Of a stretch of DNA of 40,256 bases, positions 1 through 40,256 are shown piece by piece. The notes under the pieces are model-generated. The model ran no database searches, was not told where the DNA came from, and was given only the letters and a program-made list of their open reading frames with translations. Made by a program: the position numbers and the translations under genes. This DNA is from a bacterium. Lineage in GTDB: Bacteria; Myxococcota_A; UBA9160; SZUA-336. The stretch's first letter is position 1, and every line of letters begins with the position of its first letter. The DNA lies in contig JAAELY010000004.1 in the NCBI GenBank assembly GCA_024226335.1, positions 1 through 40,256 on the forward strand, in the 5' to 3' direction.

Positions 1-1716
1 GATCCGTTTTCCGGACGCGGCCCCGGCGGCCTCACCCAGGCCAAGGACGGATGGGTGATGTTGACCACCCTCGAATCGCATCAATGGGAAGGATTGGCGC
101 GCGCCATGGGAAATCCCGAATGGGCACAATCCGAGTGGTTTCCGACGCTGGAAGGGCGCATGGAGCACCAGGAGGAAATCGACGCGCATAAGACGAAGTG
201 GGCTTCCACGCTGACGCGCGAAGAGATCTACCACGCTGCCCAGCGCGAGGGAACACCCGCCGCACCGGTTCGAAACGTCGCGGAGTTGCTCGCCTGGCAG
301 CAACCCCGCGCGCGCGGATTTTTTCGTGAACTCGAGTTTCCCAAAGCCGGTTGTCTGAGAGTTCCCACCACGGCTGCCCTGTCTTCGGAAACCGGTTGGG
401 TGGGGCGACCCGCCCCGCTCTTCGGTCAACACGATGACGAGATCCGTGCGGAACTCGAAGCTGAAACAGCTCGGGCGGAAGCGCTGCAGCCGGTCAAGCC
501 GCGGGCTGCAAACGGCGGGGGACCGCTCTCGGGGATCCGGATTGCTGATTTCACCTGGGCCTGGGCGGGTCCCCAGGGATCCCTGCTTCTGGGCATGCTC
601 GGCGCGGAGGTGATCAAGATCGAAAGCCGCGCCCGACTCGACCACTCGCGCGTCCACTCCCTCACTGCCGGTTCGCTCGATAGTGGATTCGACGAGTCTC
701 CGATCTTCAACGACCTGAACCTCGGCAAGCGCTCGGTCACCCTGAATCTGCGCAAAGAAGCTGGACGCGAACTCGTGCGCAAGCTCGTGGCTGAATGCGA
801 TGTCGTCCTGCAGAACATGCGTCCGGGGGTTCTCGACCGCCTGGGTCTGGGCTACGACGATCTGCGGGCGATCAAGCCCGACCTCATCATGTTGTCTTCT
901 TCGGCCGTCGGGGCGACGGAGCCCGAGGGAAACTACGCCGGCTATGCGCCCACGTTCGCGTGTCTGTCCGGTATTGCGAGCATCTCCGGTCATCCAGACC
1001 AGCCGCCAATAGCGCTGAGCGGGTCGGTCGATCTGCGCGCTGGAACGGCTTCGGCGTTGGCCGTCCTGGCCGCCCTCGTTCATCGGAAGAACACCGGCGA
1101 AGGCCAGAACATCGACCTGTCTTCAACCGAGGTCATGAGTTCGATGATGGGCGAGGCGATCCTCGGTTACGAACTGAGCGGTCGCATTCCTGAACGCATC
1201 GGAAACCGCGACGATCAAATGGCGCCTCACGGTTGCTACCGCTGTCGGGACAAGGCGGAGTGGGTCACGATTGCCGTCGAGGGCGATGCGCAGTGGAAGG
1301 CGTTTCGTGCATTGCTCGGGGATGCAGAACTGGATTCCAGAGACTTCGCGACCGCGGAAACCCGCAAGCAAAACGAGCCACGACTCGACGAGTGCGTGGA
1401 GCGCTGGACCCGGAAACGCACGCCCGACCAGGCTGTCGAAGAGCTCCAGGGCGCCGGCATAGCAGCGGCTCGTCTCCAGACCGGAGCGAGTCTCGCACGC
1501 GATCCTCACGTTCTGGCACGCGGCGTCTTCGAGATGATCGCGCATCCGCGCCTGGGAGAACTGAAGGTGGTACGCCCACCCTGGCGCATGGAAGGCGCGC
1601 GCGTGAGCGAACCCAGCCCACTTCTGGGTCAGCACAATGACTATGTGCTGGGCGAGATTCTCGGACTCGACGAGGCCGAGATCCAGCGGCTCAGCGAGGA
1701 AGAAATCGTCTACTGA
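1..1716 (+). CDS. CaiB/BaiF family (class III) CoA-transferase, double-domain, 5' end outside window
   Basis: The reading frame is open from base 1, so the gene begins upstream and 571 residues are visible. The first ~140 residues look like the C-terminal part of one CaiB/BaiF domain (GGLTQAKDGWVMLTT, then GTPAAPVRNVAELL). A second, complete domain follows from about GPLSGIRIADFTWAWAGP through LGAEVIKIES, LNLGKRSVTLNL and a C-terminal AGIAAARLQTG segment. Known for the family: these enzymes move CoA between acyl groups through an acyl-enzyme on a conserved acidic residue. By alignment with formyl-CoA transferase that residue falls at the Glu of GQNIDLSSTEV, where the classical enzyme has Asp; Glu there also occurs in homologues. 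Two fused copies in one chain form an intramolecular pseudodimer. The substrate cannot be read from sequence. The next gene is convergent, so this is the last gene of its transcript. Confidence 0.9.
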   Translation, partial: DPFSGRGPGGLTQAKDGWVMLTTLESHQWEGLARAMGNPEWAQSEWFPTLEGRMEHQEEIDAHKTKWASTLTREEIYHAAQREGTPAAPVRNVAELLAWQQPRARGFFRELEFPKAGCLRVPTTAALSSETGWVGRPAPLFGQHDDEIRAELEAETARAEALQPVKPRAANGGGPLSGIRIADFTWAWAGPQGSLLLGMLGAEVIKIESRARLDHSRVHSLTAGSLDSGFDESPIFNDLNLGKRSVTLNLRKEAGRELVRKLVAECDVVLQNMRPGVLDRLGLGYDDLRAIKPDLIMLSSSAVGATEPEGNYAGYAPTFACLSGIASISGHPDQPPIALSGSVDLRAGTASALAVLAALVHRKNTGEGQNIDLSSTEVMSSMMGEAILGYELSGRIPERIGNRDDQMAPHGCYRCRDKAEWVTIAVEGDAQWKAFRALLGDAELDSRDFATAETRKQNEPRLDECVERWTRKRTPDQAVEELQGAGIAAARLQTGASLARDPHVLARGVFEMIAHPRLGELKVVRPPWRMEGARVSEPSPLLGQHNDYVLGEILGLDEAEIQRLSEEEIVY

Positions 1717-1743
1717 GTTCCCGAGCGTGAGCTCTTCAGAGGG

Positions 1744-2124
1744 CTAGTCTTTCTCGTACAGGCCGATGTGTGTCTCGAACTCTTCGATGACCTCGCCGGG
1801 TTTCTGGGAGTTGGCCAGCACCAGATTGCGCAGGTGATCGACACTGTCGACATCCACGGAATCGAACTGGATCCCAAATCCGTCGTCGTCCTCGCGAACG
1901 ACCCGTCCCGACGCCTCGATCAGAATCGGCGGATCCTGTCCATCGAGAAAGATGGTCACCTGGCAGATCGTTCCCACCGGGAGTTGTTTCTCGCCCCGGA
2001 GGTAGATCCCGGAGAAACTCACGTCGCAGACCATCCAACGCAGCGCCTCGGTCCCCTCCACGCGGATTTCTGCGGTCATCTCAGTTGCGGAGCGTTGAAA
2101 TCCGCGCATGTGGGGAAATTCCAT
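1744..2124 (-). CDS. PilZ domain protein, c-di-GMP receptor
   Basis: A 126-residue protein that is essentially one PilZ domain. The two c-di-GMP-binding signatures are both visible: RxxxR at residues 7-11 (RGFQR) and DxSxxG at residues 34-39 (DVSFSG). The beta-barrel continues through GTICQVTIFL and GFGIQF, and the C-terminus is short and acidic. Stand-alone PilZ proteins relay c-di-GMP levels to motility, exopolysaccharide or regulatory targets. The start ATG at 2124 has a plausible AGGGAG about 10 nt upstream; an internal ATG six codons on would still keep RxxxR. It is convergent with the CoA-transferase and divergent from the methyltransferase at 2333, so it is probably monocistronic. The partner is unknown; the surface-glycan block next door is a possible target (inference). 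Confidence 0.85.
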   Translation of the reverse strand: MEFPHMRGFQRSATEMTAEIRVEGTEALRWMVCDVSFSGIYLRGEKQLPVGTICQVTIFLDGQDPPILIEASGRVVREDDDGFGIQFDSVDVDSVDHLRNLVLANSQKPGEVIEEFETHIGLYEKD

Positions 2125-2163
2125 TGGACGGTCTGAACTCCCTGAAGCATTTCCGGCCTCAAT

Positions 2164-2181
2164 GGCTCGGTCCTTCGAGCC
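2164..2181. other. Short inverted repeat in divergent intergenic region
   Basis: GGCTCG and CGAGCC form a perfect 6-bp inverted repeat with a 6-nt loop. It lies between the divergent PilZ and methyltransferase genes. No T-tract follows, so it is not a convincing terminator; it may be chance or a small operator. Confidence 0.2.
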
Positions 2182-2297
2182 GTATCGCGTTCAGCCAAAC
2201 CGGACTTGAGTGAAACGGAAAACAGGTCTTGTGACTCGCGGGAGATGGCGACGTCTTACACCGCTGACGGAATCGGAACGAACTGTCGCCTGCATCG

Positions 2298-2326
2298 TTG
2301 ACCGCTGCAACCGTTGCCAGTAGTTT
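2298..2326 (+). promoter_or_regulatory. Candidate sigma-70-type promoter of the methyltransferase/surface block
   Basis: TTGACC at 2298-2303 and TAGTTT at 2321-2326 are separated by 17 nt. The ATG of the methyltransferase at 2333 lies only 7 nt after the -10 box and has no clear Shine-Dalgarno, so a transcript from here would be leaderless or nearly so. This is a by-eye match only; the organism's promoter consensus is unknown. Confidence 0.3.
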
Positions 2327-2332
2327 TGCGGC

Positions 2333-3022
2333 ATGGGGGGGGAACGCACCAAGGAGCGTCAATACGAAGTCCTGCTTCGGTACGCCCGGCAGCATGGTTT
2401 GACGTCCCTCGGCCTCATGACGAATCAGGCCTGGCTCGACGATCCCAAACGGCTCGCGTTTACCTTTGCCCGCTACAAGTTTGTGGCGAAGATGTTCGCA
2501 GGACGCGGGAACGTACTCGAGGTCGGGTGCGGGGACGCGTTTGCGACGCGGATCGTCGTCCAGGAAGTCGGCTCGCTGACCGCCACCGATTTTGATCCGC
2601 TCTTCATCTCAGACGTCAAGGATCGCATGGGCGATACCTGGCGCTTCGCGGCCGAGAGCCACGACATGCTCGACAAACCTTTTCCGGGCAGTTTCGACGC
2701 GGCCTACGCACTCGACGTGTTCGAGCACATCGAACCCGCAGACGAGAACCGCTTTCTCGGCAATATCGTGGACTCGCTGGCGCCACACGGGGCCGTCATC
2801 ATCGGCATGCCTTCGCTCGAGTCTCAGGCCTACGCGTCGGAGATCAGCAAACAGGGGCACGTGAACTGCAAGACGATGCCCGAGCTTCGCGAGACAATGG
2901 AGCGCTTCTTTCACAATGTGTTCACGTTCTCGATGAACGATGAGGTGGTCCACACCGGATATCACAAGATGGCGCACTATCTGTTCGCTCTCGGATGCGA
3001 GAGGCGGGAGGAACCGCGCTAG
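2333..3022 (+). CDS. Class I SAM-dependent methyltransferase
   Basis: A 229-residue protein with the Rossmann-fold methyltransferase signature. Motif I is VLEVGCGDAFAT at about residue 61, the acidic end of strand 2 is TATDFDP, and FDAAYALDVFEHIEP is the motif IV/post-motif region. IIGMPSLESQAYASEIS follows, a pattern common in methyltransferases of polysaccharide and LPS loci. The family transfers a methyl group from S-adenosylmethionine to an O, N or C acceptor; the acceptor here is not evident. The gene opens a run of co-directional surface-assembly genes, 64 bp ahead of the E1 alpha gene. The start used is the ATG at 2333 (inside ATGGGGGGGGAA), which has no strong ribosome site; a later start would cut into the helical N-terminus. 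Confidence 0.8.
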   Translation: MGGERTKERQYEVLLRYARQHGLTSLGLMTNQAWLDDPKRLAFTFARYKFVAKMFAGRGNVLEVGCGDAFATRIVVQEVGSLTATDFDPLFISDVKDRMGDTWRFAAESHDMLDKPFPGSFDAAYALDVFEHIEPADENRFLGNIVDSLAPHGAVIIGMPSLESQAYASEISKQGHVNCKTMPELRETMERFFHNVFTFSMNDEVVHTGYHKMAHYLFALGCERREEPR

Positions 3023-3086
3023 TGCTCGAAGCGGGAGCGAACCGGACGATCTCGATCACCGTTCGAGACTCCTGGTCGGGTGCCGC

Positions 3087-4064
3087 ATGACGCGAGTGGA
3101 TGACGAAACACTGATTCGGTTGTACCGAACGGTCCTCGAACTTCGGCAAGCCGAGATCACACTCGCCGAACTCTACAAAGAGCAGATGATGCGAACTCCG
3201 ACCCATTTTGGTGTCGGACAAGAAGCGGTTGCGGCGGGCGTCTGTGTGGCGCTGCAGAAATCGGACCTCATCTACAGCCACCATCGCGGTCACAATCACT
3301 ACCTGGCCAAGGGCGGCAGCCTCGACGGGTTGGTGGCTGAACTCTATGGCAAGGAGACGGGTTGCTCCCGGGGTCGCGGCGGATCGGTGCATCTCACGGA
3401 TCTTTCTGCCGGGGTCGTCATCACGACGGCCATCCTCAGCCAGACCATCGCAGTCGCCGCAGGTACGGCGCTGGCGTTCAAGATGGACGAAGACTCCCGC
3501 GTCGTGGCGGTCTTCTTCGGGGACGCATCTCTCGAAGAGGGTGGCTTCTACGAGGCCATCAACTACGCGGCCGTGAAATCCCTACCGGTCGTCTTCGTGT
3601 GCGAGAACAATCTCTACTCGACCGAAAGCCCTGTCGGCGTACGCCAGGCGCCTGGTACGTCACTTTGCGAACGCGTGCGTTCATTCAAAGTCGAAGCCCA
3701 CGAACTCGACGGCAACGACGTGTTTGCTGTTCACGAAGCGGCGCTCGCGGCGGCGCAGCGCTGCCGTATGGGGCAAGGGCCGGTCTTCCTGGAGTGCATG
3801 ACCTATCGCTGGCTCGAGCACGTGGGGCCGAACTACGATCACGAACTCGGTCGCGCCTACAGAACGCGCGAAGAACTCGAGTCATGGCAGGAGCGCTGTC
3901 CCGTCCGCCGGGCCGGCGAGCGTCTCGTCAAGGACGGTCTGGCCAAACCAGAGGAACTCCAACTCTGGCTCGATGAGGCCAATGCCGTGATCCAGTCCGC
4001 GGTGGCACGCGCCAAGGACGCTCCTTTCCCGAATCCGGTCGATCTCTTCGACTACGTCTACTGA
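3087..4064 (+). CDS. TPP-dependent 2-oxo acid dehydrogenase-type E1 component, alpha subunit
   Basis: 325 residues from the ATG at 3087. The open frame runs further upstream into the methyltransferase gene, but homology to E1 alpha begins just after this ATG. Recognisable E1 alpha elements are GVGQEAVAAGVCVAL, the SHHRGHNHYLAKGG loop, GRGGSVH, and the TPP/Mg motif starting GDAS (145-148) and closing at ENN (173-175). The GDA...ENNLYS form is one I associate with E1-like proteins in polysaccharide loci rather than with pyruvate dehydrogenase itself (recall, not a search). E1 enzymes decarboxylate a 2-oxo acid and hand on the hydroxyalkyl-TPP intermediate. The beta subunit follows after 7 bp, so the two form an alpha2beta2 enzyme. 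No lipoyl E2 or E3 gene is in the window, so a conventional acyl-CoA-forming complex is not supported here. Confidence 0.88.
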   Translation: MTRVDDETLIRLYRTVLELRQAEITLAELYKEQMMRTPTHFGVGQEAVAAGVCVALQKSDLIYSHHRGHNHYLAKGGSLDGLVAELYGKETGCSRGRGGSVHLTDLSAGVVITTAILSQTIAVAAGTALAFKMDEDSRVVAVFFGDASLEEGGFYEAINYAAVKSLPVVFVCENNLYSTESPVGVRQAPGTSLCERVRSFKVEAHELDGNDVFAVHEAALAAAQRCRMGQGPVFLECMTYRWLEHVGPNYDHELGRAYRTREELESWQERCPVRRAGERLVKDGLAKPEELQLWLDEANAVIQSAVARAKDAPFPNPVDLFDYVY

Positions 4065-4071
4065 GGAATCC

Positions 4072-5100
4072 ATGCGCACACTTTCCTACAGTCGGGCGAT
4101 CTCCGAAGGTCTGGTCCAGGCGATGCAACGGGACGAGAACATTTTCGTGACCGGCATTGCCGTCGACTACCCGTCGGGAATCTTCGGCTCTACCGTCGAG
4201 CCTGCCGAGATGTTTCCCTCGCGCGTCTTTGATGCGCCCGCCATGGAAGACGGACTCACGGGGATTGCGATTGGTGCCGCGGCCGTCGGCAAGCGACCCG
4301 TCATTGTGCATCCGCGCAATGATTTCATGTTTCAGGGCTTCGATCAGTTGATCAATCTGGCGGCCAAGTGGAGCTATATGTACGGAGGTCAGGCCGGTCG
4401 CGTTCCGATCGTAGTCCGGGCGGTGATCGGTCGCGGCTGGGGTCAGGGGGCGACGCACTCCCAGAGCCTGCAATCCGTCCTGGCGCATTTCCCCGGGCTG
4501 ATCGTCGCCATGCCCGCGATGCCCGCCGACGCGAAAGGCTTGTTGTTGACGGCTCTGCAACAAGATTCCCCGGTCGTCCTGCTCGAGCACCGGACGCTTT
4601 ACGGTCACGAGGGTGAAGTTCCCGAACGTCCGATCCCGATACCTTTTGGTCGAGCGGCCGTTTGGCGCGAGGGAAGCGATCTCACGATCGTCGCGACTTC
4701 ACTCATGGTCCACGAGGCGCTGGCCGCCGCCGAAGAACTCATGCGCCACGGGATCGACGCGGAGGTCGTCGATCCCCGGACGATTCGGCCTCTCGACGAG
4801 GAGACGATCCTCGCGTCGATCCGCAAGACGGGTCGATTGATCGTGGCCGATACGAGCTGGGAGTTCTGTGGATTCGCTTCCGAGGTGGCGGCTCTGGCCG
4901 TCGAGAAGGCTTTCCACGCGCTCAAGGCACCGGTTCGGCGAATCGCATTGGCGGATTGTCCAGCGCCAGTGTCCCAGCCTCTCGAAAACGCGTTCTACCC
5001 GAAAGCGTCGACCATCGCCCAGGCCGGCCTCAACCTCTTTGGATCGAACTCCACCGTTGGTGAGATCGACCACGAAGACAGCTTCAAGGGGCCGTATTGA
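4072..5100 (+). CDS. TPP-dependent 2-oxo acid dehydrogenase-type E1 component, beta subunit (transketolase pyrimidine-binding domain)
   Basis: 342 residues, full length for E1 beta. The pyrimidine-binding domain shows the catalytic Glu region VFDAPAMEDGLTGIAIGAA, then IGRGWGQGATHSQSLQ and FPGLIVAMPAMPADAKGLL. The C-terminal transketolase-like domain has GSDLTIVATSLMVHEALAAA, DPRTIRPLDEETI and KTGRLIVADTSW. GAGGA precedes the ATG by about 5 nt, only 7 bp after the alpha subunit stop, so the pair is co-translated. The catalytic residues expected for TPP activation look intact, so it should be active with the alpha subunit. With no E2/E3 nearby, the acceptor of the active aldehyde may be a small molecule or sugar, as in transketolase-like chemistry (inference). 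The next gene starts inside this stop codon. Confidence 0.88.
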   Translation: MRTLSYSRAISEGLVQAMQRDENIFVTGIAVDYPSGIFGSTVEPAEMFPSRVFDAPAMEDGLTGIAIGAAAVGKRPVIVHPRNDFMFQGFDQLINLAAKWSYMYGGQAGRVPIVVRAVIGRGWGQGATHSQSLQSVLAHFPGLIVAMPAMPADAKGLLLTALQQDSPVVLLEHRTLYGHEGEVPERPIPIPFGRAAVWREGSDLTIVATSLMVHEALAAAEELMRHGIDAEVVDPRTIRPLDEETILASIRKTGRLIVADTSWEFCGFASEVAALAVEKAFHALKAPVRRIALADCPAPVSQPLENAFYPKASTIAQAGLNLFGSNSTVGEIDHEDSFKGPY

Positions 5101-6179
5101 GTCGCACGCCAAACAGTGGGAGCGCCGCTCGCGATGTCGTAGAAGTCGCCGAAGAGCCGCTGTCCGATCCCGCACTCCGGTCCGACCAGATCGCAACCGG
5201 GTCCCGACTGAAGCGGGCACTGAAATTTCTGCTGCCGTTCGCGGTGAGTGGGGGTCTGCTCGTCTGGCTGATCTCAGGTCAGCTCACCGGCCCCGAAGTC
5301 GACCGGGCGAAGCTCCTGGATCTGGTGGTTGGCTCGCTCGTGATCTGGGTTCCCGTCTTTATCGCGTACGGGGCATTCAGCTTGTTGCTTGAGGCGTACT
5401 CGATCCTGCGCCTGATGCCCGACGGGAATCACTCACTTACTCTCTGGACTGCGGCGCGCATCAAGGCGGCGAGTTATCTGCTCTATATCGTCAGTTATGC
5501 CGTAGGTGCTGGCACGCTGTCGTTCTTGCTACCTCGACGGGCCTCGATCTCGCTTGCGCACGCGGCGGGCGTTGTTGCTCTGATTGCGGGTTTTGACCTC
5601 GCCACGCTCGCACTCGTGACCGGAGTGAGTGCACTCCTGTTACAGAGCGGAGCGGCGGGGATTCCTCAGGAATGGATCGAGCGTATCCTCGGTCTCGGCG
5701 GGCTGCTCGCAGCCTGCATCGTGCTCGGAGTAGCGCTGCTGCGGGCCCGTCGATCGCTGGGGCCGCTGGACCGATTGCGGGAATTGAGCCTTTTTCGCGC
5801 GGCGCGGGAAACCCCGCCTCGACGGCTCGTGGAACTGGCGCTCGTGCGTTTCGCTTTCGTCTGCGGCTTCATCGCCTCGATGTGCTCGGTCATCTACGCT
5901 TTCCGGATCGAGGTACCCGTTCCCGATGCGATCGTGAACGTGGCGTTGGTCTCGGCGGTGTCCAGCCTTCCGATCGCCTTTGCCGGTCTGGGGACCGGTC
6001 AGGCGGCCTTCGTCTATCTGCTGAAGGACTGGGCCGATCCCGGCACGCTGATTGCCTGCAGTTTGACCATGTCGGTGGGCATGATCGCTTTGCGCGGCTT
6101 GATCGGGTTTATTTTCTCGCGCGAGTTCGCCCTCGAAGCGCTCCAGGCCGCGCGCCAGGAATCCCAAGAGGGAAATTGA
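5097..6179 (+). CDS. UPF0104 / lysylphosphatidylglycerol-synthase-type transmembrane protein, flippase-like
   Basis: 360 residues, strongly hydrophobic, with about eight membrane segments starting at LLPFAVSGGLLVWLISG. The C-terminal SSLPIAFAGLGTGQAAFVYLL segment matches the conserved glycine-rich end of the UPF0104 membrane domain, the domain that acts as a flippase in MprF. No soluble aminoacyltransferase domain is attached. The family is often found in glycolipid and polysaccharide loci and is thought to move lipid-linked material across the membrane. The start is TTG at 5097, forming a TTGA overlap with the E1 beta stop; no ATG occurs until well inside the first membrane segments. In this block it is the natural candidate for translocating the product (inference). 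Confidence 0.75.
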   Translation: MSRTPNSGSAARDVVEVAEEPLSDPALRSDQIATGSRLKRALKFLLPFAVSGGLLVWLISGQLTGPEVDRAKLLDLVVGSLVIWVPVFIAYGAFSLLLEAYSILRLMPDGNHSLTLWTAARIKAASYLLYIVSYAVGAGTLSFLLPRRASISLAHAAGVVALIAGFDLATLALVTGVSALLLQSGAAGIPQEWIERILGLGGLLAACIVLGVALLRARRSLGPLDRLRELSLFRAARETPPRRLVELALVRFAFVCGFIASMCSVIYAFRIEVPVPDAIVNVALVSAVSSLPIAFAGLGTGQAAFVYLLKDWADPGTLIACSLTMSVGMIALRGLIGFIFSREFALEALQAARQESQEGN

Positions 6180-6230
6180 GGCGGGGTTGCTAGAAATTCC
6201 GCGTCGTTTTCCCCTATCTTTTCGCGAAGT

Positions 6231-7205
6231 ATGCTCGAGCACACCGGGGGACATCAGGGGTCGGATCGCGTCGTCACGCTGGGGCGACGTGGATTCATCG
6301 CGAGCCATCTGCTGCGCGAACTCGAGCGCAGGGCGTGTCCCGTTCTGGCGCTGGGTCGAGACGCTGTCGATCTGACCGAAGCCGCTTCGGTCGACAAGCT
6401 CTCGGGTCTGCTTCGGTCCACGGACATCGTGGTGGTCGATGCCGCTCTGCCTCCCGAACGAGGACGGGATTTTCGCGCGTTCTCGCAGAATCTGCGCATG
6501 GTCGAGCATCTGTGCGAGGTATTCGACAAGAACCCGCCTGCGCATGTGATCTATCTGAGTTCGGATGCCGTCTACGATGCTAGCAAGATTCCCCTGGATG
6601 AAGATTCGACACGAGAGCCGATCAATCTCTATGCGTTGATGCACACGGCGCGCGAGATGTTGCTGGATTCGGTTCTCGAAACCCGCGGAGTACCGCTGTG
6701 CATCTTGCGCCCGGTGAACATCTTCGGTCATGGCGATCCACACGGAAGCTACGGGCCCAACGCATTCGTGAATCAGGCGATCGCGGAACGACGCATCACA
6801 CTCTACGGAAGAGGCGAAGAGCGGCGCTGTCATCTCTACATTGGCGATGCGGTTCGGCTGATCGCCCTCTGCATCGAGAAGCGCAGTCGAGGATCGATCA
6901 ATCTGGCCCAGCCCGGCGTGACGAGTTTCATGGAACTCGCCCAACACGTTCAGAAGCAGTGTCCGTTCGAAGTTCGGTTCGAGTTTCGGCCCCGCACGGT
7001 TCCGACCATCCACCGCCCCTACAAGATCACGCAGGTGTTTCGCTTCATCCAGAATCGGGGTCGCCCGATCGGTCCGATCGTGCACCGGCCTTTTGATTCG
7101 CGTCAGCTGGTGCGTTCCTTTCCCGAATTCGAATTCACTCCCCTTGATACCGCGCTCGAGGCTTTCATCCGCACCGCGATCGATGCGGCGAGCACTCATG
7201 CCTGA
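6231..7205 (+). CDS. NAD-dependent epimerase/dehydratase-like extended SDR with altered catalytic motif
   Basis: 324 residues with the extended SDR plan. The nucleotide loop is GRRGFIA (G18, G21, A24 instead of GxxGxxG), followed by the ALGRD turn, the VIYLSSDAVYD strand with the catalytic Ser region (110-111), and NIFGHGDPHGSYGP and DAVRLIALCIE further on. The catalytic YxxxK is replaced by YALMH: Tyr134 is kept but the Lys position is His138. Active family members oxidise or epimerise nucleotide sugars using NAD(P). The His substitution makes standard hydride chemistry doubtful, so this may be a non-canonical enzyme or a sugar-binding relative. It starts 51 bp after the UPF0104 gene and belongs to the same surface block. 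The C-terminal half is more divergent than in UDP-glucose epimerases. Confidence 0.75.
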   Translation: MLEHTGGHQGSDRVVTLGRRGFIASHLLRELERRACPVLALGRDAVDLTEAASVDKLSGLLRSTDIVVVDAALPPERGRDFRAFSQNLRMVEHLCEVFDKNPPAHVIYLSSDAVYDASKIPLDEDSTREPINLYALMHTAREMLLDSVLETRGVPLCILRPVNIFGHGDPHGSYGPNAFVNQAIAERRITLYGRGEERRCHLYIGDAVRLIALCIEKRSRGSINLAQPGVTSFMELAQHVQKQCPFEVRFEFRPRTVPTIHRPYKITQVFRFIQNRGRPIGPIVHRPFDSRQLVRSFPEFEFTPLDTALEAFIRTAIDAASTHA

Positions 7206-7244
7206 GAGGCGTGTCGTCAACAGACTGTCCCCGAGGCCCGCGCT

Positions 7245-7766
7245 GTGCCGACCCTGGCAGGCCTGGCGTTGAGCCCGCTGATGGTCGGAGTCGGGTTGCT
7301 CGGGGGGCTGTTCTTCGCTCACCTCGCTCTATGGCGTGTCTGGGTTCCGCGTCGGCCCACACTCGTGCTCTTGGGGATCTTCTTCGGAGGTCTGGTTGCG
7401 GGCCTCGTGGGTTGTCTCGCACTTGGCTGGCTCGAAGGGCCGTGGCCGGTGTTGCAGGTGCTGTTGTTTCACGGCTCGTTCTCTCTGGCTTATGTGGTCG
7501 CGTATTCCGGAATCGAGGCCACGAGTCCTTCGCTGGCGATCGCCCGCGCCGTGCGGCGGGCCGGACCGAAGGGTTGCACCTACGTGGAACTCTCTTCTCT
7601 GGTGAATGATCGCGCCTATCTCGAGCCGCGACTTCGAGCACTGGAGAACAGCGGTGCCGTACTCGTCGATCAGGATAGCTACCGGCTTAGCCCGCAAGGG
7701 ATGCGCTGGGCCCGTCTGATGAAGATCGCGAGTGATGTCTTCCTGAACCTTCCCAAGGGTTCTTGA
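7245..7766 (+). CDS. Small membrane protein with C-terminal winged-helix-like domain (paralogue 1)
   Basis: 173 residues from a GTG at 7245; no named family recognised. Residues 1 to about 95 are hydrophobic with three or four membrane segments (VGVGLLGGLFFAHLALW; LVLLGIFFGGLVAGLVG; VLQVLLFHGSFSLAYVVA). The remaining ~75 residues are soluble and look like a winged helix: AIARAVRRAG, then CTYVELSSLV, a recognition-like helix YLEPRLRALENSG and a wing AVLVDQDSYRLSPQG. The tail ends in a further hydrophobic helix. The next gene has the same architecture and alignable C-terminal halves, so the two are paralogues and may form a heterodimer. The wHTH could bind DNA at the membrane or serve only as a protein-interaction module (inference). 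It sits between the SDR and the large membrane proteins. Confidence 0.7.
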   Translation: MPTLAGLALSPLMVGVGLLGGLFFAHLALWRVWVPRRPTLVLLGIFFGGLVAGLVGCLALGWLEGPWPVLQVLLFHGSFSLAYVVAYSGIEATSPSLAIARAVRRAGPKGCTYVELSSLVNDRAYLEPRLRALENSGAVLVDQDSYRLSPQGMRWARLMKIASDVFLNLPKGS

Positions 7767-7769
7767 GAG

Positions 7770-8270
7770 ATGCCGTCGGGCGAAGCCTTGCTGAGCCTTT
7801 CTCCGGTGTTTGGACTCGCGTCCTACGTCATCGCTCACGTTGGGATCAGCCGGGCGTTTTCGGCCCGCGGGATGCTATTCCGTGCGATCTGTGGTTTCGC
7901 AGTAGGCGCGCTCGCGATGTTGTGGATCAATCTGGAGGCTCCCCCGGAGCTGAGGCTATTGAACGGTTTGAGTTATCTCGCCCTGGGATTCGGGTACTTC
8001 AATTTCGTGAATCTGAACTTCACCTCGATACGCGTGCGGGTGCTTCGGGAGTTGCTGGAGTGTCATCCCGTGCCCATTACAAACGAACAGATTCGGAAGA
8101 ACTACGGGGCTGGCGAAATTCTGGACTCTCGCCTGCAGCGACTGACGGCCACGGGGCAGCTTGTCCGAGATGGGAATCGCTACAGGACGGGGAAGGGCGG
8201 TGTGCTCTTGATCAGTCGCGTCTTCGATCTGCTCATCTGGCTCGTGAAGGGAAGCGAGACCCGAGGGTGA
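7770..8270 (+). CDS. Small membrane protein with C-terminal winged-helix-like domain (paralogue 2)
   Basis: 166 residues starting 3 bp after the stop of its paralogue. About three membrane segments occupy residues 1-85 (LSPVFGLASYVIAHVGI; GFAVGALAMLWI; LSYLALGFGYFNFVNL). The C-terminal winged-helix-like domain reads VLRELLECHP, PITNEQIRKNYGAGEILDSR, LQRLTATGQLV and RDGNRYRTGKGG, ending in ISRVFDLLIWLV. The order helix, helix, SRLQRL-type recognition helix, two-stranded wing matches the upstream protein segment by segment. I know no established family for this arrangement. The following gene begins 3 bp downstream, so the pair is translated together with the polytopic protein at 8274. Possible roles are sensing envelope-assembly state or scaffolding glycosyltransferases (inference). 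Confidence 0.7.
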   Translation: MPSGEALLSLSPVFGLASYVIAHVGISRAFSARGMLFRAICGFAVGALAMLWINLEAPPELRLLNGLSYLALGFGYFNFVNLNFTSIRVRVLRELLECHPVPITNEQIRKNYGAGEILDSRLQRLTATGQLVRDGNRYRTGKGGVLLISRVFDLLIWLVKGSETRG

Positions 8271-8273
8271 ATC

Positions 8274-9914
8274 ATGCAAGCTAGGGTTCAAGAAGACGCG
8301 ACTGGCTTCAATGCGAACTACGGGCGCTGGGTCCTGTCGACGATCTGTGCCTTGCTATTCGCGATGCCTCTCGGGATCGGCCTTCTCTACGGGGCGGACT
8401 ATCTGGATCTCGCAAATGAGCCTCTCGCCTATCGCTACTTCTTCTGCGTGAGAATCGCAGCGGGAGAGACCGTCGTGGTGGGCGTCGGCTGGTTGCTCGG
8501 GCTCTTTCAACAGATCCTCTACCCGCTCTTTGGCGATACGGACTCGTTGCGTGAAAGCGTGCAGGGCTTTGCACTTGCTACGAATACGGGAATCTGGATC
8601 GGCGCCTGCATCCTGCTGATCATCGCCACACGAGATTCCCGTTTGCAGGCCAGCGATCGCTGGCTCTTGTACATGGTGATTCTGGTCCCTGTTTTCGCGA
8701 CTCACGGGACCGGTTTTGACTACATGGTCATGGGGGACTATCACACTCTAAACCTGCTCCTGGTGGCTCTAACGGTCTACCTCTTCCTGGTCGAGTGGCG
8801 TCACGACGGAACGCTGCGCAGTTGGAGGCGGGTGGCCGCCCTGGGTCTGGTGCTCGGTGCGATGGTGGCCAACAAGGTGACTCTGCTCGCCGTGGGGATC
8901 GCATTCCTGATCCCAGTTCTGATTAGGCACCCGATCGGAAGCCGCATGGCAAAGCTGGTTGTAGTCGGTGCACTGAGTTCCCTGTTGGGCTTCCTTTTCG
9001 TGATCGCGGCGACGTTTCGCTTCAATCTGTTTCGGGTCGGAAAAGCCCTGGATATCTGGCTCGCCTTTGTTCTCAACCCCGGTGGTGAGAGCGACTTCTG
9101 GAGCGAGAACTTCCGCATCTTCCTGCTCGAACACGGCTACCTGAGCGTGGTCGTGATTTTCGGACTGGCGCTGCTTGCGCTTCTGGTATCGGGCCGAGCT
9201 TCGGACTGGACCCGCGACCGGGTGTTCGTGGTGCTCGCCGCTCTGTTTGCCGCGTTCGCGGCCCTCGGGTTCGTGATCAAGCGCCCGGCCGGTTCGACGA
9301 TTTTCGAGAGTTTCGTCTTTCTTCTGGCGTGGAGCGCGATGCTCATCTCGGTGCTTCCGGAAAGCAGATGGAAGAAGGTCTTCATCCGCTCAACCTGCGC
9401 GATGTGGTTGGTCTTCTCGCTCTCGACTTTTGACGCGGGTGTGATTGAAATGGTGCGCGGATCCCGGGAGCGCGCATCCGCCAAATGGTCGCACTACGAG
9501 CAGGTCCGCGCGTTGGCTCAGGGGAGCAAGATCACTGTTGTGTTCCCGGACAATTCTTATCATCATGAAGGCGTCTTCGAACTCCTGCTCAAGGGAGCCG
9601 TGGACTTTCCAACCTGGCAAATCTCCGACGGGGGGCGGGGGATGCTCGATGAATTTTCACCCGGCCTCGTCTTTCGGCACGAGTACGGAGGTGTAGCACC
9701 GGGTGAGCCCTTTCTGGAAGGCGGTGTCGTGGTCTGGTACGACACGCCGGATTCGCAGCCACTCGTCGACCGCTATGCGGTCTTGTCACGACTTGTCGAG
9801 GCAGCGGATCAATCCGAATCTCTCCAGAGCTGGACGCTCCACGGGAAGATCCCGGGAAGCCGGGTCTTCGCATCCGCGATTCGCGTCGCGCCGCTGAACG
9901 CAAGCAACCCATGA
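8274..9914 (+). CDS. Polytopic membrane protein, possibly GT-C-like
   Basis: 546 residues. Roughly the first 400 hold about nine or ten membrane helices, beginning with WVLSTICALLFAMPLGIGLL. The last ~140 residues are a soluble extracytoplasmic-type domain (KITVVFPDNSYHHEGVFELL, then EGGVVVWYDTP). An acidic residue pair sits in the first loop (YGADYLDLANEP), the position where GT-C glycosyltransferases carry their catalytic Asp, but I cannot assign it firmly. The organisation, N-terminal membrane half plus C-terminal soluble half, parallels the next gene. It starts 3 bp after the paralogue-2 gene. Most likely it is a lipid-linked-sugar-using membrane glycosyltransferase or an accessory to one; other membrane functions are not excluded. 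Confidence 0.65.
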   Translation: MQARVQEDATGFNANYGRWVLSTICALLFAMPLGIGLLYGADYLDLANEPLAYRYFFCVRIAAGETVVVGVGWLLGLFQQILYPLFGDTDSLRESVQGFALATNTGIWIGACILLIIATRDSRLQASDRWLLYMVILVPVFATHGTGFDYMVMGDYHTLNLLLVALTVYLFLVEWRHDGTLRSWRRVAALGLVLGAMVANKVTLLAVGIAFLIPVLIRHPIGSRMAKLVVVGALSSLLGFLFVIAATFRFNLFRVGKALDIWLAFVLNPGGESDFWSENFRIFLLEHGYLSVVVIFGLALLALLVSGRASDWTRDRVFVVLAALFAAFAALGFVIKRPAGSTIFESFVFLLAWSAMLISVLPESRWKKVFIRSTCAMWLVFSLSTFDAGVIEMVRGSRERASAKWSHYEQVRALAQGSKITVVFPDNSYHHEGVFELLLKGAVDFPTWQISDGGRGMLDEFSPGLVFRHEYGGVAPGEPFLEGGVVVWYDTPDSQPLVDRYAVLSRLVEAADQSESLQSWTLHGKIPGSRVFASAIRVAPLNASNP

Positions 9915-9957
9915 ACCGTCCTGTTTCAGAACGCCGTCTTTCGGGCGTCGGCGCGTC

Positions 9958-12156
9958 ATGACGCAGGATGTGCTGCTGTGGAACTTCGGCCTCGCGTTTC
10001 AGGCGTGGGTGGGCTCGGCGGTCTATCTCGTCTCGACGATCATGGCCGGGCGTCTCCTGCTTCGTAGCCTTCGCGTAGATGCGGGGCCATGGGCGCTGCC
10101 ACTTCAAGCGGTTGCCGGCATGGGCTTGTACTCGCTGACCATCGCGGTCTTCGCCTTCCTGGGAGTCGCGTACGCCTGGCTGATCGGCATCGCGATTGCT
10201 GCGCCTCTACTGCTGGGTGTCTCGCTTCTTCCGGGTCTGGCTCGCGACCTGGCGGGAATTCGCCAACACCTCTGGCCGCGCTCGTGGAAGGGAAGGGGGA
10301 TCGCGCTACTGACGTTCCCCGCCGTAATTTACGTGGGCTTGATCTGCATCGTGAATCCGCTCGGCGGAGACCTCTGCAACTATCACCTGATTGTACCGCG
10401 CGACATCCTGGCGAGCGGTCGGTTCGTCTTCAACGAGTTCACCCACGAAGCCGGGATCCCCTACGGATGGCATCTCTACGGTGTTCCCGCGTTCTTGCTA
10501 GGTGGAGATCGCGGCTACATCTTCATGTCGTTCTGGGCTTTCTGCCTGCTTCTGTTGACGATCTTCCAGATCTTTCGAAACTCCGATGAGGACTCGTCCG
10601 GTCATCTTGCGGTGTTCGTCGCAGCGCTGGCGATCGCCGGCCTCGGTCGCACCTATGTAGCCAATAACGATATTCCCTCAGTGCTCGTCGAGGTGATTGT
10701 CGGAGTTCTCGCTCTCGCACCGGCATTCTGTGGCGCGCGTGCGCGCTCGCTCCTCTTCGGGTTGGCTGCGGGGTTCGCAATCGCGATCAAGCTCACACTC
10801 CTTCCGGGAGTGCTCTTGTTCTCGGGAATCTACGTCTGGCGTCTGGGATTCCGTGCGGAACGCATCTTGCCCGGGATCTTGGTCGGAGCCCCATTGGCTT
10901 CTCTATGGCCCATCGTGAGCTTCATCTACACCGGTTCGCCCCTGCCGCGCTTCCAGATGGCCCTTCGCGCGTACGGACCTCCGCTGCCCCAGTTGCTGGA
11001 GAGCATCGGCATCCTCAACGACGGCTTTGCAGCCTGGTATCCGATGAACTTTGCGCGCTTCTTTACCGCCGGGATGGAGACCTATCTCATCTTGCTCGGT
11101 TTCCTCGTTGTGGGGATGGCTCTTCATCGAGTCTGTCGGACAGATCCCCTGCTCAGGGTGCTCGTCCTCTTTGCACTGGGCCGCTGGGCGCTCATGGTCG
11201 CGCTGACCGGTCGCATGGATGTTTTCTGGCACGACCGCTACCACCTGATCTCCCATCTGGCCCTGGCTCTCGCGGGTTTCCGCAGCGCCTGGCTTCTGTT
11301 TCGGCCTCTTCGAATCGAAGCACCGATCGGGGGATGGGTGCTCGGGGCGAGTCTCCTGCTCGCGGTCGTGTGGCAGTTCACCGGACGCTTTGAAATGCGC
11401 AGTCCCAATATGTCGACCGCCGAGGGTTTTACCTTCTATCTTGCGTCTTCACCCTGGGGCGATCTCCGGACGGCGGGCGAGACCTTCAAGTTGCCTCCCG
11501 GGGCGGGACCCAATGGCGGCCTCTACGACTGGATGGCGGCGAACCTCGGCAGCGAGGTCCTCGTGGCAACTACGGTCGTGGATCCGTATCACATCCAGCG
11601 GCCCACGCTGCAGTTGCTGCCGGTCTCACAGGAGGCGATCGATCTTGCGGCTTCGCCCGAGTCGATTCTTCGCGATCTGCGCGGGCGCGGCGTCACGCAT
11701 CTCCATCTGACCCAGTATTCGGGATTGAATGGCTGGATGAATTCCGAGATCGATCGCTGGCTGCGTTCGGTCCGTGCGATTCCCGAACTCGATGGGGTCG
11801 AACTCGTCATTTCTTCCAGCTTCACCTCCGACAAGGGCGATCACGCGCTCTATTCGCTTCTTCCAGCGGTGACCTCCGGAGCCGCCTCCGAATCTGATTC
11901 CGGTGTCACGGCCGTCCGGCGCCCGGGTGAGCAGATCGATCTCCGCTGGCAACCGGATGGTTGCACTCGAGAACTCGCGGTCCAGCACCGTGGGAAAGTG
12001 GAGTTCCTGCCACTCGGCAAGACCGGGGTCGGGACTTCGCACTTTCTCGTTCAGAGCGCACCGCGTAGAGCCTATCGCTTCCGCATCCAACCGATCTGTG
12101 CCGGACAGCGGAAAGAACCGGATCTCATTCTGGTCCAGAGGAGGCACCCAAGGTGA
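9958..12156 (+). CDS. Membrane glycosyltransferase-like protein (GT-C fold, GT39/ArnT-like)
   Basis: 732 residues. About a dozen membrane helices fill residues 1-500. The loop after an early helix reads NPLGGDLCNYHLIVPRDIL, matching the D-x-YHL pattern of GT39/ArnT-like proteins in which the Asp is catalytic. FNEFTHEAGIPYGWHLYG and FARFFTAGMETYLILLGFL follow. Residues from about 500 onwards are periplasmic-type soluble sequence (LPPGAGPNGGLYDWMAANLG, ending with a beta-rich tail). Known for the family: a sugar is transferred from a polyprenyl-phosphate carrier on the outer face of the inner membrane. The downstream GT2 could make such a carrier-linked sugar, and the two genes overlap by 4 bp (GTGA), which supports that pairing (inference). 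Confidence 0.7.
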   Translation: MTQDVLLWNFGLAFQAWVGSAVYLVSTIMAGRLLLRSLRVDAGPWALPLQAVAGMGLYSLTIAVFAFLGVAYAWLIGIAIAAPLLLGVSLLPGLARDLAGIRQHLWPRSWKGRGIALLTFPAVIYVGLICIVNPLGGDLCNYHLIVPRDILASGRFVFNEFTHEAGIPYGWHLYGVPAFLLGGDRGYIFMSFWAFCLLLLTIFQIFRNSDEDSSGHLAVFVAALAIAGLGRTYVANNDIPSVLVEVIVGVLALAPAFCGARARSLLFGLAAGFAIAIKLTLLPGVLLFSGIYVWRLGFRAERILPGILVGAPLASLWPIVSFIYTGSPLPRFQMALRAYGPPLPQLLESIGILNDGFAAWYPMNFARFFTAGMETYLILLGFLVVGMALHRVCRTDPLLRVLVLFALGRWALMVALTGRMDVFWHDRYHLISHLALALAGFRSAWLLFRPLRIEAPIGGWVLGASLLLAVVWQFTGRFEMRSPNMSTAEGFTFYLASSPWGDLRTAGETFKLPPGAGPNGGLYDWMAANLGSEVLVATTVVDPYHIQRPTLQLLPVSQEAIDLAASPESILRDLRGRGVTHLHLTQYSGLNGWMNSEIDRWLRSVRAIPELDGVELVISSSFTSDKGDHALYSLLPAVTSGAASESDSGVTAVRRPGEQIDLRWQPDGCTRELAVQHRGKVEFLPLGKTGVGTSHFLVQSAPRRAYRFRIQPICAGQRKEPDLILVQRRHPR

Positions 12157-12890
12157 CCCATTTCCCCGATCTGACGGTCATGATCCCCGCCCTCAATGAA
12201 GGCGTTCGTCTCGAATCCACGCTGCGAAACCTCTGCGCAGCTCTCGAAAAGACCGGTGTCTCGTGCGAGGCGCTCGTGATTGATGACGGGAGTAGCGATG
12301 AAACGGGCCAGATTGCCGACGCGCTCGCGCAACGCCTGGACTTCGTGCGAGTCATCCACCATCGGGAGAACCTCGGTCTCGGCGCGAGTCTACGGGAAGC
12401 GATTCGAGAGGCGAGAGGGGAGCGTTTCATGATCGTTCCCGGGGACGATGATCTCAAGCTCGATACTCTGACGCTGTTATTCGACCGGATCGACGCGGCC
12501 GAACTGGTCATGTGCTACTTCCCCAACCGGGCGGAGCGCAACTCCTTCCGAAATTATCTTTCGGATCTTTTCAGAGGAATCTATCGCTGGACCTTTGGTG
12601 TGAATCTCCACTACATCAACGGACCCGCGCTCTATCCCACCAAGCAGCTGAAACAACTCGACCTCTGCTCGACGCGTTTTAGCATCGTGGCCGAGATCAA
12701 TGTCAAACTGCTGCGACAAGGTTTCGCCTATCTTCAGGTTGCGGGTTCGCGACAAAGAGGCGCACCCGTCAACAGCGCGCTCACCTGGGGTTCGTTTCGC
12801 GAAGTCGTTCGGGTTTTCGTTTCACTGGTCTGGCAGGTTCACTTCGCGCAACGAAGCCGCTTCTCCCGACGACCCCGGGAAGTCGGGTAG
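12153..12890 (+). CDS. GT2 family glycosyltransferase (dolichyl-phosphate-mannose-synthase-like)
   Basis: 245 residues with a GT-A fold. LTVMIPALNEG opens the domain, VIDDGSSDET is the nucleotide-sugar motif, ENLGLGASLREAI is the typical NxGxGxA region, and PGDDDLK is the DxD metal-binding motif. The segment FRNYLSDLFRGIYRWTFGVNLHYINGPALY resembles the C-terminal part of Dpm1/GtrB-like enzymes, which load polyprenyl phosphate with a sugar. No C-terminal membrane helices are seen beyond an amphipathic/hydrophobic stretch near FVSLVWQVHF. The GTG start overlaps the stop of the GT-C-like gene. It is the last gene of the surface block, and about 290 bp separate it from the next operon. Confidence 0.82.
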   Translation: MTHFPDLTVMIPALNEGVRLESTLRNLCAALEKTGVSCEALVIDDGSSDETGQIADALAQRLDFVRVIHHRENLGLGASLREAIREARGERFMIVPGDDDLKLDTLTLLFDRIDAAELVMCYFPNRAERNSFRNYLSDLFRGIYRWTFGVNLHYINGPALYPTKQLKQLDLCSTRFSIVAEINVKLLRQGFAYLQVAGSRQRGAPVNSALTWGSFREVVRVFVSLVWQVHFAQRSRFSRRPREVG

Positions 12891-13027
12891 TCGAGCGTCG
12901 GATCGATCGCCAGTCCTCGCCCGTTGCGCGTTGGGGACGCGATTCCTCGAGCGACCCACGTAGCGTTTGAGGCGGATATCGCCCGGCTCGATCCCCCAAG
13001 CCCGGCATTTGTGCGAGATTGCATAAA

Positions 13028-13061
13028 TTGGGCAAATGACCTAAAAGAATATCTAGAAATT
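13028..13061 (+). promoter_or_regulatory. Candidate promoter with overlapping near-palindrome
   Basis: An AT-rich island in the 287-bp gap 12891-13177 holds TTGGGC (13028-13033), a 16-nt spacer and TATCTA (13050-13055). A near-palindrome, AATATCTAGAAATT at 13048-13061 (12 of 14 positions symmetric), is centred on the -10 box, where a TetR-type repressor could bind. The third gene of the downstream operon encodes a TetR protein, so autoregulation is possible. The rest of the gap holds nothing I can support. Confidence 0.3.
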
Positions 13062-13177
13062 AGGGCGATCGTCCAATTCTCGCCCAAAGGCCTCCCTCAA
13101 CACCCCGCTGTCTCGGCGCTTTCTGAAGATCGGTGCCAGGCCGTGAGGGAGCGACTCTCACGATGAAAGGTGATTCC

Positions 13178-13543
13178 ATGAAATGGAGATGGCTTCTGTT
13201 GTTGCCCGTTCTCTCGTTTTCCAACTCCGCGTTTTCCGTGTGGCAAGGGGAGTTCGATACGGTCGGCTTTCCCGCGCCCATGGTGCCCATGCACGCTCTG
13301 GCCAATGGGCTGGAAGCTCTCGGCTGGCTCGCGGTGCTCGTACTGGCGACCCGGGCTCCGGCCTTTGCCGGTGCGACCGCGCTCTTCCTGTGCGGGGCAT
13401 TCGCCTTTGACCTGGTCACGACCTGGCCCCTCGAAATGCCCATCCCACCGGGCTTTGCCATCTGGGGAAGCATCGCTTTGTTGCTGGGATTGATCGCCTC
13501 GGTGGCCTTGTTGCGAGCCTCGACTGTGAGGCTCGCCCGATGA
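13178..13543 (+). CDS. Small four-helix membrane protein, unknown function
   Basis: 121 residues from the ATG at 13178, which has AAGGTGA about 5 nt upstream; another in-frame ATG at 13163 is the alternative. The sequence is largely hydrophobic, with about four membrane segments (WLLLLPVLSFSNSAFSVW may act as a signal anchor; ALGWLAVLVLATRAP; ATALFLCGAFAFDLV; AIWGSIALLLGLIASVALL). I recognise no named family. The stop overlaps the start of the oxidoreductase gene (ATGA), so it is the first gene of a three-gene operon ending in a TetR regulator. A membrane partner for the oxidoreductase is possible but not shown. Confidence 0.65.
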   Translation: MKWRWLLLLPVLSFSNSAFSVWQGEFDTVGFPAPMVPMHALANGLEALGWLAVLVLATRAPAFAGATALFLCGAFAFDLVTTWPLEMPIPPGFAIWGSIALLLGLIASVALLRASTVRLAR

Positions 13544-14631
13544 GTGCAGAACTTCATGGGCCAGATGGCACCGCGGGTCCGGTCCTCTTGGTGGGTGGAT
13601 ATGGTGTCGTGGGGTCTCGAATTGCCCGGCTCTTGAGGGATCGATATCCGGATCTGCCACTGTTGCTAGGCGGTCGAAATCCGGAGAAGGGCAAGCCGCT
13701 TGCGGAAGAACTCGGAAACGCCACGACCGCGCGGGTGGATGCCGAGGCGGGAGATCCGCTGGCCGGAATCTCACCGTCCCCCGGACTCGTCTTGACGGCG
13801 GTCAACGACCCCGAAGATCGCGTATTGCTCGCGGCCGTGCGCGCTGGGATTCCGGTTGTGGACATCACGCGCTGGACTGCGCGTGTGCAGCGCGCCGTTC
13901 TTCGGCTCTCCGCCGAGCAGTTGCGTGCCCCGGTCGTCCTGGCTTCATCCTGGATGGCGGGTCTGGTGTCGATTGCGGCCTCTGCCGGGGTCGCGCGGGT
14001 CGCTCCCGCGGAGCGTATCGAGATCGACATCTGCTATGCGCTCGCCGATCAATCCGGGAGCGACTCGGTCGAGTACATGGACCGGCTGGCGGTCCCCTTC
14101 GAGACGATCGAAGACGGCCGCGAGCGGATTTCCTACCCGCTGACGGATGGTCGAGTCGTAGAGTTTCCCGGCGGCAAGAGATCGAAAACCTATCGGCTCG
14201 ACACACCCGAACAGGCGAGCCTTCCCTGCTTTCTCGGAGTTTCGACGGTGGCTACACGGATCGGCTACGACTCACCCGCTGCTTCGTGGATGTTGGTTGC
14301 ACTCAAACGTCTGGGTGTGTTGCGTTTCCTTCAGCGGGATCGCTTTACCGCTGTGCGTCGCGCTCTCTTGCACAGCTCCGGTGACGGGGATCGTGCGAGT
14401 TTCGTTGCAACCATCTCGGGAAGATCGAGTCGTGTTCGTGTCGAGGTCGTCGATCCGGAAGGTCAGGCACATATGACTGCCGTGGGTGCGGTCGTGGCCG
14501 CGGAGCGCGCCCTCGGTCTCGATGGTGGAGCGCCCGCCACGGCTCGCGTCTGGTTCCCCGAGCAGTTCTCCGATCCAGAAGGATTACTCGCTACAGCCCG
14601 CTCGTTCGGGGTCGAGGTCGGTCTCCGATGA
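13540..14631 (+). CDS. Saccharopine dehydrogenase-like NAD(P)-binding oxidoreductase
   Basis: 363 residues. The N-terminal Rossmann domain begins VLLVGGYGVVGSRIARLL (GxGxxG-type loop) and continues LLLGGRNPEKGKPLAEELG, typical of the saccharopine-dehydrogenase-like superfamily. LTAVNDPEDRVLLAAVRAGIPVVDITRW fits the following strands. The central part (EIDICYALADQSGSDSVEYM) and a C-terminal return to the Rossmann domain are less specific. Family members include saccharopine dehydrogenase and trans-acting enoyl reductases; many are uncharacterised, so the substrate is not assigned. It overlaps both neighbours by 4 bp, which makes it co-translated with the membrane protein and the TetR regulator. 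Regulation by that TetR is likely. Confidence 0.78.
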   Translation: MSAELHGPDGTAGPVLLVGGYGVVGSRIARLLRDRYPDLPLLLGGRNPEKGKPLAEELGNATTARVDAEAGDPLAGISPSPGLVLTAVNDPEDRVLLAAVRAGIPVVDITRWTARVQRAVLRLSAEQLRAPVVLASSWMAGLVSIAASAGVARVAPAERIEIDICYALADQSGSDSVEYMDRLAVPFETIEDGRERISYPLTDGRVVEFPGGKRSKTYRLDTPEQASLPCFLGVSTVATRIGYDSPAASWMLVALKRLGVLRFLQRDRFTAVRRALLHSSGDGDRASFVATISGRSSRVRVEVVDPEGQAHMTAVGAVVAAERALGLDGGAPATARVWFPEQFSDPEGLLATARSFGVEVGLR

Positions 14632-15254
14632 GCCGTCATCGTGCGGGGACCGCGGTCATCGAGAAGGGCCGCAAGAGTGTCGACGAGATTCTCGACGCGG
14701 CCACCGTGCTGCTCGCCGAAGAAGGATACGCGCAACTCTCCACGCGCAAGGTGGCTGCCCGAGCCGGAATGCGCCCGGGAAATCTCCAGTACTACTTCCC
14801 GGCAAAACGCGAAATGGTTCGCGCGCTCCTCGATCGATACCTCGATCGCAGCCTCGAACGGCTGGCGGGCCGGATCGACGATCAGGATCCGTCACCCGAA
14901 GCCCGGCTTCGCCGCGTGATCGAAGGCATTCTTGGAGATCACGCATCTGAAACCGACTGCACACTCTTTCGCGAGATCTGGGCGTTGGCCGCCCACGATG
15001 CAGAAGTCGCCAAGGCAATGGCCGACTTCTACGGGCGGTACCGAGCGCATCTCGCGGTCAGCCTGTGGAGTGTGAATCCGCAGCTCGAGGAAGGCGATGC
15101 CAAACGAATTGCGACTGCGGTCGTCGCCATGCTCGAAGGCCTCTCGCTATTCCCCAATTCCAATGCACCCCGATTCATCCTCCAGCCCCCCCAGGTATGC
15201 GAGCTGGTCCTGCGCCTCGTCCACGACTCCTCGAGTGGATCGACTGCAAAATGA
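14628..15254 (+). CDS. TetR/AcrR family transcriptional regulator
   Basis: 208 residues. The N-terminal helix-turn-helix is clear: SVDEILDAATVLLAEEGYAQ, then LSTRKVAARAGMRPGNLQYYF with the recognition helix and the YYFPAKREMV motif that closes TetR DNA-binding domains. The C-terminal half is a helical ligand-binding domain with no specific signature. TetR proteins repress their own operon until a small hydrophobic ligand binds. It is the last gene of the 13178-15254 operon (ATGA overlap). A near-palindrome at 13048-13061 upstream of the operon is a possible site. It ends 171 bp before the stop of the convergent permease gene. Confidence 0.88.
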   Translation: MSRHRAGTAVIEKGRKSVDEILDAATVLLAEEGYAQLSTRKVAARAGMRPGNLQYYFPAKREMVRALLDRYLDRSLERLAGRIDDQDPSPEARLRRVIEGILGDHASETDCTLFREIWALAAHDAEVAKAMADFYGRYRAHLAVSLWSVNPQLEEGDAKRIATAVVAMLEGLSLFPNSNAPRFILQPPQVCELVLRLVHDSSSGSTAK

Positions 15255-15293
15255 GCTACACCGAACTCTTGGCGAAATGCTCGTGAGTCCCCG

Positions 15294-15425
15294 TCATTTC
15301 CGAAAGAACACGCCGAGGATCGGCGCGCTCATAAAGTTCGCGTTTCTGAGGCCCTCGTAGGGCTCGAAATTCCCAACTCGCCCAGAATTTCTACAAGTGC
15401 CTTCCGCCCTCGACTCGAGATGACT
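15294..15425 (-). other. Orphan coding-like tail downstream of the permease
   Basis: On the minus strand the permease frame stays open for 43 codons after its TGA, ending in TGA at 15294-15296. The last ~24 residues read NFEPYEGLRNANF followed by MSAPILGVFFRK, which looks protein-like, but there is no start codon apart from the ATG within it. The permease ends naturally at VLAYE, so this is not a readthrough domain I can defend. It may be the 3' end of a lost gene or chance. Confidence 0.2.
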
Positions 15426-17789
15426 TCACTCGTAGGCCAGTACTTCTGGGAGTGGTTCGCGTGTCACCCTCCATGCGGGCCATGCACTGACGAGCCCCGT
15501 GAATATGACCACCAGGATGGCCGATCCGGTCAGGCCCGCGTCCGATACGGCAAAGTCCAGCGGCGTTCCGAGGATAAGGTGACCAAAGAAGTCGGAGATG
15601 ACCCGACTCGCCGGCCAGGCTACGAGCGCAGCAAGACCCCAGCTCAAGGCACCGGCGATCTGTCCTTCCGTGACCAGAAGTCCGATGATCGCGGTATTCG
15701 ACGCTCCGATGGAGCGCAGCACTCCGGTTTCTCGTCGACGCTCGAGCACGTTCATGCTCAAGGTCGAAACGAGGCCGACGCCGCCAACCGTCAATACGAA
15801 GAAGGAAGCGACCGTGAGGAAATAGAAGATCACGTCGAGGTGATCGACGATGACCTGCAGATTCTCTGCTTTGCTGAGCGAGAGTCTGATGTCTACACCC
15901 GAGCGTTCGAAGCGGGCTTCGAGGCGCCGAACTACTTCCTGCTGAAAGGTGCTGTCGTGCGCGGCGGTCGAAACGTGGAGGCTCAGTGCTGCCTCTCCGG
16001 CCGTTTTCCCCGCATTCAGAAGATAGGCCTTGGGTGGGCCGCCAATCTCTTTTGCGATACCGGCCAATCTCCAGGTCGAGTCGCTCGCATCCGGCTCTCC
16101 CATCCGGATCACCAGTGAATCGCCTACCTGTAGGCTTGGGTTGAATTCCATCATTCCCTGATTGATCACGACGGACCGCTCACCGGTTACATCACCCCAG
16201 CGGCCGCTCAACATTGGAAGTTCCATGCGGGCTCCCTCCGGAGGGAAGAGCGCAGAGAATCGTGTCGGGGATAGCCCATCCGAATGGACGAGGGAGGCCA
16301 GGCCACCGCCCCAGGCTTCCCAGTCCGTGACTCCGGGGGTTCCTTTCACGATCTCAGCGATGCGCGCGCGCGAAACGGGCTGTTCGAAAATGACCTCGAC
16401 ATCGTACGGGCGCGAATCCGATGCCGCGCGCAGAGTTTCTCCGAGCGATGCGCGCAGGTTCAAGGCAACCAGGAAGGTCGCCAGGCCCAACGCCAGGGTT
16501 GCGACGGTGAGTACCAGCCGTGCCGGGCGTCGGGCGGAGTTGCGAACCGCCAGAAGCAGACGTCGAGGCCCACCCACTGTTCCTGCGAAGAGCGATGCAG
16601 CGCGTGGAATTCGATCGGTTCCCCGAGTCAACAGAGCCGCCTGAACGCTCACTCGCGTGCCGCGCCAGACTGGATAGCCCGCGGCCAGCAGCGGGAGTGC
16701 GAGACCGGCCAGTGCCAAGGAGACCAGGACCGATACCGGTGTGCTCAGGGTCATCACGTCGAAGTTGAGCTGGCCTGCGACCACACTCGCAAAGCCCCGA
16801 CCAGAAGCGATCCCGAGCGGTAACCCGATCGCCAGGCCTAGCAACGCCAGGGCCGTGACCATGCCGAAGTAGATGACCATAACCTGTGCGGGTCTCGCTC
16901 CGATGGCCTTCATGATCCCGATCTCTCGAATCTGTCGAGCGAGCAAAGCGGAGAGCATGTTGATGATCAGTACTCCACTCAGCACGAGCGCCATGCTTCC
17001 GATCGAGATCTGCAGCAGGAGCAGTGCTTCGAGTTGACCCTGGTGAGGGTGGCGACCGGGCCGCGGAATCTCGACCGTAAAGACCTCGATCCCCTCGTTG
17101 CTCAAAGACGTGCGCACATCTTGTGCCACCTCGCGGATGTGAGCACGCTCGAAAGGGCGCTCGCCGACCGTGATCTTGAGCTGCTGATGGGGTGGCAGCA
17201 GGCCCAATGCTCGAGCTGAGGCGAGCGAGACATATCCGTAAATGAGGTGCTCCATGCGAGACGGTGCCTGGCCGGGGTCGTGAACGAATGCCGACACTTG
17301 AAGCTCCCGCCGAAGATTCTGTCCTGGGAACCGGAAAGTCAGGGAGTCGCCGATGGCCATCGGCATCAACTGTCGGGCGTCGCGCTCGATCGCGATCTCC
17401 GCGAGACCCGCCGGCCACTGCCCCTTCTCGAGATCGAATCGCGAAATGCGCAGATCCTGAAAGTCTTCGACGATGAAGAGATGCAGTGGGATCCACTTGT
17501 CTACACCCAGCTGAATTCGGCCCCTGGTGAGGCTGCGCAGTTCGGCATCGAATACGCCAGGTCGAGCTCGTGCGATCGAGACCGGGTCTTCACCCCGTGC
17601 AACCCAGAGAGTTGCCGACGCCGGGTTGGTTGCCAGATAGTTGTCTCGGAGATCCCGGGTCGAGATGACGTTGGAAACGACGACCGACGATAGTCCCCAT
17701 ACACCGATGATCAGGGCGAGTAGTACGAGCGCCGTGCGGCCGCGGTCTTGAGCCAGATCGCGCACGGCTTTTCGGTAGCGTGGTCTCAT
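15426..17789 (-). CDS. ABC transporter permease, FtsX/MacB-like, duplicated core
   Basis: 787 residues with two FtsX units. Unit 1 has an N-terminal helix ([20 protein letters not shown]), a long extracytoplasmic domain, then three helices starting at [20 protein letters not shown] with the coupling sequence [15 protein letters not shown]. Unit 2 repeats this ([20 protein letters not shown]; later [18 protein letters not shown]). The last residues, EVLAYE, are the usual family end. These permeases work with a LolD/MacB-type ATPase to move lipids, lipoproteins or hydrophobic drugs by a mechanotransmission cycle rather than a classic channel. The ATG overlaps the ATPase stop by 4 bp. It is the final gene of a TetR-led operon, so inducible export of a hydrophobic compound is the best guess. 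Confidence 0.88.
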
Positions 17790-18502
17790 GATTCAGATTT
17801 CATCAGTGCGGGATCGATGAGACCGTCGGCGATACGCACCACGCGCGAGAAACCCCAGTCTTTCGTACGCTCGTGCGTCACGACGATGACGGTCTTGTTC
17901 GATGCAGCCAGCTCTTCAAAGAGCCGATGGATATCGGCGGCCGTGTGTGAGTCCAGATTTCCCGTCGGTTCATCGGCGACGATCAGCGGAGGATCGTTTG
18001 CGAGCGCACGCGCGATGGCGACTCTTTGTTGCTCGCCTCCGGATAGCGTTGCCGGGAATTTCTTTGCATGCCCGGCGACTCCGACACGTTCAAGCAGTTC
18101 AAGTGCTCGACGTTCTCGCTCCCTCGCCGGTGATTTGCCCAGGAAGTCCATCGGCAACATCACATTTTCGACTACGGTCAAAGTAGGCATCAACTGAAAG
18201 AACTGAAAAACGACGCCAACGTTCTCACCGCGCCAGCGTGCGAGTCGTCCTTCGGCGAGGTCGTGGACCGCCGTCCCTCCTACCGACACCGATCCCAGCG
18301 TGGGTCTGTCAATACCGGCAATCAGATTGAGCAGCGTCGACTTTCCACTTCCGGACCTCCCGACGATGGCGAGGTACTCCCCGCGATCGACCTCGAGATC
18401 GATGCCACATAGTGCTGCGGTCGTTCCGGCCGGGCTTTCGAAGCTCTTCTCGACGTTTTGCAAGTTGACCAGAGTCGAGCGACTGGACTGCGCAACCGTC
18501 AA
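17786..18502 (-). CDS. ABC transporter ATP-binding protein (LolD/MacB type)
   Basis: 238 residues, one nucleotide-binding domain. Walker A is GRSGSGKST (48-56), the Q-loop lies in [21 protein letters not shown], the signature is LSGGEQQR, Walker B is LIVADEPTG, and the switch His is in VIVVTHERT. All catalytic motifs are intact. The sequence pattern ([17 protein letters not shown]) is typical of the LolD/MacB/FtsE branch that pairs with FtsX-type permeases, and the partner follows directly. The start is TTG at 18502, in a TTGA overlap with the upstream small protein; no ATG is available before the core begins at about residue 12. It energises the transporter encoded next. Confidence 0.9.
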
Positions 18503-18855
18503 GCTGCGCTCCGGATTTCGTCGCTGCTCTTACGCGGCTTGCACTCGATCTCGTAACCCCAGTAGAGACCCGGATACGGCTCCAGCATGTCGATGTACCT
18601 CTGCCGGAAGGCCTGGTACTCGGGTGAAGCGAAGATCGTCTGAGCGTCCGCGCCTTCTTCGAGTTCGATGATGGCGGCGAACTCGTAGCGGAGCGCTTTG
18701 CCTGGAGGAACCATGCAATCTGCTGCCCTGCAGATCTTGTAGTCTTTCACTCCGGGTAGGCTGCGAACGAATGGGGTCTTGTGTTCTTGCAAGAACTTTT
18801 CGTAGAGATCCGCTTTTCCTTCCACGGCGAAGTGCGTGCTGACAAGAACCTTCAT
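18499..18855 (-). CDS. Small dimeric alpha/beta-barrel-like protein
   Basis: 118 residues. [63 protein letters not shown] and a final WGYEIECK strand give the beta-alpha-beta-beta-alpha-beta order of the dimeric alpha/beta barrel (ABM/EthD/DUF1330-like) superfamily. Such proteins are cofactor-free monooxygenases, ligand-binding proteins or decarboxylation helpers. Three Cys residues, two in the CRAADC stretch, are unusual for the group. GGAGA about 8 nt ahead of the ATG supports the start. The gene lies between TetR and the ABC ATPase (TTGA overlap), so it probably acts on the same compound that is exported or sensed (inference). Confidence 0.6.
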
Positions 18856-18937
18856 AGTGGTTTCTCCATGTGCTGGTAGCCTGCTTTCACGCCCGCCGAC
18901 TCCGCGAACGGATCCTCTGGGATCCGAAAGGTCTGGG

Positions 18938-19549
18938 TCACTCCGCCTCTCCTTTGCCTGGGGTACCGGTCGGTGCGAGTCCCGACCACAGAGCTCTTGC
19001 CATGGCGCGGGCCAGATCGTTGCTGCTCTGTACGTCTCTACTCTCGAGGCGCTCGTGCAGGGCCCGTGTGTGAAGTGCCGCGACTAGCAATTCTGCGGCG
19101 GCCTCCGCGTCTTCGACTTCGAGGAGGCCCTGCTCGTGTTCGCGCTCGAGGTGGGATTTCAAGCCATCCTCGAGACTGGGGGAAGGGCTGTCCGTGTGCC
19201 GCGCGATGAAGCCGTCGGGTTCGAAGGAGGGATGGGTAACTAGCGGTAGAAGCACGGGCATCAACTCCCTGAAGTAGTTGAGCATCGCCAGTGCGATTTC
19301 TTCGAGTCGCACGCACGGGTCTTCGACTCTGCTCGTACACTCGAGCAGAGCATCCACGTCGGGCGCGGGTGGGATCATCGCGGCGAAGAAGAGTTCGGGC
19401 TTGGTCGGGAAACGCTGGAAGATCACTCCTTCCGACACGCCGGCCTCGGCGGCAATCGCCCGCGTCGAGGCCCCGAATCCGTCCCGCACGAACAGCTTCC
19501 GCGCAGCCGCCAAAAGATCCTCGTCCTGGATCTGTCTCGGACGTGCCAT
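18938..19549 (-). CDS. TetR/AcrR family regulator of the ABC operon
   Basis: 203 residues. The HTH domain reads DEDLLAAARKLFVRDGFGAS, then TRAIAAEAGVSEGVIFQRF with the FPTKPELFFA closing motif. The C-terminal domain (residues ~80-200) is helical and acidic. The start chosen is ATG at 19549 (MARPRQIQ), not the upstream in-frame TTG at 19591, because a TATAAT -10 box begins at that TTG and transcription would start downstream of it. The gene is followed, all on the same strand, by the alpha/beta-barrel protein, ATPase and permease. A 20-bp palindrome overlaps its promoter, so it very likely represses itself and the transporter until an inducer binds. Confidence 0.85.
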   Translation of the reverse strand: MARPRQIQDEDLLAAARKLFVRDGFGASTRAIAAEAGVSEGVIFQRFPTKPELFFAAMIPPAPDVDALLECTSRVEDPCVRLEEIALAMLNYFRELMPVLLPLVTHPSFEPDGFIARHTDSPSPSLEDGLKSHLEREHEQGLLEVEDAEAAAELLVAALHTRALHERLESRDVQSSNDLARAMARALWSGLAPTGTPGKGEAE

Positions 19550-19590
19550 CAGGCGGACTGATTTCCAGTGTTCTGGAGCACATTCCTGCA

Positions 19591-19620
19591 ATTATAAATA
19601 AGCAAGTACTCACTTATAAA
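19591..19620 (-). promoter_or_regulatory. TetR promoter with palindromic operator
   Basis: Read on the minus strand: TTTATA (-35, 19620-19615), an 18-nt spacer and TATAAT (-10, 19596-19591). The 20-bp sequence ATAAGCAAGTACTCACTTAT at 19598-19617 (plus strand) matches its own reverse complement at 16 of 20 positions and fills the spacer plus part of the -35 box, the classic place for a TetR-type repressor. The predicted start site lies about 35 nt upstream of the ATG at 19549. Confidence 0.6.
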
Positions 19621-19739
19621 CGACTCCGCACCCCGAGTCAAGAATGAAGTGACGGACCCGGGCAAGCCCGGCCGCCACGCCTGGACGGTCCGCCCCTGAT
19701 CGCGGAGCCGGGCCGCTCCTACCGGATTCAAAAGCGAGT

Positions 19740-19761
19740 GTGAAAGCGACTCGGCTTTCAC
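19740..19761. other. Perfect 8-bp hairpin in intergenic region
   Basis: GTGAAAGC (19740-19747), loop GACTCG, GCTTTCAC (19754-19761). It lies in the 343-bp gap between the TetR gene (-) and the serine hydrolase (+). There is no T-run, so it is not a standard terminator; it is about 130 nt ahead of the hydrolase ATG and could be in its leader. Apart from this and the TetR operator, I see nothing in the gap. Confidence 0.3.
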
Positions 19762-19892
19762 CCCGCGGATGGGCAGTTGCAGACAGGCAAACAGAGTCAG
19801 CGCTACACCGCAGTGTTCGGCTTCTGCTGACAAGGAACGCCTCCATTCCCGAAATTTCCTGATAGGCTCGCATCCAAATCGCGGAGGACGTC

Positions 19893-21047
19893 ATGAGCGC
19901 ACACAGTCTGGGATTCGATGAGACTCGCCTCGAGCACATGGTCCGAACGATCGAAGCCGACGTCGCAAGAGAGCGCTACGACGGAGCCGTGGTACTCGTG
20001 GCCCGGCGTGGAAAGATCGCGCTGCACGAGGCAGTGGGTTTTGCCGAGCGGTCGAGTGAGCGGAAGGCGCGCACCGACGACGTTTTTTGCCTCTTCTCGG
20101 TGACGAAGACCTTCACTGCTGCGGCCGTACTTGCGCGCGTCGATCGCGGTGAGATCCAACTCACGACCCCGGTCGCCGACGTCCTGCCCGAGTTCGGTGT
20201 AAAGGGCAAGCAGCGCGTCAACGTCGGTCATCTGCTGACGCACCGAGGCGGCATGTCCTCGGAACTGCCACCGATTCCCGTCGAAAAACTCGGCGATCTC
20301 GAAGCAGTTGCCGCCGCTGTCTGTGACCAGCCCCTGCTCGCTGCACCCGGGAAGCTCGTCAGCTACAGCCCGATCGGCGCCCATTCAGTGCTCGGTGAAC
20401 TGGTGCGCCGCCTTGACGGTGGCTCGCGGTCCTTCCGCCAGATCCTGGCCGACGAGATCTTTGGTCCCCTGGGCATGAAGGATACCGCTCTCGGACTGCG
20501 CGCCGACCTGGCCGCGCGCCGCGTGCCGATCGTCGTGCGCGATCGCAGCCCGGGCCTGTTCGTACCCGAACTGCTCGAGGCGTTGAACGTACTTCTCACC
20601 GAGGAAACCGAGATGCCCGGCGGGGGTGGAGTTAGCACGGCGCACGACATCTTCCGCTTCGCCGAGGCTCTGCGCCTCGGGGGTGGCCTCGACGGGGCGC
20701 GGATCCTCTCGCCCGCATTGCTCGACCTCGCCCTGCGCAACCACACCGGAACCGAACCCAACCACCTGTTCGACTACACGCGTGAAATGCGCGGCTGGGA
20801 TGAGTTCCCGGCGGTGCTAGGGCTCGGCTTCTTCCTGCGCGGCGAAGGTTTGTTTCCCATGCCCTTTGGACTCACGGCCTCCCCCCGCTCCTTTGGCGGT
20901 CTGGGTGCCGGTTCCACCATGTTCTGGGTGGATCCGGAGCGCGAACTCGTGTTCGTGTGTCTGACCGCCGGCCTGATCGAGGAATCTCGAAACTTCGAAC
21001 GACTCCAGCAACTCTCTGACCTGGCGTTATCGGCGCTCGTGGACTGA
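19893..21047 (+). CDS. Serine beta-lactamase-like hydrolase (class C / EstB esterase family)
   Basis: 384 residues without a signal peptide, so cytoplasmic. The nucleophile motif SxxK is SVTK at 69-72 within VFCLFSVTKTFTAAAVL. The second motif, normally YxN, is YSP at 158-160 (PGKLVSYSPIGAHSVLGEL), so Asn is replaced by Pro. A C-terminal FGGLGAGSTMFWVDPE segment stands in for the KTG/HTG box. This pattern fits the EstB/LACTB-like esterases and peptidases rather than a resistance beta-lactamase. GGAGGA about 4 nt before the ATG at 19893 supports the start. It stands alone: divergent from the TetR operon and followed by a degenerate region. The substrate is unknown; a short-chain ester is most likely. 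Confidence 0.85.
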   Translation: MSAHSLGFDETRLEHMVRTIEADVARERYDGAVVLVARRGKIALHEAVGFAERSSERKARTDDVFCLFSVTKTFTAAAVLARVDRGEIQLTTPVADVLPEFGVKGKQRVNVGHLLTHRGGMSSELPPIPVEKLGDLEAVAAAVCDQPLLAAPGKLVSYSPIGAHSVLGELVRRLDGGSRSFRQILADEIFGPLGMKDTALGLRADLAARRVPIVVRDRSPGLFVPELLEALNVLLTEETEMPGGGGVSTAHDIFRFAEALRLGGGLDGARILSPALLDLALRNHTGTEPNHLFDYTREMRGWDEFPAVLGLGFFLRGEGLFPMPFGLTASPRSFGGLGAGSTMFWVDPERELVFVCLTAGLIEESRNFERLQQLSDLALSALVD

Positions 21048-21178
21048 GCGAGTTGTCGCGCGCCGAGATCCTCCGCCGCGCCGACTGGATCGACGTCTCA
21101 CATGGTGTGCGCCGCTTCGGCGCTTCGCGGGCGATTGTCTTCATAGGCTGGGAAGGTCCACTGGAAGGGTTCTTTCCG

Positions 21179-21421
21179 TTGAAGAAATCCGACGCAATCA
21201 TTTTCGATCTGGATGGAACGCTCTGGGATGCCAGTCATTTTTCGTCTGTGGGTTGGAACGCGGCACTCGGAGCTTGTGGGATTTCCGCTGCGACGGTTTC
21301 GCAAGAGGACATGCAGGCTCTCGCAACCCAATCGGGTGCGGCGGGAGTTGACTATGGTCATGCCTCTTATGGGTTCGGAAACGGACTGGCTTGGATAATG
21401 TTCGGCAATGTCCAGACCTGA
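21179..21421 (+). pseudogene. Truncated HAD-superfamily hydrolase remnant
   Basis: The frame encodes AIIFDLDGTLWDAS, the HAD motif I with both nucleophile Asp residues, then SVGWNAALGACGIS and SQEDMQALA, typical of the first ~45 residues of a phosphoglycolate-phosphatase-like HAD protein. After that the similarity ends and the frame closes at 21421 with unrelated residues, so motifs II to IV are missing. A TTG at 21179 is the likely original start. The last 14 bp overlap the start of the acetyltransferase gene. It is best read as a gene cut by deletion or rearrangement; a functional short peptide is unlikely. Confidence 0.55.
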
Positions 21422-21923
21422 ATTCGAATTCGAAGCGCTCGCCGAGCATCACCTTCCCCTCCTGTTCGATTGGTTGAACCGACCGCACGTGGCCGAATTC
21501 TGGGACGGCCCGGTTTCCCTTGAGGAAGTTCGCGAGAAGTACCTCCCGCGCATTGGCTCGACCTCGATCGACACCCGGATCGCGTTATTGGACGGGACCC
21601 CCGTTGGATTCATCCAGTCCTATGCCGCGGTGGAACCAGCCGAAGAAGGGCGCTCCGGCGAGCAAGCTCGAGGCGTCGTCGGCATCGACCAGTTTCTTGC
21701 GGATGCAGGCAACCTCGGAAAGGGTCTCGGGACGGAGATGGTCCGTCAGTTCGTCAGGCTCCTATTCCGAAATCCCACGGTCACGAGCATTCAGACCGAT
21801 CCGGCGCCCGGAAATCTCCGTGCGATCCGCTGCTACGAGAAAGTGGGATTCCGCAAACTCGGCCCGATCGAAACCTCCGAAGGGCCAGCACTGCTCATGG
21901 TCATCGGCAAGCCTGCGCTCTGA
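21408..21923 (+). CDS. GNAT acetyltransferase resembling aminoglycoside 6'-N-acetyltransferase AAC(6')-Ib
   Basis: 171 residues. From memory of AAC(6')-Ib the match runs over nearly the whole chain: HHLPLLFDWLNRPHVAEFW, YLPRI, GTPVGFIQSYAAVE, GVVGIDQFLADAGNLGKGLG, SIQTDPAPGNLRAIRCYEKV. With a constant offset of 21, three functionally important AAC(6')-Ib residues are kept: Asp115 (here D94), Asp152 (D131) and Tyr164 (Y143). The site of the cr variant (Trp102) is Gly81 and the Asp179 site is Glu158. Acetyl-CoA binding is shown by LGKGLGTEM. The family acetylates the 6'-amino group of aminoglycosides, but environmental members may use other amines. There is no integron or cassette context. GATAAT lies 8 nt before the ATG. 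Confidence 0.8.
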   Translation: MSRPEFEFEALAEHHLPLLFDWLNRPHVAEFWDGPVSLEEVREKYLPRIGSTSIDTRIALLDGTPVGFIQSYAAVEPAEEGRSGEQARGVVGIDQFLADAGNLGKGLGTEMVRQFVRLLFRNPTVTSIQTDPAPGNLRAIRCYEKVGFRKLGPIETSEGPALLMVIGKPAL

Positions 21924-21926
21924 TCG

Positions 21927-22109
21927 TCAGTTATCGACCTTCGTTCTTCCAATATCGAAGGCGGACAGGAGGAACATGAATCCCGCCTGGGTTAGGCCGA
22001 GCAACACGCATGAGACGTCGCGGAGAGTGAAGAGACGAGTCTTATCGTTTGAGGATTGAGGCCGGAGAATCCCCACGACCATCGAGAAGCCAACGACCGC
22101 AATGCTCAT
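21927..22109 (-). pseudogene. Remnant of a small membrane protein
   Basis: The 60 codons read MSIAVVGFSMVVGIL, a charged stretch, then DVSCVLLGLTQAGFMFLL, i.e. two membrane segments. The frame extends upstream without a start codon (KLLSTLTEM), and the joined sequence resembles the N-terminal part of larger hypothetical membrane proteins. Both ends seem to be lost, so a decayed gene is the likeliest reading. A genuine 60-residue membrane peptide is possible. Confidence 0.3.
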
Positions 22110-22494
22110 CTCGGTGAGTGTAGAAAGCAGTTTTGCATGGGTAGGGGGAGGCCATCGGAAGGCTCATGCGACCTGATCAAAGCTCACTGGCGCCGCATAA
22201 TCACGAGTCGATGCGCGCTGGTTTGGTGAGTTCAGGGCGCTCCTGATTTCTCTGCGTCTCCTTGTACCCAGGAGCACGTAACCTCCAGCCAGGGTCGCCA
22301 GTGTGCTCAATCTCCAGTCTGGAAGGATGAGGAGGCCCAAGTTTGGGTGAGTCCTTTCGAATCTCTGCCTGGTGTCTGGCATCTAGATCCGGGAGGGCCT
22401 TTCCGGTCGGGCAATCCGTACAGCGAAGGTCGAACCAGGATTCGAGAGAACCGATTGGCAGCTGCACGGATTGATCTCTAGACTCCGCCCTCAA
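22110..22494. other. Intergenic stretch without a supported gene
   Basis: 385 bp between the membrane-protein remnant and the methyltransferase. A minus-strand frame (22164-22382) contains a hydrophobic segment followed by an Arg cluster (LATLAGGYVLLGTRRRR), reminiscent of a C-terminal sorting tail, but nothing upstream in that frame looks like a protein body. I see no RNA gene. With the HAD and membrane-protein remnants on one side and the palindrome nearby, this looks like a decayed or rearranged segment. Confidence 0.4.
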
Positions 22495-23244
22495 ATGGGG
22501 TTCTACGCCAAGATTCTGCGGTTCAACCATTGGACGAACCGTTTCTACCACCGCTGGTCCGGGCGTAAGGATCATCTGGCCACCTACCACCGGATGCTCG
22601 GCGAGTGCTTATCGGAATCGAACGAAGCCGTTCACGTGGGCGCCGGTGGCCGAGACCCGACGGAACTGATCGGGCACCCGCTCGACGACGTCAAAATCTG
22701 GGCCGTCGATCCGAGTGCAGAGAGTCTGGCTCGGAGTCCGAACCCGAACAAGCTCGAGGCCTGGGGGCATGACATCCCCCTGCCCGATGAGAGCGTCGAC
22801 TGTGTGTTCAGCGAATACGTCATGGAGCACGTGGAAGACCCGGTGGCGACCGTGCGCGAAGCTCGGCGCATCCTTCGCCCCGGCGGCCAACTCCTGTGGA
22901 TGGCGCCCAATCTGTGGTCGTACAGCGGGATCGCCACGCACCTGACACCCCACGGTTTCCACATCTGGTTCAACCGACTGCTCGAACCGACCACGCCAGA
23001 GCGCACGACAGCCGACGTATTTCCGACGTATTTCCGCATCAACTCGATCCGCAGCATCCGCCGCATCCTCCGCGACGAGGGGTTCGAGATTGAGGAACTC
23101 CTTTGTGTCGCGTACGTGCCGCATTACACCCAGGCCATTCCGATCGTCCACCAGTTCGCGATCGTGTTGCACCTTCTGCTCGACTACTTCAGCTGGCTCC
23201 GACCCTTCCGCATGGTGCAGATCGTCAAGGCGCGACGCATCTAG
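22495..23244 (+). CDS. Class I SAM-dependent methyltransferase (Methyltransf_11-like)
   Basis: 249 residues from the ATG at 22495; a TTG at 22471 is an alternative. The SAM motif I is degenerate but recognisable (AVHVGAGGRD), followed by AVDPSAESL and the very typical DIPLPDESVDCVFSEYVMEHVEDPV and EARRILRPGGQLLWMAPN. A long C-terminal region with a hydrophobic helix (FAIVLHLLLDYFSWL) suggests membrane association. The family methylates small molecules, quinones or sugars; the acceptor here is not clear. No strong ribosome site was found. Its TAG stop overlaps the left end of the long palindrome at 23243, and the facing gene stops at the other end. Confidence 0.8.
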   Translation: MGFYAKILRFNHWTNRFYHRWSGRKDHLATYHRMLGECLSESNEAVHVGAGGRDPTELIGHPLDDVKIWAVDPSAESLARSPNPNKLEAWGHDIPLPDESVDCVFSEYVMEHVEDPVATVREARRILRPGGQLLWMAPNLWSYSGIATHLTPHGFHIWFNRLLEPTTPERTTADVFPTYFRINSIRSIRRILRDEGFEIEELLCVAYVPHYTQAIPIVHQFAIVLHLLLDYFSWLRPFRMVQIVKARRI

Positions 23245-23326
23245 TGTCCTGTTCCAGAAGTTCGCTGGCTATCCAGCGTGGCGTCCGGGCACCGGGATAG
23301 CCAGCGAACTTCTGGAACAGGACACT
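23243..23326. repeat. Long perfect inverted repeat (32-bp arms, 20-nt loop) between convergent stop codons
   Basis: The arms 23243-23274 and 23295-23326 are perfect reverse complements; each outer end reads AGTGTCCTGTTCCAG going inward. The loop is 20 nt and GC-rich. The left arm shares AG with the TAG stop of the methyltransferase; the right arm ends on the first base of the TAA stop (minus strand) of the next gene. No T-run follows on either side, so it is not a standard intrinsic terminator, although such a stem would still fold strongly in RNA. It is most likely a small mobile palindrome (MITE/REPIN-like) that also insulates the convergent genes. I saw no second copy in this window. Confidence 0.85.
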
Positions 23327-23841
23327 TAGGGGGTCGGGTCGCGACCCGGCGGAGATGGAAGAAAAGGGAGTGGATCGGGAAGGCTGCCCCGAGCCAGTCG
23401 CTCTTCGACTGATGCGACCATGTGGCTCGGGTAGGAGACCCGGGCCTGACTCCAGAACACGGCGCCGCCAGGACTCGCCAGTATTCCTGCAAAGTGGTCC
23501 CGATAGGCGTTGAAGGTCTCGTCATCCAGCGCCCCGGAGGCGTGCGAAGCTTGTGCGCCCTGGAAGTGCAAAACCTGATCCAGGAAAAGCGCAAAAAACT
23601 GCGCCCGGTCGGATTCATCGAGATCTGGAACCGAGCGGAGTCCTCGTTCCCAGATGTTCGAGATAGCGGGATCAGAAATGAAAGGGCGATTGAAGAGGCG
23701 GTAGCTCTCAACGATCTGCTGGCGGCTCGCCACGCGAAGTGCCGCCGTGTTCTGGCGAATCTGCAGGGCGAGGTAGCCGATGGTGATGATCACCGCGATC
23801 CCACCCAGGAAGTCGCCGAGGTTTCCAAGATCGTCCAACAT
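23326..23841 (-). CDS. Single-span membrane-anchored protein of unknown function
   Basis: 171 residues from the ATG at 23841; the longer open frame upstream overlaps the amidase gene and is not protein-like. An N-terminal anchor (FLGGIAVIITIGYLALQI) is followed by RQNTAALRVASRQQIVESYRLFN and a helical soluble domain (ESDRAQFFALFLDQVLHFQGAQ; FWSQARVSYPSHMVASVEERL). I recognise the pattern of a widespread family of uncharacterised proteins with an N-terminal QIRQNT-like motif after one membrane span. No catalytic motif is visible. Its stop codon touches the long palindrome. It is divergent from the amidase. Confidence 0.65.
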   Translation of the reverse strand: MLDDLGNLGDFLGGIAVIITIGYLALQIRQNTAALRVASRQQIVESYRLFNRPFISDPAISNIWERGLRSVPDLDESDRAQFFALFLDQVLHFQGAQASHASGALDDETFNAYRDHFAGILASPGGAVFWSQARVSYPSHMVASVEERLARGSLPDPLPFLPSPPGRDPTP

Positions 23842-24007
23842 GAATTCAACCGCTCGGTGAGTCGGCATCAACCGAGCGGAACCGTTCCGATCGGGCAGCG
23901 CCGAGAAGATCGGAGTATGCCGCAAGAGACTGCGGAAAGGGCGGATCGCTACTCGGGAAATCCGCCATTGCCCTACAATGTAGAGATCGAACGGCGCAAG
24001 AGGCGAA

Positions 24008-25429
24008 ATGGCTGACACATCGCTATGTGATCGAACCGCACTGGAACTGGCCGGACTCGTGCGCAGAGGCGAGGTCTCGGCGCGCGAATTGCTCGATGCA
24101 CATCTGGCGCGCATCGAACGGGTGAATCCAACACTGAATGCGATCGTTTCGCTGGTTCCAGAGCAGGCGATAGCGGCCGCGGTCACGGCCGACGAGACGC
24201 AGGCGCGAGGCGAAGTGCTCGGGCCTTTGCACGGACTTCCCATCGCCCACAAAGATCTGCTGATGACGGCGGGTATCCGCAGTACCAGGGGCTCGCCGCT
24301 GCTCGCCAATCACGTGCCCGAGCAGGACGATCTGATCGTCACGCGTCTGCGCGCGGCCGGTGCGATCGCGCTTGGCAAGACCAACGTGCCCGAGTTCGGC
24401 GCCGGCTCGCAGACCTTCAACCAGGTGTTTGGTGCGACCCGGAACCCGTGGGATCCGTCCATGACGTGTGGCGGGAGTAGTGGGGGCGCAGCGGTGGCGC
24501 TGGCGACGGGCATGCTGCCGATCGCCGACGGCAGCGATATGGGGGGATCTCTTCGCAATCCGGCCAACTTCTGCAACGTCGTCGGCTTTCGTCCATCCCC
24601 TGGACGCGTGCCCGCTTTCCCGGCGCAGATGGGCTGGTCGACGCTCGCGGTGCTCGGGCCGATGGGACGCACGGTCGAAGACACGGCGCTGTTGTTCTCA
24701 GCGATGGCCGGGCCTGATCCTCGCGTGCCGATTTCACTGGACACTGCGGGCTCGCGTTTCGCCGAGACTCTCGAGAGAGACTTCACGGGCACGCGCATCG
24801 CCTTTGATCCCGATTTCGGTGGCTTGCCCGTCGATTCGCGTGTGGCGCAGGTGCTGGAGACGGGGTTGGGCGGCTTCTCGTCGATCGGCTGCAAGGTCGA
24901 ATGCGAAGGGATCGACTGGAACGGTGCGAACGAAGCCTTCCACACCTTGCGCGCGTGGGAAGTCGCGAGCGCGACGGCGGGCTTGCCCGACGAGGCTCTC
25001 GAAATCCTGAAAGACACAATCCAGTGGAACGTGGCCAAAGGTCGGGCGCTCAGCGGAGACGACCTGAGTCGCGCCGAGCGCCTGCGAACGGAACTCTACC
25101 AGCGCTTGCATCTGTTCATGCAGGACCGCGAATTCCTGGTCCTGCCGGTCAACCAGGTGCCGCCGTTTGACGTGGAGGTTCCATACCCAGAAGAGGTCGC
25201 CGGTGTGCGGATGGAGACCTACATCGACTGGATGAAGTCCGCCTACTTCGTCACCGTGACGGGACATCCCGCCATCTCGGTTCCCTGCGGCTTCACACCC
25301 GAGGGCTTGCCGGTCGGCGTGCAAATCGTCGGTCGCCAGCGGGATGATTTCGGTGTGCTGCAACTCGCCTACGCCTACCAACAGGCCACCCGGGTATGCG
25401 ATCGACGGCCTCCTCTGCCCGCGCCATAG
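24008..25429 (+). CDS. Amidase signature family hydrolase
   Basis: 473 residues, full length. The Ser-cisSer-Lys triad is complete: Lys82 in LPIAHKDLL, the GGSSGG motif at 155-160 with the cis-Ser at about 158, and the nucleophile Ser181 in DGSDMGGSLRNPA. The usual DxGGSIR is slightly changed to DMGGSLR. The C-terminal TGHPAISVPCGFTPEGLPVGVQIVG is typical of the family. These enzymes hydrolyse amides to carboxylate and amine; GatA is a family member, but no GatB/GatC genes are near, so this is a catabolic or detoxifying amidase. It starts 166 bp from the divergent membrane protein and runs in the same direction as the three genes downstream. Confidence 0.9.
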   Translation: MADTSLCDRTALELAGLVRRGEVSARELLDAHLARIERVNPTLNAIVSLVPEQAIAAAVTADETQARGEVLGPLHGLPIAHKDLLMTAGIRSTRGSPLLANHVPEQDDLIVTRLRAAGAIALGKTNVPEFGAGSQTFNQVFGATRNPWDPSMTCGGSSGGAAVALATGMLPIADGSDMGGSLRNPANFCNVVGFRPSPGRVPAFPAQMGWSTLAVLGPMGRTVEDTALLFSAMAGPDPRVPISLDTAGSRFAETLERDFTGTRIAFDPDFGGLPVDSRVAQVLETGLGGFSSIGCKVECEGIDWNGANEAFHTLRAWEVASATAGLPDEALEILKDTIQWNVAKGRALSGDDLSRAERLRTELYQRLHLFMQDREFLVLPVNQVPPFDVEVPYPEEVAGVRMETYIDWMKSAYFVTVTGHPAISVPCGFTPEGLPVGVQIVGRQRDDFGVLQLAYAYQQATRVCDRRPPLPAP

Positions 25430-25551
25430 CCGCCGTGATGGTCTTCGCGCGTCTGATGCTCATATTCATGGCGCGATGCAGCTCGAGCACATAACATGAG
25501 CTGGAATTCACCAGTCCAGCATTCGTAGCCAAATTCATGGGAGATCGGATC

Positions 25552-25962
25552 ATGAGAATTCTGCTTGGGCTCGTGGTTTCCATCGGCCTGGCGGTGGCTG
25601 CATTCTACGGCGCCGTCATTCTCGCTTCCGAGTCTGGCGAAGTGGTGACCCTGCGCACGATGAATGCGCAGGGAGTTCGGGAACCGACCCGCCTATGGGT
25701 CGTGGACCACGACGGAGCGGAGTGGGTGCGTACCGGTCACAAAGGGAAGGGCTGGTTCGTGCGGGTCGTAGCGAACTCGGACGTCGAACTGGAACGAGCG
25801 GGACAGAACAGTCTGCGCAGAGCTGTGGTCGTTGAGGATCCTTCGGTCTTCCCGGGCGTGAACCGCGCGTTTTCGGAGAAATACGGCGCGGCTGATTGGA
25901 TCGTTGCGCTCTCCGGGGATGCAAGCAAGCGCGTGCCGGTCCGGCTGGACCCCGCACTGTGA
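25552..25962 (+). CDS. Membrane-anchored split-barrel (DUF2255 / deazaflavin-nitroreductase-like) protein
   Basis: 136 residues from the ATG at 25552, chosen because GGGAG lies about 8 nt upstream; an in-frame ATG 15 bp earlier has no ribosome site. An N-terminal anchor (ILLGLVVSIGLAVAAFYGAV) is followed by VVTLRTMNAQGVREPTRLWVVDHDGAEWVRTGHKGKGWFVRV, which matches the beta-strand order of flavin/F420-binding split-barrel proteins. No defined cofactor-binding residues can be assigned. The TGA overlaps a GTG that could start the next gene (GTGA). Function unknown; a redox or cofactor-binding role is a guess from the fold. Confidence 0.6.
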   Translation: MRILLGLVVSIGLAVAAFYGAVILASESGEVVTLRTMNAQGVREPTRLWVVDHDGAEWVRTGHKGKGWFVRVVANSDVELERAGQNSLRRAVVVEDPSVFPGVNRAFSEKYGAADWIVALSGDASKRVPVRLDPAL

Positions 25963-26003
25963 ACACGAGTCGATCGCCAACGGGGACAAAAGCTGAAGAG
26001 TTG

Positions 26004-26582
26004 ATGATCCACTATCGCCGCATGGAGTTTTCCGAGAAGCAGAGCATTGCAGAGATCGACCGCTCCGAGCGCGTAACGCAGAAGTATGTCTCCAAAGACG
26101 GAGAACTCGAACTGGTCGAAGTCGACTGGGACATCGGTCGCTGGTCGACGGATGGAAGCGGTCCCCATAGCATTCGGGCGATGCTCGAAGAGTGGAGCCT
26201 CTACCTGCAAGGAGACAGTGTTCTCTGGGGCGCATTCGACGAAGAGCGACTTGTTGGATTCATCGTGTATCGGCCGAATCTCGCACCGCGTATGGGTCAG
26301 CTCGCGCTCTTGTTCATCAGCAAGGCGTACCGTCGCCGCGGTGTCGGGCAACAGCTCTTTCAACTACTGACCGAGTACGCGAGAAACGATGGAGTCGAGA
26401 GTCTGTACGTGACTGCGACTCCGACTCGAGGCACCGTGGACTTCTACCAAAGCCTGGGATTCTGTTTGACAGATCAGCCGTTGCCCGAAATGCTGGAGAT
26501 GGAGCCTGAAGACATCCACATGACGATGGAAGTTGCCGTCTTTCCCAGGGCGTCCACACCGGGCGCCAGAGACGGCGACTGA
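26004..26582 (+). CDS. GNAT family N-acetyltransferase
   Basis: 192 residues from the ATG at 26004; a GTG at 25959 overlapping the previous stop would add 15 residues. The acetyl-CoA pyrophosphate loop is YRRRGVGQQLF, preceded by the strand LALLFISKA and followed by GVESLYVTATPTRGTVDFYQSLGF, the classic GNAT motifs A and B. The N-terminal half (SIAEIDRSERVTQKYVSKDGELELVEV) contains an unusual acidic strand pair. The substrate cannot be inferred. It is transcribed with the split-barrel protein and followed by a second, unrelated-looking GNAT 72 bp on. Confidence 0.8.
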   Translation: MIHYRRMEFSEKQSIAEIDRSERVTQKYVSKDGELELVEVDWDIGRWSTDGSGPHSIRAMLEEWSLYLQGDSVLWGAFDEERLVGFIVYRPNLAPRMGQLALLFISKAYRRRGVGQQLFQLLTEYARNDGVESLYVTATPTRGTVDFYQSLGFCLTDQPLPEMLEMEPEDIHMTMEVAVFPRASTPGARDGD

Positions 26583-26654
26583 CTCTGGCGGAAAGAAGCA
26601 AGCGAAAAGAAGCAAGGAGTCGCTCGATGCAGGGTTCGGTAGCCTTCGTGCGGT

Positions 26655-27116
26655 ATGAGTGAGATCAGGGATTCAGAGCTGAGCGACCTGTCCGTGGTCG
26701 CGTCCTGGATCGGATCTGCGCCGGAGTGTCGACTCTGGTGCGGCACTCGTGTCTCGTACCCAATCGATCTGGTTGAGCTTCCGCGTCAGATCGAGTACTC
26801 GGATTGTGAATCGTGGACGCTTACGGATGGCGATGCCGTGGTCGCCTTCGGGCAACTGGTCTCGAAACCGGGGGGCAGGCTTCATCTAGCCCGCCTGATC
26901 GCGGCTCCTGAACGCAGGGGTAGCGGACTGGGTAGGCTCATCACCGCCTACCTGCTCGAGACTGCACTGGCGCGTGGGCCGTCGGCCGTTTCTCTCAACG
27001 TGTTCGCGGAGAACAAACCGGCTCTCACCCTCTACGAGTCTCTGGGCTTCGCTTCGGCTATTCGCCCACCGGAAGAGGGGGACTCCCCGTCCGTGTACAT
27101 GGAGTATGTCGGCTGA
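26655..27116 (+). CDS. GNAT family N-acetyltransferase
   Basis: 153 residues. The core is HLARLIAAPERRGSGLGRLITAYLLE (motif A with the acetyl-CoA loop RRGSGLG) followed by SVSLNVFAENKPALTLYESLGF (motif B), a strong GNAT pattern close to RimI-like ribosomal-protein and amine acetyltransferases. The N-terminal part has CRLWCG and a Trp-rich strand. It is the last gene on this strand before the convergent MMPL exporter, whose stop lies 26 bp away. The substrate is unknown. Confidence 0.8.
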   Translation: MSEIRDSELSDLSVVASWIGSAPECRLWCGTRVSYPIDLVELPRQIEYSDCESWTLTDGDAVVAFGQLVSKPGGRLHLARLIAAPERRGSGLGRLITAYLLETALARGPSAVSLNVFAENKPALTLYESLGFASAIRPPEEGDSPSVYMEYVG

Positions 27117-27141
27117 CCTCCGCTGTCCACGCGCGGGAAAG

Positions 27142-29616
27142 CTAGGAGGTTCGCGGCTCTCGGGTGGCCTGTGTGTGGCGATTCGCGACGCGATCCCCTC
27201 GGGTGCTCAGGGCCATCAGCGCGGGCGATAGAGTGATATCGGCGATGAACGCGAAGATGACGGTTACACCCGTCAACAAGCCGAACTTGACCAGATTGGT
27301 CAGGCTTGCGAACGCGTAGATGAAGAACGAGAGCGACAGTACGATCGACGTCACGAGCAGCGCGTGCCCGGTCGTGCGCAAGGTTTCGCGGACGGCCGCC
27401 TGTGTGTCGTGCAGATCATCGTAGTATTTCCGGAACACGTGCATGAAGTGGATCGTATCGTCGACGGCCAGACCGATCGCGATGCTTCCGATCAAGAGGG
27501 TGAAGGTGTCGAGCGCGATCCCGAGCCAGCCCATCAAGCCGAGGATCAGGATGATCGGCGCCAGATTGGGCACCATTGCCGCCAGGCCGGTTCGCAGGGT
27601 TCCGAGCAGGAGGAACATCAGCGGTGTGATGATTGCGAGTGCGATCATGTAGCTGCTCTGGAGGCTGGCCGAGATTGCCTTCAGCGAGCGCGTCATCAAG
27701 CTGACGAAGCCGGTGATCTCGATCCCGACGCCATTTCCGAGCGTCTGATGAGTCGCGGCTTCCACCTGTGCGATGAACGGCTGGTACTGTGAGGGCGGGG
27801 CGTAGGGCAGATTCATCGTGATGCGCGCGCGCTGGAACTGGCTATCGACCAGCATCTCCAGATCGTCGCTGCCACTGTTCTCGAATAGCAGAAGTTCCTG
27901 AGCGACGAGTTCGCGGCTGTCGGGAATTGCGTAGAAGTCGGAACGGTTCTCGTTGAGGGCCTGATGGATCTCCTTTGAGACCTCGACGATCGAAGTGACC
28001 TTTCCCACGTTGAGGCCGCCCGGGCCTTCGATTCGCGTTGCGAGTTCGCTCAGTGTGTCGATGCGCTGGAGCAGTGAGGGTTCTTTCAGGCCGTTCTCTT
28101 CCCGGGCGTCGACCAGGATCTCGAGCGAGACCGAGCCACTGAGTTCAGCGTTCGCGAACTCGGTCGCGATGCGCAGCGGATCGTCTTTGGGAAACCAGCT
28201 GACGGGGTCGTAGCTGAACCCGAGCTGCGTGATTCCGGCGATTGCGAAGAGCAGGATGGCGGACATGCAAGCCAGTACGAGCTTTGGATAACGGACGCAG
28301 CGTTCCCCAGTCCACAACAACGCATTTTCGATCCAACCGGCCCGAGCGTCCTCGCGGACGGATCTGCGCCGCAGCGGAATCACGTGCAGCAGGGCGGGGA
28401 GCAATATCATGCAGTAGGTCAGCCCCAGTCCAATGCCCAGCGGCGCGAAGATCCCGAGGTCGGCGACAGGCTGTACCTCTGCGCTGAGGAAGGAGATCAG
28501 GCCACCCGCCGTCGTGAGGGCGGTCATGACGATCGCCAGTCCCGAGTGTTGCAGTGCGTGGGCGAGAGCTTTCTCGCGGGACTGGCCTGCGTCGTAGGCG
28601 CGAAAGAACATCACCAGCAGATGGACGCTTCCGCCCACTCCGACGGCCAGTAGGAACGATGGCAGGATCTGCGTCGGGATTCCCAGAGGCCTCCCGATCA
28701 GCGCCATGGCTCCGAAAGTCGACGCGATCGAGAGCAACACGACCACAAGAGGCAGGATCACGGCAGACGCGCGGCGGAACAGCACGAACAGGAATATCGC
28801 GACTGCTGTCAGCGACAAGCTCATGAAGACCACCATGTTCTTCATCATCTCGTCCGCCAGACGTGCCGCCACGATGGGGCCCCCGGACAGGTGGATCTCG
28901 AGGTCGCTGCTGCGAAAGCGCTCGACCAGAGAGCCTAGGGCGGCTGCGGCTTCGGCTTGCTGCTCACTGGTCAAACTGAGAAGTTCGGCGCCTTCGCTGT
29001 CCTCGAACCCGCCCAACGCATCGTCGAACCCCGATTCGTCGTAGTCGGTTTCGAGTTTGACCAGTAGCGTGGTCGTGCGCTGGTCGTGTGAGAAGATGTA
29101 GTTCCGATAATGGGGGTTTGCGAGCGCGCGTTTTCGAATCTCGACCAGAGCTTCGGCATCGAGCGGCCAGTCTTCGAGCAGGTCGCGCACGATCAGCTCG
29201 TCGCCCTTGCCGCGGGTCTCGCGCACATTGATCAGACTGGTGACCTCGTCGACGTATGGGACCTCGTCTTCGATCGTGCGGTGAAGCTCGTGAAGAATCG
29301 AGAGAAACGCGGGATCGAAGACCTCCGGCGGGCGCAGAGCAACGAGAATCAGCTGGTCGCTGCCAAACTGTTCTCGAAACGCGGCGTATACGACGCGAGT
29401 CGGGTCGTCGTCTCGCAGGAACGCCTCGCTCGAGGTGTCGACCTGGAGCTGCGGCATCTGCGCCCCGAGCACGAGCGCCAGTGCGATCATCGAGCCGATG
29501 ATTGGCCAGCGCCGTGTGGCCGATACGCGGCCCCAGTTTTCGAAGCGATCTTCGATCGAGGTGCGCAGGGCGACGTCCCAGCGAGGCCGGTCGTCTCTCT
29601 TGCCTGTCGCGCTCAT
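27142..29616 (-). CDS. MMPL/RND-family membrane transporter
   Basis: 824 residues in two halves, each with one helix, a large extracytoplasmic loop and a five-helix bundle. Half 1: PIIGSMIALALVLGAQM, loop, then MVVFMSLSLTAVAIFLFVLF and SFLLAVGVGGSVHLLVMFF. Half 2: LVLACMSAILLFAIAGI, loop, then IGSIAIGLAVDDTIHFMHVF. The GLAVDDT motif carries the Asp pair of the proton pathway found in MMPL, HpnN and SSD-type transporters. The family exports lipids (mycolates, hopanoids) or other hydrophobic molecules. The ATG at 29616 directly follows a TAG in the same strand. It is co-directional with the TMTC-like gene upstream. The lipid cargo is not identified; hopanoid transport is one possibility. Confidence 0.88.
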   Translation of the reverse strand: MSATGKRDDRPRWDVALRTSIEDRFENWGRVSATRRWPIIGSMIALALVLGAQMPQLQVDTSSEAFLRDDDPTRVVYAAFREQFGSDQLILVALRPPEVFDPAFLSILHELHRTIEDEVPYVDEVTSLINVRETRGKGDELIVRDLLEDWPLDAEALVEIRKRALANPHYRNYIFSHDQRTTTLLVKLETDYDESGFDDALGGFEDSEGAELLSLTSEQQAEAAAALGSLVERFRSSDLEIHLSGGPIVAARLADEMMKNMVVFMSLSLTAVAIFLFVLFRRASAVILPLVVVLLSIASTFGAMALIGRPLGIPTQILPSFLLAVGVGGSVHLLVMFFRAYDAGQSREKALAHALQHSGLAIVMTALTTAGGLISFLSAEVQPVADLGIFAPLGIGLGLTYCMILLPALLHVIPLRRRSVREDARAGWIENALLWTGERCVRYPKLVLACMSAILLFAIAGITQLGFSYDPVSWFPKDDPLRIATEFANAELSGSVSLEILVDAREENGLKEPSLLQRIDTLSELATRIEGPGGLNVGKVTSIVEVSKEIHQALNENRSDFYAIPDSRELVAQELLLFENSGSDDLEMLVDSQFQRARITMNLPYAPPSQYQPFIAQVEAATHQTLGNGVGIEITGFVSLMTRSLKAISASLQSSYMIALAIITPLMFLLLGTLRTGLAAMVPNLAPIILILGLMGWLGIALDTFTLLIGSIAIGLAVDDTIHFMHVFRKYYDDLHDTQAAVRETLRTTGHALLVTSIVLSLSFFIYAFASLTNLVKFGLLTGVTVIFAFIADITLSPALMALSTRGDRVANRHTQATREPRTS

Positions 29617-29785
29617 CTACTCGATCACGGCCTCGGCGCACATGGGGAATTCGGCGCCCACTGCGTGTACCACAAGCGGAACCTTTTCGACGAATTGAAC
29701 CCATCTGGTTGTTCGAGCGCCAGAGGGAATCGGGCTGCGCTGGGAGCGTACTCGTTCGGTGTTCGGGCCCTCGGCGATTCCCGCT
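29617..29785. other. Short gap with a coding-like tail ahead of the MMPL gene
   Basis: On the minus strand a frame ends WVQFVEKVPLVVHAVGAEF, PMCAEAVIE and TAG at 29619-29617, abutting the MMPL ATG (TAGATG). This stretch looks protein-like, but no start codon for it exists within the gap. It may be the 3' end of a lost gene. Confidence 0.2.
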
Positions 29786-31399
29786 TCAGGGGTCCAAGTG
29801 CAGAGCCCGGCCGACTCGATAGCTTGCCAGGGCTTCTTTCGCGAGATCTGCTTCGGCGAAGCGCTCCAGGGCGCGGAAACGACGGATCCCCGACTCTGAT
29901 GTTTCAATGGCCCGATCGAAGTGACCCTCTGCAGCGTAGGCCGCCGCCAGCGTATCGATGTTCGAGGGATCAACGTACCCTGTAAGTCTACAGGCGAGTT
30001 CGGCGCGACGAACTGCCTCCGCCGGTTTTCGAATCCGGGGATCGCTGTGAGTCGCGTAGATCCACGCCACGTTGTTTTGCGCGACCGGGTTGTTCGGGTC
30101 GACTCGCGCCGCCTGCTCGAAAAGCGTGAGGGTATCCCTCCAGTGTCGAAGCTGGAGTGCGGTTGCGCTCGCGCAGGCGATCACGATGGCGATCGCAGCC
30201 GTTGCCAGAATTCGTCGACGACCGATCGTGGCGAGCCACGACTGCGGCACACTCCAGCCGACCATGATCAGCAGGCCGATCATCGGGATGTACATGTAGC
30301 GGTCCGCGAGCGACTGCTGGCCCACCTGCACGAGGCCGATCACGGGAACCAGTGTGCCCAGGTAGAAGAACCAGCCCACGAACAGGTGCGGGTGATCCGC
30401 CGCCTTCTTGACGGTGTACGCGGAAATGGCGACGAGTAGAAGCGCCGCGGCAACAGTTTGCGCGACGGGTGGAGCGCCGACGTGGTAGTAGAGCACCGAG
30501 AGGTTGGCCGGCCAGAGCGTCTTGCCCAGATAGACCGCGTAGGCCACCAGGCTATTGGCCAGGCGCGCAGCCAGAGGCAGTGCATCCGTGGTTCGCACGG
30601 CGCCGATCGAGAGCTGGACAAGATAGGTCGCGATGCTGTCCGCCAGCGATAACGCGAGCAACGGGAGTTTCTCCAGGACGAGTCTGCGCAGCGGAGTCTC
30701 TGAACTGGACCCGGGACCGAAGCGTCGCAGCGGCCATCCATCCAGAAGCAGAAGGACGAAGGGCAGGGTCACGATCATCGGTTTGGCTAGCAGGCCCGCG
30801 CCGAAGGCGGCCGCCACTACGAGGTAACGGCCTACACCCGGGCGCTCTGCGTAGTGCAGATAGGCGAGGATCGCCAGGATGAAGAAGAGCGTGCTCAGGA
30901 CGTCCTTGAGTTCGGACACCCAGGCCACCGATTCCACGTGCAGAGGATGCAGGGCGAAGACGAATGCGAGGAAAGCACTGGGCCAGAGAGTGCCCTTCAT
31001 CCGCCTGAACAGAAGAAATAGCAACACACAGTTGAGTGCGTGGATGACGACGTTGACCAGATGGTGCAGGCCGGCGTCCAGGCCGAAGAGTTGATGGACA
31101 GCGGTGTGTGCTACGACCGTCAGTGGATGCCAGTTGGCTCCGGTCTCGATGCTGGTGAACGCATCGCCGATCGCAGCAACGCTCAAGCCTCCGAGTACGA
31201 TGCGATTCTGGTAGACGTACGAGCCGTCGTCGTACTCCACGAAATCGTGGCCCCGCACCGGCGCATACACCGCGACGGTTGTGACGAACAAGACCAGGCA
31301 GATGAGGATTCCCGGCTTCACGGGGCGGTATCGCGTCTTTCGTGATTCACGAGCGGATTCTACGGGAAACTCCGGCACGAAGACTTTCCGGAGGGGCAC
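29786..31399 (-). CDS. TMTC-like membrane glycosyltransferase (GT-C) with C-terminal TPR region
   Basis: 537 residues from a GTG at 31399. The membrane part begins at ILICLVLFVTTVAVYAPV. The loop after helix 1 reads GHDFVEYDDGSYV, the acidic loop of GT-C enzymes, then NWHPLTVVAHTAVHQLFGL, HHLVNVVIHALNCVLLFLLF, ALHPLHVESVAWVSELKDVLS and LLAKPMIVTLPFVLLLLDGW, a string diagnostic of bacterial relatives of TMTC protein O-mannosyltransferases. The C-terminal ~110 residues contain TPR-like helices (LFEQAARVDPNNPVAQNNVAW; IDTLAAAYAAEGHFDRAIE), fewer than in most homologues. It probably glycosylates envelope proteins or lipids from polyprenyl carriers. It lies 51 bp downstream of the activase gene and is co-directional with it. 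Confidence 0.82.
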   Translation of the reverse strand: MPLRKVFVPEFPVESARESRKTRYRPVKPGILICLVLFVTTVAVYAPVRGHDFVEYDDGSYVYQNRIVLGGLSVAAIGDAFTSIETGANWHPLTVVAHTAVHQLFGLDAGLHHLVNVVIHALNCVLLFLLFRRMKGTLWPSAFLAFVFALHPLHVESVAWVSELKDVLSTLFFILAILAYLHYAERPGVGRYLVVAAAFGAGLLAKPMIVTLPFVLLLLDGWPLRRFGPGSSSETPLRRLVLEKLPLLALSLADSIATYLVQLSIGAVRTTDALPLAARLANSLVAYAVYLGKTLWPANLSVLYYHVGAPPVAQTVAAALLLVAISAYTVKKAADHPHLFVGWFFYLGTLVPVIGLVQVGQQSLADRYMYIPMIGLLIMVGWSVPQSWLATIGRRRILATAAIAIVIACASATALQLRHWRDTLTLFEQAARVDPNNPVAQNNVAWIYATHSDPRIRKPAEAVRRAELACRLTGYVDPSNIDTLAAAYAAEGHFDRAIETSESGIRRFRALERFAEADLAKEALASYRVGRALHLDP

Positions 31400-31450
31400 C
31401 CTTGCAAGTTAGGGCAGTGGGAAAGGGCCTCGGCTGGCGGCCAGCCTGTT

Positions 31451-32371
31451 TCAGACGAGTTCCAGGCCGTGAGCCCTGTACACTGCCTCGCACTTCTCGA
31501 GTTCTTCCTGAGGCATCCATTTGCGCAAGGGATTCTGGGGATCTGCGATCGCCGGATTGCCCAGGCGTTCGCATTTCTCGTGCCAGATCGGGTTGTAGTG
31601 CATGAGCTGAGTGCGGGAAACTCCCCGGTCTCTCAAGAATCCGGCGAGGCTTTCGAGATTGCGGGGATCGCTGGTCATTCCCGGGACCAATGGCGTGCGA
31701 GCCAGGATCTCCACTCCGCCTTTGTGGTATTCCCGCTGAAGCCCGGAGAAATTGTCCAGGATCACATCGTTTGCGACGCCACAGCGTTTTCGGTGGTCCT
31801 CGCGGTCAAAGATCTTGAGATCGAAATAGATCAGGTCGACGTGTGGGTAGAGGAGTTCCATGAACCTGTCGTAGGGAAACAGCCCGCACGTCTGCACCAA
31901 TGTGTGTACGCCCTCGGCCTGCAGCTTTTCGAGAAGCACGGAGGCGAATTCCATGTGAATCGTCGGCTCCCCGCCCGACAAGGTGACGCCGCCACCGGAA
32001 TTCTCGTAGAAGGACTTGTACTTCATCAGCTTTTCGAAGACCGCGTCGACTCTGGCCGGTTCGCCGACACGCGAGAGGGCCCCGGACGGACAGGCCGGGA
32101 TGCACTCGAAGCACAGCGTGCATTTTTCGCGATCGATGAAGTCCGGATCGTCTCTGGACAGGGCGGTTTCCGGACAGGACTTGATGCACTCCAGCGCACC
32201 GACACATTGGGAGCGGTCGAATGAGATCTCCACTTCTCGGGAGATGCTCTCCGGGTTGTGGCACCAGGCGCAGGACAGGAGGCAGCCCTTGAAGAAGACC
32301 ACCGAGCGGATACCCGGTCCGTCGTCCAAAGCGTTCCCCTTGATCTCGAGAAGAAGCGCGGTATCGCTCAC
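31451..32371 (-). CDS. Glycyl radical enzyme activase (radical SAM)
   Basis: 306 residues. The radical SAM cluster is CLLSCAWC (Cys30, 34, 37: CX3CX2C), preceded by GNALDDGPGIRSVVFFKGC, the typical activase start. A ferredoxin-like insert follows: the second cluster motif is complete (Cys84, 87, 90, 94), but the first reads CVGALEC...CP with Ala59 where the second Cys is expected (Cys56, 62, 66). VTLSGGEPTIHMEF is the SAM-binding GGE motif. The enzyme cleaves SAM to a 5'-deoxyadenosyl radical and abstracts H from the glycine of its partner. The GTG start overlaps the glycyl radical enzyme stop (GTGA), so the two are translationally coupled. Oxygen-sensitive; implies anoxic expression. Confidence 0.9.
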   Translation of the reverse strand: MSDTALLLEIKGNALDDGPGIRSVVFFKGCLLSCAWCHNPESISREVEISFDRSQCVGALECIKSCPETALSRDDPDFIDREKCTLCFECIPACPSGALSRVGEPARVDAVFEKLMKYKSFYENSGGGVTLSGGEPTIHMEFASVLLEKLQAEGVHTLVQTCGLFPYDRFMELLYPHVDLIYFDLKIFDREDHRKRCGVANDVILDNFSGLQREYHKGGVEILARTPLVPGMTSDPRNLESLAGFLRDRGVSRTQLMHYNPIWHEKCERLGNPAIADPQNPLRKWMPQEELEKCEAVYRAHGLELV

Positions 32372-35300
32372 AAGCCGAATTCAGTGCGCTCGATCAGCTC
32401 GACCTGGATCTCCCGGTTCAGGGTGACGAAGTAGGCGTTGTATCCGGAGATCCGGACCAGGAGGTTTCGGTAGTTCTCCGGATGGACCATCGCATCCTTC
32501 AGGGTTTCCGAGGTCACCACATTGAACTGGATCTGCATTCCGCCCTGTTCGAAATACGTCTTCGCGTAGGATCTCATCGTATTGATGGTCTCTTCGCGAG
32601 TGTCACTGGCATCCGGAATCAACTTCACGTTGAAGGCGATGTTGTTGTCCATGAATTCCGGATTCAGCTTGGCGACGTCGCAGACGTTATCGAGGAAGTT
32701 CTTCGAGGCAAAAGGCTGCGGCGACAGCCCCGGCGTAAACGCCTTGCCGGCCTTTCTGCCCGACGGCAGCGCGCCGGACAGGTACCCGTAGGCGACGTGC
32801 TGCGACATCGACCAGAAGCCCGCCGTGTACTTGCCGCCGCGCTGGTTGCGACGGGAGTTGTAGATTTCGTGGAAGCGCCCGGCGACCCGATTGGCCATCT
32901 CGATGCCCGCCTGGTCTCCTGAGCCGAAAAGATTGACCTTGTTCTGAACCAACGCCTGAAGCCCCGGCGCATGGGCGAAGTCGCTATCCAGTGCCTCTTT
33001 CAGTTCCTTGAAGGAGAGCTTTGCTTCGTCAAAAACCAGCTTCTTGATGATCAACAGACTGTCGGTGATATCGGCCAGGCCGATGTTCGAAACACCAGAC
33101 GTGTTGTAGGTGGCCCCACCACTGGTGACGTCCCTGGCCTTGCGGATGCAACCATCCATGAGGGCGCTCAATACGGGCGTCGGCCGATAGCGAGCATGAA
33201 CATTCGCCAGCATATTGTTGTACTCGACGGCCTTGTCGATCAGGTACGTCTGCTGGGTGATATAGGCTTCGAAGAATTCTTCGAACGAAGACATCTCGGC
33301 GACGTTTCCGGTCTTCGGACCGAGGTGCCAGTCCATCAACGGGTGGTATCCGTCGTTGAGGGCCATCTCCATCCCGGCGACCAGATTCATCAAGATCGAA
33401 CCGGTATGTCCCATGTGCTTGCCAGACAGGGTCTGTTCCACGCAGCCGGTCGCGGACCAGTCGCGGATGTCTTCGACGGGATAACCGTGAGGCGCGAGCG
33501 AGGCGAAGATCGCATCGTCGTTGTGCATGGACGGTGTACCGGCGGTGATGAAGTTGACCTCACACAGACGGTCCAGATACGCCGTGCTGTTCTTCTGCAG
33601 ATTGAAGCGCGCGTTGACGTTGACGTCCCGGATGCACAGCATCTCCGTGACCTTCAGGAAGATGAAGGTCATGTCGTTGACCCCGTTCTCTCCTTCCGGG
33701 GTCACGCCGCCCAGGGTAAGCGCCTGATTGGAAGCGGAGCCTCCAAACAAGAAGTTCGCGATATCGGGAGTCATCGGAAAGTGATCGGTGCAGCGCAGGA
33801 AGAAGCAGCCCGCCAGATCGATCGCGTGCTTGATGTAGGCCTGGCGTTCTTTTCTCGTCGTGAGGCGCGCCAGGTCACTTTCAAAGTAGGGCTGCAGCAG
33901 CTGATCCAGTCGCCCGAGAGAAAGCCCGGTGTCCGCGTTCTCATTGTGCAGGCAGAGCCAGGTGATCCAAAGGGAATTGAAAGCTTCGTCGAGCGTTCTC
34001 GGCGGCAGTTGGGGTACGCGAGCGCAGATTTCGGATAGCGCGCTCAGTTCTGTCTTGCGGGCCGGGTCGAGTTCCGCCTCTGCTTGCCGCCCGGCTTCCG
34101 CCGCCAGATTGACCGCGTAGGCTTCGATCCCCTCGAGGCAGAGCTTCATGCCGTGCAGGGCCCCGCGTCCGACTTCATCCAGTCCGGGGTCGTCGAGACG
34201 CGCTTCGACGTCGGCCAGAATGCCGCTCGTTCCCGCATCCAGAAGCCGTTTGAAGTCCGGAATCGTGTGCGAGATGCCGACCGTCTTCCAGACGAAGTAG
34301 GCCACCCAGCGTTCGTTGATGACCTGGCACTCCGGATAGTCGCGCTCGTCCCTGACCCATTCGACGAAGTTGCGTTTGACCCAGAAGGGCAGGATGTCCT
34401 TGTGAAGGATCTCGATCGTCTCGTCCGAAATATCGAAGGGGATCAGCTTCCGCTTGTCGATCGAAAACAGCTCTCCCCAGATCGAACTGCCATTTGAATC
34501 CGGATAGACCGTCGCGCCCGCGATTTCATTTCGGGTGGTCGTTCCCGCGAGCAGATCGTTCTTGCGAATGACCGGCGTCTTTTTGGACATCATGTGCTTG
34601 AACGCGCGGCCCTGACGAACCTCGGGCGCCAGCTGGCCCTCGTTCTTGTCCGTTTCGAAGCCGTGCTCGCGGAACCAGTGAGTCAGGAGTTTCGCGCGCT
34701 CCGCACAGATCTCGGGCTTGTGGGTCAGATGATCTTCGAGGAACCCCGCCAGGCGCGGGAAGTCGCTCAGACCGTATTCGGGTAGGAACGGGTCTTCGAG
34801 CCCTTTGACTCCATGGTCCGTCGAATTGCAGTGCATGCGGTACTGCGGACGGGCGCGCATTTCAGCGGACAGCGAGTCATCGCCTTCGCCGTACTCTGCG
34901 CGTCGCGCAGCCAGGTCCTTGCGCTGCTCTTCCGCCAGCGTCTTGGCGTGCTTTTCCTTCATCAAGAGCGAGACGAGGAAGTTGAACAGCTGTAGATAGT
35001 TCGGATTGCCATCCAGGGCGACCCGGTTTTTCAGTACCAGGTTCAGAGCTTCATTGGGCGGCAGGGTGAACATCTCGACGAAGGCGGTTTCGTCTTTGAA
35101 GTGCAGAACGATATCTGCATCCTCGGGAATCTTGCCCCTGACCGTGATCCGCCCATCCCTGAAGGTGATGGACTGCGTCACCTTCCCCGAACTCGTCTTC
35201 AGCCCGACAGAGAAATTGATCCAGCCGTCCACGCCCTTCAGGTACTTGCGCAGCGAGGGTCGCAGAGTGAACTGAGCGGCCATGACCCGCAGAAGCCCAC

Positions 35301-35412
35301 CGGCTGTCGGGTTCAGCAGGGCTTGCTTGAGGGATTCGGAAAACGACGCTGGGGCTGTGCTCTCGCTCTGCGAGCGGGCCGGAGTCGGATCGGTCGCTGC
35401 TGGAAGACTCAT
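32368..35412 (-). CDS. Glycyl radical enzyme (PFL-like) with N-terminal SCP2-like domain
   Basis: 1014 residues, well above the ~760-850 of most glycyl radical enzymes. Residues ~20-150 look like an SCP2 sterol-carrier domain (VDGWINFSVGLKTSSGKVTQ, SITFRDGRITVRGKIPEDAD, IVLHFKDETAFVEMFTLPP). The PFL-like barrel follows from about residue 175 (HCNSTDHGVKGLEDPF). The active-site Cys657 sits in TGCVEQT; Cys-Val-Glu is the pattern of dehydratase/lyase-type members rather than PFL, which has Cys-Cys. The glycyl loop is RISGYNAYFVTL with Gly990, 24 residues from the end. The frame is open further upstream, but the ATG at 35412 has a near-perfect AAGGAGG, so the extra 121 codons are discarded. The activase overlaps the stop. 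No microcompartment genes are nearby. The substrate is unknown; the SCP2 domain suggests a hydrophobic one (inference). Confidence 0.9.
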   Translation of the reverse strand: MSLPAATDPTPARSQSESTAPASFSESLKQALLNPTAGGLLRVMAAQFTLRPSLRKYLKGVDGWINFSVGLKTSSGKVTQSITFRDGRITVRGKIPEDADIVLHFKDETAFVEMFTLPPNEALNLVLKNRVALDGNPNYLQLFNFLVSLLMKEKHAKTLAEEQRKDLAARRAEYGEGDDSLSAEMRARPQYRMHCNSTDHGVKGLEDPFLPEYGLSDFPRLAGFLEDHLTHKPEICAERAKLLTHWFREHGFETDKNEGQLAPEVRQGRAFKHMMSKKTPVIRKNDLLAGTTTRNEIAGATVYPDSNGSSIWGELFSIDKRKLIPFDISDETIEILHKDILPFWVKRNFVEWVRDERDYPECQVINERWVAYFVWKTVGISHTIPDFKRLLDAGTSGILADVEARLDDPGLDEVGRGALHGMKLCLEGIEAYAVNLAAEAGRQAEAELDPARKTELSALSEICARVPQLPPRTLDEAFNSLWITWLCLHNENADTGLSLGRLDQLLQPYFESDLARLTTRKERQAYIKHAIDLAGCFFLRCTDHFPMTPDIANFLFGGSASNQALTLGGVTPEGENGVNDMTFIFLKVTEMLCIRDVNVNARFNLQKNSTAYLDRLCEVNFITAGTPSMHNDDAIFASLAPHGYPVEDIRDWSATGCVEQTLSGKHMGHTGSILMNLVAGMEMALNDGYHPLMDWHLGPKTGNVAEMSSFEEFFEAYITQQTYLIDKAVEYNNMLANVHARYRPTPVLSALMDGCIRKARDVTSGGATYNTSGVSNIGLADITDSLLIIKKLVFDEAKLSFKELKEALDSDFAHAPGLQALVQNKVNLFGSGDQAGIEMANRVAGRFHEIYNSRRNQRGGKYTAGFWSMSQHVAYGYLSGALPSGRKAGKAFTPGLSPQPFASKNFLDNVCDVAKLNPEFMDNNIAFNVKLIPDASDTREETINTMRSYAKTYFEQGGMQIQFNVVTSETLKDAMVHPENYRNLLVRISGYNAYFVTLNREIQVELIERTEFGL

Positions 35413-35416
35413 CTCT

Positions 35417-35423
35417 CCTCCTT
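35417..35423 (-). promoter_or_regulatory. Ribosome binding site of the glycyl radical enzyme
   Basis: AAGGAGG on the minus strand, 4 nt before the ATG at 35412. It decides the start codon against the longer open frame that continues to 35775. It is one of the strongest Shine-Dalgarno sites in the window. Confidence 0.7.
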
Positions 35424-35598
35424 CGCCATTCTCGGTACAACGCGATGGTAGCAGCCGTGGGCGCTCTCGGGTGTCTTCGCTTGGCTCGCCCCAGCCGCGC
35501 GTGTAGGCTGGCCTCGATGCTTCGCCCGAGGGCGATGCAATCGCTCTTGGAAAGATGTCTGGAGAAGGGCCTGGGGATAAGGCCTGGAGGGAAGGACT

Positions 35599-36648
35599 GT
35601 GACGGCGACCCTGCGGGCCCGGCTGGGTTTGTACATCACCTGTGCGCTTCTGTGCGCGCCCATCGCGCTGCCGGTCGCGGCCGAAACCGTCACGTATGCC
35701 GGTCGCCCTTCGAACCTGGTGGTTCCCGCCAGTTACGATCCGAATAGTCCGGCACCGCTGATCGTTCTGCTTCACGGCTATACATCGAATGGGGCCGACC
35801 AGGATGCCTATATGGGATTCTCGGCGCTGGCCGATGAATTCGGCTTTCTGTTCATCAATCCGGATGGCACGCTCGACTCGTTTCCCGACCGGTTCTGGAA
35901 CGCCACCGATGCCTGCTGCGATCTATTCGATGCCACGCCGGACGATTCCGCCTACATCCGTGGATTGATCGACACCGTGCGCGCGACGTACAACATCGAC
36001 GACGAGCGGATTTTCATTACCGGCCACTCCAATGGCGGCTTCATGTCGTACCGCATGGCCTGTGATCACGCCGATATCGTCGCCGCGATCGCAAGTCTCG
36101 CAGGTGCGACGTTCGACGCCCCCCTGGATTGCAGTCCGAGTGAGCCGGTCGACGTATTGCAGATTCACGGAACTATGGATGACATCATCCTGTACGGCGG
36201 AGGTTCAATCACGCAGATGGTCGGTGGGGCGGTTGACTACCCCGGGGCCGTCGAGAGCGTCGAGACCTGGAATCAGTACAACGGTTGTACGAATACCGCG
36301 GATACGTCCGCAGCGAATCTCGATCTCGACTCGGGACTCGCAGGTTCAGAGACGACCGTCACACGCTACACCGATGGATGTTCAGCGGGAGGTTCGGGTG
36401 AACTCTGGACGATCCAGGCCGGGGGCCACGTCCCCGCCCTGACCTCGGACTACGCGCGCAAAGTCGTCGAGTACTTCTACGCCCACCCGAAGTTCTCCAT
36501 ACCCGTGCCCGTCTTGCCGAGTGTGTTGCACGGGTTCGCTCTGTGCGGACTGCTGGGAGGTGCGATGATCGCAGTCGTGAGGCATCGCGGACGCCGAGGA
36601 ACGCAGCACGATGCGCTCGATGTCGAAGTCCGGTCGCGTCTCAGTTAG
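35599..36648 (+). CDS. Secreted PHB-depolymerase/feruloyl-esterase-like hydrolase with C-terminal anchor
   Basis: 349 residues from a GTG with GGAGGG upstream. An N-terminal signal peptide (LGLYITCALLCAPIALPVAA) is followed by an LpqC/esterase alpha/beta-hydrolase domain: LIVLLHGYTSNG (oxyanion region), the nucleophile Ser144 in TGHSNGGFMSYRMA, Asp in IHGTMDDII and His in AGGHVPA. FWNATDACCD carries a CC pair typical of this depolymerase family. The last ~40 residues, IPVPVLPSVLHGFALCGLL then GGAMIAVVRHRGRR, form a hydrophobic helix plus basic cluster like a sorting or anchoring tail. It hydrolyses polyesters or aryl esters outside the cytoplasm. Its stop overlaps that of the convergent PEP-CTERM gene by 8 bp. 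Confidence 0.82.
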   Translation: MTATLRARLGLYITCALLCAPIALPVAAETVTYAGRPSNLVVPASYDPNSPAPLIVLLHGYTSNGADQDAYMGFSALADEFGFLFINPDGTLDSFPDRFWNATDACCDLFDATPDDSAYIRGLIDTVRATYNIDDERIFITGHSNGGFMSYRMACDHADIVAAIASLAGATFDAPLDCSPSEPVDVLQIHGTMDDIILYGGGSITQMVGGAVDYPGAVESVETWNQYNGCTNTADTSAANLDLDSGLAGSETTVTRYTDGCSAGGSGELWTIQAGGHVPALTSDYARKVVEYFYAHPKFSIPVPVLPSVLHGFALCGLLGGAMIAVVRHRGRRGTQHDALDVEVRSRLS

Positions 36649-37471
36649 AGCTGCGACCCACGGCGCCCAGAACGATCGCTCCGCCTAGCAGGAACAGCAG
36701 GGCGCTACCCGGTTCGGGAATTGGCTGCGAGATGTTGGCTGTCGGCGGTGGGTTGATTTCAGGGAAGGGCGAAGCAGGGATCGCGGGTTCATCCGGCTCG
36801 GTGATCGCGGGTTCATCTGGCTCGGTGATCGCGGGTTCATCTGGCTCGGTGATCGCGGGTTCATTCGGATCGGTGAATGATGACGGCAGGATCCAGCCAT
36901 CGGGCGGCGCACTGATGTCCCCGATCAAATCCCCGGCGAGGAGATCGCTGCCGTCGGTGAATAACCCGCAATACCGGGGGGAGCCCAGATCGCAAATGCT
37001 GTAGATGGCGAAGTCCGGATCCGTCATCGGGTCTTGTGCCAGGGTCAAGCGGCCCAGGTAGGTCTCCTGACCACCGATGGCCATGGGGATTTCCAAGAAA
37101 CCCCTCCCCGGGAAGACGAAGAGTTCATGGTTGGGATGGAGTCCGAAGACGCCTCCGAATTGGGTTACTCCCGGAGGAACGTCACTTCGTACGGACGGCA
37201 ATCCCGCGAAGGACCCGAAAGCGATGGCCGTCCCCGGTCTCCAGTGGGGCAGGAGATTGCCTTCTGGGAAACCCACCGGTGCATCAAAGTCGATGGCTCC
37301 TGAAACGTGCAGATTGAAGTGGACGAGATCCTGGCTCGGGAGAATGCTCAGGTGAACGAAGTTCGTCCCGGGCTCGTGTAGCGATTGGACCTGAATGGTT
37401 CCGGCCGATGCGCCGACGGGAAACAGAAGCAGAATCAATAGCTTCGCGATCGAGCGGAGTGATCGCCTCAT
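36641..37471 (-). CDS. PEP-CTERM sorting-domain surface protein with Pro/Glu-rich repeat
   Basis: 276 residues from the ATG at 37471, chosen because GGAGGG lies 8 nt upstream; the ATG two codons earlier is too close to it. The signal peptide is SIAKLLILLLFPVGASAG. The body is beta-rich (IQVQSLHEPGTNFVHLSILP, cohesin-like in feel) and similar to other exosortase substrates. A linker holds four octapeptides (TDPNEPAI followed by three TEPDEPAI). The C-terminus is the classic tripartite PEP-CTERM tail: PEPGSAL, hydrophobic helix (LFLLGGAIVLGAVG), short basic/polar end. Exosortase cleaves and transfers such proteins at the membrane; no exosortase gene is in the window. Role unknown: an envelope or matrix protein. 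Confidence 0.88.
   Translation of the reverse strand: MRRSLRSIAKLLILLLFPVGASAGTIQVQSLHEPGTNFVHLSILPSQDLVHFNLHVSGAIDFDAPVGFPEGNLLPHWRPGTAIAFGSFAGLPSVRSDVPPGVTQFGGVFGLHPNHELFVFPGRGFLEIPMAIGGQETYLGRLTLAQDPMTDPDFAIYSICDLGSPRYCGLFTDGSDLLAGDLIGDISAPPDGWILPSSFTDPNEPAITEPDEPAITEPDEPAITEPDEPAIPASPFPEINPPPTANISQPIPEPGSALLFLLGGAIVLGAVGRSSN
36780..36875. repeat. Four tandem 24-bp repeats in the PEP-CTERM gene
   Basis: Four units of 24 bp (36780-36803, -36827, -36851, -36875); the middle two are identical and the outer two differ by a few bases. They encode an acidic, proline-rich octapeptide in the linker before the sorting tail. The number of units may vary between strains by slippage. Confidence 0.9.
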
Positions 37472-37576
37472 CGGCATTTCCCTCCGGTAGAGCACCCATT
37501 TGTCCGTCAGCCAATGGTACACGAAACTGCCCAGGATTCTAGATCTGTCGTCCGAAGCTCTGGTCTGTCCCGAGAG

Positions 37577-37601
37577 GGTATGATGGCTTCAAATTCATAC
37601 C
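37577..37601 (+). promoter_or_regulatory. Dyad-symmetric element ahead of the HSL-type hydrolase
   Basis: GGTATGA (37577-37583) and TCATACC (37595-37601) are perfect reverse complements separated by 11 nt. The element ends 15 nt before the ATG at 37617. It could be an operator or an RNA hairpin near the ribosome site. TATGAT within it resembles a -10 box. Confidence 0.4.
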
Positions 37602-37616
37602 GAGTGAGGCAAAGCC

Positions 37617-38648
37617 ATGAGCAAGCTCCAGGAAGATCCCCGCATCGATCCCCGCATCAAGGCCACCATGGCTGCGTTTCCGACGACCAGCCAACCGGAC
37701 GCCAGGAGCCGTGATGAACTTCTGGCCGAGGCCAATACGGCGGAAGCCATCGCCCTGCGCGAGCAGATGGTGGCGGGCTTCGAACTGATGGACAACGAGC
37801 AGATCGCACCATCGGCCGGCCTTTCGATTGCCACGCACGAGTTCACCTCGGATCCGGACGGCAACACGATCAAGGTGCAATTCATCCGGCCGGAGTCCTC
37901 GGAGCCCCTGCCTTGCGTCTACTATATCCACGGCGGTGGCATGCAGGTGATGTCCTGTTTCGACGGTATGTACCGGGCCTGGGGCAAGATCATCGCGGCC
38001 CAGGGAGTGGCGGTCGCAATGGTCGATTTCCGCAACTGCCTGTCTGCGTCGTCCGCACCCGAAGTTGCGCCATTTCCCGCGGGCCTCAACGACTGCGTTT
38101 CGGGGGTGAAGTGGCTGCACGCCAACGCGACGGAACTGGGCGTAGATGCCGAGCATATCATCGTGGCCGGTGAGAGCGGCGGAGGCAATCTGACGCTCGC
38201 TACCGGTTTGAAGTTGAAGCAGGACGACGACCTCGGGCACATCCGCGGGCTGTACGCACTCTGTCCCTATATCGCCGGCAGTTGGCCGCAGGAGCACCTG
38301 CCGTCCTCGACCGACAACAACGGCTTGCTTCTCGATCTGCATAACAACCGCGGCGCCATGGCCTATGGCATCGAAGAACTCGAGCGCAAGAACCCACTCG
38401 CCTGGCCGAGCTTCGCATCCGAGACCGACGTAAAGAACCTCGTTCCTACCGTCATCAGCGTCAACGAATGCGATCCGCTGCGCGACGAGGGCATCGAGTT
38501 CTACCGGCTACTACTGCGATCCGGCGTGCCCGCGCGCTGCCGCCAGGTCAACGGCACGATTCACGGCACCGAGATCTTCGCGATTGCCTGCCCGGACGTG
38601 AGCCGCGAAACCGCCGGCAGCATCGCCCAGTTCTGTCGCGAGGCTTGA
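37617..38648 (+). CDS. Alpha/beta hydrolase, hormone-sensitive-lipase (HSL) family
   Basis: 343 residues. The HSL oxyanion motif HGGG is at 105-108 (YYIHGGGMQVMS), the nucleophile elbow is GESGGG with Ser187, the Asp is probably in ECDPLRDEGIEFY, and the His in NGTIHGTEIF. The N-terminal ~90 residues form the cap (DPRIDPRIKATMAAFPTTSQ), typical of the family. It hydrolyses short- to medium-chain acyl esters; cytoplasmic, with no signal peptide. GAGG precedes the ATG. A dyad element lies directly upstream, and the divergent PEP-CTERM gene is 145 bp away. The TetR gene downstream is convergent and could control it. Confidence 0.88.
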   Translation: MSKLQEDPRIDPRIKATMAAFPTTSQPDARSRDELLAEANTAEAIALREQMVAGFELMDNEQIAPSAGLSIATHEFTSDPDGNTIKVQFIRPESSEPLPCVYYIHGGGMQVMSCFDGMYRAWGKIIAAQGVAVAMVDFRNCLSASSAPEVAPFPAGLNDCVSGVKWLHANATELGVDAEHIIVAGESGGGNLTLATGLKLKQDDDLGHIRGLYALCPYIAGSWPQEHLPSSTDNNGLLLDLHNNRGAMAYGIEELERKNPLAWPSFASETDVKNLVPTVISVNECDPLRDEGIEFYRLLLRSGVPARCRQVNGTIHGTEIFAIACPDVSRETAGSIAQFCREA

Positions 38649-38709
38649 TCGCGGCTCGACCTGGACGGAGCGGTGGATACCGCCTGATCTGAATTCAAAT
38701 TCCACCCGT

Positions 38710-39318
38710 TCAGTCGGAGCCCGTTTCCGGAACGACCAACTGAAAGGCCTGCTCCACCAGGTCTTGTCGGCGCCGCGCGGGCAATCCTCGGGGAGAGAGT
38801 TGCGCAGCGACTTGTAGGAAGCCGACGTAGGTGGAGTAGAGGATGATGGCCCGATCTGCAGCAACCGCGGAAGGCAATCCCATATCTTCGAGTGTCTGGG
38901 TCAAGAACCGGATGCGTTTCCGCATGACCCGTCGCAGCACGGGCCCGACCCGCTCGTGATCTCGCTCTAGCGAGAAGGCGAGAAAGACGCCTAACGCCGG
39001 ATCCCCCGATGCAATATCGCCGAGGAGTTCGCGCAGGCGCAGGGAGGGATCGGCGTTCTTCTCGAGTGCGCCGTACTTATTGTCCGTGAACACGCGCTCC
39101 CAGCGTTCGAGGCTGGCCTCGAGTAGTTCTTCGGGGCTGGAGAAGTGCCAATAGAAACTTCCTTTCGTCACACCGAGGCGACGGGCCAGCGGTTCTATCG
39201 CGAGACCCCTGAGCCCCAGTTCTCCGATCATCGCCAGCGCTCCGATCTCCCAATCGCGCGCCCCTAGACGCTTCGCTGCGCCTCCGCCCACTTTCCCGTT
39301 TCGGTTGTGCTTCGTCAT
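38710..39318 (-). CDS. TetR/AcrR family transcriptional regulator
   Basis: 202 residues. After a basic N-terminus (TKHNRNGKVGGGAAKRLGAR) the HTH domain reads WEIGALAMIGELGLRGLAIE, then PLARRLGVTKGSFYWHFSSP, with the KGSFYWHF motif that closes TetR DNA-binding domains. The C-terminal ligand domain has LRELLGDIASGDPALGVFLAF and a helical tail. It is divergent from the crotonase gene; the 57-bp spacer contains a 14-bp near-palindrome at 39330-39343. It most likely represses itself and the crotonase in the absence of an acyl-CoA or hydrophobic ligand (inference). The HSL hydrolase is convergent. Confidence 0.88.
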   Translation of the reverse strand: MTKHNRNGKVGGGAAKRLGARDWEIGALAMIGELGLRGLAIEPLARRLGVTKGSFYWHFSSPEELLEASLERWERVFTDNKYGALEKNADPSLRLRELLGDIASGDPALGVFLAFSLERDHERVGPVLRRVMRKRIRFLTQTLEDMGLPSAVAADRAIILYSTYVGFLQVAAQLSPRGLPARRRQDLVEQAFQLVVPETGSD

Positions 39319-39329
39319 CGTGTAGTACC

Positions 39330-39343
39330 ATACGCTACCGTAT
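39330..39343. promoter_or_regulatory. Candidate TetR operator between divergent genes
   Basis: ATACGCTACCGTAT: 12 of 14 positions are symmetric. It lies 12 bp from the TetR start and 32 bp from the crotonase start, so one bound dimer could control both promoters. Confidence 0.45.
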
Positions 39344-39375
39344 TGAAACCTGTCCCCTTTTCACGGAGAGCACTC

Positions 39376-40050
39376 ATGTCAGAACAAATCCAGATATCTG
39401 ATCGTGGCGACGGGGTCGCCGTACTGACCCTCGACCGCCCCGAACGAAAGAACGCACTCTCCATTGCGCTCCGCGACGAGATATCCGACGCGCTGGCTGA
39501 ACTGGCTAGCCAGGACGGGGTGAAAGTCGTGATCCTGACGGGGGCGGGCAGTGTCTTCTGTGCGGGATTCGACCTCGGCGAATTTGGACGCATTGGAGAG
39601 CGGGAATTCGCAGACCGGATCTGGGCTTCGAGCGACCGATTTCACCGCGCACTCATCGAATTTCCACTCCCGACGATCGCGGCGGTCAACGGTCCCGCGA
39701 TGGGAGGCGGATGTGATCTGGCATTGATGTGCGATCTGCGAATCGCTTCCGAAGCTGCATCCTTTTCTCACCCCGAAGCGGCTTTCGGAACAGTCGCCTA
39801 CGGGCTGCTTCACGATCTGATCGGAGGATCTCTCGCCCGCGAGTTGACACTCACGGGACGCGCCGTCGACGCAAAGGAGGCGGAAACCCGGGGTCTGGCG
39901 GTTCGGGTGGTGACGGCCGACGCGTTGCAGGACGAGGCACTGGACCTGGCCCGCAGCATCGCAAAGCGTCCCCGCGACGTATTGCTCAGCGACAAACAAA
40001 AGATCATTCGCCGATCCCGACACCTGATTCGCGGAACTCTCGATCTCTGA
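39376..40050 (+). CDS. Enoyl-CoA hydratase/isomerase (crotonase) family protein
   Basis: 224 residues from the ATG at 39376 (GGAG about 8 nt upstream); shorter than the usual ~260 because the C-terminal helices are trimmed. LTLDRPERKNALS, ILTGAGSVFCAGFDLGEF (first oxyanion NH and CoA pocket) and AAVNGPAMGGGCDLALMCDLRIA (second oxyanion loop) define the fold. Of the two hydratase catalytic Glu residues, the first position (GGGCE in rat hydratase) is Asp here, while the second is kept in SHPEAAFG. So water addition may be weakened; isomerase, hydrolase or other crotonase chemistry is possible. Divergent from TetR and probably regulated by it. Confidence 0.85.
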   Translation: MSEQIQISDRGDGVAVLTLDRPERKNALSIALRDEISDALAELASQDGVKVVILTGAGSVFCAGFDLGEFGRIGEREFADRIWASSDRFHRALIEFPLPTIAAVNGPAMGGGCDLALMCDLRIASEAASFSHPEAAFGTVAYGLLHDLIGGSLARELTLTGRAVDAKEAETRGLAVRVVTADALQDEALDLARSIAKRPRDVLLSDKQKIIRRSRHLIRGTLDL

Positions 40051-40137
40051 AAGCGAATCCCACAACCCCGTGCGATGACCGGGCTCGGGCAGATTGGATG
40101 CGAACACCGGAAGTTGATTCGGGAGCAACGATCAGGT

Positions 40138-40256
40138 TCAGGAGACGGTGCGTTCCACGCCGGCGTGCTTCTCCCATGCGCCGGTCTCGAGCACGTCGGC
40201 GAGCTCGTCGACTGCGTACTCCAACTCGTCGTCCCGCGTGTAGAAGTGCGGCGACA
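40138..40256 (-). CDS. C-terminal end of a class V aminotransferase-like protein, 5' part outside window
   Basis: The minus strand from the window edge encodes SPHFYTRDDELEYAVDELAD, then VLETGAWEKHAGVERTVS, and stops at 40138. The SPHFY start, followed by a helix with alternating acidic and hydrophobic residues, is the usual end of cysteine-desulfurase/isopenicillin-N-epimerase-type PLP enzymes. Only 39 residues are visible, so the assignment rests on this motif. It is convergent with the crotonase. Confidence 0.5.
   Translation of the reverse strand, partial: SPHFYTRDDELEYAVDELADVLETGAWEKHAGVERTVS

Follow-up and report, generated by a model that had tools for sequence, protein, structure and literature searches.

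Two convergent genes meet at a short palindrome in the 40,256-nucleotide stretch of bacterial DNA analyzed here, which we call the window. The upstream partner, on the + strand (22471-23244), is an open reading frame for a class I SAM methyltransferase-like protein (Pfam Methyltransf_11, E = 1.8e-16) that closes with the TAG at 23242-23244. The downstream partner, on the - strand (23326-23853), encodes a conserved hypothetical protein of about 175 aa and closes with a TAA read 23328-23326; its exact start is uncertain, and the mechanical open reading frame extends to 24309. This protein shares 60% identity over 162 aa with that of a locus in a related genome, G020 (E = 9e-65), and a Pfam search with it returned no match.

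Between and across the two stops lies the palindrome. Its arms (23243-23274 and 23295-23326) are exact reverse complements of 32 bp each, separated by a loop of 20 nt (23275-23294); the original prediction had described these arms, this loop, and a stop codon at each palindrome end, and all are present. The predicted energy of the RNA hairpin is -75 kcal/mol, against -32.8 +/- 3.1 in 200 shuffles, none of which folded as well (z = -13.6). No terminator-like site or T-tract was found after the stem, which agrees with the earlier statement that this is no ordinary terminator, and an Rfam scan of the whole window gave no match above the gathering score.

The boundaries of the element differ slightly from those of the palindrome. 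A MITE of the IS630/Tc1-mariner type, 82 bp long and without a transposase gene, runs from a terminal G at 23244 to a terminal C at 23325; its ends are those of six 164-bp copies, and approximately those of an autonomous IS, in its own genome. Arm comparison and alignment with the 164-bp copies place the terminal inverted repeats, 31 bp each inside the element, at 23244-23274 (+) and 23295-23325 (-). The element sits between duplicated target TAs: the left one at 23242-23243, within the CTAG at 23241-23244, and the right one at 23327-23328, as read from the sequence and the rejoined flanks. The layout C-TA-[GTGTCC...GGACAC]-TA-G is also found in relatives. The sole departure of the window copy from a clean insertion into the TA of CTAG is an extra T at 23326, between the element end and the right TA, for which simple insertion gives no explanation; it is missing from nearly all other copies, and the sister copies are mostly clean. 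The outermost pair of the palindrome, A23243:T23326, is made of the A of the left TA and this extra T, both outside the element. The TIR-like end proposed earlier is thus a genuine terminal repeat but was drawn one base too long: the true end is GTGTCCTGTTCCAG, not AGTGTCC...

The element belongs to a dispersed family. A 111-bp query against its own draft genome (5.75 Mb, 556 contigs) gave 76 matching pieces, including single ends and one head-to-head pair, and recovered six paired sister copies of about 164 bp with the same ends (contigs C303, C509, C191, C47, C468, and C489). A 21-base end pattern matched 31 times in this genome, against 0 for its reversed control. The 84-bp size itself occurs once. 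Recent spread, as first proposed, is not shown for the exact 84-bp form, a single copy derived from the 164-bp family; the outcome named as refuting the prediction, one conserved copy at this site, did not occur. On C489 (12646-12709; L056, ~1630-1690), two partial MITE ends lie head to head with one common CTAG, the arrangement that would result if the CTAG bordering one copy had served as target for a second. A weak match within the window, at 9915-9931, was taken as chance because it lacks a partner end and lies outside a CTAG.

A likely partner is a multi-copy IS630 element. In thirteen contigs of the same genome, the end CTAGTGTCCTGTTTCAGAAGT (in one of them with one mismatch) lies some 110-160 bp short of where the contig stops, as is usual when a multi-copy element has been collapsed, and the inner translations at these edges, MGQRGRPRAAVTLTDAER or ...KPFIWTKSAEQILDSIRRFCSRVLQVHARKH*, are respectively the start and the end of an IS630 transposase. 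A DDE_3 search found the transposase interior absent from this assembly, so that a live source is inferred from the ends. The resident IS ends CTAGTGTCCTGTTTCAGAAGTTCC and the MITE ends CTAGTGTCCTGTTCCAGAAGTTCG match as terminal inverted repeats of the IS630 family, with a small difference (MITE TTCCAG...GTTCG, resident IS TTTCAG...GTTCC); the true parent of the window MITE may therefore be another IS, judging from these ends. Complete IS630 elements occur in two relatives, at 1198 bp (L095, genome G074) and 1197 bp (L096, genome G055), with ends CTA[GTGTC...GACAC]TAG; the L096 protein matches DDE_3 at E = 2.6e-26. With an IS with matching ends, complete in these two relatives and visible by its ends on 13 contigs of the same genome, added to the many copies recovered by the 111-bp query (76 pieces, six ~164-bp pairs), the original prediction of a mobile hairpin-type repeat, or MITE, is borne out. 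DDE_3 genes in G028 (L092) and G059 (L093) were rejected as candidates, since the stretch examined around each was without these ends. At C29, C293, and C419, three IS630 ends have a common outside flank, ...TGACGGATCAGGGCTAG, which suggests repeated insertion of IS630 into another repeated sequence.

In at least three autonomous copies, L095, L096, and L097, the transposase frame passes through the right terminal repeat as ...GH and ends at a TAG composed of the duplicated TA and the G of the target; the autonomous element thus borrows its stop from the CTAG target. IS870-type elements of Agrobacterium use their CTAG target in this way to supply the transposase stop codon, and the three IS630 copies resemble them in this respect while belonging to another IS family.

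Ends of this type were found in 19 of the 91 genomes of the class, and several other families of the class contain MITEs of 60-193 bp flanked by CTA/TAG. A length of 162 bp, measured between the TAs, is common to G000, G004, and G028. The window arrangement is closely paralleled in G088 (L183:1677-1742) by a 60-bp palindromic element on whose two sides frames of 391 and 378 codons end. In G022 (L193), a sister element occupies the exact junction of two convergent genes, and the orthologous loci in G033 and G024 are element-free, with the genes ending in the same region: presence and absence at an orthologous site is thus documented for the sister element. A search of the named genome collection with the exact 24-bp end pattern gave one match only, in a MAG titled Acidobacteriaceae, where a 113-bp CTAG-flanked element (L107:872-984) carries one identical 24-bp end; this element hints at wide or horizontal spread.

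Joining the window flanks without the element gives ...GCATCTAGGGGG..., in which a single CTAG serves as the TAG stop of both genes, one per strand, and both proteins end unaltered (...RRI* on the + strand and ...GRDPTP* on the - strand). A whole-locus DNA search of 98 related genomes for the empty allele gave no syntenic match; the comparison genomes come from other genera, and the empty site, which would read ...CGACGCATCTAGGGGGTCGGG..., is a reconstruction from the joined flanks. The left TAG is rebuilt by the duplicated TA and the terminal G of the element. On the right, a TAG is expected likewise, and the extra T turns the codon into TAA. Neither protein is altered, because TA duplication and the first G of the element restore TAG. 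The earlier suggestion that the insertion may have supplied the stops is not upheld: the target CTAG already held a TAG on both strands, and duplication with the terminal G restored it.

Stop codons are frequent targets of this group. Among the 29 insertions with both flanks readable, the reconstructed target is CTAG in 27. In 23 of the 29, the target TAG is the exact end point of a frame of 200 codons or more, compared with 7 of 39 ordinary CTAGs in the same DNA (p = 4e-7), and frames on both strands end there in 6 of the 29, compared with 0 of 39 (p = 0.004); these counts take open frames as proxies for genes, and related copies are non-independent. Counted per flank in its own genome, the excess is suggestive only (8/27 vs 10/108; p = 0.01 at 200 codons and 0.07 at 150), and the test was therefore repeated on relatives, where it gave 31/64 vs 22/124 (p = 1.3e-5); three codon cut-offs were reported, 200 being the one that stood out in the own-genome data. 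The excess measures target preference and purifying selection combined.

Taken together, these features make it highly probable that the window palindrome is an IS630/Tc1-mariner-type MITE, presumably mobilized in trans by a transposase that a multi-copy IS630 element with nearly the same ends supplied. Its target would have been the TA within a CTAG where the TAG stops of the two convergent genes overlapped; together with the terminal G, the duplicated TA would have rebuilt a stop on each side, and the insertion would have been tolerated because both proteins were unchanged. Loss of about 80 bp from the interior of a C303-like parent would have produced the present form.

Other origins account for fewer of these observations. 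A functional bidirectional terminator or a hairpin for RNA processing, maintained by selection and without a transposon origin, would suit convergent genes with abutting stops and a very stable hairpin; the stem, however, has no T-tract and no terminator-like match, and the membership of the sequence in a multi-copy family, dispersed and bearing IS630 ends and TA duplications, refutes this as an origin, so that we consider it very improbable. Once a transposon origin is granted, a later RNA role of the hairpin is possible, as is an RNA side effect such as a block to read-through between the genes. The other class named in the original prediction, a REP/REPIN pair spread by a RAYT (Y1-type) transposase, would also be short, palindromic, intergenic, and multi-copy. 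REPs are recognized as short palindromes tagged with GTAG/CGTC (PMC3733652), but the element ends GTGTCC...GGACAC with a TA duplication in CTAG, and these ends agree with those of an IS630 element encoding a DDE_3 transposase. In addition, the 164-bp copies have one unrelated interior between their arms, unlike two inverted REPs. A TA-duplicating IS630-type element without a REP pair leaves the REPIN alternative unsupported, and we give it almost no weight.

Within the MITE reading, the perfect arms call for an explanation of their own. In most 164-bp copies, the arms match at 25-30 of 32 positions; those of C303 are identical over at least 40 bp. On the - strand, the window copy consists of bases 1-52 of the 164-bp type followed directly by its final 32 bases, the two segments having GG in common where they meet; its loop corresponds to positions 33-52 in the 164-bp copies and is thereby identified as a leftover of their interior. 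The simplest route would be a parent of the 164-bp type with homogenized, C303-like arms, which lost about 80 bp of its interior by way of 2-bp GG microhomology and so became an 84-bp hairpin that is almost entirely stem. If one end had instead been copied by fold-back (a hairpin template switch), a perfect palindrome would result in one step, and the same G present in both arms (GCTGGC) and unseen in other copies would be accounted for; since the C303 arms are already identical over at least 40 bp, deletion and one homogenized or inherited change are enough, and we consider fold-back copying as the sole source of the palindrome rather unlikely. Deletion may nevertheless have been accompanied by arm homogenization or fold-back copying, as the G in both arms would indicate.

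The window element has counterparts among known systems. It shares with the IS630 family (Tc1/mariner superfamily) the C-TA-[element]-TA-G layout and, in elements with matching ends, the DDE_3 transposase; it differs in that the window copy is 82 bp and without transposase, and in the stop-codon anchoring measured here. A preference of IS630 for the TA in 5'-CTAG-3' is indicated by the title of Tenzen and Ohtsubo 1991, as cited in PMC2170065. RUP of Streptococcus pneumoniae, a 107-bp element thought to be mobilized by IS630-Spn1 and enriched between convergent genes (PMC2229807, PMC3049150), is likewise an IS630-type MITE with TA targets and convergent-gene enrichment; name, host, and size differ, and the likeness is one of published description. 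The Correia/NEMIS elements of Neisseria (~107 and 155 bp, TA termini, ~24-bp TIRs; PMC2229807) are also likened by description: an internal segment connects their size classes, much as it does the 164-bp and 84-bp forms here, in another host and at other sizes, and the parts of that source consulted report no tie to CTAG stops. By such comparison, the window element belongs with RUP and the Correia elements, and its new part is the stop-codon niche.

We found no description of such quantified stop-codon anchoring in the literature searched, and regard it as the new part of this analysis. A broader proposal, on which we are evenly divided, is that the IS630 group and its MITEs use TAG stops as a safe harbor: a CTAG target, TA duplication, and a terminal G would rebuild both stops, so that insertion between convergent genes would be neutral and leave a strong hairpin that may insulate both transcripts. 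The pattern gives a simple rule, open to counting, for harmless landing by one group of mobile DNA: exactly on stops, often those of two facing genes. It accounts for perfect hairpins overlapping convergent stops in such genomes, which can be mistaken for terminators or shared regulatory sites, and it opens a direct question: the share of target preference versus the share of selection. CTAG is itself scarce in the window, with 24 occurrences seen versus ~52 expected from trinucleotides.
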